NCBI RefSeq assembly: GCF_023101085.1
Contig: NZ_CP064703.1
Location: forward strand, 7,192,001-7,256,000
From: Bradyrhizobium sp. 170
GTDB taxonomy: Bacteria > Pseudomonadota > Alphaproteobacteria > Rhizobiales > Xanthobacteraceae
DNA length: 64,000 nt
Reading direction: 5' to 3'
Shown here: positions 1 to 64,000 of the stretch, in pieces
How the letters are laid out: the number at the start of each line of letters is the position of its first letter
How positions within the stretch are numbered: position 1 is the stretch's first letter
Notes under the pieces: generated by a model
What the model was told of the DNA's origin: nothing
Seen by the model: the letters and a program-made list of their open reading frames with translations, nothing else
Database searches by the model: none
Made by a program: the position numbers and the translations under genes

Positions 1-81
1 AACACCATGAAAGTTAGAAGAGAGCTTGTTCATCATCACGTTCCAACCTGATGTGAAGCGACGAGCTCCAAGTGTTGCACG

Positions 82-1356
82 ATGAAGCAGGCAATCAACT
101 CAGCACCGTCGCGCCGCCACTTTTTGCGGCTAACATCAATGGCTGCGGCATCAGCCCTGGCTCCAGCGTGGGCCGAGCAGCTGGAACCAGCGGATTCGGC
201 GACATCCCGCGTGTCCGCGGGCATCGCCACGTTCGAGGAGGTATGGCGGACCGTCCGAGACCGATTCTACGATCCGCACCTACAGGGGCTCGATTGGTCG
301 GCTGTTCGGGAACGTTACTTGCCAGACGCCACACGGGCGAGTTCCGAAGAGGCGCTTGCCAGCGTCACTAATAGCATGCTCTCCGAGCTGCATGCTTCGC
401 ACACGCGCTACTACACACGGTACGAACCAGAGTACTACCAGCTTTCCGATATCTTTGCCGGTGCGCTAAGGCGACGCGGACTGGAACGCGCTTTTCCGGG
501 TGGCCGTATCTCCTATCCCGGCATTGGCATCCTCTCGCGTCCCGACATGCAGGGCCACAGCGTGATTACCGGTGTTATAGAGCGCACGCCGGCCCAACAA
601 GCCGGCCTGCTCGCTGGCGATGTGATCGTCTTTGCCGACGGTGCACCGTTTCAGCCGGTACAGTCGTTCCGCGACAAAATTGGCAAGGAAGTAGTGCTGA
701 GCCTGCGTCGTGCCGGCGCGTTTATGCAAATATCGGCTACCCCAATCGACATCGAACCCAACAAAATGTTCTTGGACGGCTTGAGGGCCAGCGCCCGCAT
801 AATGCGCGCCAACGGCCGAAGCATCGGCTATGTTCATGTCTGGTGCTACGCTGGCTCCGTGTATCAGCGGACGCTCGAGCATCTTCTATCGCAAAGTCCG
901 CTGAACGAAGCCGACGCGCTGATCTGGGACCTGCGCGATGGTTGGGGCGGCGCGATTCCCGAGTATCTTGATTTGTTCAACACGCGAGCGCCGACGATGC
1001 AAGTCACTGATCGCAATGGCGCCAGCGAACTCCGGAACGTGAAGTGGCGCAAGCCTGTCGCCATGCTTGTCAACGGTGGCACCCGCAGCGGCAAGGAGAT
1101 CCTTGCCTATGGCTTCAAAAAATACCGGCTTGGCGAGGTCATCGGTACCCGTACCGAGGGAGCTGTCCTCGCTGCGACGGCATTCCTCATTGGCGGCGGC
1201 TTGCTGTTGCTCGCGGTCGAGGACGTGCATGTCGACGGGGAGCGGCTGGAAGGCGTTGGCGTCGCACCCACGATCGAAGTCCAAGCTGACCCGGACTCCA
1301 TGGATCGTAGTGATCCTCAACTCAATCGTGCAATCGCGGTCCTATCCGGGGTCTGA
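82..1356 (+). CDS. Tat-exported S41-family (tail-specific-like) peptidase with PDZ domain
   Basis: 424 residues. The N-terminus has a strong twin-arginine signal (SRRHFLR at residues 10-16, then an Ala-rich hydrophobic stretch ending near AWA), so the protein is probably exported folded to the periplasm. Residues about 165-225 resemble a PDZ domain (PAQQAGLLAGDVIVFADG). The C-terminal half has the S41 layout: NGGTRSGKEILAYGF holds the expected nucleophile, Ser336, followed by GTRTEGAVLA. CtpA-type enzymes use a Ser-Lys pair, but I could not place the lysine with certainty. The ATG at 82 is chosen because it gives a complete Tat signal; no strong ribosome-binding site is visible. The gene stands alone and its substrate is unknown. 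Family call fairly sure, activity inferred. Confidence 0.8.
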   Translation: MKQAINSAPSRRHFLRLTSMAAASALAPAWAEQLEPADSATSRVSAGIATFEEVWRTVRDRFYDPHLQGLDWSAVRERYLPDATRASSEEALASVTNSMLSELHASHTRYYTRYEPEYYQLSDIFAGALRRRGLERAFPGGRISYPGIGILSRPDMQGHSVITGVIERTPAQQAGLLAGDVIVFADGAPFQPVQSFRDKIGKEVVLSLRRAGAFMQISATPIDIEPNKMFLDGLRASARIMRANGRSIGYVHVWCYAGSVYQRTLEHLLSQSPLNEADALIWDLRDGWGGAIPEYLDLFNTRAPTMQVTDRNGASELRNVKWRKPVAMLVNGGTRSGKEILAYGFKKYRLGEVIGTRTEGAVLAATAFLIGGGLLLLAVEDVHVDGERLEGVGVAPTIEVQADPDSMDRSDPQLNRAIAVLSGV

Positions 1357-1789
1357 TCCTCGGGAGGCAGCCTGCTGGGCTCTTACACTGTTCCGGAGGA
1401 TCGGACGCCACCAGTGAAATGCTGCTTGCCTGAGCATTCGCGCCCACGGCAGCTAGATTAGAGCTAGTCCACTCGTGTGCCCAATCGCCTCGGTTAGCGC
1501 AGGTGGGGCGACAAGTCTGAAGTTGGAGGTAGATCGGAAGTAGCCGGCCGACTGCAAAATCGACGCGAATGACCTTCAGGCGACCGCAAGCTTTCGATCG
1601 ACTTCCGGTTTGCGCCAACACCGGACGTCCCCACAACGACGCGAATGACCCGGAGCAGACTTTACCGCAATCGAAATAAGCTTCGGCGTTCAACGCTACT
1701 GCCGACCATTTCGCCGACGTGAGCATCGCATCTGCGAAGATCGTATTGGGACTAACAGAACGACGGCAGTCGGCGGCGCCAACCGGTAG
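1357..1789. other. Intergenic stretch with no supported gene
   Basis: Nothing convincing is coded here. The 12-base word CGACGCGAATGA occurs twice (near 1561 and 1637) and again near 49195, so the stretch probably holds degraded copies of an interspersed repeat. Confidence 0.4.
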
Positions 1790-3004
1790 TCACGAGAAAT
1801 CCTGCCTCAGTGTGGCGGCGATCTGTTGCAGCGCCCAGTCGACCTGATCGCTGGAGATAACAAGCGGCGGGGCGATGCGAATCGTGTGCCCGTGTGTGTC
1901 CTTGGCGAGGATGCCTCGGGTCTGCAGGGCCTGACAGTAGCGACGTGCACCGCCTGCTTCCGGATGAAGCTCGACGGCCAGCATCAGCCCGCGTCCGCGC
2001 ACTTCCCGGATCGTGTTGCTGCGGATGCCGCTCAGGCCATCGAGAAAGCGGGTGCCCTGGGCGGCTGCGTTCTCGATCATCCCTTCCTCGACCAGCACGC
2101 GCAGCGCGGCCCGAGCCACCGCACAGGCCAGCGGATTGCCGCCGAAGGTCGAACCGTGTTGACCAGGTTTCAGGGTGCCGAGCACCGCGTTGTTCGAAAG
2201 CACGGCCGACACTGGGTAAAAGCCGCCGGACAACGCCTTGCCGAGCAGCGTGACATCCGCCTCGATGCCCTCGTGCTGTTCCGCGAGCAGCTTGCCGGTG
2301 CGGCCGAGCCCGGTCTGGATCTCGTCCAGAATCAGCATCACGTCGTGCGCGGCGCAGAGTTCGCGCACTTCTGTAAAGTAACCTGACGGCGGGATGACGA
2401 CGCCAGCTTCTCCCTGGATCGGTTCGACCAAAAAGGCGACCGTGTTGGGCGTGATTGCCTTCTTCAGCGCCGCGGCATCGCCGAAGGCGATGATCTTGAA
2501 GCCCGCCGCGAACGGTCCGAAATGGTCACGTGCCGCCGGGTCGGTGCTGAAGCCGATGATGCCAAGGGTGCGGCCGTGAAAATTATCGGCGCAGACGATG
2601 ATTTCGGCCTGCCCGTCCGGCACTCCCTTCACCTCATAGCCCCATTTGCGCACCGACTTGATCGCACTCTCCACCGCTTCGGCACCGCTGTTCATCGGCA
2701 GCACCTTGTGGGAGCCGGTCAGCGCCGCGATCTCTTCGTAAAAGAGGGCCAGCTGGTCGTTGTGAAAGGCGCGCGACGTCAGCGTCAGCCGGCCCGCCTG
2801 CTCCACCATCGCGGCCAAGATCTTCGGATGGCAGTGGCCCTGATTCACCGCGGAATAGGCGGAGAGGCAATCGAGGTAGCGATGGCCCTGCGTATCCCAA
2901 ACAAAGACGCCCTCGCCCCGCGACAGAACGACGCCGAGCGGTTCGTAGTTCTGGGCGCCAAAGCGCGCTTCCCTCGCGATGAAATCAGTGACCGATGGAT
3001 CCAT
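1790..3004 (-). CDS. rocD: Ornithine--oxo-acid aminotransferase
   Basis: 404 residues, the normal length for this class III PLP-dependent aminotransferase. It transfers the delta-amino group of ornithine to 2-oxoglutarate, giving glutamate semialdehyde and glutamate in arginine/ornithine catabolism. Visible landmarks are NSGAEAVE (residues 105-112, phosphate binding), NFHGRTLG (141-148), the LILDEIQTG segment with Asp227, and LLGKALSGG with the Schiff-base lysine Lys256. The first ATG gives a full-length protein. Other class III aminotransferases (acetylornithine, 4-aminobutyrate) are the main alternative, but the N-terminal [19 protein letters not shown] and [11 protein letters not shown] are typical of RocD. 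An inverted repeat about 195 bp upstream could be its control site. Confidence 0.92.
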
Positions 3005-3731
3005 GTTTCGTCACTCCAGTTGGAGCGAACTGGCAAGCAGTGGGCTATCGCCATTTTCCAGCCTGCGAATGCCCGATTATCATCATCAAGTTACCACAGG
3101 CATTTTGCTTGCGGACACATTGGGTGACGCTAAACGGCACTGCCACTCCCTATCGGGCTGGACAGAAACAGCACGGCGCGCCTCCTTGCCAACTCTCATT
3201 ATAAGGTATTGACTTATAAGATGATTTGGCAATGCTCACCCCGAAAGACCGCACCGTGTGGTGCACTCGGCTGGCAACATCCTGCGGACTTATCAACATC
3301 GGACGTCGAACCAGCGCTCTGCTGGGTCTGCTACTGTCGGGATTGTGTTGAAAAGTCCTTTTTCGCTGATGACCGAAAATTCTCAGGACCGCTGGTGCGT
3401 TCCCCTTGCTGCAAGTTAAGGGAACCACATGAATTACCGCAAAAACGATCGCTGGCCCTCGTATCGATTCTACAGCGCCTTGCAGCGGCTGAAATCGCCA
3501 ATGCGCTACATTTGCGAGATTTTCGGAGCCCCGCGATTTTCGAGTTTTTCAACACAATCGTCGGTAAAGCGGACATCGGAAAAGCTTGCCGGCTAACCGA
3601 CCACTTCCAACTAGCCTGCCTCAATCTAAGCCATGGCCTGAAATGGCGCGCCGGCCGGGGCCGACTACAATGGACCTATCATGTTATTCCTGCTTTTGTT
3701 TGGAACGGCCTCCAACTCGAGAGACTAGAAT
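3005..3731. other. Long gene-free stretch with a probable insertion-sequence end remnant
   Basis: No reading frame here resembles a protein. Around 3338-3362 the sequence GGGATTGTGTTGAAAAGTCC closely matches the start of the IS1182-type element near 52605 (GGGATTTTGTTGAAAAACTC), so this is probably a solitary end of a lost insertion sequence. The rest is unassigned. Confidence 0.4.
3199..3219. promoter_or_regulatory. AT-rich inverted repeat upstream of rocD
   Basis: TTATAAG (3199-3205) and CTTATAA (3213-3219) are perfect inverted arms around a 7-nt spacer in an otherwise GC-rich stretch. It is probably an operator or an AT-rich promoter element. It could serve rocD, about 195 bp away on the minus strand. 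The regulator is unknown. Confidence 0.4.
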
Positions 3732-4676
3732 TTGGATCCTACTCTGCAAGACCTGATCGAGCGAATTGGCTCAGAACATGTTGAGCGGCGACTGAAAATC
3801 GAAGTCGAGCATGAGGCCCAGCTGTTTGGACAGGGACTGATCTTCTTTAATCTTGAAAACTGGTACGCAGCGCCGTGGATTGTCAGAACTGCGCTGAAGC
3901 TGACTGGACTTTATGGCCGTGCGCGTCGAAACGCTGACCACGTCGTTGTCAAACAACATAGCGTGGCTTTCGCCAATCTTCCCTCGGCATTTGACAATTT
4001 CACTATCCTGCACATCAGCGATCTGCATGCCGACATAAGTGTAGGCGCGATGCGGCATCTGGTTAGCGTGGTCGGCGGCCTTCAATACGACATTTGCGTC
4101 TTAACCGGCGACTATCGCGGCAAGACATATGGTCCATTCGAAAAAAGTCTAGAAATCATCGATGAACTGCAGGCCAAATTGAAGGGGCCAGTTTATGGGG
4201 TGCTTGGTAACCACGACAGCATCCGTATGGCCCCTTCAATGGAAGCCATGGGAATCTGCATGCTGTTCAACGAGTGCGAACCAATTGTTCGTGACGGACA
4301 ACGTATTTTCCTGGCCGGCGTTGACGATCCGCATTTCTATCGGGCAGACGACATTGAGAAAGCCGCGTCGCAAATTCCTTCAGATGCCTTTTCGATTTTG
4401 TTGGCGCACACGCCGGAAGTTTACGATCGAGCGATGAGCGCCAGATTCGATCTCATGTTATGCGGACACACCCACGGAGGCCAGCTTTGCCTACCCGGTG
4501 GAATTCCGATCAAGCTGGAGGCAGCATTACCTAGATTCATGGGCGCTGGACCGTGGCGCCATGGCGCCATGGTCGGATATACCTCGGTGGGCGCTGGCAC
4601 GAGCCTTCTGCCGGTCCGCTTAAACTGCCCGCCGGAGATAACTCTGCATACCTTGCGCGATGGGCAGCAGCTCTAG
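3732..4676 (+). CDS. Metallophosphoesterase (YaeI/YkuE-like)
   Basis: 314 residues from a TTG start preceded by GAGAGAC; no ATG fits better. All calcineurin-like metal-binding blocks are present: SDLH (Asp97, His99), TGDY (Asp127), GNHD (Asn160, His161, Asp162), the AHTPE histidine (His226) and CGHTHGGQ (His246, His248). The complete set supports an active two-metal phosphoesterase. Relatives include UDP-2,3-diacylglucosamine pyrophosphatase-like and YaeI-type enzymes, but the substrate cannot be read from sequence. The N-terminal 90 residues contain no clear signal peptide; residues 40-62 are moderately hydrophobic. The gene is isolated between repeat-rich spaces. Confidence 0.85.
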   Translation: MDPTLQDLIERIGSEHVERRLKIEVEHEAQLFGQGLIFFNLENWYAAPWIVRTALKLTGLYGRARRNADHVVVKQHSVAFANLPSAFDNFTILHISDLHADISVGAMRHLVSVVGGLQYDICVLTGDYRGKTYGPFEKSLEIIDELQAKLKGPVYGVLGNHDSIRMAPSMEAMGICMLFNECEPIVRDGQRIFLAGVDDPHFYRADDIEKAASQIPSDAFSILLAHTPEVYDRAMSARFDLMLCGHTHGGQLCLPGGIPIKLEAALPRFMGAGPWRHGAMVGYTSVGAGTSLLPVRLNCPPEITLHTLRDGQQL

Positions 4677-4715
4677 CTCACGAGCAAGTCCGTTGCCGAA
4701 AAACGAAACGCGGTA

Positions 4716-5131
4716 TCAAAATATCCCGTCGCGGCATCCAAGGAATGACCGCTTTGCGCCAGAAGCAGCCGGTCGCTGGTGGAACGGCTCAAGTTGGCGT
4801 CGCCTTGCTCTCCTGCTATTCGCCTTCGCCGTGATGAGGAGTTTGCGTCCTCTTGGGATGATCGACAGGGTCTTGCGCCGACGATCGACTTTGTCCTGCC
4901 TGCGAACGACGAGCCCGCCGCGTTCGAGCTTCGTCATCACGAGGGTCATTGTCGACCGGTCGAGTTTGGCGATGTTGGCAACACTTATCTGATCGCTGTC
5001 GGGCGTTGCTCGATAACCATCAGAACTGCGAACTGACTCGGGGTGATGCCGAGGCTTCCAAGCTCCTCATTGAGGATCGCAGCCGAAATCTGATGGGCGC
5101 GGCGGATGAGAAAGCCCGGCAAAAGCTTCAA
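4716..5131 (-). pseudogene. Frameshifted MarR-family regulator
   Basis: Two minus-strand frames together give a MarR-type winged helix. The upstream part, starting near a TTG at 5131, reads LPGFLIRRAHQISAAILNEE through PSQFAVLMVIEQRP and then stops. The downstream part continues in another frame as SDQISVANIAKLDRSTMTLV, then KLERGGLVVRRQD and DRRRKTLSIIPRGRKLL. Adding one base in the CCCG run restores a single frame reading QRPDSDQIS, so a 1-nt deletion is the likely lesion. The last residues run into an interspersed repeat near 4750-4795, so the C-terminus is also replaced. It lies just downstream of the flavin monooxygenase at 5442-6647 and may once have regulated it. Confidence 0.7.
4746..4795. 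repeat. Interspersed palindromic repeat, module B
   Basis: A diverged copy of the unit GACCGCTTTGCGCCAGAAGC...GGTCGCT found again near 6665, 15624, 40750, 50392, 58165 and 61226. Better copies contain CCGCTT and AAGCGG as inverted arms. Confidence 0.5.
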
Positions 5132-5441
5132 TTCATTCGCGACGTTCTTGGCATTCCCAGCCCCCTCAATCGTCTACCCGGATGGCGGCCCCAATGCCCC
5201 CGCGGGGTTTGGCGGGGAGCGCAAAGGCAACTCATTAGCGACGCCTGATCGCAGGTTTACACACCATCGTCAAACGGCGTCGTCGGCAAGAGCGGGCATG
5301 CCAGTTTGAAGGGGCCCACGCCAAGGGGCGCAGAACGACGGTAGCTAGAACCGAGCTACTGCTGATCTTTTCAGCATCCTCCCAGGTTGTCCGCTCGCGA
5401 GTTGTCTTCGCATTTTGTTCGGACCGATTTCCTCGACGCCG

Positions 5442-6647
5442 TCACACGGCGACGGCGGTAGCGTCGTATCTGTACATCCAGTCGTATCGCTCCCGCAGAC
5501 GGTCTTCCGCCCACTCGCGCTCCACATAGGCCTGCGCCGTCGCCGGATCTCCCAGTAACGGGTTGTGAAAGCGTTTCGTGTTGTCGGCCGATCCGTTGAC
5601 GACGCGGGACGTGCGTTCGTACCTCGCCGATTCATAGGCGCGGAATGCCGCGGCGACGTCCATGCCGTGCGCCTCGAGCGCTCGGGACAAGATGTAGCCG
5701 TCCTCGATCGCCATGACGGCGCCTTGCGCAAGGAATGGCAGCGTCGGATGGCAGGCGTCGCCGAGCAGCGTGACGCGACCCACCGACCATGACGAAAGAG
5801 GATGGCGCAGTTTCAATGCCCAGAGGTACGGTTGAGGAATGGCTGCGATGAGCGTCTGTACATCTTCATGCCATCCGGCGAAGTCGGCGAGCATGTCCGC
5901 ATGCGAACCCGGCGTTGTCCAGGACTCTTCGTGCCAGTCCTCGCGTTCGACCACGCCCACGAAGTTCATCAGCGTTCCGCGCCGTAAGGGATACTGCACG
6001 ATGTGACGGCCGGGCCCGACCCAATTCGACGAGACCGAACGTGCTAGGCGGGGCGGCAGGTCCGCCATCGAGATGACGCCGCGCCATGCGACGAGGCCCG
6101 TGAATTCGGCGTTGTCCGAGCCATGCAGACCTGCACGGATCACGGAGTGGATTCCGTCGGCGCCGATCAGCGCGTCGGCTTCGGCGGTGCTGCCATCGTC
6201 GAACTGAAGGATTGCGCGCCCTCCTATGGTCTCGCATCCGACAACCTTATGTCCCAGACGAAGCGCGCCCGGTGCAGCCCTCGTCACCGCATCCGACAGG
6301 ATACCCAGCAGGTCCGGCCGGAACATCGTGACGTAGGGGTGACCATAGGTCTGCACCGACACGGTCCCGAGATCGAAAGCGGTCCAGGCCTGGCCGGTAT
6401 TCCACATCCGAATCTCACGCCGCTCCGGATGCGCGGCCTCTTCTATGACGCGGGTAGCGAGGCCGAGTTCGTGAAAGACAAGCATGCCGTTGGCGCTGAT
6501 CTGCACACCGGCCCCGATCTCCTGAAGGACCGGCGCCTGCTCGTATATCTCGACCTCGAAGCCACGCTTGATGAGGGAAAGCGCCGCCGTCAACCCGCCT
6601 ATGCCGCCGCCGGCTACGATGATTTTGGGTTTTCTGGCATTTTTCAC
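5442..6647 (-). CDS. FAD-dependent aromatic-ring monooxygenase (salicylate / 3-hydroxybenzoate hydroxylase type)
   Basis: 401 residues, the usual length for single-component group A flavin hydroxylases. N-terminal GGGIGGL (residues 13-19) binds FAD, GADGIHSVIR is the conserved DG block, and LLGDACHPTLPFLAQGA is the GD block that contacts FAD ribose. Such enzymes use NAD(P)H and O2 to hydroxylate phenolic acids. Salicylate 1-hydroxylase, 3-hydroxybenzoate 6-hydroxylase and 6-hydroxynicotinate 3-monooxygenase cannot be told apart here. It lies downstream of a TctC-type binding protein on the same strand, with 124 bp and an interspersed repeat between them, so the two may be co-transcribed. A neighbouring MarR pseudogene suggests a lost local regulator. 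Confidence 0.82.
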   Translation of the reverse strand: MKNARKPKIIVAGGGIGGLTAALSLIKRGFEVEIYEQAPVLQEIGAGVQISANGMLVFHELGLATRVIEEAAHPERREIRMWNTGQAWTAFDLGTVSVQTYGHPYVTMFRPDLLGILSDAVTRAAPGALRLGHKVVGCETIGGRAILQFDDGSTAEADALIGADGIHSVIRAGLHGSDNAEFTGLVAWRGVISMADLPPRLARSVSSNWVGPGRHIVQYPLRRGTLMNFVGVVEREDWHEESWTTPGSHADMLADFAGWHEDVQTLIAAIPQPYLWALKLRHPLSSWSVGRVTLLGDACHPTLPFLAQGAVMAIEDGYILSRALEAHGMDVAAAFRAYESARYERTSRVVNGSADNTKRFHNPLLGDPATAQAYVEREWAEDRLRERYDWMYRYDATAVAV

Positions 6648-6664
6648 AGCTTGCTGCCCTTTTT

Positions 6665-6720
6665 ATGGGTGCCTTGCGCCAAGAGCAGCCGTTCCTCCTG
6701 AGCCAGCTTTTGACTCAAAG
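6665..6720. repeat. Interspersed repeat, module B
   Basis: GCCTTGCGCCAAGAGCAGCC followed by GTTCCTCCTGAGCCAGCTTTTGAC matches the module B consensus (CCGCTTTGCGCCAGAAGCGG, then CAGCTTTTGAC). It fills most of the gap between two minus-strand genes. Confidence 0.6.
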
Positions 6721-6771
6721 CCGACGTGGGCATTCGGTTCGCGAGAAAAGCCCCGGCGCGTCTCGTTCAAG

Positions 6772-7752
6772 CTATTCTGAAGTGATGCCGGCATCCTTGA
6801 CTACTTTTGCCCAGCGCAGGCGATCCCTGGCGATCAGCTCTGCCAAACGTTCAGACGGGCCGCCCCGGGCAATCAAGCCTTGCCTATCGAGAACGGCGCG
6901 AACGCTCGGCTGCGCCAGGATCTCGTTAAAGACCGCATTGTAGCGGTCAACGATTTCCTTCGGTGTACCGGCCGGAGCAAGAACGGCATACCACAAATCG
7001 ACGTCGAAATCGGTTACGCCAAGTTCGGCCAGCGTCGGGACTTGCGCCTGCTGCGCCCGAGCCTGGCTCCCGACGGCGAGGATGCGAATTTGTCCCGTCT
7101 CTGCGAGAGGAAGCGCGGTATGGATTGGTAAAAACATCACTGAGACGTGTCCGCCCGCGACGTCTTTCACGGCGCCGGCTGAACCCGCATAAGGAACGTG
7201 TGTCAGGTTGATCTGCGCGGTCAGCTTCAGGAGCTCCATGGCGAGATGTTGTGGTGTTCCCCGACCGGGGGACGCGTAGTTGATGTCGCCCGGCTTGCTG
7301 CGAGCCAGCGCGATCAGCTCCGAGAAAGTGCTGACGTTGAGCGAAGGATGAACAACAAGCGCAAGAACTCCGGTCGCGATCTCCGCGATCGGCACGAAGC
7401 TCGTCTCCGGATCGTAGGGGATCGAGCGATAAAGGCTCGCATTCATCACAAACGTATTGACGGTCACCAGCAGCGTCTGGCCATCGGGAGCAGCGCGCGC
7501 CGCTGCCTGGGTACCGATGTTGCCACTCGCACCAGGCTTGTTCTCGACGATCACCGGCTGGTTCCAGCGCTGCCGCAATTCCTCACCGAGGATACGCGCG
7601 AGGAGATCGGGCCCTGTGCCCGCCGAGAACGGAACGTTGAGCCGGATTGTTTGCTGCGACTGCCCCAGAGCCAGGCTTGGCATCATTGGAGAAAGGGCCA
7701 TGGCCAGAATCCCCAGCACCGTGCGGCGCGAAAGCGTGCGACTTCCGGGCAT
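6772..7752 (-). CDS. Tripartite tricarboxylate transporter substrate-binding protein (Bug/TctC family)
   Basis: 326 residues from the ATG at 7752, chosen because GAGAGA sits just upstream and the protein then begins with a Tat-like signal (SRRTVLG, hydrophobic stretch, ALG). The frame is open to 7800 with another ATG at 7770. The Bug pattern is clear: IRLNVPFSAGTGPDLLARIL, VIVENKPGASGNIG, AAPDGQTLL, GTPQHLAMELL and FAPAGTPKEIVDR-like LAPAGTPKEIVDRYN. Such periplasmic proteins capture small carboxylates, often for TctAB but frequently as orphans; no tctAB is in the window. The AATCT-N9-AGATT operator lies about 50 bp upstream, between this gene and the IclR gene. Confidence 0.88.
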   Translation of the reverse strand: MPGSRTLSRRTVLGILAMALSPMMPSLALGQSQQTIRLNVPFSAGTGPDLLARILGEELRQRWNQPVIVENKPGASGNIGTQAAARAAPDGQTLLVTVNTFVMNASLYRSIPYDPETSFVPIAEIATGVLALVVHPSLNVSTFSELIALARSKPGDINYASPGRGTPQHLAMELLKLTAQINLTHVPYAGSAGAVKDVAGGHVSVMFLPIHTALPLAETGQIRILAVGSQARAQQAQVPTLAELGVTDFDVDLWYAVLAPAGTPKEIVDRYNAVFNEILAQPSVRAVLDRQGLIARGGPSERLAELIARDRLRWAKVVKDAGITSE

Positions 7753-7800
7753 AAATTCTCTCACTGCCATGGGTGTTCGTCGACGGATCACAACTAACAA

Positions 7801-7819
7801 AATCTCTTAATATGAGATT
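7801..7819. promoter_or_regulatory. Probable IclR operator (AATCT-N9-AGATT), left copy
   Basis: AATCTC (7801-7806) and GAGATT (7814-7819) are perfect inverted arms. The core AATCT-N9-AGATT recurs at 8728-8746 with identical spacing. The two copies bracket the IclR-type gene, the arrangement expected for its binding sites. Confidence 0.6.
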
Positions 7820-7957
7820 ATGATGTAATGTACGCTGGTCTCGCGCACTGATTCAAGGTTTGATTCTGCCGGACGGGGGGAAGTATCTGCCGTAAACCGG
7901 CGCTAAGGCGGGCCGCGGGCCGAAATCGGAGCGATATCAGACCATGCGTCCTGAGGC

Positions 7958-8722
7958 ATGAAGCCAACGAACAGTCTGGAACGGGTGCTGGCGGTTCTCG
8001 AGGTGTTTTCCGAGGAACGGCTGGAATGGATGCCTGAGGATTTGATGCGCGAGCTCGGCTATAGCCGGCCGACGCTGTACCGCTATCTGAAGATCCTGAA
8101 AGATGCCGGCTTCCTGATGTCGAGCCGCAACTCCGGCGTCACGCTAGGACCCAAGGTCGTCGAGATGGATTACCTGACGCGCCGCTCCGACGCGCTGGTG
8201 CTGCACGGCGTGCCCTATCTGAAAGAGCTGACTACGGCTTATTCCTGCACCGCCATGGTTTTACGCTGGTACGGCAACAAGATTCTCTGCGTGGTCTCCG
8301 AATCCTCCGCCAAAAACCCGATCAGTTCCTATCCGCGCGGACGACCGATGCCGCTGGGGCGCGGCGCGATCGCGCGCTCGATCATGGCGTTTCTGCCGCG
8401 GCCGCGACTGTTGCCGCTGGTCGAGCGTAACCTCGCCGACCTGCGCTCGGTCGGCCTCGGCGATACCGCCGAGGATGTCTTGAAAAGCCTGAAGAAGGTT
8501 CGCAAGGCCGGATTTTCCGTCGCCTATGGCGAGGTCACGCCCGGCGCGGTCGGCATCGCCGCACCGATCTTCGACGACCGCCGTTATCCGATCGCCAGCG
8601 TTTGCGTCACCATCGCCGGCAGCCTGGTGACCGGCGCCCTGATCGATCAGATCGGCGCCGAAGTTCGGCGCGTGGCGCTGCAGATCTCGGCCGATCAGGC
8701 CTCAGCAAAAGCAAGAAACTAA
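7958..8722 (+). CDS. IclR-family transcriptional regulator
   Basis: 254 residues. Residues 1-65 form the N-terminal winged helix (NSLERVLAVLEVFSEE, LGYSRPTLYRYLKILKDAGF). The C-terminal IclR effector domain follows (GRPMPLGRGAIARSIMAFLP, FSVAYGEVTPGAVGIAAPIFDD, YPIASVCVTIAGS). This family commonly controls neighbouring aromatic-acid catabolism and binds a small acid. It is divergent from the TctC gene at 6772-7752 and co-directional with the monooxygenase-TPP enzyme genes. Matching inverted repeats flank it on both sides, so it probably controls both arms and perhaps itself. The effector is unknown but is likely the substrate of this pathway. Confidence 0.9.
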   Translation: MKPTNSLERVLAVLEVFSEERLEWMPEDLMRELGYSRPTLYRYLKILKDAGFLMSSRNSGVTLGPKVVEMDYLTRRSDALVLHGVPYLKELTTAYSCTAMVLRWYGNKILCVVSESSAKNPISSYPRGRPMPLGRGAIARSIMAFLPRPRLLPLVERNLADLRSVGLGDTAEDVLKSLKKVRKAGFSVAYGEVTPGAVGIAAPIFDDRRYPIASVCVTIAGSLVTGALIDQIGAEVRRVALQISADQASAKARN

Positions 8723-8725
8723 GTC

Positions 8726-8748
8726 ATAATCTTACATTATAAGATTAT
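8726..8748. promoter_or_regulatory. Probable IclR operator (AATCT-N9-AGATT), right copy
   Basis: ATAATCTTA (8726-8734) and TAAGATTAT (8740-8748) are perfect 9-nt arms around CATTA. The core AATCT-N9-AGATT equals that at 7801-7819. It lies between the IclR stop and the monooxygenase start, and TTGACT (8751-8756) directly after it could be a -35 element. Confidence 0.65.
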
Positions 8749-8836
8749 TCTTGACTTGGCGGCGGTCCTACTCTCATTTTGCGGCGCCCGCGCGCTCGGC
8801 GAGGCGGATAATTCACGCCAATCGCAAGAAGCCAGG

Positions 8837-10438
8837 ATGAACAAGCCCACCGCCCTCCCAACGCAAGTCGTCATTGTCGGAGGCGGGCCGGTTGGTCTTG
8901 GTCTCGCGATCGAACTCGGCCAGCGCGGCGTCAGGTGCATTCTGATCGAGCGCTACAGCAGTCCGCAGCAGATTCCGAAGGGTCAGAACCTGACCCAGCG
9001 CACGCTGGAGCACTTTTACTTCTGGGGTGCGGAGCCGGAGCTTCGTGCCGCGCGGACGATTCCGCGCGATTACGGCATCGGCGGCATGACCTCCTACGGC
9101 ACGCTGCTGAGCGGCTACAAATATGATTGGCTGCAGCGTGAGTTGGTGCGGCCCTATTACTTCACCGACAACGAACGGCTGCCGCAATATGCCACCGAAG
9201 CGGTGCTGCGGCATCGTTTGAGCCAGTTGCAAAGCGTCGAGACACTCTACGGCTGGAGCGCCGCCGGCATCGGGCAGGACGCGGATGGCGTGCAGGTGAC
9301 GATAGCCGAGCGCAACGGCGATCGTCGTCGCACGTTGCGGGCGGACTATGTGGTCGGCTGTGACGGCAGTCGCTCTTTGGTGCGTGATGCCGCCGGCATC
9401 ACCCAGACCCTGTCCGACCACGACCGGCTGATGGTGCTGCTGGTGTTCCGCTCGACCGGCCTGCACAGACTGCTCGAGCGCTTCCCCAACAAGTCATTCT
9501 ACAATGTGCTGCATCCCGACCTGAAGGGCTACTGGCAGTTCTTCGGCCGTGTCGATCTCGGCACCACCTGGTTCTTCCATGCGCCGGTGCCGCTCGGCAC
9601 CACCAAGGACAATTTCGATTTCCGCCGCTATCTGTATTCGGCGGTCGGTGAGGAATTTGACGTCGAATTCGAGCACACCGGCTTTTGGGATCTGCGCGTC
9701 GCAATCGCCGATCAATATCGCATCGGGCGCGTCTTCATCGCCGGCGACGCCGCGCACGGCCATCCGCCCTATGGCGGCTACGGCATCAACACCGGCCTCG
9801 AAGACGCCGTCAATCTCGGTTGGAAGCTTGCCGCAGCGCTGCAAGGCTGGGCCGGAGTGGATCTGCTGGATTCCTACGGTGAGGAACGGCGGCCGGTGTT
9901 CGTGTCGACCGCGCGGGACTTCATCGAGAAGGCGATCCACAGCGACAAGGATTTCCTGGCTAAATTCGACCCCGCGATCGACAAGGATGCGTTTGAAGCC
10001 GAATGGCTGGCGCGCTCGTCCGGTGCGCGTTCCGAGGTTAATTCGTTCGAGCCGAATTACGAGGGCTCGTCTATCGTCGCGGGTCCGCCCGGCGCCACCT
10101 GCAGCGCGATCGGGTCGCATGAATTCGCAGCCCGAGCCGGACATCATCTGGCGCCGCGCCAGCTTGCGTCGGGCCGCAATGTCTTCGAGGAACTGTGCGC
10201 CGGCTTTACGCTGCTCGATTTCGGCGCGCCGGACGTCGCGATCGCTGAAATCAGGCGCGCCGCCGAGGCCAGCGGCGTACCGCTCAAGCTGATCAAGGAT
10301 CACAGCGCGGAAAGCAGGGAATTCTACAAGACGACGCTGATCCTGGTTCGGCCCGATCAATTCATCGCCTGGACGTCGGATGGTGATGTGACGGACGCCG
10401 CCGGCATTATCCGTCGCATGATCGGCGGCTACCCCTGA
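8837..10438 (+). CDS. FAD-dependent monooxygenase (MhpA/PheA-like, with C-terminal thioredoxin-like domain)
   Basis: 533 residues from the ATG at 8837, which follows AGCCAGG; the frame is open further upstream but that part overlaps the promoter region. GGGPVGLG (residues 15-22) is the FAD fold, VVGCDGSRSLVRDAAG the DG block, and VFIAGDAAHGHPPYGGYGIN the GD block. The last 90 residues, ending VRPDQFIAWTSDGDV, match the C-terminal domain of phenol/3-(3-hydroxyphenyl)propionate-type hydroxylases. It probably hydroxylates an aromatic acid using NAD(P)H and O2. It is the first gene of a plus-strand set with the TPP enzyme, a TctC protein and a second, broken monooxygenase, behind a candidate IclR operator. 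Confidence 0.85.
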   Translation: MNKPTALPTQVVIVGGGPVGLGLAIELGQRGVRCILIERYSSPQQIPKGQNLTQRTLEHFYFWGAEPELRAARTIPRDYGIGGMTSYGTLLSGYKYDWLQRELVRPYYFTDNERLPQYATEAVLRHRLSQLQSVETLYGWSAAGIGQDADGVQVTIAERNGDRRRTLRADYVVGCDGSRSLVRDAAGITQTLSDHDRLMVLLVFRSTGLHRLLERFPNKSFYNVLHPDLKGYWQFFGRVDLGTTWFFHAPVPLGTTKDNFDFRRYLYSAVGEEFDVEFEHTGFWDLRVAIADQYRIGRVFIAGDAAHGHPPYGGYGINTGLEDAVNLGWKLAAALQGWAGVDLLDSYGEERRPVFVSTARDFIEKAIHSDKDFLAKFDPAIDKDAFEAEWLARSSGARSEVNSFEPNYEGSSIVAGPPGATCSAIGSHEFAARAGHHLAPRQLASGRNVFEELCAGFTLLDFGAPDVAIAEIRRAAEASGVPLKLIKDHSAESREFYKTTLILVRPDQFIAWTSDGDVTDAAGIIRRMIGGYP

Positions 10439-10507
10439 CAGCATACGCTCCGTCGTCAAATAAGAACAAAGCCAAAAGCCGGCAAGGAAACACAGGGAAT
10501 CAAGGGT

Positions 10508-12241
10508 ATGAGCCGTCATAGTGCCGCGCATTATTTCCTCGAAGGACTCGTCGACCTCGGCGTTAAATATATCTTCGCCAATCTGGGCACCGATCATGTC
10601 TCGCTGATCGAGGAGATCGCGCGCTGGGACCGCGAAGGCCGCAAGCATCCCGAGATCATCCTCTGCCCGCACGAGATCGTTGCCGTTCACATGGCTGGCG
10701 GCTACGCACTGGCGACCGGCAAGGGACAGGCGGTGTTCGTGCATGTCGATGCCGGAACTGCCAATGCCTGCATGGCAATTCAGAACCTGTTTCGTTATCG
10801 GGTGCCGGTGATGTTGTTCGCCGGGCGCGCGCCCTACACGCTGCATGGCGAATTGACCGGATCGCGCGACACCTATGTGCACTTCGTGCAGGATCCCTTC
10901 GACATCGCCAGCATCGTGCGGCCCTACGTCAAGTGGGAATATTCGCTGCCGTCCGGCATCGTCGTGAAGGAAGCGCTGGCCCGCGCCGGCGCCTTCATGC
11001 ACAGCGATCCGCCGGGGCCGGTCTACATGATGCTGCCGCGCGAGACGCTGGCCGAGGAATGGGACGAGGCACAGATGCCGACCTATGTCCCCGCGCGCTA
11101 TGGCGAGGTCGCGGTCGGTGGTATCGACCCTACCCGCGTCGAGGCCATCGCCACCCGATTAATGGCGGCGGACAATCCGATCGCGCTGACAGCCTATCTC
11201 GGGCGCAATGCGGACGCCGTCTCGGCGCTGGAGCGTCTCGCGCTTGCCTGCGGCATCCGGATCGCGGAATTCAACTCGATCGATCTCAACGTCTCGCAGG
11301 ACTCGGCGTGCTTTGCCGGCTTCGATCCGCTGCCTCTGCTGGAACAGGCCGACGTCGGGCTGCTGCTCGATACCGACGTGCCTTTTGTGCCGCAATACGC
11401 CAAGCGCGTCGAAGCCATCGACTGGATCCAGATCGACATCGATCCGTTGAAATCTGATTTCCCGATGTGGGGATTCCCGACCGACATCAGGATTCAAGCC
11501 GATTGCGCGACTGTTCTGCGGCAAGTGCTCGAGGTGGTCGAGGCACGCGCGGATGACCTCTATCGCAAGCGCGTCGCCGACCGCATCGCCAGCTGGAGCG
11601 GTACCCGCGATGCAGCGGCGACGCGCCGCGCAACCGCGGCCGCGAACAAGGGCCTGCCCGGCGCGCTCAGCGCGGCCTATCTGTTCGCAACCTTGAACCG
11701 TGTGTTGTCGCAGGACGATATCGTCGTCAACGAAGCGATCCGCAATGCGCCGCTGGTGCAGGAGCAGATCCGTCGCACGCAGCCACACAGCTATGTCGGC
11801 CTCGCCGGCGGAGGGCTCGGCTTTAGCGGGGGCATGGCGTTAGGGCTGAAGCTGGCGCAGCTGGAACGGCGCATCGTGCAGATCATCGGCGACGGCGCGT
11901 TTCACTTCTCGTCGCCAGACTCGGTATTCGCGGTCGCTCAGCAATATCACATTCCGATTCTGACGGTGGTGCTCGACAATGGTGGCTGGCAGGCAGTTAA
12001 ATCGTCGGTACAGCGGGTCTATCCGAAGGGCGTTGCCGCCGAGACCAATTCGTTTCAATCGCAACTGCGCTCGGGCCGGCAGGGCGAGCAACGACGCTTC
12101 TCCGATATCGGCCGTGCCTTCGGCGCGCATGGTGAATTCGTCAGCGAGCCCGATGAACTCGCCGCTGCGGTCGACCGCTGCCTCGCGGCTATCGACGGTG
12201 GAATCGCTGCCGTCCTGCATGTCCAGATCACGCCGCTCTAG
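10508..12241 (+). CDS. Thiamine-pyrophosphate-dependent enzyme (acetolactate synthase / benzoylformate decarboxylase superfamily)
   Basis: 577 residues, standard for the family. CPHEIVAVHMAGGYALATG carries the catalytic Glu56 that activates the TPP ring. The Mg-TPP motif is GDG (461-463) followed after 26 residues by DN (490-491) instead of the usual NN. The middle domain (residues 190-340) shows the Rossmann-like cofactor layer. The likely reaction is decarboxylation or carboligation of a 2-oxo acid; the real substrate is not readable. AAGGGT precedes the ATG. Between a flavin hydroxylase and a carboxylate-binding protein, it probably acts on an aromatic 2-oxo acid intermediate, but that is inference from context. 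Confidence 0.82.
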   Translation: MSRHSAAHYFLEGLVDLGVKYIFANLGTDHVSLIEEIARWDREGRKHPEIILCPHEIVAVHMAGGYALATGKGQAVFVHVDAGTANACMAIQNLFRYRVPVMLFAGRAPYTLHGELTGSRDTYVHFVQDPFDIASIVRPYVKWEYSLPSGIVVKEALARAGAFMHSDPPGPVYMMLPRETLAEEWDEAQMPTYVPARYGEVAVGGIDPTRVEAIATRLMAADNPIALTAYLGRNADAVSALERLALACGIRIAEFNSIDLNVSQDSACFAGFDPLPLLEQADVGLLLDTDVPFVPQYAKRVEAIDWIQIDIDPLKSDFPMWGFPTDIRIQADCATVLRQVLEVVEARADDLYRKRVADRIASWSGTRDAAATRRATAAANKGLPGALSAAYLFATLNRVLSQDDIVVNEAIRNAPLVQEQIRRTQPHSYVGLAGGGLGFSGGMALGLKLAQLERRIVQIIGDGAFHFSSPDSVFAVAQQYHIPILTVVLDNGGWQAVKSSVQRVYPKGVAAETNSFQSQLRSGRQGEQRRFSDIGRAFGAHGEFVSEPDELAAAVDRCLAAIDGGIAAVLHVQITPL

Positions 12242-12318
12242 CGGGCAATCCAGGCTTGTTCGCCGTGCACCAAGTTGTCGTCATTTCCATGCATTCTGCC
12301 CTGGGAGGGATCGAAATC

Positions 12319-13290
12319 ATGAAAGCCTTTTGCCGCCTGGCGCTGGCCGCCATCTGTTTGAGCTATTCCGCCTTCGTGCATGCTGCCGACGAGGTGAAAT
12401 ACCCGACCCGCCCGATTCGCATCGTCGTCGGCTTCACGGCGGGCGGCGGCAACGACATCATCGCCCGCATCGTCGGACAAAAACTGTCGGAAAGTCTCGG
12501 CCAGTCGGTCATCATTGAAAACAAGCCCGGCGCGGGTGCGATCCTTGCCACCGAATACGTCGCGCGATCTGCACCCGATGGCTATACGCTGCTGGTCGGT
12601 GCCAGCGGCGCCATGGTGATCAACCCGGCAGTCTATGAGAAGCTGAGTTACGATACGATGCGGGATTTCGCCCCGGTGTCCGAGCTTGGCTCGTTTCCAC
12701 TGATCCTAATCGTTAACGCGGCGTCGCCGTTCAAGTCGTTGGCCGATCTCGTCGCCTACGCCAAAGCGAATCCGGACAAGGCGAATTATTCGAGTTCCTC
12801 CGCCGCCTTCCAACTCGCGACCGAGCTTTTCAAGCAGAAGACCGGCGCGCCGATGCAGATGATTCCCTACAAGGGCGCCAACGATTCCGTCACCGCGGTG
12901 ATCTCCGGCGAGGTGACCGCGACGATCGCCGATTCTGGACCGGTGACCAGTCAGGTCAACGGCGGTCTGGCCCGCGCGCTGGCAGTTGCCGCACCGAAGC
13001 GGATGGACGGCTTGCCCGATGTGCCAACCATGAAGGAAGCGGGCGCTGACGTCGAAGCGGTGTTGTGGAGCGGCATATTCGTGCCCGCGGCGACGCCACC
13101 CGACATTGTCAGGAAGCTGGAGGCTGAATTCGTCCGCATCGCGCGGTTGCCGGACGTTATCTCCCGCCTAAAATTGCTCAACATCGAGTCCGTCGGCAAC
13201 TCGTCGGAGGAGTTTTCTCGCATCATCGCGACGGACCTAGAACGCTGGAGAGCGGTAGCCCGCGCCGGCAACATCAAGATGGCCCAGTAA
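12319..13290 (+). CDS. Tripartite tricarboxylate transporter substrate-binding protein (Bug/TctC family), second copy
   Basis: 323 residues. The start at 12319 is set by GGGAGGG eleven bases upstream and by a clean signal peptide (MKAFCRLALAAICLSYSAF, cleavage near VHAADE). Bug-family signatures follow: YPTRPIRIVVGFTAGGGNDI, VIIENKPGAGA, RSAPDGYTLLVG, MIPYKGANDSVTAVISG and VPAATPPDIVRKL. It is clearly diverged from the copy at 6772-7752, so the pair is not a recent duplication. It sits 77 bp after the TPP enzyme and 24 bp before the third monooxygenase, as part of the same operon. It probably presents a carboxylate substrate of the pathway in the periplasm. Confidence 0.88.
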   Translation: MKAFCRLALAAICLSYSAFVHAADEVKYPTRPIRIVVGFTAGGGNDIIARIVGQKLSESLGQSVIIENKPGAGAILATEYVARSAPDGYTLLVGASGAMVINPAVYEKLSYDTMRDFAPVSELGSFPLILIVNAASPFKSLADLVAYAKANPDKANYSSSSAAFQLATELFKQKTGAPMQMIPYKGANDSVTAVISGEVTATIADSGPVTSQVNGGLARALAVAAPKRMDGLPDVPTMKEAGADVEAVLWSGIFVPAATPPDIVRKLEAEFVRIARLPDVISRLKLLNIESVGNSSEEFSRIIATDLERWRAVARAGNIKMAQ

Positions 13291-13314
13291 AACGTTGTGC
13301 GCGGAGACGGGGAA

Positions 13315-15011
13315 ATGGCCGAGCAGCTGCATGCTGATGTCGTGGTGGTTGGCGCAGGTCCGGTCGGGCTGACTTTAGCAATGGATCTGGCCTGGCGGGG
13401 CGTCCACGTCATCGTGCTGGAATCCCGCGCGCCGGGCGATCCGCCCAGCGTCAAGTCGAACCACGTCTCGGCGCGCTCGATGGAAATCTTCCGCCGGCTC
13501 GGCGTCGCGCAAGAGGTGCGTGACGCCGGATTGCCAGCGGATTATCCCAACGACGTTGTCTATCGCACCGCGTTTCTCGGCCGCGAAATCACGCGTATCA
13601 AAATTCCGTGCCGCGCCGAGCGCTACACGGCCAAGGACGGCCCGGATACCTGGTGGCCGACGCCGGAGCCGCCCCACCGGATCAACCAGATCTATCTCGA
13701 ACCGGTGTTGTTCGCCCATCTGTCGGCGATGCCGAGCGCACGCATTTTCAACGGCACATCACTGGTCGATTTTACGCAGAACACCGAACGAGTCAGTGCC
13801 TTCGCCACCGCGAATGGCAAGGAGATCGAGATCTCCTGCAAATTCCTGATCGGCTGCGACGGCGGCCGCTCGCTGGTGCGCAAGAAAATCGGCGCGACGC
13901 TGAGCGGCGACGTCGCATTGCAGCATGTGCAGTCGAGTTACATTCGCGCGCCGAAGTTGCTCGGAATGCTGCTGGAACAAGGTAGCACTCCGGCATGGGC
14001 ATCTTTCGCATTGAATGCGCGGCAACCCGGCAACGTCTACGCTATCGACGGCAAACAGAACTGGCTGGTCCATGTCTATCTCAAGCCTGAAATCACGGAC
14101 TTTGAGGCGGTCGACCGCGACGCCGCGATCCGCACCGTGCTCGGCGTCGACCAGGATTTCGAATATACGAATTGCTCAGCAAGGAAGACTGGGTCGGGCG
14201 CCGCCTGATCGTCGACAAGGTGCGCGACGACAAAGTCTTCATCTGCGGCGATGCCTGTCATCTATGGGTGCCCTATGCCGGCTACGGTATGAATGCCGGC
14301 ATCGCCGACGCCGCCAACCTGGCGTGGCTACTGGCGGCCCGGCTCGAAGGCTGGGGCGCGGAGGGAATATTGGCAGCCTATGCAGCCGAGCGCCTTCCGA
14401 TCACCGATCAGGTTTCGCGCTTCGCGATGGACCATGCGCACGCAATGACCGAGACGCGAAAATCCGTAAGAGACGAAATCGAGGCCGACGGGCCGGAGGC
14501 CGACGCCTATCGCGCCGCAGTCGGCAAGACGACTTATGACCTCAATGTGCAGCAGTATTGCTGCGCGGGATTGAACTTCGGCTATTTCTATCAAGGTTCA
14601 CCGATCATCGCGTATGATGGTGAAGATGCGCCCTCTTATACGATGGGAGAGTTCACGCCATCGACAGTTCCGGGTGCCCGCCTGCCCCACATCTGGCTCG
14701 CAGATCGACGTTCGCTTTATGACGCGATAGGACCATATTACACGCTGCTGCGACTGGACCCGGACATAGACGTATCCGGTCTGACAAATGCCGCAGCGGC
14801 TGCCTGCGTCCCGTTGACGGTACTTGATGTATCCAGCCCTGAAGCGGCGGAGTTGTGTCCGCACAAGCTCATATTGGTCCGACCAGACCAGCATGTCGCT
14901 TGGCGGGGAAATGACATCTCAGCCGATCCCGGTCGACTCGTAGAGATCGTCCGTGGCGCGAGATCCGCAAGTAAAGCCACGCTTTTGCAAGCTGACGTTT
15001 GCCCGAAATAG
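13315..15011 (+). pseudogene. FAD-dependent monooxygenase broken by a frameshift
   Basis: The two frames together make one about 565-residue flavin hydroxylase. The first part begins at ATG 13315 (GGAGACGGGG upstream) with GAGPVGLTLAMDLAWRG and the DG block IGCDGGRSLVRKKIG. It runs out of frame near 14168 and ends at 14208. The second part resumes as LLSKEDWVGRRLIVDKVRDD, FICGDACHLWVPYAGYGMN and ends with the C-terminal domain LILVRPDQHVAWRGND at 15011. The combined length is 2 modulo 3, so a single lost base around GAATATACGAA explains it. Either a recent inactivation or an assembly error is possible, because the rest of both parts is well conserved. It closes the catabolic operon. Confidence 0.8.
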
Positions 15012-15328
15012 TGGGGGTCACACTGTTGCTAACGTCGTTGTTGCCACTTTTCGGACCTCGTCGTTTCCCCGAACGGCAGCTTCGCGCCACAAGCGGAAGT
15101 CACGGGACGTCACTCCGGAAGTCCGGAGGTACGCCTCGTAGAGCCTGGCTGACGAGATGGAACAGGAGCCGCCGGATTGTGCGAAGGGAAGATAGCCCAA
15201 CTCGTCGAGGCTGAACATGAACGGAAGCCGGGCCTTCTGTTCACGGGGAATTCAGTTTCGCGGGCTAACGTGATCTCACGGCCACAGAGGTGGCCGGGTT
15301 TCCAGCCCCTAAACTGAAAGGACACCAC
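15012..15328. other. Intergenic stretch holding only the IstB remnant
   Basis: Apart from the IstB remnant, no gene is supported. AAAGGA just before 15329 is the ribosome-binding site of the next gene. Confidence 0.4.
15100..15218 (-). pseudogene. Remnant of an IS21-type IstB helper ATPase
   Basis: DELGYLPFAQSGG (15206-15168, minus strand) is the Walker B region of IstB. In the next frame LLFHLVS follows, and then RLYE in the first frame, reproducing the IstB order with two compensating shifts. Nothing else of the element is recognisable. Confidence 0.6.
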
Positions 15329-15559
15329 ATGCTCAAGAATATATCTGTTCCGGTTCTTGTTGCATCGCTCCTCGCTGGATCAGCAGTAATTGCTGCCGGT
15401 AGCGCCATAGCTCACGATACCAAGTCTTCTGTGGACGCAAAGGCGCAGGCGACAGTAGACCAGCCGGTCGCGCTGGGTAACACCGATATGTCGGCCGCCA
15501 AGAAGGCCGCGAAGAAGACCAAGACCAAGAAGGGCACGACGACAAAGAAGGAGACGTAG
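15329..15559 (+). CDS. Small secreted protein with lysine-rich tail
   Basis: 76 residues from the ATG at 15329 (AAAGGA, six bases spacing). The first 27 residues are a signal peptide (MLKNISVPVLVASLLAGSAV, then AAGSAIA before HD). The mature part is short and ends in a lysine/threonine-rich tract (KKAAKKTKTKKGTTTKKET). No known domain. Such basic tails bind nucleic acid or anionic polymers, but the signal peptide places it outside the cytoplasm. The tail resembles the 18-residue peptide at 58476-58532. Reading frame and start are well supported; function unknown. Confidence 0.7.
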   Translation: MLKNISVPVLVASLLAGSAVIAAGSAIAHDTKSSVDAKAQATVDQPVALGNTDMSAAKKAAKKTKTKKGTTTKKET

Positions 15560-15623
15560 GTCCTCGCGCTTGCGGGAGGTGCGCGATGACGCGGCTGAAG
15601 CGGCATCGCGCACCGCGTCGATC

Positions 15624-15680
15624 AATGTCCGCTAAGCGCCAGAAGCGGCCATTCCTCCTAAGGCAGCTTTTGACTCCAAT
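15624..15680. repeat. Interspersed repeat, module B
   Basis: ATGTCCGCTAAGCGCCAGAA then GCGGCCATTCCTCCTAAGGCAGCTTTTGAC; CCGCT and AGCGG form the inverted arms. Same family as the copies at 40750 and 50392. Confidence 0.65.
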
Positions 15681-15800
15681 GCGGGCACAATGCCTCCTTT
15701 CAAGTCTGCTGTGCGCCAAAAATACAACGTTGACTTCGACGGTACCTCGAAGTCGCCAGGACTAGACTTCTACAATCGGCGGACCAACTCCAACCGACCG

Positions 15801-16097
15801 TCAAACGAGTGGGGAAAATGGAGGATGTCGACATTTTAATTCGCAGGGCTTCGGTCGTCCACTATGACCTGCAAGAAGCCGCGGTCGCATCGCCTCGACG
15901 CCATAGATCGAGGCCAGCATCTCCGGCGTGATTGCGGCGTCGGGTGAGCCGGCGGCGTGTAGCGCGCCATTCTTCATCACGATGATCTTGTCGGCCCAGC
16001 GTGCTGCGAATGTCAGGTCATGCAGGACGACTATGGCGATACGCCCCTCGCTCCCACCTTGGCCATCATATCGCTTTTGCTGGCGGACGAACATCAT
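15801..16097 (-). pseudogene. C-terminal fragment of an iron/haem-type ABC transporter ATPase
   Basis: The frame carries VVLHDLTFAARWADKIIVMK (H-loop histidine), then NGALHAAGSPDAAITPEMLA and SIYGVEA, which match the end of FecE/HmuV/BtuD-type ATPases. Walker A, signature and Walker B are all missing. The first 20 residues and the last 30 do not fit the family. No permease or binding protein is nearby, so this is a stranded fragment. Confidence 0.65.
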
Positions 16098-16169
16098 TGA
16101 GCCCGTATCTCGGCTCCTGTCGGCGCAGTGTCATGTCGCAACTCCGATCTACGCGACAGAACCGGCGGG

Positions 16170-17363
16170 TCAGACGGTGCGCTTCAGCGGCTCGACCAGA
16201 TCGGTCTTCTCCCAGGAGAAGCCGCCTTCATTGTCCGACGTACGGCCGAAATGGCCGTAGGCCGCGGTACGCGCGTAGATCGGCTTGTTGAGGTCGAGAT
16301 GCTTGCGGATACCGCGCGGCGTCAAATCCATCGCCCGCGCAGCGGCCTTCTCGAGCTCGTCCTCCGGCACTTTTCCGGTGCCGTGCGTGTCGATATAGAT
16401 CGACAGCGGACGCGCCACGCCGATGGCATAAGCAAGCTGCAGCGTGCAGCGGTCGGCAAGGCCGGCCGCGACGACGTTCTTGGCGACGTAGCGCGCGGCA
16501 TAGGCGGCGGAACGGTCGACCTTGGTCGGGTCCTTGCCCGAGAACGCACCGCCGCCATGCGGGGCCGCGCCACCATAAGTGTCGACGATGATCTTGCGGC
16601 CGGTGAGGCCGGAATCGCCATCGGGACCGCCGATGTAGAACTTGCCGGTCGGATTGATGTGCCAGATGGTCTTGCCGTTGATCCACTCCTTCGGCAACGC
16701 CTCGCGCACATAGGGCTCGACAATGTCGCGAACCTGATTGGAGGTCAGGTCCTCCACCAGATGCTGGTGCGAGACCACGATCTCGCGGACGCCGACCGGC
16801 TTGCCGTTCTCGTACTGCACGGTGACCTGGCTCTTGGAGTCCGGCCCCAGCACCTTCTCCCGGCCGGAATGGCGGGCTTCCGAGATCAGCCGCAAAATCT
16901 TGTGGGCGTAAAAGATCGGCGCCGGCATCAGGTCCGGCGTCTCGTTGCAGGCATAGCCGAACATGATGCCCTGGTCGCCCGCGCCCTCCTCCTGGTTGCC
17001 GGGCTGCAGCGCGTCGACGCCCTGCGCAATATCGGCGGACTGCGGATGCAGCAGGATCTCGATATCGCAGGTTTCCCAGTGGAAGCCTTCTTGCTCGTAA
17101 CCAATGTCCTTGATGGCGCCGCGCACCACGCCTTCTATCTGCTCGTTGGTGACGGACGTCGGACCGCGAGTTTCGCCCGCGATCACCACCTTGTTGGTGG
17201 TGGCGAGCGTTTCGCACGCGGCACGGATCGCCCAGGGATCGATGCCCGCCTTTGGACCTTCGCGGTAAAACAGGTCGACGATCTCATCAGAGATACGGTC
17301 GCAGACCTTGTCCGGATGACCCTCGGAAACCGACTCGCTGGTGAACAGATAGGACGCGCGCAT
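16170..17363 (-). CDS. metK: S-adenosylmethionine synthetase
   Basis: 397 residues from the ATG at 17363, with GGGGGG about ten bases upstream; a TTG directly before it is less likely. It makes SAM from methionine and [23 protein letters not shown] is the N-terminal substrate loop, [10 protein letters not shown] the adenosine-binding hexapeptide region, and [20 protein letters not shown] the phosphate-binding loop. Full length, no anomalies. It follows galE on the same strand with a 79-bp gap. I looked at that leader for a SAM riboswitch and saw no convincing match. Confidence 0.97.
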
Positions 17364-17442
17364 CAAGTACCCCCCTTTTTCCGTCCCGACCTCGGCGGTC
17401 CTTCGTAATGTGTCTTAAAACCAACACCGTGAGTAAGCCTGA

Positions 17443-18474
17443 TCATGCCGGAACGCCGAGTTTCAGCTGCCGCTCCCAGCTCAGCGCGTGCTGCACGATC
17501 TGCTCGAGATGGTCGTGACACGATCTCCACCGCAGGATGGACTTCGCCTTTGCGTTAGATGCCACCAGGATAGCCGGATCGCCGGGCCTGCGTTCGCGCA
17601 TCCTCACGTCGAAATCGACGCGGCACACGCGCTTGACGACTTCGATCACATCCAGGACCGAGTAGCCACGGCCATACCCTACATTGCAGGTCAGGGACTC
17701 TCCCCCGCCTCGCAGATACGCCAGCGCATCGACGTGCGCCTGCGCGAGATCGGTGACGTGCACATAGTCCCGAATGCAGGATCCATCCGCGGTTGGATAA
17801 TCGCTGCCAAACACGTCCATGCCCTGCCGCCGACCCAACGCCGCCTGCACCGCGACGTGTATGAGATGAAATGCCTCTCGCGTGGACTGCCCCGAACGCC
17901 CCGCCGGATCGGCCCCTGCGACATTGAAGTAGCGCAGCGCACAATACCTGAGCGGGGTTGACGCTGCCGCATCTCGTAGCATCCATTCGGTGGCGAGCTT
18001 CGAGCGGCCGTATGGGTTGATTGGGAGCGTCGCGTTTTCCTCCTCAATCGGGATCGTTCGCGGCTCTCCGTAAACAGCGGCCGTCGACGAAAATATGAAG
18101 TGTGAAACGCCAGCGCGCTCGGCTTGTGAGATCAGCGCATGTGTGTTCACGGTATTGTTCAAATAGTATTTTCCGGGATCACGAACAGACTCAGCGACTG
18201 ATATGCTGCCGGCAAAGTGCACGATCGTATCAACAGAGTGGTCCTGCAGGATCTTGGCGACCATCGCAGCGTCGCCGCAGCTTGCACGATAGAATGGCAC
18301 GCCTTCCGGAACGGCGGCCCGCAGACCCGTGGATAGATCGTCGATTACGACGGCTCGCTCGCCCGCATCCAGCAGGGCCAGGACCGCGTGGCTTCCAATG
18401 TAGCCGGCTCCACCGGTGACCAGCACGCTGTTGCCATTCATCAATCGCGTCGTCCGGAGGTCCTGCATCGTCAT
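17443..18474 (-). CDS. galE: UDP-glucose 4-epimerase
   Basis: 343 residues of the extended short-chain dehydrogenase family. GGAGYIG (21-27) binds NAD, Ser130-Thr131 in FIFSSTAAVYG and Tyr155-x3-Lys159 in PYGRSK are catalytic. It interconverts UDP-glucose and UDP-galactose. In rhizobia this gene (also called exoB) supplies UDP-galactose for surface polysaccharides, which fits the large polysaccharide locus starting 850 bp away. AAGGTG lies just before two closely spaced ATGs (18474 and 18468), so the exact start is uncertain by two codons. Other epimerases with the same fold are possible but the match to GalE is close. Confidence 0.9.
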   Translation of the reverse strand: MTMQDLRTTRLMNGNSVLVTGGAGYIGSHAVLALLDAGERAVVIDDLSTGLRAAVPEGVPFYRASCGDAAMVAKILQDHSVDTIVHFAGSISVAESVRDPGKYYLNNTVNTHALISQAERAGVSHFIFSSTAAVYGEPRTIPIEEENATLPINPYGRSKLATEWMLRDAAASTPLRYCALRYFNVAGADPAGRSGQSTREAFHLIHVAVQAALGRRQGMDVFGSDYPTADGSCIRDYVHVTDLAQAHVDALAYLRGGGESLTCNVGYGRGYSVLDVIEVVKRVCRVDFDVRMRERRPGDPAILVASNAKAKSILRWRSCHDHLEQIVQHALSWERQLKLGVPA

Positions 18475-18561
18475 TCACCTTCTGTCCGTCCTGGTCCTGG
18501 CCGCAACCGTAAAACAGGCGGTCACAAGCCCCGCTCCGCCCCTCCTGAGCAGAACTGGTCT

Positions 18562-18756
18562 TCATTCTTCCCAACAAACAGGGCCGATGGCGATTTCGCC
18601 TGCATCGTCGACGCCAAGGAGCCTGTAGACTTTCCAGGTCATCAGAACTTTCTTGCAGTGCTGGCACCTGACCTCGTCGCTATCGCGCAGCCTTGGCGGA
18701 GGCGCGATAGAGGCAGAGCCGCACGTGTCGCATGCAAAGTCCCTTGCGATCTTCAT
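18562..18756 (-). CDS. Small zinc-ribbon protein
   Basis: 64 residues from the ATG at 18756, preceded by AGAGG; the frame is open further upstream but without a good start. Two Cys pairs, CDTC and CQHC, are about 20 residues apart, as in a zinc ribbon. The C-terminus reads GVDDAGEIAIGPVCWEE. No enzymatic domain. Small ribbons of this kind are usually DNA-, RNA- or protein-binding accessory factors. It is alone between galE and a membrane protein gene; function unknown. Confidence 0.6.
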   Translation of the reverse strand: MKIARDFACDTCGSASIAPPPRLRDSDEVRCQHCKKVLMTWKVYRLLGVDDAGEIAIGPVCWEE

Positions 18757-18986
18757 TACGACCTCTTCGTTTCCCGGTGGAACCGGCAATCGTTCTGCTC
18801 CTGCGCCGGATCCCACTCTCCTCGAGCTCTCGAAGGTGGCTTCCTGCCCATTTTTTAGGCGCGACTTATTGATTTGTTCATGCATCTTGACGCTAATATT
18901 TGTCGGATAGAACGCAGCTTATCGACAGAGATCGGGGCGCGTTCCGATTGGATCGCCGACGCGACCGACCGCAAAGGTAGCTCAGA

Positions 18987-19295
18987 ATGCTCGCGGGCAT
19001 GTTGTTCTTGGCCGCAGGCTTTGCCTGCGGCGTCGTTTTTCGACTCGGCGCTTTTGCAATCGGCGTCGCGGCACTCATTGCCGGATACGCAGTGTTGCTC
19101 GGCTTGGCCAATATCTCCTGGAAGGTGCTGGCCATCGAGTTGCTGTTGGCGCTGCTTTTTTTGCAGGTCGGATACGTGGGAGCCGTCGTCGCGCGAATAG
19201 CCCTCATAAAGCTGAAGGCTCGTTCGCCCGGATTTGCCCGGCTGCATGCGATTCTGCATGTCGCGCGCGCGAGCAAGACCGACCACTCCAGCTGA
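18987..19295 (+). CDS. Small membrane protein, possibly ExoX/Psi-like polysaccharide modulator
   Basis: 102 residues with three hydrophobic segments (about 2-20, 22-40, 45-68) and a basic cytoplasmic tail. The third segment, LLALLFLQVGYVGAVVARI, resembles the conserved LQxGYxxGVL core of the rhizobial ExoX/Psi family, small membrane proteins that dampen exopolysaccharide synthesis through the ExoY-type transferase. The match is short and only suggestive. It faces the polysaccharide export gene at 19321 tail to tail, which supports a role with that locus. Start at 18987 is plausible although no strong ribosome-binding site was seen. Confidence 0.5.
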   Translation: MLAGMLFLAAGFACGVVFRLGAFAIGVAALIAGYAVLLGLANISWKVLAIELLLALLFLQVGYVGAVVARIALIKLKARSPGFARLHAILHVARASKTDHSS

Positions 19296-19320
19296 AGCTC
19301 GGTTGGTTGCATGCTTCGCT

Positions 19321-20706
19321 CTACTGCTCACCCGATTGCGAAACGATGGTGGCGTAGTTCCCCGCGTTGAATGCCGTTGTCGCGACACCCTTGCGCGAGA
19401 CTGACGCTGCAGCACCCGGCGCCCGATTGACCTCGACGCGAACAACGTCGCCAGGTTCCACGAGCGCTCCGTCGTCAGCCGGGAATGTTGCCATCGCGCC
19501 GTCCTTGCGCCGCTGTATCCAGTAGGAAAGCGACTTCCCGCCGCCCTCATTCTGAGCCGTCCGCGGCGACGTCGCTGTTTCCGCGACAAGCGTTTCAGAC
19601 GTATTCATCCGATTGATCAGCTGCTCGATGCTGGCCTTGGCTTCACGCAATTCGGACGAAGCTTTCGCCTTGCCGTCCTTGACCAGATCAGTCGCATCGC
19701 GCTCCGCCTTCCGCACTTCCTGCTGAGCCCGCACTAACGCGGTTTGCACATCAAGCATTCCGCTTTGAATATCTGCGGTCGTGCGCTCCAGCGCGAACTG
19801 CCGCGACGTGACTGCAAGCCCCTTATCGACAAGCGCGCCGACGGTATTCAGCTCGCGCTGGGCCAGGGCGACCTGCTTCTCCTGTGTCGCCAGCTTGCTC
19901 TGCAGCGAGGCAATCTCCTTCTCATACAGCAATCGCAGTTCCGACAAGGCCGCGAGCTGCGATTGCAGCGCGTCGCGCCGGGTTATCAGGATCGTTGCCT
20001 CCTCCGCCAGGAGACTTCCGATATCCTTCTTGTTAGCGAGCTCGGGCGGGAGAGTGATTGTGTTCTGCTCGGCAAGCTCAGCTTCGAGCCGAGCGCGGCG
20101 GATGTAGGTCCGCCACAGTTCCAGACGTGCAGCCTCGACGTTTCCTGCCGCGTTGATCTGCTCCCGCATCCCCGCTTCGCTTGGCCGATGCAAGCCGCCG
20201 GCTACGCCGACTGCCTGCAAGACGCTCAAGCCAGGACGAAAGCTGAATTCACCAGGGCGCTCTACATCGCCGAGCACATAGAACGGACGATACTGAACTA
20301 TCTCGACCGCTGCTTCCTGCGCACCCATAAAGCCGGTGCGCTTGTACAGTTCTGCCGTGATCGCATGAGCGAGCTGGTCGCTGGTTCGCCCTTCCGCGGC
20401 GATTTCGCCGATCATCGGCAAGGACACGCGACCGGCAGGATTTACGGTGTATTCCGCGCCAAGCGGCGTCCACTCGTAGTATTCGGCCTTGCCGGCGCGC
20501 CATTCGACGACCTTCAGGCGCAGTTTGTCCTGAGGGCCAAGAAGATATTCAGCGCCGAAAGCCGGTGCGGCGAGAAGTTGAAGCACGCAAAGGGCCGCAA
20601 GCGATGCGCCGATCCTCGGCGGCGCGACGCGACGGCTCCAAATCGAAGCCGTAATCCATGTCTCCGTCGAGTTATGCGGCATGCGGTGGTCCTCTTCTGA
20701 TCTCAT
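19321..20706 (-). CDS. Polysaccharide export protein, ExoF-like (OPX family)
   Basis: 461 residues. A signal sequence (about 25-52, ending AAPAFGAE) is followed by the Poly_export domain (YLLGPQDKLRLKVVEWRAGK, VNPAGRVSLPMIGEI) and an SLBB-like segment (FYVLGDVERPGEFSFRPGLS). Residues 215-385 form a long coiled coil, and a second export-like piece (VEPGDVVRVEVNR) lies near the end. This is the layout of rhizobial ExoF, the periplasmic/outer-membrane partner of Wzc/ExoP. Its ATG overlaps the stop of the upstream flippase by ATGA, so translation is coupled. A second ATG at 20682 after GAGG is an alternative start. Confidence 0.82.
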   Translation of the reverse strand: MRSEEDHRMPHNSTETWITASIWSRRVAPPRIGASLAALCVLQLLAAPAFGAEYLLGPQDKLRLKVVEWRAGKAEYYEWTPLGAEYTVNPAGRVSLPMIGEIAAEGRTSDQLAHAITAELYKRTGFMGAQEAAVEIVQYRPFYVLGDVERPGEFSFRPGLSVLQAVGVAGGLHRPSEAGMREQINAAGNVEAARLELWRTYIRRARLEAELAEQNTITLPPELANKKDIGSLLAEEATILITRRDALQSQLAALSELRLLYEKEIASLQSKLATQEKQVALAQRELNTVGALVDKGLAVTSRQFALERTTADIQSGMLDVQTALVRAQQEVRKAERDATDLVKDGKAKASSELREAKASIEQLINRMNTSETLVAETATSPRTAQNEGGGKSLSYWIQRRKDGAMATFPADDGALVEPGDVVRVEVNRAPGAAASVSRKGVATTAFNAGNYATIVSQSGEQ

Positions 20707-22256
20707 GGCGGCAACATTCTTTCATTCCGCTTCGTTGCGCTAACGAAAGCTGTGAGACGAGCGGCGATCTCCGCGAGAGCCGGCGGCAGCGATCGCGTAA
20801 GATTAGTCAGGAAAGCTACATCACCAGGCTCGACCGCGTTCACTACGCGCAGCCCACCTACGTAGACCGCCACCCCTGCGGCAATCGCCAACGGTATGCT
20901 TGAAGGATGGCCGACAACCCTGATGCAAACGGATGCCGCCGCAGCGCTGGCGAGTGCAGCTGCACAGAGCTTCAGCACCGCAACCACCGGAATGGTGAAT
21001 CCGAGCCGCTGCACTACGAACCAGCAACCCAGGCCGATCATCAAGATCTGAATTGCCACCCGCGCGGAAGCGGCGCCCATCACGCCGAATTCGGGGATCA
21101 GCAGGAAGCCAGCGGCCAACGCACATGCGGCACCACAGAGGGAGCTTACGAGTACGAAGTCGCTTCGCTCAAACGCCTGCACCAGGCTGGTGGCGACTGT
21201 CGACAACACGCTCAGTGCCGCAACGGAAACAAGGACCATTGCCGCCGGCACGGCGGCGACGAACTTGTCGCCATAGAGAGCCGGCAGCAGCTCCGGAACA
21301 ATGGCAGCGGTGCCAAAACATATCGGAAATACGAGTGCGGCCAGAAGTCGGACCGCGGCAGCGAACTGCCCTCTCATGCCATCCAGATCGTCGCGCCCGC
21401 GTTTCTCGGCAAGCGACGCGAGCACTGCGCTTGTCAGCAACATGGGGCCCTGAACGGCGAGCTGGGTCAGCGCCAGGGCAACCGCGAACATCGCGACAGA
21501 ATCCATTCCCCAGTAGCGTTCAAGGAAGAATAGCTCGATCCGCGACCAGACAATGGCACTGGTGACATTGGCGCCCCAGCAGTAGAGGGCAAACGAGGTC
21601 ACGCGCCGGCTCAGCGTGCGATCGATTGACGCCGGCCCGAACATCGCTGACAGGCAAACCACCGAAGGAACCAGCATTCCCGCAGCGTAACCAGCCAACG
21701 CGCCCGTGATCCCGAACAACAGTGAACCGCCGATCACGGCGAAGACCTGGAGCAATAGCGAAACGCCAGCGATGCGCGCGGCCATTAAAAATTCTTGCCG
21801 TCCCCTCAAACGAGCATAGGTGTAAGTGGTCAACGTCTGGCCAACGACAAGCAGGATCATGAGGACGACCAGCGGCATTGATGCGCCCTTCGCCGCACCG
21901 CCGCCCAGGAACTCTGCAACGGATCGGTGACCATACATCCACACCATCGTGCCGGAACAGATGACCGCGATAAGCGCCGCAATCACGAGCCGTCGTGAAA
22001 GGTTTCTGTCCAGATGTGCCGCCACGCTGGACTGTCCGCTCCCGTGCAGGAACGGCAGGAACCGTCCAACAGCGGACGATAGACCGAGGTCGACGAAGGG
22101 GGCGGCCATCCAAACAAGCCAGACGACATAGGCGACCGATCCCGTCTCGTTCACGCCAAGTGTACGAGCCACGGCAATGCTGCTGAAGAAGCTCGCAAGC
22201 GCAATTGCACCTCCCGCCAGCGCGCCAAGCATCGAGTTCTTCACGAACCTGGACAT
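20703..22256 (-). CDS. Polysaccharide flippase (Wzx/MATE-like)
   Basis: 517 residues from the ATG at 22256, preceded by AAGGA; upstream extension lacks a good start. Twelve or more hydrophobic segments spread along the whole length with the N-terminal FVKNSMLGALAGGAIALASF typical of Wzx-type oligosaccharide-lipid flippases. It would move undecaprenyl-linked repeat units across the inner membrane. It is co-transcribed with the ExoF-like gene and divergent from the GH16 gene, sharing a 164-bp intergenic region with two inverted repeats. Its position outside the main operon is unusual but it is the only flippase in the window. Confidence 0.82.
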   Translation of the reverse strand: MSRFVKNSMLGALAGGAIALASFFSSIAVARTLGVNETGSVAYVVWLVWMAAPFVDLGLSSAVGRFLPFLHGSGQSSVAAHLDRNLSRRLVIAALIAVICSGTMVWMYGHRSVAEFLGGGAAKGASMPLVVLMILLVVGQTLTTYTYARLRGRQEFLMAARIAGVSLLLQVFAVIGGSLLFGITGALAGYAAGMLVPSVVCLSAMFGPASIDRTLSRRVTSFALYCWGANVTSAIVWSRIELFFLERYWGMDSVAMFAVALALTQLAVQGPMLLTSAVLASLAEKRGRDDLDGMRGQFAAAVRLLAALVFPICFGTAAIVPELLPALYGDKFVAAVPAAMVLVSVAALSVLSTVATSLVQAFERSDFVLVSSLCGAACALAAGFLLIPEFGVMGAASARVAIQILMIGLGCWFVVQRLGFTIPVVAVLKLCAAALASAAAASVCIRVVGHPSSIPLAIAAGVAVYVGGLRVVNAVEPGDVAFLTNLTRSLPPALAEIAARLTAFVSATKRNERMLPP

Positions 22257-22309
22257 GCAGTGCGTCCTTTTCGATCTCCGGCTTGCATGTCGACAGCCCA
22301 CTGCATAAT

Positions 22310-22368
22310 AGGTCTAGACCTGTCGAGCCTCCGATATTTGCGATGCATGACATCGCCATCATGCATCG
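22310..22368. promoter_or_regulatory. Two inverted repeats between the divergent wzx-exoF and GH16 genes
   Basis: AGGTCTAGACCT (22310-22321) is a perfect 12-bp palindrome. CGATGCATGA (22341-22350) and TCATGCATCG (22359-22368) are perfect 10-bp arms around 8 nt. Their place between two divergent starts makes them good candidate operators for co-regulating synthesis and trimming of the polysaccharide. Confidence 0.5.
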
Positions 22369-22420
22369 ATATGGTTCTTTCGGGTCGGAGGCCTTCCCCT
22401 TTAGGGTCTGAGGCGTTGAC

Positions 22421-23212
22421 ATGGTTACACGAGTTCTTTTGCTCCTTCTTGTACTGTCTGGATTTCCGACGATCGGGCGCGCCGACACCGGCGACGAACT
22501 CAATCTTTCGGATCTCATACAAACCTTCAGCGAGGATTTTGACGCGTTGGACGTATCCGCGTGGGGACCGGGAACGCGCTGGATCGCCCACACGCCGTGG
22601 AACGGCGACTTTGGGAGCGCGACCTTCGCCGATCCGAAGCCGGGCTTTCCATTCACTACGCAGAACGGCCAGCTCCGCATCGAAGCCGCCAAAGGCGCGG
22701 ATGGGAAGTGGCGCGGCGGACTTCTGGCGTCCGTCGATCGGCAGGGTAAAGGCTTTGCGCAGCAGTTCGGGTACTTCGAAATGCGAGCCAGGTTTCCAGC
22801 GGGCAAGGGCCTCTGGCCCGCCTTCTGGCTGATCGGTCTCGATCGCTCTACTCATACGTCCGAGGTTGACGTGGTCGAGCACTACGGCCATATGCCCGCG
22901 CGTTACACCGCTTCGGTTCACGTGTGGGATCGCAAGGAGCCGAAAAAGTCGCGCACGACGCACAAGTTCGTCGCGGTGCCGCCCAACTCCCTCTACGCAG
23001 ACTTCCACACCTATGGCGTAAAGATCGACGGCGAGTGGACGCGATTCTATTTCGATCGTCGTGAGGTCGGGAGCGTGCCGACGCCTGCCGAACATCATCA
23101 GCCGATGTACATGCTGATCGACCTCGGGCTTGGCGCCGGATGGCCCATCGACGAGGCGCCGAGCCCGTCCTACATGTACGTCGACTATGTCCGGGCGTGG
23201 CAGAAGCGCTGA
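22421..23212 (+). CDS. Secreted GH16 endo-beta-glycanase, ExoK-like
   Basis: 263 residues. Signal peptide (MVTRVLLLLLVLSGFPTIGR, cleavage near RA-DT). The GH16 active site ExDxxE is SEVDVVEH with Glu148, Asp150 and Glu153; WGPGTRWIAHTPWNGDFGSA and LWPAFWLIG line the substrate groove. In rhizobia ExoK cleaves nascent succinoglycan to low-molecular-weight forms. Being next to a polysaccharide operon, this enzyme probably cuts the local polymer. It converges with the glycosyltransferase gene at 23218 with five bases between the stops. The second GH16 of the window (38264-39718) is of the RTX type, as in the ExoK/ExsH pair. Confidence 0.85.
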   Translation: MVTRVLLLLLVLSGFPTIGRADTGDELNLSDLIQTFSEDFDALDVSAWGPGTRWIAHTPWNGDFGSATFADPKPGFPFTTQNGQLRIEAAKGADGKWRGGLLASVDRQGKGFAQQFGYFEMRARFPAGKGLWPAFWLIGLDRSTHTSEVDVVEHYGHMPARYTASVHVWDRKEPKKSRTTHKFVAVPPNSLYADFHTYGVKIDGEWTRFYFDRREVGSVPTPAEHHQPMYMLIDLGLGAGWPIDEAPSPSYMYVDYVRAWQKR

Positions 23213-23217
23213 GGCAG

Positions 23218-24282
23218 TCATGCCGCAATCCTCGTGGCAACTGCCAAAAAGGCGTCGATCTGCTGCTTGAAGTCGAGTTCCGGGCGGCGCGAATGCGCCA
23301 GCGCTGCTTGCTGCAGCTGCTGGTAATACAGATCGTCGGACCACATCCGCCTCAACTCGGTGGCCCAGGTGCAGGCAGGAGCGTCATGCTTGATGATGGC
23401 CCCGCCTGCACCGACCGTCTCCGGCAATGCGCCGCGATCGCTCGCCAGCACAGGAATTCCGCTGAACTGTGCCTCTGAGACGACGCGGCCCCAGGTCTCC
23501 GCCTCCCATTGGCTCGGCACCAACAACACACGTGTCGAGGCATAGATCGGCGACATGTCGTCGCTGCGCTCGACAAGTTCGACATTGGCCAGCCTGTGGA
23601 TGCGCCCCTTCAGCAGCGCGGCCTGGCGCATTCTCAGCGGCCACCCCTTCACTAAGCGGAATTGAATGTCCGGACATTGCTCGGCAATCGCGAGGGCGAC
23701 ATCGACGCCTTTCTCGGCCACCGGATTGATGAAAGTGACGTAACGACGATCACCAGCCAGGCGATAGCGCTCGGCCCGAAACACAGGCGGAATGACGCAA
23801 GCATGAATCCCGAACCGTTCGCGGAACCTTCCCGCAGTAAACTCCGAGTTGGCAATATAGGCGCGAAAAGGAAGATCTCCGCTGGAGCCGGTCCAACGCC
23901 TGCGGCCGATTTCAAACTCCAGCCCGTGCAGATAGGCGATCGCCGGCACGCCGCGGCGGACGAACGCTTTGGCGATCTCAACCATCTGCCCGTTCTGAAC
24001 CACGACCAGACGAGGCAGAGGCAGCCCGTCAAGACTGTCCCACGGCTTGCGCGATCGGTAGACATCGTAGCCAAGCTGCCGGTCCACGCACACGTCGGTT
24101 CCGCGAAGAAAGTTGGCGGCGGCTCGCAATGCTCCGTCCATGCGCCGTAGCGGCAATCGCGACAACACGGAGGTCTTGACCCCGCGGCGGTTCAGTTCGA
24201 GCGCGAGCTCGTGCGTATTGACTTCCAGACCACCGACGACGTGGGGAAGGTATGACGTGCCACTAGCGAGCAGAATACTCAC
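23218..24282 (-). CDS. Glycosyltransferase family 4 (last gene of the polysaccharide operon)
   Basis: 354 residues from a GTG at 24282 that overlaps the stop of the upstream gene (GTGA) and follows GAGG; the longer open frame is not supported by any homology-like sequence. GT4 hallmarks: SYLPHVVGGLEVNTHELALE near the N-terminus, IANSEFTAGRFRERFGI in the middle, and the nucleotide-sugar loop VLLVPSQWEAETWGRVVSEA with the E-x7-E spacing. It should transfer one sugar of the repeat unit; donor and linkage are not readable. It is the 3' end of an eleven-gene series on this strand. Confidence 0.82.
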   Translation of the reverse strand: MSILLASGTSYLPHVVGGLEVNTHELALELNRRGVKTSVLSRLPLRRMDGALRAAANFLRGTDVCVDRQLGYDVYRSRKPWDSLDGLPLPRLVVVQNGQMVEIAKAFVRRGVPAIAYLHGLEFEIGRRRWTGSSGDLPFRAYIANSEFTAGRFRERFGIHACVIPPVFRAERYRLAGDRRYVTFINPVAEKGVDVALAIAEQCPDIQFRLVKGWPLRMRQAALLKGRIHRLANVELVERSDDMSPIYASTRVLLVPSQWEAETWGRVVSEAQFSGIPVLASDRGALPETVGAGGAIIKHDAPACTWATELRRMWSDDLYYQQLQQAALAHSRRPELDFKQQIDAFLAVATRIAA

Positions 24283-25175
24283 AAACTGCCTCTGTCCGAA
24301 TCTGATTTCTCCACAACTCCAACAACCTTGACTTCCGGCCGCCGCTTTGCGGTGAGATACAGCCACATCTGCGTTCCAGTGCGCCGCTCGTTCATGAGTT
24401 CGACAGCGGTGCGCGGCATGAACCTCGAAAGTTCGGGGATAATCGCCGCGGGGAAGTCTGCAAGGGAACGTGGCCGTGCGACAATCTGCTCGACGTTGTG
24501 CGTTCCCGAAAATCGCGCCTTCAACTTTTCGGTGCAATTGGGCACGAACGCGTCATGCGTCTCCACCAGGATGTCGGCGCAAGACAAGCGTGCGACCTTG
24601 ATGAGGTCGAGCATATCAAGCTCTCCGCCTTCGATATCGGCAAGCACCAGGGTCGGACCGGGGCATTCGGCGAGTTCGACCCCGAGTTCATCCGGATGGC
24701 AGAAGCCCTTGAGCGCAAACCGGGCGCAAACGCCGTTCAGAACAGCCGCTCGCAGCAGGCCGGCGTGATGCTCCAGGGCACCTTCGAAGGCGGTAACCTT
24801 CGTCCGTGGCATCTGCCGCAAGAATCCGATTGCGTAGTATCCATCAGCCGCACCGACATTGATGATGCGCGGATAGTCTCGCGCAATCACCCGATGCACA
24901 ACGTCATGCAGCTCGATCTCCTGGGTGCCGAGAAGATAGCCGAGCAGATTCCGGCTGGAGACCGGGGTCAAGCTCAGGTGCATTCCCCTAAACGGGCCGG
25001 ACAGCACCGTGTTAGCAGCACGATGACGGACCAGAGCCGCGGCCGCATTCCAGCAGGGCATCGCAAGCCAGCGCAGCAGGGTTCGGGCTGATGACGGAAG
25101 CAGCCTCCGATAGGAGCGGTAAACGCTCATCGCGACAGAGGAGGATTCGATGGTGCTCCACGTTGCATGCTGCAT
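24279..25175 (-). CDS. SAM-dependent methyltransferase (FkbM-like)
   Basis: 298 residues. The ATG at 25175 follows AAGGAG with nine bases spacing. INVGAADGYYAIGFLR is motif I for SAM binding; ADIEGGELDML and ADILVETHDAF resemble the FkbM-type motifs. Probably O-methylates a sugar of the polysaccharide. The gene begins two bases after the stop of the acyltransferase and overlaps the next gene by GTGA, so it is tightly embedded in the operon. The first hydrophobic residues (RTLLRWLAMPCWNAAAALV) could be membrane associated. Sugar methylation is inference from context. Confidence 0.72.
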   Translation of the reverse strand: MQHATWSTIESSSVAMSVYRSYRRLLPSSARTLLRWLAMPCWNAAAALVRHRAANTVLSGPFRGMHLSLTPVSSRNLLGYLLGTQEIELHDVVHRVIARDYPRIINVGAADGYYAIGFLRQMPRTKVTAFEGALEHHAGLLRAAVLNGVCARFALKGFCHPDELGVELAECPGPTLVLADIEGGELDMLDLIKVARLSCADILVETHDAFVPNCTEKLKARFSGTHNVEQIVARPRSLADFPAAIIPELSRFMPRTAVELMNERRTGTQMWLYLTAKRRPEVKVVGVVEKSDSDRGSL

Positions 25176-25177
25176 GA

Positions 25178-26422
25178 CTAGCGTCTCCTTCTGTGGACCA
25201 TGTCGGCGTGGAAGCGCGTGCCGGATGACAACTCTGGACGCGATGGCTCCAATGGCAATGCAGCTCCGTTCCAGGCTACAGTCACCTCACCAGGCCTCCC
25301 GCCCTTCGGCATTCGGACGGCTTTCGGTCGAACAAATCGACGCGTATTGAACAATGCACTGAAGCGTCGCAATCGCCTGCCGATCGGTCGCTCGACGAAA
25401 TAATGAATCGCGATAGCTGCCAGGATGGCCGCGACGGCAGACACGGGGACGAACATCCATGATTCGCTTTTCCCGAAGGACGACCACCAAAGCTTCTCCG
25501 CGGCAATGATCGCAAAGAAATGGAACAGATATAGGCTGTAGGATGCATCTCCTACCTGCACGAGTCTTTGAGTGAGCCATCGCGTGTCGTCTATCCACAC
25601 CGTGACACAAAGGACGACGCAAATCGCACTGATGACCCAGAAGGCAGCGATCCACTCGACGTCAACTGGATGAGTGCCAACGAAGGCTGCAAACAACATG
25701 ACATCAACAACGAGAAACATGGCCAGCGCGATCAAAAGGAAAGTGTTGCTGCGAACGGCATGCGCGCTCTTGAGCCAGCGGGCGGCAGCTCCGATCAAGA
25801 CGCCGACACCGAACAGCAGGATGATGGGATCGGAATAGAACGTGATCAGGCCCGTGGGAGCGCGCGTATCGGCAATCGGCTTGAATAGCGTTCCGGTCAA
25901 GACAACTCCTGCCATCAGAGCAATCAGCACCGTCAGTCCCTTCCTGCGTGACAGCAACAGCACAGAGGCAAAAGCCGCGTAGAACGTCATCTCGTAGTTC
26001 AACGTCCAGCCTACGCCGAGCGTCGGGCGCATCGCCGCCATCGGACCTGGTTCGACCGCAACCGGAATGAAGAACAGCGAGCAGATCAGCTTGTGGACGT
26101 CGAGCCCGGCGCCGTGACGAAGGCGCAGCGCAACTTCAAGCGCGGTGGCCAGCCAATAGATCGGAACGATCCGGATGATGCGGCTGGCGATGAAATGCCC
26201 CGTAACGCCGCGAAGGGCAAAGTTGTCGTAGTACGTGTACGACATGATGAAACCACTGATGATGAAGAAGATCCAGACGCCAAGAAGGCCGATGTGAATC
26301 GCGGTCTGACTGGTCAACGGATCGGTCGGAGCCCATTCGGCTTGCCGCAAGATTGCATGAGAAACAACGACCAGGAGCGCCGCAACGGCACGCAGGATCT
26401 GGATCGCAGCAAGCTTTTTCAT
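25178..26422 (-). CDS. Acyltransferase 3 family membrane protein (polysaccharide O-acetylase, ExoZ/OafA-like)
   Basis: 414 residues, about ten transmembrane segments. The N-terminus IQILRAVAALLVVVSHA with LLGVWIFFIISGFIMSYTY is diagnostic of acyltransferase 3 proteins, including the His in helix 1 that is essential in this family. Such enzymes move acetyl groups from cytoplasmic acetyl-CoA to sugars outside or on the lipid carrier. Its start overlaps the stop of the glycosyltransferase by ATGA. It probably O-acetylates the repeat unit. The C-terminal 45 residues are hydrophilic and may be cytoplasmic. Confidence 0.87.
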   Translation of the reverse strand: MKKLAAIQILRAVAALLVVVSHAILRQAEWAPTDPLTSQTAIHIGLLGVWIFFIISGFIMSYTYYDNFALRGVTGHFIASRIIRIVPIYWLATALEVALRLRHGAGLDVHKLICSLFFIPVAVEPGPMAAMRPTLGVGWTLNYEMTFYAAFASVLLLSRRKGLTVLIALMAGVVLTGTLFKPIADTRAPTGLITFYSDPIILLFGVGVLIGAAARWLKSAHAVRSNTFLLIALAMFLVVDVMLFAAFVGTHPVDVEWIAAFWVISAICVVLCVTVWIDDTRWLTQRLVQVGDASYSLYLFHFFAIIAAEKLWWSSFGKSESWMFVPVSAVAAILAAIAIHYFVERPIGRRLRRFSALFNTRRFVRPKAVRMPKGGRPGEVTVAWNGAALPLEPSRPELSSGTRFHADMVHRRRR

Positions 26423-27705
26423 CGCGCGACCGCCTCCTGCAAGGCGTCGCTATAGTGCGAAACAAGCCGTTGCGCCCACTCGCTCGGGCTCAGCGAGAAA
26501 CGCGCGGCGTTGGCGTACGCCAGATCGCTCATCGAAGCGGTCAGTTCGTCGTTGGATGCCAGGGTCGACAGGACCTTGCTGAAAGTACCCCGATCGTAAG
26601 GATCGCAGGATATCCCTGCTCCGACCTCCGATAGCTCGTCGGCAATCATCGCAAAGCTGGAGACGACGACCGGCAGGCCGCTCGCGAGCGCCTCGAACGC
26701 TACCAGGCCGAACGGTTCACGGTAGCGACTCGGCATGACCAGGGCCCGGGCATCACGGACGAGTGCGGGCATGTCATTTGCGCTCTTCCATCCGGTGAAC
26801 TCCGCCTCGGGATAGATCCCGGCAAGCTTGCCCTCGAGCGGACCGCTACCTATCACACGAACGGGCACGTTCGCGTCGCGGGCCGCCGCAAGAAGAAGGT
26901 CGACACCCTTGTCCTCCTCAAGCCTGCCAACGAACAGGAACACCTTGTTTCGCTCGGCTTCGATACGTCGCGGGCGCCACGGCGTGACCGGGTTGCGCAG
27001 TGTCGCAAGCTGCGCCCGCGGAATTCCACCGCGTTCGAGATGCGGCAGCATGCCTTCATGAACCGCGAGAACCTTGGCGCCCGACGCTAAATCGAAGACT
27101 GCGCGACGAATTTCCTGGCGGGCCGACCGCCAGAGCTTGTGGGCATAGTTACGCCGGTCGCAGGAACTGAGCAGGCACGACGCGCTCATCGGCCGCAGCT
27201 CGCAGGGACTTTCGCTGCGGAAGTTGAAATAGCCGCCGTTCGGACAAACCAGAAAGAAGTCATGAGCATTGACGATCAGGCGCTTTGCGACCGGACGCAG
27301 CGCATGGAAGACCGAAGGTGATAGTATCTTCGACCAGCCGTGCAGATGATAGATCGTGCCGGGCGTATCGTTGGCGGCAATCCAGGCGGCCAACCTCTGT
27401 TCGGCTGACACGTTGTACAGCCCGTCCAGCGCCGCGCGCGGCAATGCCGTTCGGAGGATATGCTCACCGCCGACTGCCACGACATCTGCATTGCGCAACC
27501 GAGGTTCGGAGTGCAGACCATGGTCGCCGGTGAAATAGGTAACCGGAATTCCGTTGTCACCCAGCAACGCCGCGGCATGCAACGCCACATTAGTGGCGCC
27601 TCCACGCACTTGGGATACATCGTTGATGATGACGACACGATCCGGCGCCAGCCGCGTTTTTAGCGACCCGGATGCCGGACGAAACTGGTCAATCACCTGC
27701 AGCAT
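26419..27705 (-). CDS. Glycosyltransferase family 4
   Basis: 428 residues. N-terminal VVIINDVSQVRGGATNVALH matches the acceptor-side glycine loop of GT4 enzymes. The C-terminal donor domain starts at KVFLFVGRLEEDKGVDLLLA and contains ALVMPSRYREPFGLVAFEAL with the E-x7-E motif. The middle has a Cys-rich insertion (CPNGGYFNFRSESPCELR, CLLSSCDRR), as in several GT4 subfamilies with structural zinc or disulphide clusters. It transfers one sugar of the repeat unit, specificity unknown. It lies 9 bp after the GT2 gene and overlaps the acetyltransferase. Confidence 0.87.
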   Translation of the reverse strand: MLQVIDQFRPASGSLKTRLAPDRVVIINDVSQVRGGATNVALHAAALLGDNGIPVTYFTGDHGLHSEPRLRNADVVAVGGEHILRTALPRAALDGLYNVSAEQRLAAWIAANDTPGTIYHLHGWSKILSPSVFHALRPVAKRLIVNAHDFFLVCPNGGYFNFRSESPCELRPMSASCLLSSCDRRNYAHKLWRSARQEIRRAVFDLASGAKVLAVHEGMLPHLERGGIPRAQLATLRNPVTPWRPRRIEAERNKVFLFVGRLEEDKGVDLLLAAARDANVPVRVIGSGPLEGKLAGIYPEAEFTGWKSANDMPALVRDARALVMPSRYREPFGLVAFEALASGLPVVVSSFAMIADELSEVGAGISCDPYDRGTFSKVLSTLASNDELTASMSDLAYANAARFSLSPSEWAQRLVSHYSDALQEAVAR

Positions 27706-27714
27706 ACATGACCC

Positions 27715-28638
27715 TCACAAACTCAGAGCGCGTTTCGGTGACAGCCGGCCGGCCAGCAGGTCGAGCAGCGCACGAATGTTTCCTTTCAGTCGGCCGGCGC
27801 GATCGATGTAAGGCTCCGGGCGAAACGTCTTGGCGACGTTCGCCACGATGTTGCGGCTCATCAGCTTCAGCGCCTTGCTGCTCGAGCAGGTGCCCTTGCG
27901 AACCAGATAGAGCGGGTTGGAAACCTGCGAGTAGCCGAGCCGGCGACCCGATTGACGGCTGGACTTCACGCCGAGGTGGACGCCGCGCGCGGCACCGATC
28001 TTCACAATCCGGCCATATGCCGCCATGCGACGGCTGAAGTCGACATCCTCCAGCCAGCCGTAGAGTGGCAGGGTCTCGTCAAACTCCTGCCCCCTCGCGC
28101 GTGCTACGCCGATGCGTATCGCCATGTTGCAGCCGTAGGCGTTATAGACGTCCTCAGTCTCCTGCGCCGGCTCCGCCTGACCGTCTTGCTGTAGCGTCTT
28201 GAGCGCATCCTCGAAGGCGAGTCCGGGACCAAGAATGCCGTCGGCGACAACATGTCCGGTGCCAACGACGACATCAGGCCTGCTCTTAAAGATCCGTTCG
28301 ACGGCCTGAAGATAGCCGGGACAAGGCACGAAATCGTCGTCGAGGAAGACGACGACGTCGAACGCCGCGCCCACCCTGAGAATCGCATTACGCTGTATCG
28401 TCAGGCCCCGATCACTCGTGATGCAGCGGAGTCCCGGATGTTCTGAATCGATCCCTGATACGTCGGCTGGCGACGCACCGCAAACAATGACCGCGTCAGC
28501 AATACGCGTCTGCACGCGCAAGCGTTCCAGCACGCGCGCAAGAATGAGCGGGCGACCCGACGTTGCAATACCCACGACGATCCTGAGCGGTGGATGGTGC
28601 ACGTGTTCTTCAAACCAATTCGAGCTTGTGTCGCTCAT
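27715..28638 (-). CDS. Glycosyltransferase family 2
   Basis: 307 residues. GT-A fold markers: RIVVGIATSGRPLILARVLE at the N-terminus, VVFLDDDFVPCPGY with the DDD metal/nucleotide motif, and GWLEDVDFSRRMAAYG with the catalytic ED. A processive membrane domain is absent, so it adds a single sugar from a nucleotide donor on the cytoplasmic side. The start overlaps the upstream methyltransferase stop by ATGA. C-terminal positive residues may attach it to the membrane. Sugar specificity cannot be inferred. Confidence 0.87.
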   Translation of the reverse strand: MSDTSSNWFEEHVHHPPLRIVVGIATSGRPLILARVLERLRVQTRIADAVIVCGASPADVSGIDSEHPGLRCITSDRGLTIQRNAILRVGAAFDVVVFLDDDFVPCPGYLQAVERIFKSRPDVVVGTGHVVADGILGPGLAFEDALKTLQQDGQAEPAQETEDVYNAYGCNMAIRIGVARARGQEFDETLPLYGWLEDVDFSRRMAAYGRIVKIGAARGVHLGVKSSRQSGRRLGYSQVSNPLYLVRKGTCSSSKALKLMSRNIVANVAKTFRPEPYIDRAGRLKGNIRALLDLLAGRLSPKRALSL

Positions 28639-29312
28639 CTAGCTGCCTCCGCGGGTCCGAGCGGCTTTCTGGCGTACGCCCACACCATGATGGGAACATC
28701 CGGCTCGTTGCGCAGTGAGCCGAAGAAGCCGCGCTTGCGCCATGCAGACAGGTTCGCCTTAAGGCACGAACGATTGCCCCAGGCGAAGGCCTGGATTCCG
28801 GCTTCGGGAAACCCCGCCTCCTGCAAGAGGCAAGAAAGCCCCTCAGACGTCCACCGGTTACAATCGATCGGCGATGGGTGATAGCGAACCAAAAACGGCG
28901 TGGCGATGACGAAGTGGCCGCCTGGCCGCACCATTGCATATACATTGCGGGCAGCACGGGCCGGCCACTTCAAATGCTCAAAGACCTGATCGGCGATCAC
29001 CAGATCAAACTGATCCGGCAGGACGTCCTTGCAGATATCGAAAGTCGGATAGCTCGTGCCCATGAATGACTCGAAGGCAAACTTGCTTTTCCATTGCGAG
29101 CCGGCCGACACCTCCAAAACACGAAGCTGCTCCGGTCCGAGCCGCGCGATAAACTCGAACGCATGCCGATACATTGCCACACGCACCCAGTCGGTCGTGT
29201 CATAGCCAATCGCTTCGAGGTACCTTTTCATCACCGCCTTGAGCCGGGGACGACTTCGAATGGCCGACAACACGGGAGTCGCTGAAGGTTCGACAAACGC
29301 GCTAGTGGTCAT
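28635..29312 (-). CDS. Class I SAM-dependent methyltransferase
   Basis: 225 residues from the ATG at 29312, chosen for AGAGAGG seven bases upstream; an ATG at 29342 that overlaps the preceding stop (ATGA) is an alternative. LRVLEVSAGSQWKSKF stands where the SAM-binding glycine motif lies, and FDLVIADQVFEHLKWPARAA and MVRPGGHFVIATPFL are the downstream class I motifs. Motif I is degenerate (VSAGS instead of GxGxG). It probably modifies a sugar or the non-reducing end of the glycan, which in some systems sets chain length. Role inferred from operon position. Confidence 0.75.
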   Translation of the reverse strand: MTTSAFVEPSATPVLSAIRSRPRLKAVMKRYLEAIGYDTTDWVRVAMYRHAFEFIARLGPEQLRVLEVSAGSQWKSKFAFESFMGTSYPTFDICKDVLPDQFDLVIADQVFEHLKWPARAARNVYAMVRPGGHFVIATPFLVRYHPSPIDCNRWTSEGLSCLLQEAGFPEAGIQAFAWGNRSCLKANLSAWRKRGFFGSLRNEPDVPIMVWAYARKPLGPAEAAR

Positions 29313-29338
29313 CACTACCTCTCTCTGCCCGGCAATCG

Positions 29339-31111
29339 TCATGACCAGGTCTTCCGAGCAATTGCGGGCACGCGGTTGAGAACAGCGCCGAGCACCTTGC
29401 CGCCTGCAAGATTGAGTTCGATCAGGCCGTCTCTCGTCTGGTCGACTGTCGTTTTCCCGAAGTCGACCACGATAATCACCTGGTCGACGTAGGGAATGAG
29501 CAGCTTCCAATGATCCGACGACAGCAGAGCTGGCAGATCGACGATGATCCGTTCGAACTCCAGCCGGGATTCAGCAAGTACTGCCGTCGTCCGTTCTGTC
29601 AGGAGCCGATTGGTTTCGCCCGGCTGGAGGTAACTTTCGGCAGCCGGCAACAATGCCAATGTAAGAGCACCAGGTCCGACCGCTCGCTCGGACTCCTGTC
29701 GTCCATTCGGCTGCGTTCTTGTCGTCGTCCCGGCGGCCAGCTCCTGACTCAGTGTCCGGCTGTCAGCGCAGCTATCGACCAGAATGGTCCGTGCGCCGCT
29801 TCGCGCGTATTCATTGGCCAAGCATGCCGCAACCGTCGTCGAGCCCTCACCTTCGCAACACGCGATCACGCCGATGCACAAGACATCCGGATTCGCCGTT
29901 AGCGACGCGATAGTTGTTCTTAGCCTTCGAAGATCGGTCTTCACCGAAGCGCTGAGGCGGCCGGCCGCAATCCTGCTCAAGGTACCACCCGCAGCGTCTC
30001 GGGCCGGCGCGCTCCTGCTGAAGCACCGCAGCTTCCCCTCCCGCCAGATGCTCGCCTCTGAAAGATCATTGATCGCGCCAAGGGGAGTTACTCCGACATT
30101 CGTGCTCAGCTGCATCAGGGAGCGAACGGCGCGATCGCCAGTGAGGCGTACCGCCGCAAACGCCGTTCCGCTCAGTCCTCCCAGAATGACCGCGAATGCA
30201 AGAACCAGCGATGTGCGTGGGCTGCTCTTGCCCAGCGGAGCCGACGCCCGTGAAATGATTCTCACATCAGCGTCCGGATAACTGATGCGCTGCAGCGTCT
30301 CGTTATATTGGCGCTGGAAATCATCGTACATTTTGCGATAGCTGGTCGCGATGCTCTCGAGTTCCTCGAGCTTTGCTCGAGCGTCCTGGCTGGAAAGGGA
30401 GTCGCCGACGGAGCGGAAGCGGTTAACCCTGCGCGCCGCCTCGAACGCCTGCTGCTGCAGGGTCTCCAATCGCTCCGAGAGCCACTTGCCCTGCTCCTCT
30501 GCGAGTTTTGATTTGGCCTCGACTATCGTTCTGATGAAAGATTCGGCGATTTCATTGGCGATCTCTGCGGACGAGTTCGGATCGGCGGACGAGAAGGCAA
30601 TCTCGATGACTAAAGACTGTCCGATTCGTTTCGTTGACAGTTTGCCAGCAAAGCGTGACGCAACCTCACGAAATTCCGTCGTATCTGGAGGACCGGCCTC
30701 CCCTGCTGCGGAAGCCGTCGAAGTTGGAGTGATCCGGGCCAGGACAGTTTGGAAGAGCGAAGGTCCGGTCGCGAACTCCGACCGCTGCTCAAGTTTCAGC
30801 CGTGAGATAACCGAATTGGCGACCCGGTCCGACTTGATTACCTCCATCTGGCTCTCAACGCGCGACTGATCCGACGTCATCGTCGGAGGCATTGGCGCTG
30901 CATTGAACAGTTCCGCCCCCCGGTTGGGGTCGATGATGACGCTGGTCGTAGCCACGAATATCGGCGTCGCCAGCAGAAGATAGACCACAGCGGCAGAGAC
31001 GGTCGCTGCGACGAAAACAGCAATCGTCTTGCGGTTCTCTAGGAGAAAGGCAGCAATGTCCCAGACGCCGAACACTTTGTCATTCGATTCCGGATGGTTC
31101 GGCTGTCTCAT
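29339..31111 (-). CDS. Wzc/ExoP-like chain-length protein with degenerate kinase domain
   Basis: 590 residues. Two membrane segments (about 30-50 and 300-322) flank a Wzz-type periplasmic domain (ATPIFVATTSVIIDPNRGAE) with a coiled coil; ADVRIISRASAPLGKSSPRT is the proline-rich stretch before TM2. The cytoplasmic part has the BY-kinase fold, but Walker A reads CEGEGSTTVAA, with Ser424 where Lys is expected. Walker A' (LVDSCADSRTL) is also imperfect, and no C-terminal tyrosine cluster exists. ATP hydrolysis and autophosphorylation are therefore doubtful. It would still control export and chain length with Wzy and ExoF. Three bases separate it from the polymerase gene. Confidence 0.85.
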   Translation of the reverse strand: MRQPNHPESNDKVFGVWDIAAFLLENRKTIAVFVAATVSAAVVYLLLATPIFVATTSVIIDPNRGAELFNAAPMPPTMTSDQSRVESQMEVIKSDRVANSVISRLKLEQRSEFATGPSLFQTVLARITPTSTASAAGEAGPPDTTEFREVASRFAGKLSTKRIGQSLVIEIAFSSADPNSSAEIANEIAESFIRTIVEAKSKLAEEQGKWLSERLETLQQQAFEAARRVNRFRSVGDSLSSQDARAKLEELESIATSYRKMYDDFQRQYNETLQRISYPDADVRIISRASAPLGKSSPRTSLVLAFAVILGGLSGTAFAAVRLTGDRAVRSLMQLSTNVGVTPLGAINDLSEASIWREGKLRCFSRSAPARDAAGGTLSRIAAGRLSASVKTDLRRLRTTIASLTANPDVLCIGVIACCEGEGSTTVAACLANEYARSGARTILVDSCADSRTLSQELAAGTTTRTQPNGRQESERAVGPGALTLALLPAAESYLQPGETNRLLTERTTAVLAESRLEFERIIVDLPALLSSDHWKLLIPYVDQVIIVVDFGKTTVDQTRDGLIELNLAGGKVLGAVLNRVPAIARKTWS

Positions 31112-31114
31112 GAA

Positions 31115-32542
31115 CTACGTCCTCGCAACGTGAAATGACGCGTCGACCAACGGATTGCTTTTCACCAACGCCGGAGCCGCACGCTCACGCAATTGTCGCC
31201 CGCTGGCGGCAAGCGCAAAGAAGATGAAAAAGAGAAATCCAAGATCGACGCTACCGGCCGATATGCAGGCTGAGCCAAAGAGAGCGAGGCATGCATTCAG
31301 GCCTGCACGCGCGACAACATCTTCAAAAGAAATCAGCTTTCCCGTCGCGAACACCGACGCCAGGGTCACGACGAACAGAAGCAGGCCGAGAACGCCAGTA
31401 TTGGCGAGCAAGGCGACCACGAAGCTCGACGCCCGGACACTCCCGAGCCCGGCGCCGAAACCCGAAGTGTCCCAAAAATTCTGCAGCGCGAAGTAGTTCC
31501 AGCGCATGCGCTCGATCCCGGACTGGCTTGCCAGCTTGTTGGAAACAGCTGCATCGTACAGGCCCGTCACAGCCGACCAGATCGAAGGCACAAACAAGAT
31601 GACCACCAAAAGCAGGAACGGGATCATCGAGACGATGAAAAGATAACTGCAGTCCCTGCCGGTGGCCTGTCCGTTGGCGAGCTTAACAAGCGCACCGATC
31701 AGCATGAGCGACGAGAACATCGCCAAGGATCCATAGGCCGTCGTCGAAGTCGATAACAACAGCGATACCGCGAGAAGCAGCGCGAGCGATCCGGTGATGC
31801 GAGTGCGGAACCCGTACAGCCAAAGGCTCAGGGTAAATGCGTGGAAGCCCAGCGCCGCGTAGCCGAAGGCGCCGGCTTCGGTGAATGTGCCGACGATGCG
31901 TTTGAAGCCGCCGATTTCACCGGACTCGAGCATCCGGTAGTTGGCATTCCGGAGCCAGGATAGCAGGAATCCCGTGTCGGTATAATGTGTGGCGACGTCG
32001 GCCACGGCCGAGGCGAGCAAAACCACCGCACACACGATCAACGCATTTGTGATGCCCTTCGCCTTATCCCGGACCATAAGCGCCCAGGTGCTCATGAAGC
32101 AGCCGAGATCCGCGATGAGGTAGAAGGCTTGCGTCGCATTGGCGGCCCGAGGTTTCAAGGGAAGACTGACGATCCCAATGTCGGCGTCATTTCTCGCGAG
32201 CGAGTAGGCGTAGGTCAGGCCTTGAAACAGCCGGGGCATGAAAAGCGCGGTTGCAACGGCATAGGCAGTGAACAACAGGACCCAGAAACCGGGCCCCGCC
32301 GGCGCAAGACTCTCGAGCGCTGCCGTGCGCAGACGCGGTCGTAGTGCGATCGTCATCGCAAGAAAGATGGCGACTACCAGGACCGGTGGGACGCTTGCGT
32401 CGCCCAGAGCCGGAACCTTGAGCGCAGCCGCCGCCCCCAGCAGGGTAGCCAGGACCATCACCCAGAATGCCGCGATTGGGCCCTGCCACAGCACCCAGAG
32501 GCCCGCCAAAATTGTGCCAATGCCGATAATCTCGATCGTCAT
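31115..32542 (-). CDS. Polysaccharide polymerase / O-antigen ligase-like membrane protein (Wzy/ExoQ)
   Basis: 475 residues with about eleven hydrophobic segments and a large extracytoplasmic loop in the C-terminal half (about 325-365), the usual topology of Wzy_C proteins. Sequence identity among these enzymes is low, so the call rests on topology and on its place between the pyruvyl transferase and the Wzc-like gene. It would join repeat units in the periplasm. Its start overlaps the upstream stop by ATGA. A WaaL-type ligase is less likely because no lipid A-core genes are near. Confidence 0.72.
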   Translation of the reverse strand: MTIEIIGIGTILAGLWVLWQGPIAAFWVMVLATLLGAAAALKVPALGDASVPPVLVVAIFLAMTIALRPRLRTAALESLAPAGPGFWVLLFTAYAVATALFMPRLFQGLTYAYSLARNDADIGIVSLPLKPRAANATQAFYLIADLGCFMSTWALMVRDKAKGITNALIVCAVVLLASAVADVATHYTDTGFLLSWLRNANYRMLESGEIGGFKRIVGTFTEAGAFGYAALGFHAFTLSLWLYGFRTRITGSLALLLAVSLLLSTSTTAYGSLAMFSSLMLIGALVKLANGQATGRDCSYLFIVSMIPFLLLVVILFVPSIWSAVTGLYDAAVSNKLASQSGIERMRWNYFALQNFWDTSGFGAGLGSVRASSFVVALLANTGVLGLLLFVVTLASVFATGKLISFEDVVARAGLNACLALFGSACISAGSVDLGFLFFIFFALAASGRQLRERAAPALVKSNPLVDASFHVART

Positions 32543-33780
32543 GCGCGAACCTTGCTGAGACGCATTGCGTTCAAGGTCCGTTCGGAATGTTCGATCAACT
32601 TTGGCCGCGTCTCCCCCTTGAGCAGCCGCACCAGATCATCGATCGATGCCCCCGTTAATGCGAGTACACGCTTATGCTGGACCTCGCAGATCGTCTCGGC
32701 CCGCGCAGCGGCCAGGAGCTCCGGCATTATCTGCACAACGTCATCGCTGAACTCCACCAGGTACCGGCTCCGTCCGACATTCGCAAAGAACGCCGCGAGC
32801 TTTGGGTCCCAACTCAATCCGACGTGCGCTACGCGGTAGGAGTATGCAAGGATGCACGCGTGCAGCCGGTGCGCGATGACCGCATCGAAGCTTCCCACCA
32901 GTTCCGCGAGTTCCCGGGGTGTCTTGCAGTCTGGCGCGCGCGTCGGCCCATCGTCATCACGGAACGAACCAACGACACGGTCCAGGCAAGTCTGATCTTC
33001 CCGAGCTCCGTTCGAGAAACAGGTTACGTCGTATCCCGAAGCCAGCAGCCGCCTTATCAAGCTTCGATACAGGTCCATGATGGTCGTAACGCCGGACTTT
33101 CCCTCCCCGTGATGTTGCAAAATGACCGGATGGGTTATCCCGACGCCAATGACGGGGCGTTTGCGCTGTCGCCGCACACTTGATGGCCACACCTGAGACG
33201 CCATCAGGCCGGGATCCGGCGTCACGACGAGGCCCTTCACGCGACGCTGGCGTAGCCGTTTCGCCGAATCGCCGTCGCGCACACCTGCGAACACCAGCTG
33301 GTCAGCATGCAACAGTGACGAGATCAATGCTGCACCTCGTCCAGAGCGGCTTTCGGCGACACCTAGCCCAAACAAGGCGATCGGAACATTGCTGCGCTTG
33401 CACTCCGCAGCCACAATCGACAGCTTGACTGGGAAGTTGAGGTCGCCGTCCTGGATTAGCTGGCCGCCACCGACAATCGCGAGATCGGCATCGCGCAGCG
33501 CTTCGCGCCAGGCCGGTCGGCATTTCCTCCTCATCTGAAGACGAAGGATTGCCTCGACCAACACATCGCGCAGGATCGCGGGCATCTTCTGCAGTGCTTT
33601 TAGGGCAAGGACACGACGGCCTGACCTCGCCGGACTGTTGCGATCGGTGCGTCCGGCAAGATCCAGGGCTTCGATGCTGACATCAGGTAGCCGCCGCCCA
33701 AGCTCGGCTTCGAGACATTCGGCAATCACCCCATCACCGAGGTTCGGGCTGTACTTAACGTTGAAGGTGACAACCTTCAT
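32539..33780 (-). CDS. Polysaccharide pyruvyl transferase (ExoV/CsaB-like)
   Basis: 413 residues. The start at 33780 gives MKVVTFNVKYSPNLGDGVIA, the standard N-terminus of the family (NxGD motif); earlier in-frame ATGs exist at 33798 and 33819. Further motifs: LAIVGGGQLIQDG, IALFGLGVAESRSG and the C-terminal VIAHRLHACILAYSYRVAHV with the conserved HxxH-like segment. It adds a 4,6-ketal pyruvate from PEP to a sugar, which would make the polymer acidic. It overlaps the polymerase gene by ATGA and starts 35 bp after the GT4 gene stop. Confidence 0.83.
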   Translation of the reverse strand: MKVVTFNVKYSPNLGDGVIAECLEAELGRRLPDVSIEALDLAGRTDRNSPARSGRRVLALKALQKMPAILRDVLVEAILRLQMRRKCRPAWREALRDADLAIVGGGQLIQDGDLNFPVKLSIVAAECKRSNVPIALFGLGVAESRSGRGAALISSLLHADQLVFAGVRDGDSAKRLRQRRVKGLVVTPDPGLMASQVWPSSVRRQRKRPVIGVGITHPVILQHHGEGKSGVTTIMDLYRSLIRRLLASGYDVTCFSNGAREDQTCLDRVVGSFRDDDGPTRAPDCKTPRELAELVGSFDAVIAHRLHACILAYSYRVAHVGLSWDPKLAAFFANVGRSRYLVEFSDDVVQIMPELLAAARAETICEVQHKRVLALTGASIDDLVRLLKGETRPKLIEHSERTLNAMRLSKVRA

Positions 33781-33815
33781 GATACTACCACTCAACATCG
33801 TGAGAGACTGCGAGT

Positions 33816-34997
33816 TCATCCGCCCCAGAACTTGCTCGCATGGACAACTCGCGCTCCGGTGCTAGACGGATACGGATTCTGATTCTGGTGGCCGGCAGCA
33901 ACTGTCGCGTTTTCGCGCAATGCCCGTTCAACCGAACGTCTCATCTGGTGCTTGAAACGCTCCTTACTGAATCCGGCTGCATGCCGAACGATGTCGGCGG
34001 CGGAGAAGCTGATCGTCTCGGAGCGCGCAATCGCATTCCCAAGCGCCTCTGTGGTCTGCTCCGAGAACAGCACGCCAGTAACGCCGTCGACGACTGTTTC
34101 GGTAGCGCCGCCGCGGCCGAACGCGATGACGGGCCGGCCGCTCGCCATCGCTTCGACCGGAACGATACCAAAGTCCTCTTCACCGGGGAAAATCAGAGCA
34201 AGGCAACGCGCATAGTGATGCCGAAGGACTGCAAATGGCTGCGGTCCCATAATCGTGACGTTGGGTCGCGCGCGCCACTTGAGAGTATCCAGCATCTCAC
34301 CGCCGCCTATAACGATGAGCCTCTTGCCAGACGCGTTGAAGACGTCAACGACCAGGTCGGCCCGCTTATAGGCAACCAGTTCCCCCACCATCAGATAGTA
34401 GTCGCCGACACCAGAAGCCGTAACCTGTTCGAAGGCGTCGACATCGACTGGTGGAAAGACAACATCGGATTCGCGGCGAAAGTATTTGCGGATACGCGAT
34501 GACACATTGTGGGAATTGGCAACGAACAAGTCGACCCGAGCGGATGCCCCCTGATCCCAGTTGCGCAGGTAATGAGAGAACAGCGTCATCGCGGCGCGCG
34601 TCAGCAAGCCGGACGCGGACCTATAGTCATGGTACATGCTCCAGATGTACCGCATCGGGGAGTGGCAATAGCAGACATGTACCGCATGCGCAGGAGGAAT
34701 GATGCCCTTCGCGGGACCGGATTCGCTGCTGATGATCAGGTCGTAGCCGCGAAGGTCGAATTGCTCGAGCGCAAGCGGCATTAGCGGCAGATACTTCTTG
34801 TACCAGGACTTTGCGCGCGGCAGCTTGGCGATAAACGACGTGACGATTCGATGGTTGGCAATCGCCGGGGAGATGGACTCCGGCGCCACTACATGCGTGA
34901 AGATGTCGGCCGATGGATAGAGTTCGCAGATGGCTTCGAGAACCTTCTCGCCGCCGCGCATGCCGACAAGCCAATAGTGGACTATTGCGACCCGCAT
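33816..34997 (-). CDS. Glycosyltransferase family 4 (WbaZ-like)
   Basis: 393 residues. VAIVHYWLVGMRGGEKVLEA is typical of the WbaZ/mannosyltransferase-like GT4 subgroup, as is VHVCYCHSPMRYIWSMYHDY. The donor domain has YYLMVGELVAYKRADLVVDV and ALIFPGEEDFGIVPVEAMAS with the E-x7-E motif. As second gene of the operon, it probably adds the second sugar onto the ExoY-primed lipid carrier. Start and upstream stop interlock as TGATG, indicating coupled translation. Mannose as donor sugar is possible but unproven. Confidence 0.85.
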   Translation of the reverse strand: MRVAIVHYWLVGMRGGEKVLEAICELYPSADIFTHVVAPESISPAIANHRIVTSFIAKLPRAKSWYKKYLPLMPLALEQFDLRGYDLIISSESGPAKGIIPPAHAVHVCYCHSPMRYIWSMYHDYRSASGLLTRAAMTLFSHYLRNWDQGASARVDLFVANSHNVSSRIRKYFRRESDVVFPPVDVDAFEQVTASGVGDYYLMVGELVAYKRADLVVDVFNASGKRLIVIGGGEMLDTLKWRARPNVTIMGPQPFAVLRHHYARCLALIFPGEEDFGIVPVEAMASGRPVIAFGRGGATETVVDGVTGVLFSEQTTEALGNAIARSETISFSAADIVRHAAGFSKERFKHQMRRSVERALRENATVAAGHQNQNPYPSSTGARVVHASKFWGG

Positions 34998-35698
34998 CAG
35001 TATGTGCCCTTGGCCGTAATCAGCACCGGCACGGTCTTCGCGATGATCTTTATGTCATTCCAGAACGACCAGTTCTCGACATAGTCTCGATCGAGGGAAA
35101 CGCGGCGCTCGTAGGAAACATCGTTGCGGCCGCTGACCTGCCACGCGCCGGTCAGGCCGGGACGCGTCAGCAGATAGTGCCCCGCGCTCGGTCCGTACAT
35201 TGTGATCTCTTCGACGACCACCGGCCGCGGACCCACGATGCTCATGTCGCCACGAAGAACATTCCAGAGCTGCGGCAATTCATCCAAGCTGGTTTGACGC
35301 AACACCTGGCCAACCGCAGTCACACGCGGATCGCGCTTTAGCTTACGTGTTTCGGCCCACTCTCTTGCAGCCTCGGGATAATCGCGAAGGTGGCGCGCCA
35401 GCACCGCGTCGCCATCCATTGCCATTGTCCTGAACTTCAGACAGCCGAAGGTGGAAGAACGAAAGCCGACGCGTGGTTGCCGGTAAAGAATGGCACCGCG
35501 ATCCGTGACCTTCAGAAGCAATGCGATGAGGAGAAAGAGCGGCACGAAGGCCAACAGCGCTGACGAAGAAACGAGAATATCTAGCAGCCGTTTCGGTACA
35601 CCTCCGATCGGATACCTTGCCGATCTCTGCCTGATGCGCCTGTCGATAAGCAGTCCAACTTCTGTGGTCGCGCTCTTCGGCAACTGAAACAACTGCAT
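34997..35698 (-). CDS. Undecaprenyl-phosphate sugar-phosphate transferase (ExoY-like priming enzyme)
   Basis: 233 residues from the ATG at 35698 with GGAG upstream. One membrane segment (about 39-62) is followed by the bacterial sugar transferase domain: YRQPRVGFRSSTFGCLKFRT, VLRQTSLDELPQLWNVLRGD, MSIVGPRPVV, TRPGLTGAWQVSGR. The short form, without the N-terminal multi-spanning domain of WbaP, is the ExoY type that loads galactose-1-phosphate (or glucose-1-phosphate) onto undecaprenyl phosphate. It is the first gene of the polysaccharide operon, as expected for the committing step. galE at 17443 could supply UDP-galactose. Confidence 0.9.
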   Translation of the reverse strand: MQLFQLPKSATTEVGLLIDRRIRQRSARYPIGGVPKRLLDILVSSSALLAFVPLFLLIALLLKVTDRGAILYRQPRVGFRSSTFGCLKFRTMAMDGDAVLARHLRDYPEAAREWAETRKLKRDPRVTAVGQVLRQTSLDELPQLWNVLRGDMSIVGPRPVVVEEITMYGPSAGHYLLTRPGLTGAWQVSGRNDVSYERRVSLDRDYVENWSFWNDIKIIAKTVPVLITAKGTY

Positions 35699-35731
35699 TA
35701 CTTTAAGCTCCAATGAGGGACCTTTATGCAA

Positions 35732-36234
35732 GCCGTCCCCATTCCGCGGCTCGCGCCGCGGTCACAACTGGTTCTCACTAGTTGGTCTCGCTTATTCGGT
35801 AGTACCCGAGAACAAAATCTCTCGGTCAGGCCGCATCGTTAATAAATGCGCAACTATTGTTGTTAATTAATGCGCAACTATTGGTGCATCGCAACTTGAT
35901 TATTCTAACCCACGGATGCGTTATAGTTGTGCATGCTGATCGCTCCGTGTGCACGCACCGCTATCGATCTCACGCGCGGGAACCGGTTCATTCGCGGTGG
36001 AGTGATCACGCACACATCGTATTAGAAATTTTCATTCCCAAAGAAACCGATCCAAATCAGCCAGGAACTGACCTGAACCTTGGTCAGCAATCCACATTTG
36101 CAATCCGCACCTAGCTCCATTCGTGAACTGGTACGGTTCTCGCATGGGATACGCACGCGCAAAGATTTCTGACAATGAAATCGAAAGGGGGGTGGAAAGT
36201 CTGGGAGACGTTTTGGAAGTAAGCGAGGCCCCGT
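35732..36234. other. Intergenic control region of the polysaccharide operon
   Basis: No gene is supported. The stretch is noticeably AT-rich between 35810 and 35930 (for example TGTTAATTAATGCG) and contains the tandem repeats described separately. The operon promoter probably lies here; no clear -35/-10 pair was identified. Confidence 0.45.
35845..35883. promoter_or_regulatory. Direct repeats upstream of the polysaccharide operon
   Basis: AATGCGCAACTATTG occurs twice, at 35845-35859 and 35869-35883, 24 bp start to start, and a weaker third copy (GCATCGCAACTTG) follows at once. The region is AT-rich and lies about 150 bp upstream of the exoY-like start on the minus strand. Tandem identical sites suggest co-operative binding of a regulator. 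Confidence 0.55.
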
Positions 36235-36729
36235 ATGCGTACCGACCTCTCTCTCTGCTTCAAAGATGAGTGTGCGGCACTCGAACTTGTCGAGGCCTGC
36301 ATCTGGCCGAACGGGGTTGTGTGTCCACATTGCGGCGAAAATAGCCGAACTAGTCTCCTAAGGGGATTCAGTACCAAGACCGGCACACGCAAGTGTTATG
36401 GCTGCCGGAAGCTGTTCTCGGCGCGAACAGGCACAATGTTCGAGTGCAGCCACGTCCCATTTCACAAATGGCTGAAGGCTCTCTTCCTGACCGGGTGCGG
36501 CACGGAACCTATCAAGCCATTTCAGCTCAGCCGGGCTATCAATGTCTCCTTCAAGACCGCCGCCCTCATGATCGCGCAGATCAACCAGTCTGCCGTCGAA
36601 TGCGGAATACGAACCTCTGACGATAAAGCCGAGACGACCCTGCCTGCGCACGAGCGCTCCACGCTGGCTCCGTCGGAGTTGCCAACGGCTGGAGAACCGC
36701 AAATCTTGACCGTGAACTCACACGCATAG
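36235..36729 (+). CDS. IS1595-type transposase zinc-ribbon protein lacking the nuclease domain
   Basis: 164 residues. The start resembles IS1595/ISXO2 transposases: a zinc ribbon (CPHCG and CYGC about 25 residues apart), then LFSARTGTMFECSHVPFHKW and a helix-turn-helix-like segment (FQLSRAINVSFKTAALMIAQ). The DDE nuclease domain that should follow is missing; the last 50 residues are Ser/Thr/Pro/Glu-rich and unlike a transposase. It is either a truncated relic or a domesticated DNA-binding protein. The ATG at 36235 has no strong ribosome-binding site. It sits beside the polysaccharide operon control region. Confidence 0.65.
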   Translation: MRTDLSLCFKDECAALELVEACIWPNGVVCPHCGENSRTSLLRGFSTKTGTRKCYGCRKLFSARTGTMFECSHVPFHKWLKALFLTGCGTEPIKPFQLSRAINVSFKTAALMIAQINQSAVECGIRTSDDKAETTLPAHERSTLAPSELPTAGEPQILTVNSHA

Positions 36730-36754
36730 GCCTCCCACACAGGAGCCAGCCTCG

Positions 36755-36949
36755 ATGCAAAAGCTACCGGAGGTCCCGGATCCCGAGCCAGAGAAGCAAG
36801 ATAGCGACACAAGCTCGGAACTATACAACGACGATCTCATTGCGCAGTTCAAAGTCCGCCTAGGGCAACTCCTGCGGGTTGGCCGGCCACGAAAGCGCCC
36901 GACCCGCAAGCAGAGCGACAAGTTAAACGGTGTGGGCAGGAATGACTGA
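36755..36949 (+). CDS. Small AT-hook-like basic protein
   Basis: 64 residues, ATG preceded by AGGAG with nine bases spacing. The N-terminal half is acidic (PEVPDPEPEKQDSD). The C-terminal end reads VGRPRKRPTRKQSDK, whose GRPRKRP core matches the AT-hook that binds the minor groove of AT-rich DNA. It lies 25 bp after the zinc-ribbon gene and may form a pair with it. Function unknown; a nucleoid or regulatory role is inferred from the motif only. Confidence 0.6.
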   Translation: MQKLPEVPDPEPEKQDSDTSSELYNDDLIAQFKVRLGQLLRVGRPRKRPTRKQSDKLNGVGRND

Positions 36950-37042
36950 CCGTCAATGCGACGTGATCGTCGGTCGGAACTCGCGATCAAAGCGCGGATG
37001 CGAGTGTCGGTGCGTAACGGGGACGCGTATCAAGAGCCGGAC

Positions 37043-37472
37043 ATGAAATTGTTCAATTCGTTCAATCGCGCGCTGCCGGCCGCCGGTCCACACCGCCGTG
37101 TATCACGACTCTTTCGTACGCGCGCCCCGGCGCGCGACCAGGCATCGGATCGGCGAGATCTCGACGCGATACGCGAAGCGATCGAGCACGCTCTCGCTTC
37201 CCTACGGCTTCAGAGACAGGGACTCTCCGAGAGAATCGCTCACGCGACTGCTGCCGCAGCCTTCGCGGCCGGAAATGATTTGTACGAACACCAAACGCGT
37301 GAGGCCGACGAAAACCAATTTGCTGCGGCGCTGGGAGGCCGAACTCATTTTAGCCGGCAGGAGACTGCAAGTCATCGACAAGAATATTAGCCACCTCGAG
37401 TCATTCCAGATCGCGTATCTCTCGGTCTTTCCCGAGGCGCTCCGGCTATCTCCTCGCGACACCCACGCCTAA
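37043..37472 (+). pseudogene. Small hypothetical gene split by a frameshift
   Basis: The first frame begins MKLFNSFNRALPAAG and reaches LYEHQTREADE. The neighbouring frame then continues plausibly as TNLLRRWEAELILAGRRLQV and ends with ISHLESFQIAYLSVFPEA at 37472. Removing one A from the AAAA run near 37309-37312 joins them as ADETNLL. The joined product would be about 142 residues with a helical C-terminal half. Not recognised as a named family. It could be a real inactivation or a homopolymer sequencing error. Confidence 0.5.
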
Positions 37473-37518
37473 TGCTACGCCGTAGCCAAGCCACTGCTTC
37501 CCTTTCGGCATTTAGGTG

Positions 37519-37605
37519 CAACTTGGTTGTCGGGACCACGTCAGCCCCGCGTCGTAGTTCGCAACGGTCGGTGTCGAGAGCGTAGTCCTCGAAGAAATAG
37601 CGCAC
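37519..37605 (-). pseudogene. N-terminal fragment of a winged-helix regulator (CadC-like/TolB-type protein)
   Basis: MRYFFEDYALDTDRCELRRG is the conserved beginning of OmpR-type winged-helix proteins fused to cyclase or TPR/TolB-like domains in rhizobia. After about 28 residues the similarity stops and the recognition helix is absent. A fragment from the middle of the same kind of protein lies at 61274-61440. Confidence 0.6.
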
Positions 37606-37913
37606 GCTACCGCTCCTTCGCCTGGCCGCAGATTTCCTTAGAGCGCTCTAGCCACGGTCTGGGCCGCGGAAAGAATAAGCCGCTGGGGAGAAATATGTAA
37701 GCCATATGTCAAGCAAGCCTTCCGATGTCTTGATACCTTATGCCGAGCAAAAGACGTCGGGAGAATGTCCAATGGATACGCCTTACAGTGTGGTTCGGTC
37801 GAAGCATACGATTGCGCCAGCGAGGCGCGTAGAACGTTTTTCTGGGCCGCTAACGTCGCAGCGCCGGCGCGCTGGGATGTGCTGCTGGTCCTGTTTTTCA
37901 GACCACCCCGCCC
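37606..37913. other. Gene-free stretch in decayed mobile DNA
   Basis: No frame on either strand is convincing between the regulator fragment and the integrase fragment. Confidence 0.35.
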
Positions 37914-38135
37914 CTAGTGTTGTGGAGATCCGCTGGTGCGCCGAAGCTCCTGCCTCGATTCGTCGGCGCCAAACAAATGCATCTGCATCCAACGCGTCCA
38001 TCGCTCGATGCCTCGCGGAAGATAGCCGTTAAGGAGCACCTCAAGCGACATGCCGAGATGGCCGTCTGCTTGCCATGGATCGGCACCTCGCTGCATTAAC
38101 CAAGTCGCCGCGGTATGCCGCAAGATGTGGGGCTA
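37914..38135 (-). pseudogene. C-terminal fragment of a tyrosine-recombinase integrase
   Basis: The minus strand reads [20 protein letters not shown] then [14 protein letters not shown], the RHTxATW and LGH-like blocks of phage/island integrases with the C-terminal nucleophile region. A stop codon precedes it and the catalytic N-terminal part is absent. It marks an old integration event between the polysaccharide operon and the GH16-RTX gene. No adjoining tRNA gene or attachment repeat was seen. Confidence 0.65.
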
Positions 38136-38263
38136 TGCTCTCTTAACATTTCACCGGAAGTTGATGGTCTCTATGAGAGGAGCTCGAGGCGATCGCCGCG
38201 ATCTGGCCTTGGTGTCTGAGTACTTCAAGCGCGTCGGAATCTCTTAAGCATGGCGAGGGTAAC

Positions 38264-39718
38264 ATGCCCGCACCAGCCAACTATTCTCTCGTGTTTGCAG
38301 ACGAATTTACTGGGCTGAATATTGCCAACACCACGACGGCAGCGGCCAATTGGTACACCGCTCAGCCCTGGGGCGGCGGCTTTGGCAGTGCTTCGTTCAT
38401 GCCTGTTGGCGTCGGCAGTTCTCCGTTCTTGATCGTGCAACAGGGCGGCGAGAGTGCCCTGCAGATCGAAATGACACGGAATGCGGCAGGCCCTCTCCAG
38501 AGCGGCCTCATCTCGAACACGTTTCCGAACGGAACGAGCACCACTCCGCAGGATGGTGATCCCTATGGGTACTACGAGGTCAGAATGTGGTTGCCCGCAG
38601 GCCAGGGCGTGTGGCCCGCCTTCTGGGCCATTGAGGAAGAGCGTCTCTCGACGACAAGAGATAATGTCTTTGAGATCGACGTGATGGAGCAGCACGGCAT
38701 CGCACTGGCCGATCGATATTCAAGCTCTTTGCACGACTGGAATTGGAACGGGACGGTCCTGGAAGGCCACACGAACCAATCCCATCAAAACCTCGTCGGT
38801 CAAGGTGTGTTGACGACAGGATGGCATACCTTCGGCGTCGAAATTAGGCCGGATACCATGACGTTTTCCATGGACGGCCACGCCCACTTTTCGCTGTCCA
38901 CGCCTGCCACGCTCAACACGGACCTGATGTTCATGATCGATCTGGCCGCAGGTGGCGGCTGGCCGATTGATCCTGCACTCGATCATCAGAAGCTGTATGT
39001 AGATTATTTTCGTGCCTATGAATTGGACCGCCTGGTGCCCGGCCCCGGTCCGGTGCTCGTCGGAACGAACGGCAACGACACTTTCATCGTTGATGTCGCG
39101 ACCACTGGAATACGCGAACAGCCCGGAGGCGGGTTCGATACCGTCATTGCCACGGTATCCTACACCCTACCCGAGAACGTCGAAAAGCTGCGTCTTTCTG
39201 GTTCAGGCCCCGTCGACGCGACCGGAAACAGCGGAAACAATCAGCTCTATGGCAATGGAAACGCCAATGCACTGTCGGGTCTGGCCGGCGATGATTATCT
39301 GTATGGCGATGCCGGCAATGACAGGCTGCTCGGAGGGAGTGGGAACGATAAGCTCTATGGTGGAAACGGGAGCGATCTGCTGATCGGTGGTCTTGGCATC
39401 GATCGGTTGGACGGCGAAGGCGGGGCGGACACGTTCCGTTTCGAAAGTATCGTGGAAAGCCCGTATTCTGCGCGGGACACCATTATCGCGTTTTCAGGGG
39501 TCGCAGGAGATCGCATCGACTTTAGTGCTGTTGATGCCAACACGCTGGTCAGTGGCAATCAAGTTTTTACCTTCATAGGATCGGATCTCTTTACCGCAGC
39601 AGGACAGCTTCGATTGAGCAACGGAATTCTGTCAGCCGACGCCAACGGCGATCACATGGCCGACTTCGGTGTGGTCATTGGCTCGGCGCATCTGGATCCT
39701 GATTACTTCATCCTCTGA
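38264..39718 (+). CDS. GH16 glycanase with RTX repeats, ExsH-like
   Basis: 484 residues, ATG preceded by GAGGGTAAC. Residues 5-260 are a GH16 domain with the active site FEIDVMEQHG (Glu137, Asp139, Glu142) and WPAFWAIEE. From about residue 315 calcium-binding RTX nonapeptides follow (GNSGNNQLYGNGNAN, GLAGDDYLYGDAGNDRLLG, GSGNDKLYGGNGSD), and the C-terminus resembles a type I secretion signal. No N-terminal signal peptide. This is the layout of rhizobial ExsH, a type I-secreted depolymerase of the cell's own exopolysaccharide. No type I transporter is in the window. It is separated from the main locus by decayed mobile DNA. Confidence 0.9.
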   Translation: MPAPANYSLVFADEFTGLNIANTTTAAANWYTAQPWGGGFGSASFMPVGVGSSPFLIVQQGGESALQIEMTRNAAGPLQSGLISNTFPNGTSTTPQDGDPYGYYEVRMWLPAGQGVWPAFWAIEEERLSTTRDNVFEIDVMEQHGIALADRYSSSLHDWNWNGTVLEGHTNQSHQNLVGQGVLTTGWHTFGVEIRPDTMTFSMDGHAHFSLSTPATLNTDLMFMIDLAAGGGWPIDPALDHQKLYVDYFRAYELDRLVPGPGPVLVGTNGNDTFIVDVATTGIREQPGGGFDTVIATVSYTLPENVEKLRLSGSGPVDATGNSGNNQLYGNGNANALSGLAGDDYLYGDAGNDRLLGGSGNDKLYGGNGSDLLIGGLGIDRLDGEGGADTFRFESIVESPYSARDTIIAFSGVAGDRIDFSAVDANTLVSGNQVFTFIGSDLFTAAGQLRLSNGILSADANGDHMADFGVVIGSAHLDPDYFIL

Positions 39719-39890
39719 GGCTTTCACTGCTGCGCGTGGACGGCAACGAGCCTTGGCATGCTGGCGCGGTAAGCGCCGTGGGATTCGTTTAATTTGGCAG
39801 CAGGCACAATCCGAATGTTCAACCGGTCGCGCGCAAAGAGAATCGGACGCTTTCACGTGACCTGTTGAAAGAAATGCCCTGGGTGAAGCT

Positions 39891-40634
39891 ATGTATCCAC
39901 GTTGGATCAGCCGGATCGGCGCTCCGCTCATTGCTTTTGTTTTGACCGTTGCGCCGTCGGTTTCGACGGTGCACGCCGTTGAGGATGCTCGCAAGGTGAG
40001 CGTGGTGTCCTTCGGCCTTTTCGGCGATCAAAGCGTGTTTAGAAGCGAGGCGACCGGCGCAGCACGGGTCGTAGCGGGCCGTTTCGGGAGCGCCCCGATC
40101 AACGTGCAATACAATTCGAAGAAAGGCGGAGGTGCAACGATTGAAGGCCTGGCCATGTCCTTGCAAGCGGCGGCCAACGGGATGGACGCCGACAACGACA
40201 TTCTCTTTTTGATTCTCACCTCACACGGCGCCCGCGCCGGCCTTGCAGTCAAAGCGGGCCGGCTTACGCAAACGCTCACGCCGTCTAATCTCGCCTATAT
40301 GCTCGCGCGGACCGGCATGCGATACAAGGTGGTGGTCATCTCGGCCTGCTATTCCGGGGTCTTTATCCCTCGTCTCGCGAACCCCGATACGCTGGTAATC
40401 ACCGCAGCCGATGCCGACCATCCATCGTTCGGCTGCCGGGACAAAGCCAAATGGACCTATTTCGGCAACGCCTTTTTCAATATAGCACTCCGGCAAGCTA
40501 AAAGCCTGAAGGACGCCTTTGTTGTAGCGCGCTCGCTCGTCAAAAAGCGAGAAGTGCGCGAGCGCTTCGAACCGTCGAATCCCTTAATGGCAGGCGGCGA
40601 AAACGTGCAGCCATTGCTCATTTCGCGTCCTTGA
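39891..40634 (+). CDS. C13-family (legumain/caspase-like) cysteine peptidase
   Basis: 247 residues with a signal peptide (WISRIGAPLIAFVLTVAPSV, cleavage near VHA-VE). The caspase-hemoglobinase fold is indicated by DNDILFLILTSHGARAGLAV with catalytic His112 and YKVVVISACYSGVFIP with catalytic Cys153. YNSKKGGGATIEGLAMSLQA and ITAADADHPSFGCRDKAKWT also fit bacterial C13 proteins. Expected to be a periplasmic or outer-membrane cysteine peptidase with Asn/Asp preference; the real substrate is unknown. It follows the GH16-RTX gene by 170 bp on the same strand. No strong ribosome-binding site is visible. Confidence 0.78.
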   Translation: MYPRWISRIGAPLIAFVLTVAPSVSTVHAVEDARKVSVVSFGLFGDQSVFRSEATGAARVVAGRFGSAPINVQYNSKKGGGATIEGLAMSLQAAANGMDADNDILFLILTSHGARAGLAVKAGRLTQTLTPSNLAYMLARTGMRYKVVVISACYSGVFIPRLANPDTLVITAADADHPSFGCRDKAKWTYFGNAFFNIALRQAKSLKDAFVVARSLVKKREVRERFEPSNPLMAGGENVQPLLISRP

Positions 40635-40749
40635 GCGACCGGCCGCCTTCGCGACGCCTGTCTGCCGAAAACCTCGTCCGTATCGATCTAATGACCGAAA
40701 CGCGCCGCATGTCTGCCATGGCACTCGACCGAAGCCGCTATTGCGCCCG

Positions 40750-40880
40750 ATGTCCGCTTTGCGCGCCAGAAGCGGTCGTTCGCCAGAGGGCAGCTTTTGA
40801 CATTTTCAGACCTGACAGGCCCGGCAAGCCATGTCTGTTCCAGGAGGGGAAAGCGGACTTCCCGGCTGCGCGCCCCGGAC
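40750..40880. repeat. Interspersed repeat, modules B and C together
   Basis: Module B here is nearly canonical: CCGCTTTGCGCGCCAGAAGC then GGTCGTTCGCCAGAGGGCAG CTTTTGAC at 40752-40801, with CCGCTT/AAGCGG as arms. Module C follows at about 40832-40872 (ATGTCTGTTCCAGGAGGGGA then AAGCGGACTTCCCGGCTGCG). Confidence 0.7.
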
Positions 40881-40990
40881 TTCTGAGTTTGACCCATCTC
40901 CGACATCACCCCGCCCGCAAGCCCTCACAGAACCGCTAATGCCCAACAAGGTAAGCTGGATTGTCGCTCGATTTGGTGGCGCGGAAGGAA

Positions 40991-41016
40991 GAAGGCCGCC
41001 AGCTAAGGCGGCCTTC
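40991..41016 (-). terminator. Strong hairpin terminator after the DUF1330 gene
   Basis: GAAGGCCGCC (40991-41000) and GGCGGCCTTC (41007-41016) form a perfect 10-bp stem around AGCTAA. Read on the minus strand it lies 24 nt after the stop at 41040 and is followed by TTCCTTCC, so it may end that transcript. Confidence 0.6.
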
Positions 41017-41039
41017 AAGCACGCCGATTGTCCGAACAG

Positions 41040-41426
41040 CTATTGAGGTACCCCCTCAACGGCATAGCTGCGGAACTTCGCCAGGCTGTTGCGGAGCGGC
41101 AGGAGGTCTTTGAAGGCCGCTGAATCGCGATACGCTTGGATTTTCTCAACGCTATCCCACTGTTGGATAACAACGCGTGCTTTCGGCGGCTCTCCTTCGA
41201 TTGTCGTGGTTTTACCTCCGGCGGCAAGGAACTTGCCGCCGGCCGCTTTGATGGCGGCCTGAGCCTTCGGGACGTAGTCCTTCACGTAGGTCTCCATGTT
41301 CGAGGGCTCGATTTCAACGACTTGGTATACTGGCGGCTTAGCCTGGGCATGAAGTCCCTCAACTGCGACTGCACCGAGTCCGAAGCCCGCCAGCATCGCC
41401 AATGTTACTGAATAGTGAGTCTTCAT
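41040..41426 (-). CDS. Secreted DUF1330-family protein
   Basis: 128 residues. Signal peptide (MKTHYSVTLAMLAGFGLGAV, cleavage near LHAQA). The remainder is a DUF1330 alpha/beta-barrel domain (YQVVEIEPSNMETYVKDYVP, ARVVIQQWDSVEKIQAYRDS). These ferredoxin-fold dimers resemble EthD/antibiotic monooxygenase-type proteins, but no activity is established. The signal peptide is common among rhizobial members. Stands alone, with a hairpin terminator behind it. Confidence 0.85.
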   Translation of the reverse strand: MKTHYSVTLAMLAGFGLGAVAVEGLHAQAKPPVYQVVEIEPSNMETYVKDYVPKAQAAIKAAGGKFLAAGGKTTTIEGEPPKARVVIQQWDSVEKIQAYRDSAAFKDLLPLRNSLAKFRSYAVEGVPQ

Positions 41427-42058
41427 GACGTTTCTCCCTGGTCGCTGTGAAAATTATTCGGTCGTGACGGCTCGCACGACCGTGCGATTTGCGAATGCAA
41501 AAAAGCACCGGCTAAAAAGACGTCGGTCTATTGAAGTGCGACGCCTGCCGACGGCATCGACGCTGCCAATACGAAACGGGGACTTCGGCACGCCCGGTGA
41601 CAGCTCGCGGACTAACTCGATGTCCGGTCCATTCAGCATACAACGTCGGCCCGATTGTCGGAAGAGTACAGGACCGCAAAGTTAAGTAGCCCTCGCCGTT
41701 CCAGTCTCTCTCGCTGAAAATCGCGGGGAGCTGGGTCTTCTGCGGTGCGAGGGTTGGCGACACACCTTGGATAACGATGTATGCGCGACGGCGACGTCTG
41801 TTTGTGGCACCTTTCGGACTCAGCGCGATGTCTGACTTGAGTCCGGAATGCGCTTCACAGCGGACATCGGCGAGAGAGCGGGCGAGACCGCGTGGGCGGC
41901 CCGCTGAGTGCCTTTCGATCTGCCGGGTATCTCGGACGCTGCCAACATGAATCGCCGCACGGGCGACCGGTCGCGCGGCCTCTGCAACGGCAAGGAAGCG
42001 GCAGATGGAACTGAACTGTCCAAGCTGTGGTAAGCTTAGCGGAAAGCAGGAGGCCAAT
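41427..42058. other. Gene-free stretch containing repeat module A
   Basis: No gene is supported. At about 41805-41870 the sequence GGCACCTTTCGGACTCAGCG then CGATGTCTGACTTGAGTCCG matches 48516-48570 (GGGCACATTTCGGACGTAGC then GCGATGTCTCAGTTGAGTCC). AGCAGGAGG at 42046-42054 belongs to the next gene. Confidence 0.5.
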
Positions 42059-42232
42059 ATGAACTGGATCAAATGTACCGATATGAACAAGCAGCCAATT
42101 TATGTGAACATAGAAAATGCGACGAGCATTTTTTGGATCGAAAAAGAGAAGGCATCCATCATCGGATTCCCCAGTGGAGGGGACAGCATAAAGGTCATCG
42201 AGCCACCCGAAGCTATCATCAGGGGGGAATGA
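42059..42232 (+). CDS. Small conserved-type protein, possibly FlbD-like
   Basis: 57 residues. AGGAGG followed by CCAAT before the ATG at 42059 is an ideal ribosome-binding site and decides the start over the in-frame ATG at 42005. Sequence MNWIKCTDMNKQPIYVNIEN, then TSIFWIEKEKASIIGFPSGG and VIEPPEAI. The pattern of G/K-x-IYVN, I-x-I, F-x-GG, V-x-E-x-P is reminiscent of FlbD/YlzI-type small proteins, but this is a loose resemblance. It is translated just ahead of a tiny ORF at 42234 with one base between them. Function unknown. Confidence 0.65.
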   Translation: MNWIKCTDMNKQPIYVNIENATSIFWIEKEKASIIGFPSGGDSIKVIEPPEAIIRGE

Positions 42233-42233
42233 C

Positions 42234-42354
42234 ATGCCCCGAGCTCTAAAGGTTTGGGCTGCCATTTGCCTACCTCTTCGGCCTTCCGATCGTACTTATC
42301 ATGTGGGTTGAGGACTGGTTTCCGATGCCGATCCTGCGGAACACGTCGCTATAA
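42234..42354 (+). pseudogene. Tiny membrane-protein ORF, apparently frameshifted
   Basis: An ATG one base after the previous stop starts MPRALKVWAAICLPLR and stops after 25 codons. In the adjoining frame LPFAYLFGLPIVLIMWVEDW then FPMPILRNTSL reads like a transmembrane peptide ending at 42354. The two share the bases around 42262-42275. A frameshift in a small membrane protein is the simplest reading; confidence is low. Confidence 0.3.
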
Positions 42355-42587
42355 GCCGCCGGTCCACATGATCAAGCTGACGAGTTTCCAGATCGGCGTA
42401 TCGCGCGAGCAGCGGATTGCATCAAGCGGGATGTTCCGGGAACGCTGGTGCGTCTTTTCACCGCGGGAAACGAATCCTGAGGCCCGGTAGCTGGCAAGGA
42501 TTGGATGTTGCAGCGCGTTGTCTATTGCTGTCGCGGCCTCTCAGGGACAGTCTGCCCAATTGGGGGCCGCGACGACGGGAGAGCAGA

Positions 42588-42728
42588 ATGAGCAAACCAG
42601 GTCTCGACGGACATCACCGCAACAAGGATGGCGAAATCAGCGGCAAGCACGGCAACACCCTTGTCCGCACGCTGCGTAAAGTTTACGGGCAGGTTTTGCG
42701 GCCGGGTATCCGGAAACCGCGAAACTGA
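42588..42728 (+). CDS. Small hydrophilic protein with GEISGKHGNTLVRTLRKVYG core
   Basis: 46 residues, ATG preceded by GGGAGAGCAGA. Its core (DGEISGKHGNTLVRTLRKVY) resembles a recurrent family of small rhizobial/phage-type proteins containing DGxI-x-KxGdTLVxTLRxxYG. Those I recall are usually longer at the C-terminus, so this one may be shortened (ends RPGIRKPRN). Function unknown. It lies in the small-gene stretch and may be of phage or island origin. Confidence 0.5.
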   Translation: MSKPGLDGHHRNKDGEISGKHGNTLVRTLRKVYGQVLRPGIRKPRN

Positions 42729-43061
42729 GTGAGATAATGTTTCATCTCAATGAGACCTCGTTAAGCTAACTCCGCCGCGATCACGAGACGGACCACTTGG
42801 AACACAAGATTACTCAGGAATCGAAATGATGGGCCTCGCTGTCGAGCTCGGGCGAAGAAATGACCCCCGTGGTCGGAAGCCCTCCATTGACGCCGGAGGA
42901 AGGCGAGCGCCTTCGAAAGCTAGCGTTGACGGGCATAAGTGTCGCCGCGATGGCGAAGCAGTGCACCGCAGCATGGCAGCGGACCGCAACCGAGACGCCC
43001 GGTTGAAGATAGTGGTGGCCAAGTCGCGTAATCAGGGGTTAGGGCTGAAGGCGAAGGGGAG
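42729..43061. other. Gene-free stretch upstream of the alpha-CTD-like gene
   Basis: No gene is supported; GAAGGGGAG at its end may serve as ribosome-binding site for the next gene. Confidence 0.35.
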
Positions 43062-43706
43062 ATGAAACAGGTCGGTGCCAGACACGATATCATTCGGGAG
43101 TGGCGCTCACTTCCGAAGGAACAACGACAAACGGACAAGCAGGCCGAAGCGTTCGCGATGCAGATAAAAGACAAATACAAATTCTCTAACGACAGCGCAA
43201 ACCCATATCAAACCGTCAGGGGTTGGCTGCTGAGTTACCTATCGCTTAACCGCGGGCTTGGAGTGAATGCCAAAGACAAAGGGGAAATGCCCTACGACGA
43301 GAAAAGCACCGATCCTGGCCTGTCTGCTGCTGAGCGAAAAGCTCTCAGAGTGCGGGAGGCGCAAGAGGCGATCGCCGACCATGAAGAAGCCCAGACAGCA
43401 TTCCATGAAAATCGGGAGCGCCTCCGCAAAGAACGCCTGGTTCGAGAGGCGACCGAGGGTCCGATGCTCGCTCCCACTCCAGAACTGCCGGACGATACGC
43501 CGATCGAACGCGTATTGTTTTCCACCAGGATCCAGAACGCTCTCCGAGCAGCCGACCTGAAAACCGTTGGCGAGGTGCGCGAGATATCGGACGAGACACT
43601 GATCAGCCTTCCGGATTTTGGAAAGGGATCGCTCTCTGATCTACGCAGGAAATTGGGACTGCCGTCGACGGACGGGGTTAGATCCTTGGGCAAAAAGCCC
43701 GCCTGA
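43062..43706 (+). CDS. Protein with C-terminal domain like RNA polymerase alpha-CTD
   Basis: 214 residues. Residues 1-65 (HDIIREWRSLPKEQRQTDKQ, NPYQTVRGWLLSYLSLNR) look like a helical DNA- or protein-binding domain; 88-130 are strongly charged and probably coiled coil. Residues 148-200 read PIERVLFSTRIQNALRAADL, then TVGEVREISDETLISLPDFG and KGSLSDLRRKLGL, the helix-hairpin-helix pattern of the alpha C-terminal domain. By alignment with E. coli alpha, Arg156, Asn159, Gly187 and Ser190 match the DNA-contacting Arg265, Asn268, Gly296 and Ser299, while Lys298 is Gly. The core, sigma and dimerisation parts of RpoA are absent. It could bind UP-element DNA or activators and alter transcription; this is inference. 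Confidence 0.65.
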   Translation: MKQVGARHDIIREWRSLPKEQRQTDKQAEAFAMQIKDKYKFSNDSANPYQTVRGWLLSYLSLNRGLGVNAKDKGEMPYDEKSTDPGLSAAERKALRVREAQEAIADHEEAQTAFHENRERLRKERLVREATEGPMLAPTPELPDDTPIERVLFSTRIQNALRAADLKTVGEVREISDETLISLPDFGKGSLSDLRRKLGLPSTDGVRSLGKKPA

Positions 43707-43782
43707 TTTGCTGATTTGACAATTCCCCGCCGGGTAGTTTTGTGCGTTTGCGCGGTGCCCGCCATGGCAGTTGGAGAGTGCG

Positions 43783-44085
43783 ATGCATAAGGCTACGACC
43801 TTCGAACACGGCGGCAAGGTCTACGAAGTTCGCGCGATCCCGACGTTAAACGGTTGGAAGGTTCGCATTTTCGTCGAGGGCATCCCGGCAACTGGCTTCA
43901 CTTATTCAGTCGACGCCGAAGTCTATCAAGATGCTGCGATCGATGGAGTGCCGGAAGATTTGGTGGCCGGGCTGATGGAAACAGCGGAGCGTGATTTTCG
44001 GCGCGGCCTTGCCCAGGAATTGGTGGCCGCCGAAGAGGCTACCGACGACGATATCGCGGCGGAAAACGATAAATTCAAACCATGA
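43783..44085 (+). CDS. Small hypothetical protein, acidic C-terminus
   Basis: 100 residues from the ATG at 43783, preceded by GGAGAG; the TTG upstream is part of that ribosome-binding site. The sequence starts MHKATTFEHGGKVYEVRAIP and folds plausibly as beta strands followed by a helix (AAIDGVPEDLVAGLMETAER) and an acidic tail (EEATDDDIAAENDKFKP). No known domain. It belongs to a run of small plus-strand genes of unknown role. Confidence 0.6.
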   Translation: MHKATTFEHGGKVYEVRAIPTLNGWKVRIFVEGIPATGFTYSVDAEVYQDAAIDGVPEDLVAGLMETAERDFRRGLAQELVAAEEATDDDIAAENDKFKP

Positions 44086-44225
44086 GATCACCCCCTGGCG
44101 CTCTAGCGAGATCCAGAAGCGGCCAGCTGACGCCGCGAATACCACCGGACGCGCAGTAGCCAAGCCCTCACGAGCGGCTTTCGCAGGTGCACTATTGCCA
44201 TCGACCGCAGGTTGCGGTCGGTCGG

Positions 44226-44283
44226 TTTGATTGTTGTCGGACGACCGGCTTGAACCGGCGCGCCGTAGGCGCATATTCCCGAG
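44226..44283 (+). promoter_or_regulatory. 58-nt leader, copy 1, before a small gene
   Basis: TTTGATTGTTGTCGGACGAC continuing to GGCTTGAAC and the hairpin GCGCCGTAGGCGC, ending directly at the ATG at 44284. It aligns without gaps to 44639-44696 (43 of 58 bases identical), which likewise ends exactly at a start codon. Confidence 0.6.
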
Positions 44284-44460
44284 ATGTCCGAATACCGACC
44301 CGCTTTCGTGGCGCGAAAAGGTAATCCCGGATTTGGCTGGGTGGTCGATGTTCTTTGGCCCGATGGCGAGACGGAAGTAGTAAAGGGTTTCGCCACCGAA
44401 CAACAGGCCGCCGAGTGGATCGCCAAACATTCCGAGGGCTGGCAGGGGAAAACTAAATGA
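44284..44460 (+). CDS. Small hypothetical protein (58 residues)
   Basis: 58 residues: MSEYRPAFVARKGNPGFGWV, VDVLWPDGETEVVKGFATEQ, then QAAEWIAKHSEGWQGKTK. The strand-strand-helix order with FGWVVDVLWPDGETEVV followed by FATEQQAAEWIA is a pattern common in small rhizobial proteins of unknown function. The start is fixed by the conserved leader that ends at 44283. Its stop overlaps an ATG (ATGA) that begins a 23-codon ORF. It is shorter than most gene callers report, hence easily missed. Confidence 0.6.
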   Translation: MSEYRPAFVARKGNPGFGWVVDVLWPDGETEVVKGFATEQQAAEWIAKHSEGWQGKTK

Positions 44461-44528
44461 GTTCTAAGAAATGGAATGATCCCCAACTCGACGCTGCTCA
44501 GTTTGCCATCGGTACCGCATACGGGTAA
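44457..44528 (+). CDS. Possible 23-residue coupled peptide
   Basis: ATG overlapping the previous stop (ATGA) opens MSSKKWNDPQLDAAQFAIGT followed by AYG and a stop. The overlap suggests translational coupling, but a chance ORF cannot be excluded. No family recognised. Confidence 0.25.
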   Translation: MSSKKWNDPQLDAAQFAIGTAYG

Positions 44529-44638
44529 CGCGGTCTGCACGGCCTGCGGGGCTGCGCTAGAGTCGTGGTGGAAAAGCACCCACGTTCCCTCATTCGAACT
44601 TGTCAAACGTCCGGACGGAAAGCCCGGTAGTAGGTCAG

Positions 44639-44696
44639 TTTGATTGTGGCAGGATGACTGGCTTGAACGGCAGCGCCGGAGGCGCATATTTGGATA
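44639..44696 (+). promoter_or_regulatory. 58-nt leader, copy 2, before a small gene
   Basis: TTTGATTGTGGCAGGATGAC through GGCTTGAAC to the hairpin GCGCCGGAGGCGC, ending at the ATG at 44697. Same length as copy 1. GGAGG lies inside this hairpin 14 nt before the ATG, so the ribosome-binding site could be sequestered. Confidence 0.6.
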
Positions 44697-44891
44697 ATGA
44701 ATCCCGATCTGTCTGCGCCATTGACCCACGAAGAATTCGTCTCGTTGCGGGACTGCGCTAAGGGTTTGATGCACCACACAATCCCAGCCGAACACAAAGA
44801 CCGATTGATCCAACTAGGGTACATACAGGAATTGTCGGGCGGACTTCGACTAACGAACGCTGGCAGGTTGAGGATTGCGGAAGGCAAATGA
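44697..44891 (+). CDS. Small winged-helix-like hypothetical protein (64 residues)
   Basis: 64 residues: MNPDLSAPLTHEEFVSLRDC, AKGLMHHTIPAEHKDRLIQL, GYIQELSGGLRLTNAGRLRI AEGK. The helix-helix-strand-turn-strand order with GGLRLTNAGRLRIA at the end is like the wing of small winged-helix proteins. Start fixed by the leader at 44639-44696. Expected cytoplasmic; regulatory role is inferred from fold pattern only. Confidence 0.6.
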   Translation: MNPDLSAPLTHEEFVSLRDCAKGLMHHTIPAEHKDRLIQLGYIQELSGGLRLTNAGRLRIAEGK

Positions 44892-45006
44892 CCGACAAGC
44901 ACCCCAAACGTTCATACGGGTTCTCCGTTTTCACGTCATCGCCGCTTAACAGCTAGTGGCCACGTTGTCGCTTGCGCAAGCGAGGGCGTCGAACAGCCAA
45001 CCTGCA

Positions 45007-45258
45007 TCAAGGGTTCAGATCCTCAGTGGTCACTACAACACCGCGGTCAGAGTGCCCCTCCCGCTGCAACTTCGCGAGAGCGAGATGTTCGATCTCGGCT
45101 CGGTGCCTTACAAAGATAGCGATGAGCTGTGCATAGCCTGCGTCCTTTCTGCTCATACGCTCTCTGTTCAGAAGGGCAGTCTCCGTTACCCGGCACTTTT
45201 CGATTTTGCCGCCGTACTCCACAACGAAATGGACGTAATCGCCGCCAGCAACAACCAT
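45007..45258 (-). CDS. DUF1488-like small protein
   Basis: 83 residues, ATG preceded by GAGG. DYVHFVVEYGGKIEKCRVTE (strand with Cys), ALLNRE, then IAIFVRHRAEIEHLALAKLQ and GVVVTTEDLNP match the DUF1488 layout (VxFxVxxxGxxxxCxVxxEAL, then a helix IExxA, then a final strand before DL). Function unknown. An overlapping plus-strand frame (44956-45378) is longer but has no protein-like features, so the minus strand is preferred. Confidence 0.6.
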   Translation of the reverse strand: MVVAGGDYVHFVVEYGGKIEKCRVTETALLNRERMSRKDAGYAQLIAIFVRHRAEIEHLALAKLQREGHSDRGVVVTTEDLNP

Positions 45259-45337
45259 GAGAATGGTCCTCAGACGGGGGTGAGACTAACATATGGTGGT
45301 TTTTCCGGCCCCTACAAGCGAGGACTGCATGAGCGCA

Positions 45338-45574
45338 TTAATCTGCCAGCGCCCATCTTCCATAGACCGACGCGATAAGCGTTTGGGCAATGGCCACGCC
45401 CGCGCGCGTCGGCATCGGATCAAGCGCGCCGTAGGTCCAATTCGGTCCCGTTCCTTTAGGGTACATGCGAATTATCTCGACGCGCTTAATGCCTCGCGTG
45501 TGCGGATCCATCGCCAGAAGCCGAAGGCACTCGGCCTCAAGTTCGGCTGCGGATTTACGCGGCATCTCCTCCAT
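45338..45574 (-). CDS. Small hypothetical protein (MPRKSAAELEAECLRLLAMD type)
   Basis: 78 residues. The first helix (KSAAELEAECLRLLAMDPHT) is followed by RGIKRVEIIRMYPKGTGPNW and YGALDPMPTRAGVAIAQTLI, a sensible mixed alpha/beta sequence. I recognise similar proteins as common in Bradyrhizobium but know no function. ATGs at 45574 and 45565 are both possible. It stands alone on the minus strand. Confidence 0.55.
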   Translation of the reverse strand: MEEMPRKSAAELEAECLRLLAMDPHTRGIKRVEIIRMYPKGTGPNWTYGALDPMPTRAGVAIAQTLIASVYGRWALAD

Positions 45575-45741
45575 CAAGGTTCTCCGGCTTCGGAGATATC
45601 GACCTCTCGGAGGTGGTGCTGTTACCGCTCAAGCTCAAGCTGGGACCCGGTCATCAGTGATGTCGGCAGCCATTTCGAGACAGGCTCTAAGGGACGACCA
45701 CCCCTGTTGCGCCGGCCGTCCCGCGGGTGTTTGCTTGTTCC

Positions 45742-46185
45742 ATGCAGGCGGAGCAGTCGATCGTCGTTGACCCAGAAAGTCCTGGCGGCATCAACTCGCC
45801 GCACGGCCTGATCCTGTTCGACGGCGTATGCGTCCTATGCTCGCGCGGCTGCCGCTTCGTGAGCAAACGTGATCGCCGCGGCTATTTTCGCTTCGTTCCG
45901 ATCCAGTTGGCCGAGGGACGTCCGCTCGCTGAGCAGCTCGGCATCGATCCTGATCACCCGGATTCCTTTGCCTTCTTGGCGAACGGCCAGGCCTATGTAA
46001 AATCCGAAGCCGTGCTGCGCATTGCGCGCGAGCTTCCGCGTTGGCAGTGGACATCGGTCTTCCAATTCGTCCCACGGGTGATCCGCGACGCGATCTATGA
46101 CTTGGTCGCGCGCAACCGCTATCGCTGGTTCGGCCGTCGTGACGCTTGCATCCTGCCGAATTCGGATCGTTCGTGGCCATCGTGA
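45742..46185 (+). CDS. DCC-family (DUF393) thiol-disulphide oxidoreductase-like protein
   Basis: 147 residues from the ATG at 45742 (a GTG at 45727 is in frame). LILFDGVCVLCSRGCRFVSK has the hallmark DGxCxLC. FRFVPIQLAEGRPLAEQLGI and the C-terminal DLVARNRYRWFGRRDAC complete the DCC pattern. The family is thioredoxin-related and predicted to exchange disulphides, but physiological partners are unknown. No operon is evident. It converges on the zinc-finger gene at 46273. Confidence 0.85.
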   Translation: MQAEQSIVVDPESPGGINSPHGLILFDGVCVLCSRGCRFVSKRDRRGYFRFVPIQLAEGRPLAEQLGIDPDHPDSFAFLANGQAYVKSEAVLRIARELPRWQWTSVFQFVPRVIRDAIYDLVARNRYRWFGRRDACILPNSDRSWPS

Positions 46186-46272
46186 ACCGCCCCGAGACTG
46201 CGGGACGATGGCGCCCGACGCTGGTTGGCTGCGGCCGCCATGACGAAGGAAGCAGCGCTACTGCAATTCAAC

Positions 46273-46509
46273 TCAGTCCCTGTCACCGTAAGCACAATCT
46301 GCCGGATCAGATTCGTGTGCGCCCAAGCGCGGATCGAAGCGGAATAGCGTAGAGCAATAGGGGCAGACGATCTCACTGGCATCGCCCATCTTGAGGTAGA
46401 TGTGTGGGTGATCTTGCGGCGGTTTATCCCCAATGCACTTGAACTCGCGGCAGCCAATGCGCACGATCGGCACCCCGACTTCATTATGAAACGTTGGATA
46501 ACTTTCCAT
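46273..46509 (-). CDS. zf-CHCC zinc-finger protein (NDUFS6-like)
   Basis: 78 residues. GCREFKCIGDKPPQDHPHIY and EIVCPYCSTLFRFDPRLG give the Cys-x-n-His-Pro-His and CPYC ligands of the CHCC zinc finger, as in the mitochondrial complex I accessory subunit NDUFS6 and its alphaproteobacterial relatives. Complete length for the bacterial family. It may help respiratory complex I assembly, by analogy. No ribosome-binding site of note. Confidence 0.82.
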   Translation of the reverse strand: MESYPTFHNEVGVPIVRIGCREFKCIGDKPPQDHPHIYLKMGDASEIVCPYCSTLFRFDPRLGAHESDPADCAYGDRD

Positions 46510-46689
46510 CTGCAGCGCGCGGCTTAGGCGCCCGATCGATGATGCAAAGTGCCGTGCATGGATCGTCGAGCGAGGGCTGGATCGGCACCCGGTGAGCGGC
46601 GCCCCTCTCGCGTCGTTCGGTTGCCGTAAAGCGCACCCAGAGCGACTCGTCCATCGTCAGTTTCTCCCGCCACGGGAGAGGGTTGGAAG

Positions 46690-47586
46690 CTAACGCTGCA
46701 GAGGCCCCGGGGTCGCCATCGCCGCGACGCGGTGCTTCACCGCGTTCTGCACCTTCTCGAAGGCGCTCACCTCGATCTGGCGCACGCGCTCGCGCGAGAC
46801 GCCGAATTCCTCGGCCAGCTCCACAAGCGTGATCTGTTCCCCGGCGAGCCGGCGCGTCTCGAAGATGCGCCGCTCGCGCTTGTTGAGCACGGTGAGCGCA
46901 TCGGACAGCGTCTTGCGGCGGTTATCGAACTCCTCGCCCGCGGCGAGCGTCGTCTCCTGGTCCGGGGATTCGTCCACCAGCCAGTCTTGCCACTCGCCGG
47001 AATCGCCGTCCTCGCGGATCGCGGCGTTGAGCGAGGCGTCGCCGCCGAGCCGCCGGTTCATGCAAATCACGTCCGTTTCGGTGACGCCGATCCGCCGGGC
47101 GATGATCTTCACCTGGTCCAGCCGCATATCACCATCGTCGAGGACGGAGATTTTGCTCTGGGCCTTGCGCAGGTTGAAGAACACCTTCTTCTGGTTGGCC
47201 GTGGTGCCCATCTTCACCAGCGACCACGAGCGCAGGATGTATTCCTGGATCGCCGCCTTGATCCACCACACGGCGTAGGTGGCGAACCGGAAGCCCTTCT
47301 CCGGCTCGAAGCGCTCGACCGCCTGCATCAGGCCGACATTGCCCTCGGAGATCGCCTCGGAGATCGGCAGGCCGTAGCCGCGATGGTCCCTGGCGATCTT
47401 GGTCACGAGCCGCAGATGGCTGGTGACCAGCTTGTGCGCCGCGTCGCGATCGCCGTGCTCGCGCCAGCGCTTGGCTAGCATGTATTCTTCCCGGCGTTCC
47501 AACATCGGGAACCGCCGGATTTCCTCAAGATAACGGGTGAGGCCGGGTTCGGCCGTAAGGATCGGCAGGGCCGCGTTGCGGGCCAT
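46690..47586 (-). CDS. rpoH: RNA polymerase sigma-32 factor
   Basis: 298 residues, standard RpoH length. Region 2 is intact (LVTSHLRLVTKIARDHRGYG, LPISEAISEGNVGLMQAVER, FATYAVWWIKAAIQEYILRS). The RpoH box QKKVFFNLRKAQSKI is diagnostic. Region 4 (TLVELAEEFGVSRERVRQIE) recognises the -35. It directs heat-shock and related stress transcription. Rhizobia usually carry several copies. It is divergent from a cysteine-rich MarR regulator with two direct repeats in the 95-bp gap, and a truncated duplicate lies 1 kb away. The C-terminus ends MATPGPLQR. Confidence 0.95.
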   Translation of the reverse strand: MARNAALPILTAEPGLTRYLEEIRRFPMLERREEYMLAKRWREHGDRDAAHKLVTSHLRLVTKIARDHRGYGLPISEAISEGNVGLMQAVERFEPEKGFRFATYAVWWIKAAIQEYILRSWSLVKMGTTANQKKVFFNLRKAQSKISVLDDGDMRLDQVKIIARRIGVTETDVICMNRRLGGDASLNAAIREDGDSGEWQDWLVDESPDQETTLAAGEEFDNRRKTLSDALTVLNKRERRIFETRRLAGEQITLVELAEEFGVSRERVRQIEVSAFEKVQNAVKHRVAAMATPGPLQR

Positions 47587-47603
47587 GATCAGCCCTCAAA
47601 CTA

Positions 47604-47668
47604 GTTTCGAAACAAAATTATCTGGCATCCAATCGGGTTGTCAAGTTAATTTCGAAACGCTATTATCT
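47604..47668. promoter_or_regulatory. Direct repeats between rpoH and the MarR gene
   Basis: TTTCGAAAC-N3-ATTATCT occurs at 47605-47623 and again at 47650-47668, 45 bp apart in the same orientation. Each contains a TTTCGAAA palindrome; the first extends to GTTTCGAAAC. They occupy most of the 95-bp gap between divergent starts and are likely binding sites of the MarR protein acting on both genes. Confidence 0.6.
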
Positions 47669-47681
47669 CAAAGAGGCAAAC

Positions 47682-48284
47682 ATGTCAGCGCGCGAAACGG
47701 CAGAGCTCCTGCTGCAGGCGGGACGGCTGGTACAAGCTGAGGGCTATGACGGCGAGCTCAGTCCGGCCCAATGGATGGCGCTCCGCTTCTTCGCCCGTGC
47801 CAACCCGTTCTCGCGGACCCCGTCGGCATTCGCGGAATTTCAAGCGACAACCCGCGGCACCGCGACACAAGCCATTAAGGCGCTTGAAGCCGGTGGATAC
47901 TTGGTCCGACAGCCATTCAAGACGGACGGACGAAGCGTAAGTCTGCGACTGACGAGCAAGGGCAAAAAAGCGCTTGCACGCGATCCGTTCGAAGTTCTGG
48001 TGCGCGCCGTGGACTCGCTCGACGCGACAGAGCGAACTGCGATGCGTCGCGCCCTGCACCAAGTGTTGTCCACTCTAGCTACGAGTGGGGCGCATCGGCG
48101 CTTCGGTGTCTGCCCGGACTGCACGTACTTCGGCAGAGAGATATGCGGCAACCTGCCGAGCACGGGCCCCTCGGCCGCTGAATGCCTGCTCCTCGGTGTT
48201 CCGATTCAGCCAGAGGACGTAGGTCTTCTGTGCGTCCATTTTCAACCAATGAACGAGCACCGCAAGGACGGACGGACACCATGA
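47682..48284 (+). CDS. MarR-family regulator with C-terminal cysteine cluster
   Basis: 200 residues, ATG preceded by AGAGG. Residues 20-105 are the winged helix (LSPAQWMALRFFARANPFSR, RGTATQAIKALEAGGYLVRQ, DGRSVSLRLTSKGKKAL). An unusual tail follows the dimerisation helix: FGVCPDCTYFGREICGNLPS, then AAECLLLG and GLLCVHF, giving Cys144, 147, 155, 168 and 184. Such spacing suggests a zinc site or an iron-sulphur cluster and hence redox or metal sensing. Typical MarR proteins are about 140-160 residues and lack this tail. Divergent from rpoH over shared direct repeats, so it may gate that sigma factor. Confidence 0.85.
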   Translation: MSARETAELLLQAGRLVQAEGYDGELSPAQWMALRFFARANPFSRTPSAFAEFQATTRGTATQAIKALEAGGYLVRQPFKTDGRSVSLRLTSKGKKALARDPFEVLVRAVDSLDATERTAMRRALHQVLSTLATSGAHRRFGVCPDCTYFGREICGNLPSTGPSAAECLLLGVPIQPEDVGLLCVHFQPMNEHRKDGRTP

Positions 48285-48465
48285 ATGAGTTCACCACTGC
48301 AATCTGCTGAAAGGACGCTTAATTGACCTTCGTCGTCAACGAGAGGGCGCAGAGCTTTGGGGTGATCACTGTCGCTCATGCGCAAATCGCTTTCGGGAAA
48401 TCTACTCTCTTCACGCGGGCCAATTCGGCGAGATCACAATCTCGCATTTTCTGTTCGCCGGCGCC

Positions 48466-48590
48466 GACGAAGTGATCGAATAATTTTAGTTGTTTGCTGC
48501 CGTGCATGAGTCCGAATCTGGGCACATTTCGGACGTAGCGCGATGTCTCAGTTGAGTCCGTTAAGCGCTCCGGAGCGGACGTGGATTATC
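48466..48590. repeat. Interspersed repeat, module A
   Basis: GACGAAGTGATCGAATAA (48466-48483) followed by TGCATGAGTCCGAATCTGGG and TTTCGGACGTAGCGCGATGT. The same word occurs at 50325, 52501 and 58720; on the minus strand it reads YSITSS. Confidence 0.65.
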
Positions 48591-48654
48591 CTCAAAATAG
48601 TTGATGTCGGCTGCCCCTGATTTTGCGGCCCCAGTGGCATTTACTTCTCCCTCA

Positions 48655-49110
48655 GGGATGGAGATTTTGCTCTGGGCCTTGCGCAGGTTGAAGAACACCT
48701 TCTTCTGGTTGGCCGTGGTGCCCATCTTCACCAGCGACCACGACCGCAGGATGTATTCCTGGATCGCCGCTTTGATCCACCACACGGCGTAGGTGGTGAA
48801 CCGGAAGTCCTTCTCCGGCTCGAAGCGCTCGACCGCCTGCATCAGGCCGACATTGCCCTCGGAGATCGCCTCGGAGATCGGCAGGCCGTGGCCGCGATAG
48901 TCCCTGGTAGTCCCTGGCGATCTTGGTTACGAGCCGCAGATGGCTGGTGACCAGCTTGTGTGCCGCGTCGCGATCGCCGTGCTCGCGCCATCGCTTGGCT
49001 AACATGTATTCTTCCTGGCGCTCCAACATCGGGAACCGCCGGATTTCCTCAAGATAATGGGTGAGGCCGGGTTCGGCCGTAAGAATCGGCAGGGCCGCGT
49101 GGCGGGCCAT
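48655..49110 (-). pseudogene. Truncated, frameshifted duplicate of rpoH
   Basis: Nearly identical to the N-terminal half of the gene at 46690-47586: MARHAALPILTAEPGLTHYL, through the frame break, then YAVWWIKAAIQEYILRSWSL and QKKVFFNLRKAQSKIS. A 10-bp tandem duplication, TAGTCCCTGG twice at 48898-48917, is absent from the intact copy and shifts the frame. Similarity ends abruptly just after the RpoH box, so regions 3 and 4 are missing. Upstream sequences of the two copies differ from the start codon outward. A recent partial duplication is the likely origin. Confidence 0.85.
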
Positions 49111-49253
49111 AATCCAGCCTTGGAGACATGCCCGCCTATCCTGAGAATGTCCGTTCACTGGGGTAGAATGGAAGTCGCCGTGGTCCGGTCAACCGACGCG
49201 AATGATCCAACTCGGACGTGATGACCCCGCGTGCTCTTGCTGCGCCGCGCCGG

Positions 49254-49619
49254 TTAGGCCACAGCTTTCCCAATGGCCAGCAGAACCTGACCTGCGAACG
49301 GCTTGCGCAAATAGGCGATGCATCCGGCATCCATCGCCTCATTGCGCGTGGCCTCGTCGTCGCTCGCGGTCATGAAGATGACGGGCCGCTTCGATCCTGA
49401 TGCCGCAAGCCGCCGCTGCAGCTCAATTCCCGAAATTCCCCCGAGATGAATGTCAAGCAGCAAGCAGGTTGCCGTCTGCACGCTGTCGCTCTCAAGCAAC
49501 GCCTCGGCCGAGGCGAACGTACGGCTCTCGATGCCGTGGTGCGCTAACAGCCGCGCCACGCTCTTCAGAAGGCCCGCATTGTCATCGACCACGATCACGA
49601 CCGTCGGCCGCGCCATCAT
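49254..49619 (-). CDS. Receiver-only response regulator (FixJ/CheY-like)
   Basis: 121 residues, only a receiver domain. VVIVVDDNAGLLKSVARLLA has the acidic pair, CLLLDIHLGGISGIELQRRL the phospho-acceptor Asp, IFMTASDD the switch Thr, and YLRKPFAG the conserved Lys-Pro. No DNA-binding output domain follows, so it may be a phosphate relay or sink for an unseen kinase. The sequence is closest to receivers of FixJ/NarL type. Two adjacent ATGs at 49619 and 49616 are possible starts. No kinase gene is nearby. Confidence 0.85.
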   Translation of the reverse strand: MMARPTVVIVVDDNAGLLKSVARLLAHHGIESRTFASAEALLESDSVQTATCLLLDIHLGGISGIELQRRLAASGSKRPVIFMTASDDEATRNEAMDAGCIAYLRKPFAGQVLLAIGKAVA

Positions 49620-49982
49620 ATCCGTGCCCAGCCCCGAGGCGTATATGGCCCCCCAAGGGGTCGGCCAACCCTTGATCTGGATCAATGGACTCTAGTCCGC
49701 CATGAACACACGACGAACGGATCGCGCCTATAGAGGCACTAGAGTAGGACTAGGCGCGAACGCAGGATGGTGTGGCTTACGCATGTGCACTTCCGGAGAC
49801 GGCACCTTTGAGACATGCTAACGAAAGCTGAAAATGTCTGCTCGTCGGTGAATATCTGAAGTCATCGACGCCCGTCGAAGCATCGAAAATGACCCTCGCT
49901 GTGTGAAAACCCTAGGTGCGGCGCTAACCCGTCCATGCAGAAACCGGAGCAGAAGGGGGGTCCACATCCGAGGAGCAACAAC
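49620..49982. other. Intergenic stretch without supported gene
   Basis: Nothing recognisable beyond GAGGAG at 49970-49975 that serves the next gene. Confidence 0.35.
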
Positions 49983-50150
49983 ATGACCGCACACATCCCC
50001 GATGAATTTTCCACCAGGTTGATCGGCTGGAGTCCCTTCGTGATCATGGGCAACACGATGCCGCCCCGAGATCCTAATGAAGACGAAGAGGACGAGGAAG
50101 AGGACGGCGCCGACGAACCGCCGGTCGTGCGCGAGCCGGACGAAGACTAG
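49983..50150 (+). CDS. Small acidic protein
   Basis: 55 residues from the ATG at 49983, preceded by AGGAG with about eight bases spacing; this start is preferred over the in-frame ATG at 49935. The sequence MTAHIPDEFSTRLIGWSPFV is followed by PPRDPNEDEEDEEEDGADEP and VVREPDED. The tail is almost entirely acidic and presumably disordered. Similar short acidic-tailed proteins occur in Bradyrhizobium; function unknown. Confidence 0.6.
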   Translation: MTAHIPDEFSTRLIGWSPFVIMGNTMPPRDPNEDEEDEEEDGADEPPVVREPDED

Positions 50151-50324
50151 GGCATGATGCTTTTAGGATTGGCCTAGCCTGAGCTTCGGAATAGTTGGCG
50201 CATTCATTGGGCGTAAATGCTCGGAGGATTTCGCCGATTGTGACGCAGATGGCTCCGGCCGAGCGCGCTAAGATCGCCAAAGCTCTCGGCATAGCCATAC
50301 CTCCGACCTTGCTGTCGCTCTCCG

Positions 50325-50442
50325 ACGAGGTGATCGAATGAGTGTATTCACTTCCGCTTAGTGGCACTTAACCGACGTCAGCGTTTGGCCGAACGTCCGC
50401 TTTGCGCGAAAGCGGTCGTTCGCCAGAGGGCAGCTTTTGACC
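50325..50442. repeat. Interspersed repeat, modules A and B together
   Basis: GACGAGGTGATCGAATGA (50325-50342), then TGGCACTTAACCGACG, then CGTCCGCTTTGCGCGAAAGC and GGTCGTTCGCCAGAGGGCAG CTTTTGAC. CCGCTT/AAGCGG are the palindromic arms. Confidence 0.65.
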
Positions 50443-50602
50443 CGGAACGGAAGGAGGGGCAGACGGCGCTAGGCTCGATGGCCGCAGGACCCTGCCCCTT
50501 TTATAGACGCGGATTGCCATCAGAAATGGCAAAAGACAAAACCGTTCCGAGCTGGTGAGCTGGAATCGATTGTGTTTCAGTGGGTTACCCGCGGGCTGCC
50601 AA

Positions 50603-50618
50603 TGGCATGAGTCTTGAT
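50603..50618 (+). promoter_or_regulatory. Candidate sigma-54 promoter of glnK-amtB
   Basis: TGGCAT-N5-TTGAT matches the -24/-12 consensus TGGCAC-N5-TTGCA except at two positions. It lies 85 bp upstream of glnK, and NtrC/sigma-54 control is usual for this operon. No clear NtrC site was found. Confidence 0.4.
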
Positions 50619-50699
50619 TAAACTTGACTAAAAAAGTGGATGCGGAAATTGTCATTGGCGTTGTCCAACCCTGGCTAGGCATCAGGGAAAGGCAGGTAA

Positions 50700-51041
<342 letters not shown>

Positions 51042-51078
51042 GCTTTCACCGACACCTCTTGCGACCAGGAGGGAGACA

Positions 51079-52470
51079 ATGGGGTCCGGGACAAACGCGC
51101 GCCAAAGACTCGTGCTATTCGTGACGGCTCTCTTGGGGACCGCGCTTCTCTGTCTTGCATTCGGTGACATCGCACTCGCGCAAGACGCGGCCCCGCCAGT
51201 CTGCGGCGGCAAGGTTCTGGAAAAGTGTACTCCCAATTCCGGCGACACCGCGTGGATGCTCACGTCTGTTGCACTCGTATTGATGATGACAATCCCGGGG
51301 CTTGGGCTGTTCTATGGCGGCTTGGTGCGCAAGAAGAACGCTGGCGACACAGTGATGACCAGCTTTGCCGTCACGTGCCTCGTCACGATTCTTTTCGCGC
51401 TCCTGACCTACAGCATGGCGTTTCGCGCCGGCACGCCCTTTGTCGGCGGCTTGGATCGCATGTTTCTCAAGGACATCCTGAGCGACATCGGCAAGGGAGG
51501 TATTGGCAATCCCAATCCGCTCGCCGCGACCATCCCCGAAAGCGTGTACATCTGCTTTCAGATGACGTTTGCCATCATTACGCCGGCACTCATCGCTGGC
51601 GCGTTTGCCGAGCGCATGAAATTCTCCGCCATGCTTTGGTTCATCGGCCTGTGGGCGATTTTCGTCTATGCGCCGATTGCGCACTGGGTCTGGGGACCTG
51701 ACGGGTTCCTGGCTGCCGGCAACAACGCCGCATGGGTGAAAGTGCTCGATTTCGCCGGCGGCACCGTCGTGCACATCAACGCCGGCGTGGCCGGGCTTAT
51801 GTGCGCCCTAATGCTCGGCAAGCGCCGCGAGACGGGGCCGGCGCACAACATGGTGCTCACCTTCATCGGCGCCTCTCTCCTTTGGGTCGGCTGGTTCGGT
51901 TTCAACGCCGGCTCTGCTGTCACGGCCGGCATGCAGGCTGGAATGGCAATGTTGGTGACCCAGATTGCCACAGCCGTCGCGGCCTTCACCTGGATGGTGG
52001 TGGAATGGACGCTGCGCGGCAAGCCTACAGTCGTCGGCATCTGTTCGGGTGCGGTCGCCGGTCTCGTCGCCATTACGCCGGCTTCCGGGTTCGTGGGACC
52101 CATCGGCGCCTTTGCAATCGGCATTGGTGCGGGCGTCTTCTGTTACTGGGGATGTACCGGGTTGAAGCGCACGTTCGGCTACGACGATGCGCTCGATTGT
52201 TTCGGTATACATGCGATTGGCGGCATCGTCGGGGCGCTGCTGACCGGGGTATTCGCGGTCGAACAATACGGCGGGACGGCGGGCGTTCTGGAGGGCAACG
52301 TGGGTCAGTTCTTCAATCAGTGCATCGGGGTCGCCACCGTCTTCGTCTATGATGCCGTCGCCAGCTTGATCATCCTCACCGTGGTCAAGATGTTTGTCGG
52401 CCTCCGCGTGACGGAGGACACGGAGCGCGAAGGTCTCGACCTCGCGCTGCACGGAGAAGCAATACAGTAA
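51079..52470 (+). CDS. amtB: Ammonium transporter
   Basis: 463 residues from the ATG at 51079, preceded by AGGAGGGAG; the frame is open upstream but runs into glnK. A signal-like segment (LVLFVTALLGTALLCLAFGD, then LAQDA) is followed by eleven transmembrane segments. The twin pore histidines lie in APIAHWVWGP and CFGIHAIGGIVGALL; FYGGLVRKKN and GAFAERMKFSAMLWF are conserved gate segments. It takes up ammonium and is inhibited by unmodified GlnK. Full length with the usual C-terminal tail (FVGLRVTEDTEREGLDLALH). Confidence 0.96.
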   Translation: MGSGTNARQRLVLFVTALLGTALLCLAFGDIALAQDAAPPVCGGKVLEKCTPNSGDTAWMLTSVALVLMMTIPGLGLFYGGLVRKKNAGDTVMTSFAVTCLVTILFALLTYSMAFRAGTPFVGGLDRMFLKDILSDIGKGGIGNPNPLAATIPESVYICFQMTFAIITPALIAGAFAERMKFSAMLWFIGLWAIFVYAPIAHWVWGPDGFLAAGNNAAWVKVLDFAGGTVVHINAGVAGLMCALMLGKRRETGPAHNMVLTFIGASLLWVGWFGFNAGSAVTAGMQAGMAMLVTQIATAVAAFTWMVVEWTLRGKPTVVGICSGAVAGLVAITPASGFVGPIGAFAIGIGAGVFCYWGCTGLKRTFGYDDALDCFGIHAIGGIVGALLTGVFAVEQYGGTAGVLEGNVGQFFNQCIGVATVFVYDAVASLIILTVVKMFVGLRVTEDTEREGLDLALHGEAIQ

Positions 52471-52500
52471 TCCACGTCGGGGGCGGCGTCCCGGAGCGCC

Positions 52501-52605
52501 GACGAGGTGATCGAATAGAGCCGCGAGTTACTGCGGTGCATGAGTCCGTTCCTGGCACTTTTCAGAACTGCCGGAGCGGTCTGGCGATGTCCGTTCCTGG
52601 AGGGA
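52501..52605. repeat. Interspersed repeat, module A, after amtB
   Basis: GACGAGGTGATCGAATAG (52501-52518), then TGCATGAGTCCGTTCCTGGC and ACTTTTCAGAACTGCCGGAG. It ends where the IS1182-type element starts. Confidence 0.65.
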
Positions 52606-52682
52606 TTTTGTTGAAAAACTCTGCTGTTGAAGCGGAAGGAGTTCGCTGATTCATTCGGTCTCGAGGGTGGAGACCGGAAGCG

Positions 52683-53830
52683 ATGATGGGTCCGCGGCAG
52701 GTCGATCAGGCGGCGCTGTTCTATGAGTTCTCACTTGAGCGACACGTTCCGGCCACCCACTTGCTGAGGTCGATTGATCGCTTTGTCGATTTGTCAGACG
52801 TTCGGAGCCACATGGCCCCATTTTACAGCTCTACTGGCCGGCCTTCGATTGATCCTGAACTGCTCGTCCGGATGTTGCTGGTTGGCTACTGCTACGGCAT
52901 TCTTTCTGAACGGCGGTTGTGCGAGGAGGTTCACCTGAACCTCGCTTACCGCTGGTTCTGTCGGCTCGGCCTCGACGGCGATGTGCCGGACCACTCGACC
53001 TTCTCCAAGAATAGGCATGGCCGCTTCCGCGATTGCGATCTGCTGCGAAAGCTGTTCGACACCGTGGTCCGGCGCTGCATGGCAGAAGGGTTGGTCGAGG
53101 GAGCCGCTTTTGCGGTCGATGCCAGCCTGATTGCCGCCAACAAGCAGCGCTCTGCCGCTGGGTCGGACGATGTTGACTGGGAGGCCATCGCCAGGACGCG
53201 CCGATCCGTCCGGGAATATCTCGACACCCTGGATGAGGCTGCTTGGGGCGCGGCCAGCGAGACGGTACCGAAGTTCATCTCCAAGTCGGATCCGGCCGCA
53301 CAATGGACCGGCGCTCACAAAGGGCATGCCTTCTTTGCCTACGCCGACAATGATCGACCTGAAGGCCGCGATCATCATCGATGTCGAGGCGACACGAGCT
53401 ATCCGGCAGGCCGAGGTCGGTGCGGCACGCACAATGATTGAGCGCACCGAAGATCGCCTCGGGCTCTGTCCCGAGCGCCTGGCCGCCGACAGTGCTTTTG
53501 GGTCAGCCGAGATGCTGGGTTGGTTAGTCAACGAGCGCGCGATCGAGCCACACATTCCGGTGTTCGACAAATCGGCCCGCGACGATGGGACATTCTCGCG
53601 CGAAGACTTCGCCTACAATCAGGAAGCCGATATCTACGTCTGTCCAACCGGCAAGATGCTAACCTCTACCGGAACCCCCGTGAATGATGGGGCAACACTG
53701 CTCTATCGCGCCAGCAAACATGACTGCAACGCCTGCGAACTCAAGCCGCGATGCTGTCCGAAGATGCCAGCGCGCAGGGTCCGGCGTTCAATTTACGAGA
53801 ACGCCCGAGACGTTGCGCGCGACATGGCCG
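52683..53830 (+). pseudogene. IS1182-type transposase, frameshifted and truncated
   Basis: Starts MMGPRQVDQAALFYEFSLER with the N-terminal domain (PSIDPELLVRMLLVGYCYGI) and the first catalytic Asp in FAVDASLIAANKQR. At about 53348 AYADN runs out of frame; the next frame continues IDLKAAIIIDVEATRAIRQA to the second Asp in AADSAFGSAEMLG and the Cys cluster CNACELKPRCCPK. Missing bases where other members have YL explain the shift. After YENARDVARDMA near 53829 the C-terminal part with the catalytic Glu is absent and unrelated sequence begins. The element end may lie near 52605 (GGATTTTGTTGAAAAACTC). Not functional. Confidence 0.82.
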
Positions 53831-53931
53831 TGCCAATATTGACAGCTTTGGGGCGAGATTGGCCGCGGATTGACATTTCTCTCTACGGGGAGATTGCATG
53901 GCGCGCGCAGCTTGGCTTTACGGACCTCGTC

Positions 53932-54585
53932 ATGAAGCTTATTGCACATCGTGGATGGTCCGCGGGTCGGGGTGAAAACTCGCTCGCCGCGTTCGCACGT
54001 GCCGCCCGTGACGGCAGAATATCTGGTGTCGAATTCGACGTCTGCCTTGCAGCGGATTCCGACACATTGGTGGTGTCACACGACCCGCCGCGTCATGTCG
54101 AGAATGCGCTTACCCTCGATGCGGCACTGTCGCTTCTTTCGCCGACTGACCTTGAACTGTTTGTGGAGGTGAAGGAGACAGGACTTGTCTCTAGAGTCAT
54201 CGAGAGGCTGGTTGCCAGCAACGTGGCCCGTCGCTCGGTCGTATTTGCCTTTGCCGCCGTCGCAAGATCCTTTCCGTGGGAGGGTGCGCGACCGGTGCGC
54301 CTGGGCATCATCGTCATGTACCCGTGGAACCTGAATCGTGCGGTGCGCAGGTATGCGCCGGATGTCCTCCTGCTCGGCTGGGACGCGCGCGTTTGGACGC
54401 GAGTCGCTTTTCGCGCCTGGTGGTCCGTTTTCTCGCTTGAGCAGCTTGCGCGACGCCACCACGTGCCGGTTGTGGTAGGAATCGTGCAACGCATGGACGA
54501 CCTTCATTGGCTCTCGCGGCAGCGCCTCTACGGGGCGGTTGCCGACGTCGACCGCACTATCGGCCGCAGCGCCAGACCTGATTAG
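53932..54585 (+). CDS. Glycerophosphodiester phosphodiesterase
   Basis: 217 residues from the ATG at 53932, GGA upstream. MKLIAHRGWSAGRGENSLAA has the His-Arg and Glu-Asn residues that bind metal and phosphate, and GVEFDVCLAADSDTLVVSHD the Glu, Asp and catalytic His. It hydrolyses glycerophosphodiesters to glycerol-3-phosphate and alcohols. The frame is continuous with the truncated transposase upstream, making a 484-codon chimeric frame, but the family domain begins at 53932. Compact length typical of a single-domain enzyme; no signal peptide, so cytoplasmic. Confidence 0.85.
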   Translation: MKLIAHRGWSAGRGENSLAAFARAARDGRISGVEFDVCLAADSDTLVVSHDPPRHVENALTLDAALSLLSPTDLELFVEVKETGLVSRVIERLVASNVARRSVVFAFAAVARSFPWEGARPVRLGIIVMYPWNLNRAVRRYAPDVLLLGWDARVWTRVAFRAWWSVFSLEQLARRHHVPVVVGIVQRMDDLHWLSRQRLYGAVADVDRTIGRSARPD

Positions 54586-54755
54586 GCCGGCGCAAACCCG
54601 TTCGTCGCCCGTGAAGTATTCGAAAGCAGCTGACAGATCGGCCTGATCTGGCGTGGGGAAGTATTCGTTGCAGGAAAGCCGGGTGCGGAGCCCGGTTCTC
54701 TTGCGTTTGGGATCGGGGTGGCTGTTGTTCTTGAGGCCTGGATTCACTGAACGAG
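54586..54755. other. Short gene-free gap after the phosphodiesterase gene
   Basis: No frame or hairpin of note. Confidence 0.3.
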
Positions 54756-55024
54756 CCACGTGCGAGCAAAGATCGCAAGTTGGCGGAGAAAGCAGAGCAA
54801 GGCGACCTACAGGCCATCCAACAGATCGCGGACCGGTTGAACGGTAAGCCAGCTCAGGCCATTGAATGTCTGGCGGCACCGCGGCGAGCGCTCAGGCGAC
54901 GTTGGCCGCGGCCGCGCGCGACCCGGCCCTGATCCGGCTGCTGACCGATCCCTTCGCGTTGACGCCGGGGTTCACCGGGCCGTCTCAGCCGTCGGGCCTC
55001 ATCCCCGAATACGACCCGAGCTGA
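54756..55024 (+). pseudogene. Phage-type remnants (DUF5681-like tail and a 52-codon ORF)
   Basis: From about 54756 the frame RKLAEKAEQGDLQAIQQIAD then RLNGKPAQAIE matches the end of DUF5681-type proteins found near phage packaging genes; its N-terminal part is missing. An overlapping ATG at 54866 opens MSGGTAASAQATLAAAARDP, ALIRLLTDPFALTPGFTG and SGLIPEYDPS, ending 55024. The second looks coherent but is not recognised. Both probably come from an old prophage or island. Confidence 0.45.
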
Positions 55025-55865
55025 GACCTGCCGAGGAACGCGCCCTATGTCTGCTGCGCAGGGCAGACCGGAAGTGAATGGCGCGGGGTCAAATGACCCG
55101 AATGCCGAGTAGGCCCGGGGAATTTCACCCCGAGCCCCTCACAGATCCGGACAGGATACTCTCGCATCATCCGGCTCGTGCCATCGCGCGAAGGCTGCCG
55201 CCTTCCACTGAACAAAGGGCTCCTCCCGGCGAACCAGTTGGCCCACATCAGCGGCGATGACCCACCTCCTTCGCTCCAGCCCCATTACAGGACCTTCGTC
55301 GCTATTACGAGGCAGTCCGCCCCTCTCCGACGCATCGGTACTTTCGGCCTCGCGGTGGGAGCCGCTTGCACCTTTTCCCTTGGCATCGTCGGAAAGGTTC
55401 TCACGTTCCGTACCGGAGCCTGATCGAGCTTCGCGCTGCCTATACGCCGGATGCCGCTCGGTCGGTATCAGGACATCCTCCGAGCTTGTCCCGCAGGAAG
55501 GGTCACCCCACGGTTTTGACATCGCCTAATCCGATTTCGACGCTTCAGAAGCAGTTCGCTTGCGCTCGCCTCTCTCGATCTTGCCTGCCGGAATCATCGC
55601 CCCGGCGTTTCCGCGACGCTAACGACCGTGGCTTTTGACCACAGCCGCTCGCGGTGGCTTGGGATCAACGACCTGATCGCCGAACCCGAAGGGCCCTCCT
55701 TCATCTCCAGTACAGTTGCGCGTCGCCGTGTGGACCGGCGATGCTCGTGACACAAGGCCCTGGCCGGACCTCCCGCGATTTCCGCTTTTCCGCCGCCGGT
55801 GGGAGCTAAGCAGACATCACTTAGAGATTGCAGAACGGTCGCGATTTGTGAGTACGCGCCATCCG
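55025..55865. other. About 840-bp unassigned stretch
   Basis: Several overlapping frames are open on both strands, but all are rich in Ser/Arg/Pro and change frame without a protein-like pattern. I could not identify an RNA, intron or repeat family here. It could be a non-coding or mobile-element flank. Confidence 0.35.
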
Positions 55866-56249
55866 CTAATTCAGTTTGCCCTTTTGGGCATCGGACGATG
55901 GATGTGTGGCCTTTGCCGAATTGCGCGCCTCCATCCGGTCTGCCAGCATCCGAAGCTCATCCGCAAGAACGGTCCCTCTCGGAATCGGATAATCATGGGA
56001 AATGCGATCATTCATATAAACACGGAAAACCACTTCTTCCGCAGTCTCAACGATCTGCACTCGTTCAATGCCGGGAAGGGCCATGCTGTCTGCGGCCGGA
56101 CTTCCAATCGCCTCCTCTAACGAGGTCCTCAACGCACCGATAAGGTCTGCCGTCTCTACTGTGCTTAGAGCGATTTCGTGTTTACCGCGCTCATCGGTGA
56201 ACCCAATAATCACCCTTCCATCCCGTGAATCCGTATAGGTTAGTTTCAT
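55866..56249 (-). CDS. Hypothetical protein
   Basis: 127 residues from the ATG at 56249, preceded by AAGG. The N-terminal half is beta rich (MKLTYTDSRDGRVIIGFTDE, HEIALSTVETADLIGALRTS), followed by ERVQIVETAEEVVFRVYMND and a helix (GTVLADELRMLADRMEARNS). No known domain recognised. It may be transcribed separately from the neighbouring adenylate-forming enzyme gene, 62 bp away on the same strand. Confidence 0.6.
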   Translation of the reverse strand: MKLTYTDSRDGRVIIGFTDERGKHEIALSTVETADLIGALRTSLEEAIGSPAADSMALPGIERVQIVETAEEVVFRVYMNDRISHDYPIPRGTVLADELRMLADRMEARNSAKATHPSSDAQKGKLN

Positions 56250-56311
56250 AACCTTGGCTCTCATTAGGGCCACTTAGCAGCAGCGCGATCCGCCTAAGCT
56301 CTCATGAGTCT

Positions 56312-57679
56312 TCAAGCACTCGAAACCAGTGGGATGACGGTGCGGCACTTTCCGGCGGAAGATGGAACTGGCGGTTCGGCGGCCAACTCAACAGACACGT
56401 GACCAAGCCCATGCTCATTCAACAGCTTGGTCAATTCGGAATGCACCGCCCGCCAAACCCGGTTTGGGTCAGCGTCGGCTGCGGGATGTAGGCGAACGCG
56501 CAATTGTGTTGGCGCAGTCTGCACTATCTGAAACAACTCCACACCGGGTACATGATCGATCTCAAGCGCGAACGGTGGCACTGCGACTGTCTCTCCGCGT
56601 TCAGTTGGGAAGGTGAGGATGTCGGCAGTGCGACCCCGCACGCGGATCGCCGGAAGCGGGTTGCCGCAAGGACAAGGATCAGGCCGTTGCAGGATGCGGT
56701 CGCCTAGATCGTAGCGGAGGATCGGCTGCACGCGATTGGCGAGGTTGCTCACGAGGACCGTATGCGACTCCTCGCCGGGCGGAACCGGCCGATAGCTCGC
56801 ATCGACGGGTTCGAGAATCACCCAATCGCTGTTGACATGATACCGACCGTGTCCACAGCCGATGGCCATGAACAGGCATTCCGTCGCGACGTAAACGGTC
56901 CGGACCTTGGCGTGGAATGCTCTTGCGATCCGGTCGTATCCGTCCTGCGAAAGCCCTTCCGAGGTCGGAAGAACCAGCACCGGCTGAATATGCAGGCGAC
57001 CGGCATCCTGCTCGGCGGCCAATAGTGCCATGACGCTGGCGTATCCGATGAGCAGAGCCGGGCGGTACCGATTGAGTTCGGCGACCAGATTGCGCAACGG
57101 CGCCTGCGCCGGAAGCGCCCGTAATCGTCGGGCCGACCGTTTTGTGCGGATTGCAGCAAAGCTGGTTGCGCCGATGTAATGGCCGCCCATCGCCAGCACC
57201 GACGCCGCGCGGCCGCCGCGGACGAGGAGACGAAACATGTCGCTGGCGTTAAGCCAGCCCATTATCATGCGCAGCGAAAAAGCGAGTGTGACCGTCCAAT
57301 TGTGTGTGTCCAACAGAAATATTCCAGGTGTCCCGGTGCTGCCCGAAGTGGTCGCCACGGAATACTTGCCAAGGAGACGTTGCCCGATCAGCTCAGGGTT
57401 ATCGACGAACCCTCGCACTGCCGCGAAACTAACTTCGCGATCGGTGACCCAATCGTCAAAATGACGCATTAGCTCTTGCTTATTAGCCACCGGCAGCACG
57501 GACGAACTCTCAATCCGCTCCGGTAGACCCTGATAGAGTTCGCGATAATAGGGCGAGTTGGCGCGAGCGAAGGCGACGGCGTCGCTAAGCCGATCGCGTT
57601 GTCGCTGCGCGATGGCGTTGAGACCTTGCCTTCTTGCGCGGTGCGCATCGAGCAATACCGATGAGATGCTTTCGCTCAT
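56312..57679 (-). CDS. PaaK/CapK-like adenylate-forming enzyme
   Basis: 455 residues from the ATG at 57679; a longer open frame reaches 57796 but begins at TTG without homology-like sequence. SVATTSGSTGTPGIFLLDTH is the phosphate loop of the adenylating superfamily, ILRYDLGDRILQRPDPCPCG the conserved YxxGD region with a Cys pair, and VRGRTADILTFPTERGE the hinge. PaaK-type enzymes make aryl-CoA; CapK-like relatives act in polysaccharide or coenzyme F390 chemistry. Missing aromatic-degradation neighbours argue against assigning phenylacetate. Confidence 0.78.
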   Translation of the reverse strand: MSESISSVLLDAHRARRQGLNAIAQRQRDRLSDAVAFARANSPYYRELYQGLPERIESSSVLPVANKQELMRHFDDWVTDREVSFAAVRGFVDNPELIGQRLLGKYSVATTSGSTGTPGIFLLDTHNWTVTLAFSLRMIMGWLNASDMFRLLVRGGRAASVLAMGGHYIGATSFAAIRTKRSARRLRALPAQAPLRNLVAELNRYRPALLIGYASVMALLAAEQDAGRLHIQPVLVLPTSEGLSQDGYDRIARAFHAKVRTVYVATECLFMAIGCGHGRYHVNSDWVILEPVDASYRPVPPGEESHTVLVSNLANRVQPILRYDLGDRILQRPDPCPCGNPLPAIRVRGRTADILTFPTERGETVAVPPFALEIDHVPGVELFQIVQTAPTQLRVRLHPAADADPNRVWRAVHSELTKLLNEHGLGHVSVELAAEPPVPSSAGKCRTVIPLVSSA

Positions 57680-58326
57680 GACAAGTGAACCCACAGCAGG
57701 CGAGCGCGTGGCAATGACATTCACGTCGCACCACCGCGCAAGAGGCTCGCGAAGGCTTACAGGATCATCAGACGAAAACGGCCTATAACTAACCAACCGC
57801 GCCCAACTCGCGGCGCAAGCGCTTGCGCCGCGTGGGGCGCGGAGGTTGATGCTCGCTTTCTCTGGCCGCTAGGACGCTGGCACTGTCGGCGCTGGCCCCG
57901 TCGGGCACTGGCACTGTCGACTCAGGTCCTCTGGCGCTCGTGGCGCGAGAGGCCGTTTCGATCAACCCGCCCTTGATGTAGACCCGCGCAGGCAGCGGAC
58001 CCAACTCACGACTAGGTGAAAGCCGAGATCCGGTTAGGGCCTGATCCGCCCGACCGGACCACGGGCGTCACGCCCTATCGCATCCGGATGGACGAGACGC
58101 CACGCGGCCGCTCGAATGACGCCAACGTGCATTCTTTGATGCGCGTGCGGAGCGGGTCCGGCCGAATGTCCGGTTTGCAGCCAATAGCGGTCGTTCCTAA
58201 GAAGTCAGTTTTTGACCCAAATCACGGATCAAACGGACGATGTCCGTTCATCGGGGGTAAAGCGGACTCTGCGGCTGCGTGTACAGGCTTCATTCTTGGC
58301 GAAAGCCTATTCGCATAAATGAAAAC
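57680..58326. other. Gene-poor stretch with repeat modules
   Basis: A minus-strand frame open through about 58060-57789 (LPARVYIKGGLIETASRATS then PGRPTRRKR-like tail) has no start or family and is not called. Repeat modules B and C lie at 58165-58290. Confidence 0.35.
58165..58290. repeat. Interspersed repeat, modules B and C together
   Basis: CCGGTTTGCAGCCAATAGCG then GGTCGTTCCTAAGAAGTCAG TTTTTGAC (module B), followed by GATGTCCGTTCATCGGGGGT and AAAGCGGACTCTGCGGCTGC (module C). Same order as at 40750-40880. Confidence 0.65.
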
Positions 58327-58365
58327 CCGGACCGTTATGCAGCAGCCATTTGCATAACGGTCCGG
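58327..58365 (-). terminator. Long perfect hairpin downstream of the lysine-rich peptide gene
   Basis: CCGGACCGTTATGCA (58327-58341) pairs perfectly with TGCATAACGGTCCGG (58351-58365) around a 9-nt loop. On the minus strand it lies 110 nt after the stop of the lysine-rich peptide gene and is followed by GTTTTC, so it may be its terminator. Confidence 0.55.
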
Positions 58366-58475
58366 CCTGACTGTTGTGCGGATATTCTGTAAGCGAAAGC
58401 TGCCGCCCGTCCGTGTTGCGAAGGTGTAACGGACCTCAGACGCTATCCGGAGGCCATAAGGTTTTCGTCGAACGG

Positions 58476-58532
58476 TTACTTCTTTTTCTTCTTGGCTGTC
58501 TTCTTCTTTGCCTTCTTCGCTTTCTTGGCCAT
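58476..58532 (-). CDS. Tiny lysine-rich peptide (18 residues)
   Basis: GGAGGGCAAC immediately precedes an ATG at 58532 that opens MAKKAKKAKKKTAKKKKK and stops at 58476. Thirteen of 18 residues are lysine, with alanine spacing, like histone-H1-type or nucleoid-binding tails. Ribosome-binding site and hairpin terminator make it a convincing gene despite its size. Probably binds nucleic acid or acidic polymers in the cytoplasm (no signal peptide). The secreted protein at 15329-15559 ends in a similar tract. Confidence 0.7.
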   Translation of the reverse strand: MAKKAKKAKKKTAKKKKK

Positions 58533-58948
58533 GTTGCCCTCCGTGATCCCCAAGGTTGGTTCAATGCAAGTCGACATTCGACACGCATGCATTCAGAACA
58601 CACCACAATTGCAAAATTGATACTCCGCGCTTCGAAGAAGGTAAACGCCCGTCACTCCGTCGCGACCACGGCGAAGGCGTTCGGCCTCGCGTGGGACGCA
58701 AACCCTGCCGGTGGCAGCCGATGAGGTGATCGAATAATCGTCGTGTGTGCCGCCGCGCAAGAGTCTGGAATTGGCATCTTTCGGAACTAACCAGTCGAAC
58801 CGAGGACATCCATTCACTAGGTAAAGCGGACTCTGCGACTGCGCGGACCTACTTCTGAAAACCCGTCTCGGACATCAGGTGGCTGAAATGCAGGGATGTA
58901 GCACGCGCACCCGTCATCCGTTGAAGAGGATTAACCGAGGAGCCTCTT
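58533..58948. other. Intergenic stretch with repeat modules A and C
   Basis: GATGAGGTGATCGAATAA (58720-58737), then GGCATCTTTCGGAACTAACC, then GGACATCCATTCACTAGGTA and AAGCGGACTCTGCGACTGCG to about 58848. No gene is supported. The promoter of the lysine-rich peptide gene is presumably between 58545 and 58640. Confidence 0.5.
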
Positions 58949-59872
58949 TCATCTGCAATTCAAGAGCATCTTCTGGAGTATTGCCTCGACCGAGTGCGGC
59001 GAAATCCCAAGTTCAATAAATCCAGGCATCTCCGGCGATGACACGGTGTCGATTTGCATCAGTTCCACTTGATTGCGCGTGAGGAGCGGGTTTGGGAGTA
59101 TTTCGGAGGCCCATGCGAGTGCATGCCAAACGGCAAAAGGGATTGGAATCAGTCGGGGCGCAAGTCCAGCTTGGTGCGTAATGGCTCCAAGCAACTCCTC
59201 GTAGGAGTAGACGCGCGGGCCGCCAAACTCGAAGATCTTTGAAGGCGTTTCCGCTCGCTGCATGGTCCGGCCAATCGCCTCCGCAACATCCTCCACATAG
59301 GCGGGTTGCAATCTGGTCAGGCCGCGGCCGAACATCGGATAGATCGGAAGCTGGCGAAGGAGCCTGAGGATGGCGGTGAGAAACGCATCGTCCGGTCCGA
59401 ACATCACTGCCGGGCGGACGAAAAGAGCATCGCCGAAGGCGGCTTGGACCGCCAGTTCGCCTTCGCCGCGCTTTCGGATGTACCGTGATTGTGAGGCCGT
59501 ATCGGCTCCGATTCCTGAAATGTGAATGAGTCGATCGACACCGGCACGGAGTGCTTGAGCCGCTACCCGTTGGGCAGACTCGACGTGAACAGAATGAAAA
59601 GTCTCCTGTCCGTGCTCGACGTAAAGGCTAACCGCACTTACAACGCCGTAGGCGCCGGCAAGCGCATCCGCGACTGATCGTTCGTCGTGAATGTTGGCTC
59701 CTACGGATTGAAGCTGCGGATCATCGGGACCAAACAGTCTGTGCCCCTGATCCGGATGCCTTGACGCGGTCCGAACAGGAAATCCGTGAGAGCGCAGATG
59801 CCGAACGATGCGGCGGCCGAGAAAGCCGGTTCCGCCGAACACGGTGACGGTCCGATCGGTCGTTGCCACCAT
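58949..59872 (-). CDS. NAD(P)-binding epimerase-like protein, NDUFA9 family
   Basis: 307 residues. VTVFGGTGFLGRRIVRHLRS is the Rossmann dinucleotide site, SGIGADTASQSRYIRKRGEG carries a Tyr-x3-Lys-like active region (YIRKR), and FVRPAVMFGPDDAFLTAILR is typical of the complex I NDUFA9-like group of atypical short-chain dehydrogenases. These proteins bind NADPH and in alphaproteobacteria are linked with complex I or quinone biosynthesis. Full length. No operon partners. Confidence 0.8.
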   Translation of the reverse strand: MVATTDRTVTVFGGTGFLGRRIVRHLRSHGFPVRTASRHPDQGHRLFGPDDPQLQSVGANIHDERSVADALAGAYGVVSAVSLYVEHGQETFHSVHVESAQRVAAQALRAGVDRLIHISGIGADTASQSRYIRKRGEGELAVQAAFGDALFVRPAVMFGPDDAFLTAILRLLRQLPIYPMFGRGLTRLQPAYVEDVAEAIGRTMQRAETPSKIFEFGGPRVYSYEELLGAITHQAGLAPRLIPIPFAVWHALAWASEILPNPLLTRNQVELMQIDTVSSPEMPGFIELGISPHSVEAILQKMLLNCR

Positions 59873-59937
59873 GATTCAATTCGCCAATTCATGTGGAATC
59901 GAACGGTGCTCCGGATGCGGTGGCCGCTCGCCGTTAG

Positions 59938-60690
59938 CTATTGATTCTTTGCTGGCGCGCCCGGAAGCACGGCTGCCATACCTTCCGGATTGATGTTGAA
60001 GGCCAAGAATATCAACGGCTCGTTGCCTGGGTTTCCCCATTGGTGCACGAGAGCGTACGGTTCATAGATCAGGGAACCTGGCCCTCGTGCTTCCGTCTTA
60101 CCGTCGACCGTATTCGCTCCGGTGCCGGAAATAATATAGTACAGAGCCGCTCCTGACCGATGGTGTGGCGGGTTGGAGGGCATCTGCGCCGGAAATATGA
60201 CTCGTGTGAGATTGAGATCATGACCGCCTGGCTTCAGGTCGGGGATCGGATTCGCTGTGCGATATAATTCTGTCACGGCGGCAGGTGCCGCCTCAACAGG
60301 CCGACCCACGTCCACAGCGGGGACAAGGAAGAAGTGGAGAAAAATTGACGGCCCTCCCCTGCCCGCCGTTAGCGCCGCGGTCTTTCCGCCGGCGATAAAC
60401 AGCCCCTCGCCGGCGTTGAGCGTTTTAGCCTCGCCATCGAGCGCGACCTCGGTCGATCCGGACATCTGGTAGAGGATGCCGTTGGCCGCCGAGACGCCGC
60501 TCTTCGTGTCCGGCTGAAGAGTGATGCTCACCGCTTTGAAATGGAGCGGCACCTCCGTGACGGTCGGCAGTTTGGTTGCGGCGATCACTGTTCGTGTAAT
60601 TGCCGGTGGAGCGGCGGTGGTTTGTGCGGTCGCGGCGGCAGGAAGCGCCATCGCGCCGAGCAACAGTAGTCCGATTGTCCTGAACTGCAT
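59938..60690 (-). CDS. Secreted bicupin protein
   Basis: 250 residues. Signal peptide (MQFRTIGLLLLGAMALPAAA, cleavage near ATA-QT). Two cupin-like halves: GILYQMSGSTEVALDGEAKT and PPHHRSGAALYYIISGTGAN with PYALVHQWGNPGNEPLIFLA, which supplies His residues usual for cupin metal binding. Might be a periplasmic dioxygenase-like or sensor protein; no activity can be assigned. It is the only exported cupin in the window and stands alone. Confidence 0.72.
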   Translation of the reverse strand: MQFRTIGLLLLGAMALPAAATAQTTAAPPAITRTVIAATKLPTVTEVPLHFKAVSITLQPDTKSGVSAANGILYQMSGSTEVALDGEAKTLNAGEGLFIAGGKTAALTAGRGGPSIFLHFFLVPAVDVGRPVEAAPAAVTELYRTANPIPDLKPGGHDLNLTRVIFPAQMPSNPPHHRSGAALYYIISGTGANTVDGKTEARGPGSLIYEPYALVHQWGNPGNEPLIFLAFNINPEGMAAVLPGAPAKNQ

Positions 60691-60772
60691 GATTGCCTCC
60701 CAGGTTCAGCGGATAATCAGAACACCATACGCTCTCCCAGCGCCTCTTGGAACGGCAGGCCGCTTCGAGCTG

Positions 60773-61141
60773 TTATTGGACAGAAACCGGGAGCAAAGGC
60801 CGAGCGAAGCTGAGTTCGTGGCCGTCGGGGTCAGTCAGATGGAAGAAGCGCTCACCCCATTCGGCGTCGCGGGGCGCGGTAGCTGGTTGGTATCCCGCTG
60901 CGAGTGCACGGTCGTAAAGTGCGTCAACATCGGCAACGTAGAAGATTACCCGGCCCCACCAGAACCAGCGCCGCCCGGCAGGCTGGGCGATGAGATTGAG
61001 ATAGCTCGTCCCTGCTCGAAAGCTAGTGAATGACGACTCATCGCCGCCATGCAGGACCTCAAACCCTAGCGAGCGGTAGAACCGGACAGCTCGCGGCATT
61101 TCGTGGGTGCCCAGTGTGACCGCGCTGATCCCATCAATCAT
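60773..61141 (-). CDS. VOC-family (glyoxalase/bleomycin-resistance fold) protein
   Basis: 122 residues, one VOC domain of two beta-alpha-beta3 halves: ISAVTLGTHEMPRAVRFYRS at the start and RFFHLTDPDGHELSFARPLL near the end with the metal-ligand Glu/His pattern. VIFYVADVDALYDRALAAGY is the second repeat. Such proteins include dioxygenases, lyases and resistance proteins; nothing here separates them. Single gene with no evident operon. Confidence 0.85.
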   Translation of the reverse strand: MIDGISAVTLGTHEMPRAVRFYRSLGFEVLHGGDESSFTSFRAGTSYLNLIAQPAGRRWFWWGRVIFYVADVDALYDRALAAGYQPATAPRDAEWGERFFHLTDPDGHELSFARPLLPVSVQ

Positions 61142-61225
61142 GGAAAGTACTCCTAATTAATTTTCCTGCGAGCCTGCGAGATGTCCGCAATTGGCACCAC
61201 TTAGGCGACGTCGCTATTTCGGCGG

Positions 61226-61275
61226 ATGGCCACTTTGCGCCACTAGCCGCCGTTCCTGGAAGTTGTGTGTTGATC
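61226..61275. repeat. Interspersed repeat, module B (diverged)
   Basis: TGGCCACTTTGCGCCACTAG CCGCCGTTCCTGGAAG is a weak match to module B. Confidence 0.4.
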
Positions 61276-61440
61276 AACTGCCCGGTAATGCGAACGCGGT
61301 TGCCGCCTTGCGGACGCTACCCTCCAGCACGTAGCGAACGTCAAGCTCGCGGCCAACCCATTTGACGTCGACAGCTTTGCCTTTGTAGGTAAAGCTTGAA
61401 GTGCGAGCGATGACGAACAGATTTTGGACGTGACAGTCCC
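61274..61440 (-). pseudogene. Internal fragment of a CadC-like/TolB-type regulator
   Basis: LFVIARTSSFTYKGKAVDVK then GRELDVRYVLEGSVRKA matches the middle part of winged-helix proteins with a TolB/TPR-like domain that also supplied the N-terminal fragment at 37519-37605. Both flanks are unrelated. A diverged module B repeat overlaps one end. Confidence 0.6.
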
Positions 61441-61466
61441 GCACCCCATTTCTGAGGTGCCTTAGC

Positions 61467-61835
61467 TCACAGTCCACCGCGCGGCACGAAGAAGCAGAGC
61501 TCGTCTCCCGTGCTCTTGTTTATGAACAGCACGGGCAAGCGATCTGGGGTGTCGTCAGCCTTGATGATGTCGGGTGGGATGACTTTCCATTGGCCGTCTT
61601 TGAGGTATTGCCACTGGTCCGAATGGTCGTCTGCGACGCGGAAGCGAGTTTTGAATACATCGCCGTTATCGCAACACGATTTCCACGGAACACCGAGCCG
61701 GTGTTGAGCGGCGGGGTTCATTTCCTGTCTCTTGAACCATTCGTGGTGCGCCATTGACGGATCGTGAGCGTCAGCACGAAAGGACATCAGAAGAAGAATA
61801 CCGAACATCGTTAGTACGCGATCGAACGCTTTCAT
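61467..61835 (-). CDS. Secreted hypothetical protein
   Basis: 122 residues from the ATG at 61835, preceded by GGAGG; an upstream ATG at 61847 lacks a site. Signal peptide MKAFDRVLTMFGILLLMSFR with cleavage near ADA-HD. The mature part has paired cysteines (WKSCCDNGDVFKTRF, GDELCFFVPRGG) and the segment SDQWQYLKDGQWKVIPPDII. It is of a type common in Bradyrhizobium, function unknown. Possibly disulphide-bonded in the periplasm. Confidence 0.7.
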   Translation of the reverse strand: MKAFDRVLTMFGILLLMSFRADAHDPSMAHHEWFKRQEMNPAAQHRLGVPWKSCCDNGDVFKTRFRVADDHSDQWQYLKDGQWKVIPPDIIKADDTPDRLPVLFINKSTGDELCFFVPRGGL

Positions 61836-61955
61836 GGCAGCCTCCATTGTGGACTGTCATTAATTTTAGCATCCGCGAATCACACGAACTCTCCGGCAAC
61901 TAAGGAAACCAGGTTCTAAAGAAAATGGCAGCCCCTTTTTGGCGGCTGTTAGCGC

Positions 61956-62132
61956 TTAGTAAGGCAAAAGCTCGGAAGCTTTTGTCCCGGCCAGGCTGTG
62001 GAAGTTCTTGCAATGATCTATGACTGTACCGGCGGCATGACGCTCGGTCGAAGGTGAGTACGACCACAGCATGGTGGTTGCAGTAGTGAGAAGGGCAACA
62101 GCCGCAATTGCAGATATGATCAGATGCTTCAT
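61956..62132 (-). CDS. Small exported peptide
   Basis: 58 residues from the ATG at 62132 with GGAGG upstream (spacing six), preferred over a longer frame. MKHLIISAIAAVALLTTATT MLW is a signal peptide or single membrane anchor; the mature part (SYSPSTERHAAGTVIDHCKN, FHSLAGTKASELLPY) has one Cys. No family recognised. Confidence 0.6.
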   Translation of the reverse strand: MKHLIISAIAAVALLTTATTMLWSYSPSTERHAAGTVIDHCKNFHSLAGTKASELLPY

Positions 62133-62326
62133 GGGAAACCTCCGGTTTCCTTCCACGAAGGTTCGTTCGACAGCTTGACCCAAGGTTCAATGAAACATGG
62201 GCGCTGGTGAACTATGCACGTTGCCTCGCATTACGCTTCCCGTTGAAATAAAAGAGGAAATCGTTTCGATGGAACCTGTTATTTAAAAAAACTCGATCAC
62301 GTTTGGATGAGTGGCCTCTTAGCGGG

Positions 62327-63082
62327 CTAGAGCGCCCATCCGAACGTGCGTTGCAGAGTCTCACTGGCGTTCGAATCGAACCAGCGCCCGTGGCTGAGAA
62401 TGATGCGTTCTGGCTGCCATGACAGCATTTTTTGGACCGCCGCTCGCGTCTTTCGTTTCTGCAAAAGAAGCGGCAACCGCATCCCGAAGAATATTTGGCC
62501 GCGCGGATAGTACATTCCGGTCAGCTTGGCGGCGAACCGCCATGGCTGCCTGATCATGTCAAGCTCAAGGTTTATGATGGTGTCAGCCAATATGAGGGTT
62601 TTCGACTCCTTGTGGAAGAAAACAATCTCCCCGAAAATTCCTCCGGGAACGGCGGTCTGATCAATTTCGGCGCGCCATTCCTCCGGCGGTTCGATGCCGA
62701 TGTCTCTATCGAAATGCACATCGATGCCCCGCGAGCGGGCACGCTTGCGTGCGCGCGGAGAGGCCCAGGCAACCGCCCCCGGAAACGCACGCGACCACTC
62801 GCCAATGTGCGCGTAATGGAACTGATTCGGCGATACGAGGTGGCGGACTGTGCCCATCGCCTGCAGGCGGTCCGCGAGCGCAGGCTCGAATGCGATGGGG
62901 GAATGGATGAACAGGTCGCCGTTGCCGAGCCGCACCACGGTCATCCGAGTAGTAAACGGCAACGGAAGCCTTACTCCGGCCGTCGTCAAATACTCGAAAG
63001 GACCGTCCACGATACCAATGTTTCGGGCCACCGGCTTGTATTGATTTAGGGGTTCGTAGACCTCTGACGCGGCACCAGCCAT
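62327..63082 (-). CDS. DUF4336 protein (metallo-beta-lactamase-like fold)
   Basis: 251 residues. LNQYKPVARNIGIVDGPFEY, MTVVRLGNGDLFIHSPIAFE and VRHLVSPNQFHYAHIGEWSR match DUF4336, a family resembling metallo-beta-lactamases with altered metal ligands (HYAHIGEW in place of HxHxDH). The C-terminal part has KTLILADTIINLELD and IILSHGRWF. Probably a hydrolase-like or binding protein; catalytic status uncertain. Divergent from the ICMT-like gene. Confidence 0.82.
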   Translation of the reverse strand: MAGAASEVYEPLNQYKPVARNIGIVDGPFEYLTTAGVRLPLPFTTRMTVVRLGNGDLFIHSPIAFEPALADRLQAMGTVRHLVSPNQFHYAHIGEWSRAFPGAVAWASPRARKRARSRGIDVHFDRDIGIEPPEEWRAEIDQTAVPGGIFGEIVFFHKESKTLILADTIINLELDMIRQPWRFAAKLTGMYYPRGQIFFGMRLPLLLQKRKTRAAVQKMLSWQPERIILSHGRWFDSNASETLQRTFGWAL

Positions 63083-63164
63083 GGTCTAATCGCCTATTCG
63101 ATACAGCGGACTTGGGCAGGCAAGGCCGAGCGGCCCTCCACATCCGGGTTGATCCAAGGCAGAC

Positions 63165-63193
63165 CTGACGCTCCCGGTGCGGGGCGCTATAAT
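63165..63193 (+). promoter_or_regulatory. Sigma-70-type promoter before the ICMT-like gene
   Basis: CTGACG (63165-63170) and a perfect TATAAT (63188-63193) are separated by 17 nt. The gene start at 63215 lies about 22 nt beyond the -10 box, leaving a very short leader. Confidence 0.6.
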
Positions 63194-63214
63194 AGCAAAG
63201 AATGGATCGTGTCC

Positions 63215-63721
63215 ATGCGAAGAACCGCCGCCGTCATAGGCACCGCCATTTTCTTCGTGTTCGTGCCCTGCGTGGTGGCCGGGGTGGTGCCGTGGTGGAT
63301 TTCGCACTGGGAGTTTAGGTTGTCGTTTCTCGGCGTCGAGCTCACGCGCTTCGTCGGCTCCGCGCTAATTCTTGCCGGCGTATCCGGGCTCGTGGATTCA
63401 TTCGGGCGTTTCGCGCTGCAGGGGCTCGGCACGCCAGCGCCGATCGCCCCGACCCAACACCTCGTCGTTACCGGCCTCTATCGCTATGTGCGCAATCCAA
63501 TCTACGTGGCGGTCGCCACCGTCAATTTCGGCCAGGCGGTCCTGTTTGGCGATTGGCGGCTGTTCGCCTACGGCGCGGTCTTCTGCCTCGTCTGCCACCT
63601 GTTTGTCGTGGGCTACGAGGAGCCGACGCTAAAAAAATCATTCGGGGCGGAATACGAAGCTTTCCGCATCAATGTGCCGCGTTGGATCCTGCGCCTGACC
63701 GCGTGGCGAGGCGGTCGGTAG
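63215..63721 (+). CDS. Isoprenylcysteine carboxyl methyltransferase-like membrane protein
   Basis: 168 residues from the ATG at 63215, which fits the promoter at 63165-63193. Four or five hydrophobic segments (AVIGTAIFFVFVPCVVAGVV, VGSALILAGVSGLVDSF, AVLFGDWRLFAYGAVFCLVC). LVVTGLYRYVRNPIYVAVAT and EPTLKKSFGAEYEAFRINVP are the SAM-binding core of the ICMT/PEMT-like family. Bacterial members methylate unknown, sometimes lipid, substrates in the inner membrane. Divergent from DUF4336. Confidence 0.8.
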   Translation: MRRTAAVIGTAIFFVFVPCVVAGVVPWWISHWEFRLSFLGVELTRFVGSALILAGVSGLVDSFGRFALQGLGTPAPIAPTQHLVVTGLYRYVRNPIYVAVATVNFGQAVLFGDWRLFAYGAVFCLVCHLFVVGYEEPTLKKSFGAEYEAFRINVPRWILRLTAWRGGR

Positions 63722-63965
63722 CGGCTGTAAGGTATAACCTTGGCGCTGATTATTGATGGGCCTCTCCTGAAGGCTCTTCAGCAAAGTTTGTCCGAAAGTG
63801 GCCCACACCGACGAAATCCCGCGCTCGTCCAAGTGTCGGCTGTTAAGGGTCGACCGGAAATGGCTGACGTATGGCCAAAACGACGCGACTGGCGAGCCGG
63901 CTTTGGAAACTGTGCCCCGGCAGGCCGTCGTCAGCATATATTTATTGGGCACAAGGAGGTGCGAT
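63722..63965. other. Intergenic stretch before the last gene
   Basis: No gene. A diverged repeat-like patch lies at about 63790-63870. Confidence 0.35.
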
Positions 63966-64000
63966 ATGGCGACAACAGCTACCCAAGTCGTTCTTGATAC
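63966..64000 (+). CDS. Start of a gene cut by the window end
   Basis: AAGGAGG (63953-63959) seven bases before an ATG at 63966 is an ideal ribosome-binding site. The visible sequence is MATTATQVVLD. The product cannot be named from eleven residues. Confidence 0.6.
   Translation, partial: MATTATQVVLD

Follow-up and report, generated by a model that had tools for sequence, protein, structure and literature searches.

The 214-aa protein encoded in the window (the whole 64,000-nt stretch of Bradyrhizobium sp. 170 DNA analysed here) ends in a free-standing and strongly diverged relative of the C-terminal domain of the RNA polymerase alpha subunit (alpha-CTD), carried on a long charged helix and an N-domain (Table 1). 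We give an about even chance to the reading that such a protein is a DNA-binding regulator working apart from the polymerase. The domain match, the modelled fold, the separation from RpoA, purifying selection, the modular forms and the frequent neighbour gene are established.

Table 1. Features of the 214-aa gene and its surroundings (window positions)
Feature	Position	Strand	Basis
CDS, 214 aa: N-domain, long charged helix, alpha-CTD-like domain	43062..43706	+	ORF, Pfam, predicted structure
N-domain, residues 1-66, predicted three-helix bundle	43062..43259	+	Predicted structure, pLDDT 87
Purine-rich leader and ATG (Met76), possible internal second start	43272..43289	+	Resembles start region of the 139-aa form
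Long charged helix, residues 89-132	43326..43457	+	Predicted structure, heptad test
Alpha-CTD-like domain, residues 147-199; Arg156 codon 43527-43529	43500..43658	+	Pfam, predicted fold, alignment
Small partner gene, directly downstream; TTG start 43771 in ORF list	43783..44085	+	Neighbour in genus comparison
Small ORF, MSKPGLD type, apparently shortened copy	42588..42728	+	Upstream of N-domain in relatives too
Small ORF with LTPEE...ISVAA stretch	42860..43006	+	Locus comparison

The alpha-CTD is a DNA-binding helix-hairpin-helix (HhH) module that forms the flexible tail of RNA polymerase. The reading frame starts with ATG and is uninterrupted by stops, and Pfam PF03118 (RNA_pol_A_CTD) matches residues 145-198 of its product (E 2.1e-10, 40.6 bits, cut-off 23.8). 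As residues of the C-terminal domain also adopt the alpha-CTD fold in the predicted structure, the identity proposed in the initial annotation is upheld by both profile and model. A second Pfam family was not found at E up to 1 (24736 models, with HMMER filters dropping most matches above ~0.1), so that neither an HhH repair nor a ribosomal family offers a better profile. Eight NCBIfam RpoA models match the protein, the earliest from residue 97 and all far under their cut-offs (best 32.7 bits vs. 277). The alpha N-terminal assembly/dimerisation domain is absent by Pfam at E up to 1 and by the NCBIfam RpoA models, in agreement with the earlier statement that the part needed for core assembly is missing. 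The residue mapping given at that time is also correct, with Arg156, Asn159, Gly187, Gly189 and Ser190 standing at positions 265, 268, 296, 298 and 299 of E. coli alpha, a numbering counted on what we take to be the E. coli stretch. Free-standing domains share 17-32% identity (mean 24%, 125 domains) with the domain of the source genome's own RpoA, and the mean identity inside the free-standing family is 64%.

A protein search with the 214-aa query gave 969 homologues at E<=0.001 among 1848 candidates, and a domain-profile search gave 3696 at E<=0.001 among 7998 scored; the best 120 matches of each formed the listing. By eye, lengths among the matches listed cluster near 80-85, 139 and 205-216 aa, and the family occurs in three forms, one of ~80 aa, one of 139 aa (helix and domain) and one of ~213 aa, the type of the 214-aa protein. 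Full-length database members are numerous and distinct, with 61-95% identity to the 214-aa protein. In another database protein (P0095) a different N-terminal part, a longer version of the MSKPGLD-type ORF, is joined to the helix and alpha-CTD. Among 41 family places (40 loci and the window, out of 53 listed), 20 have a helix match, and in three of these (L088, L095, L096) the helix is in another frame than the domain. The N-domain was detected in five of the 41 places, once as a partial copy.

The protein with N-domain, helix and alpha-CTD is encoded in 4 of 257 Bradyrhizobium genomes, source genome included, and the free-standing alpha-CTD family in 37 of 265, with five places in one genome (G156) and six in another (G206). 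The latter count takes best E values below 1e-9, a cut set after seeing the table, with RpoA itself near 1e-6, and may miss divergent members; it leaves out G291, where a different protein, one that has two alpha-CTDs, was matched. Among 119 genomes of the bacterial family, only the source genome has the full-length protein. PF03118 matched in 76 of 81 genomes of the order, RpoA itself being missed in the other five, and in short frames only in the source genome (two) and G022. Of the 13 loci yielded by a scan of named genomes, 11 come from records titled Bradyrhizobium and the other 2 from records titled as alphaproteobacterial assemblies. Among 72,556 plasmid records a single one carries the domain, and this is a conjugative plasmid of Bradyrhizobium; phage and viral collections gave no match to the family. 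The free-standing alpha-CTD family is thus nearly confined to Bradyrhizobium. The patchy genome counts, the plasmid copy and the lower GC content of the gene (55.8% vs. 59.6% across the window) make it look like an accessory, patchy gene family, the character that the initial annotation had proposed to check by a family search.

Other alpha-CTD-like domains were encountered in these scans. The G291 protein (L131, contig C706, ~2353-3207) is a 407-aa frame in which two RpoA-like alpha-CTDs stand in tandem (two stretches matching PF03118, 158.6 bits). The part before them matches T5orf172 weakly and below threshold (E 0.053), and the protein represents another alpha-CTD outside RpoA. In G022, of another genus in the same family, a 204-aa frame (L022, minus strand near 1501-1677) begins close to an alpha-CTD-like domain (38.4 bits) and continues with a part of no known kind. 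The source genome encodes elsewhere a short protein (L005, G000:C1:7976607-7976756; 1384-1683, plus strand) that scores close to the cut-off of HHH_5 (25.3 of 27) as well as to that of RNA_pol_A_CTD (24.2 of 23.8), with neighbours that are phage-like by eye. In one genome of the order (G438), alpha-CTDs are part of two frames of RpoA size, 426 and 348 aa long, on contigs C21:64818-64991 and C6:1411-1587.

Residues were counted over 119 proteins (the 214-aa protein and homologues among the matches listed) and 54 loci projected on the domain of the 214-aa protein; 131 unique domain strings with <=6 gaps each were kept, and near-identical strings weigh equally. In the E. coli closed complex (PMC7822876), the minor groove is contacted from within by Arg265 and Asn294, while phosphates are bound by Lys291 and Lys298. 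Arg265 is kept in 124/131 family domains, Gly296 in 129/131, Ser299 in 125/131 and Asn268 in 97/131; Asn294 is found in 8/131, Lys298 in 4/131 and Lys/Arg291 in 9/130, and none of the 131 domains keeps the full DNA-contact set. The 214-aa protein has Ser182 (291), Asp185 (294) and Gly189 (298) at these minor-groove and phosphate positions, the first two being changes beyond those listed initially. The acidic 259/261 pair of the alpha-CTD faces sigma. Both positions are acidic in 2/131 family domains, and the 214-aa protein has Arg150 and Leu152 there. Newly conserved are Arg at 282 (131/131), Thr at 277 and Asp at 286 (both 98%) and Asp at 294 (88%); Gly at 279 is strongly conserved too and falls with 277 and 286 in the 98-99% range. 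The mean net charge of the domain is +1.3 (125 members) vs. -1 in the own RpoA, so the lost lysines are partly compensated elsewhere.

As the DNA contacts besides Arg265 are mostly lost, DNA binding may be weak or gone. It is unlikely, in our estimate, that the HhH domain now serves as a protein-protein adaptor without DNA binding, through which either the N-domain or the partner protein is linked to a further complex; loss of DNA contacts beside such strong conservation at 277, 279, 282 and 286 would fit this role, yet Arg265 and the 296/299 hairpin, which are the DNA part, persist in ~95% or more of the domains. Competition with the polymerase, the idea of the initial annotation, appears quite improbable. 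In this reading, the free domain would occupy UP elements or bind activators of the RpoA alpha-CTD and so lower transcription at chosen promoters. The common fold and the retention of Arg265, Asn268, Gly296 and Ser299 give it partial support; however, a competitor is expected to keep the shared surface, and the near-complete loss of Asn294, Lys298, Lys/Arg291 and the sigma-facing acidic pair, with the low identity to the own RpoA domain, counts against it. We therefore rate UP-element competition lower, since the surface needed for it is mostly lost across the family. For a regulator apart from the polymerase, the kept Arg265 (Arg156) and HhH hairpin would still bind DNA with an altered preference, while the domain would probably not dock on sigma.

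To estimate selection, we applied Nei-Gojobori-type calculations (own script) to 66 pairs from 12 of 16 extracted modules. For 42 of the 43 computable pairs dN/dS was 0.07-0.34, the close pair L083/L037 gave 0.449, and the remaining 23 pairs were saturated. These low values in most pairs indicate purifying selection on the free-standing alpha-CTD family, and hence a protein kept by selection. Comparison of the 214-aa gene with L083 gave 0.18 over the whole length (N-domain 0.19, helix 0.17, domain 0.155), and with L037 0.20. A relaxed value of 0.525 (N-domain 0.71, helix 0.16, domain 0.32), with codons behind the stop of L036 included, was obtained for L036 (SSUT77). In the set of genomes fetched, no full-length relative is closer than this copy, which has Met at Arg265 and ends early; some copies thus decay. 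Two genomes, G280 and G348, have 48-residue domain pieces only, 100% and 94% identical to the domain of the 214-aa protein. That the fused form is a functionless passenger of a mosaic, decaying accessory region, in which small ORFs were shuffled and joined by chance, is very doubtful: the rarity of the three-part form in the genus, the apparently shortened upstream neighbours, metagenome copies joined to unrelated sequence (P0105, P0241) and the relaxed comparison with L036 suit such an origin, but comparison with L083 and L037 gives a dN/dS of 0.18-0.20 over the entire fusion, and many distinct full-length members exist.

A single long helix is predicted for residues 89-132. Its heptad stripe is conserved (permutation p 0.024) but no more hydrophobic than expected by chance (p 0.61). 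Of the charged coiled coil described initially, the long charged helix with its heptad stripe is therefore retained, while a classical coiled coil is unsupported. For the N-domain, no match was obtained in Pfam or NCBIfam and no clear one by fold comparison of the predicted bundle. Its relatives occur in 63 of 257 Bradyrhizobium genomes (E<=1e-6); in other Bradyrhizobium genomes they are encoded separately from the helix and alpha-CTD, and many of these frames are 64-93 aa long. In the proposed regulator, helix and N-domain may contribute contacts to DNA or other proteins.

The 214-aa gene contains internally what corresponds to the start of the 139-aa form, preceded by a similar leader. Among 11 short forms, the leader aaggcgaaggggaaATG precedes the start in three (L081, L082, L089), a similar one in three (L038, L039, L046) and a different sequence in five (L040, L086, L097, L098, L101). 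Within the 214-aa frame aaagacaaaggggaaATG precedes Met76; it is the same in L036 and similar in L037 and L083. Met76 itself hardly varies across an alignment to which short forms beginning at this residue also belong. With the internal start retained, products of both 214 and 139 aa are possible; a shorter second product from Met76 is plausible, and both forms may be made from one gene.

Relatives of the downstream partner gene were detected at 14 places in 12 of 257 Bradyrhizobium genomes (E<=1e-5), 11 of these 12 belonging to the 37 family genomes. An alpha-CTD gene or fragment adjoins the partner gene in 9 of the 14 places (in G280 and G348 the 48-residue fragment only), and the other five have no alpha-CTD gene within the 3 kb fetched on each side. 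As it lies beside 9 of the 41 family places examined, the partner gene is an associate and not a fixed part. Its product gave nothing above cut-off in Pfam and no match in NCBIfam or PADLOC. Behind it is a 61-nt direct repeat with 82% identity (window 44217-44277 and 44630-44690). Further along the window there is a sigma-70-family factor (46690-47586, minus strand; Pfam regions 1.2, 2 and 4) with a second copy split over two frames (48561-49158, minus strand), and upstream of the region an ORF with a transposase zinc-ribbon domain (Zn_ribbon_IS1595; 36235-36729, plus strand).

Taken as a regulator separate from the polymerase, this small protein as a whole would have an accessory role in regulating transcription or serve as an adaptor bound to DNA, perhaps acting with the partner gene. 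A more specific version, which we put forward only tentatively and consider rather doubtful, is that a nested gene gives 214-aa and 139-aa proteins that reach new DNA targets via the re-tooled hairpin, together with the partner protein, and that they form a class of RNA polymerase-independent alpha-CTD regulators in Bradyrhizobium. A selected, sometimes multi-copy, polymerase-free alpha-CTD family with an altered DNA surface would show a core transcription part reused as an accessory regulator. The free-standing family also offers a test of which alpha-CTD contacts DNA binding outside the polymerase requires.

Among the literature matches listed, with subscription papers mostly outside the scope, we found none on free-standing alpha-CTD proteins in Bradyrhizobium. 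Database entries of the same family are named by the domain only, as with the JGI entries 'DNA-directed RNA polymerase alpha subunit' and the small P0093, 'RNA polymerase, alpha chain C terminal domain [Bradyrhizobium erythrophlei]'. P0093 is of the 139-aa type and aligns to 65% of the 214-aa query at 87% identity; unlike the 214-aa protein, the 139-aa database forms have no N-domain. With the alpha-CTD of RpoA (PF03118; E. coli and the own RpoA, G000:C1:6129240-6129407) the family has in common the fold, the HhH hairpin, Arg265, Gly296, Ser299 and mostly Asn268. It differs in being free-standing without the alpha N-terminal domain, in its 17-32% identity to the own RpoA domain and in the loss of Lys/Arg291, Asn294, Lys298 and the acidic 259/261 pair in nearly all domains; in the 214-aa protein the alpha-CTD is joined to the helix and N-domain instead. 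A study on Francisella (PMC3294249) describes two non-identical RpoA subunits, and a second alpha-type protein in one cell is thus common to both cases. Yet both Francisella proteins are, as described there, alpha subunits of RNA polymerase, whereas the 214-aa protein is without the assembly domain.
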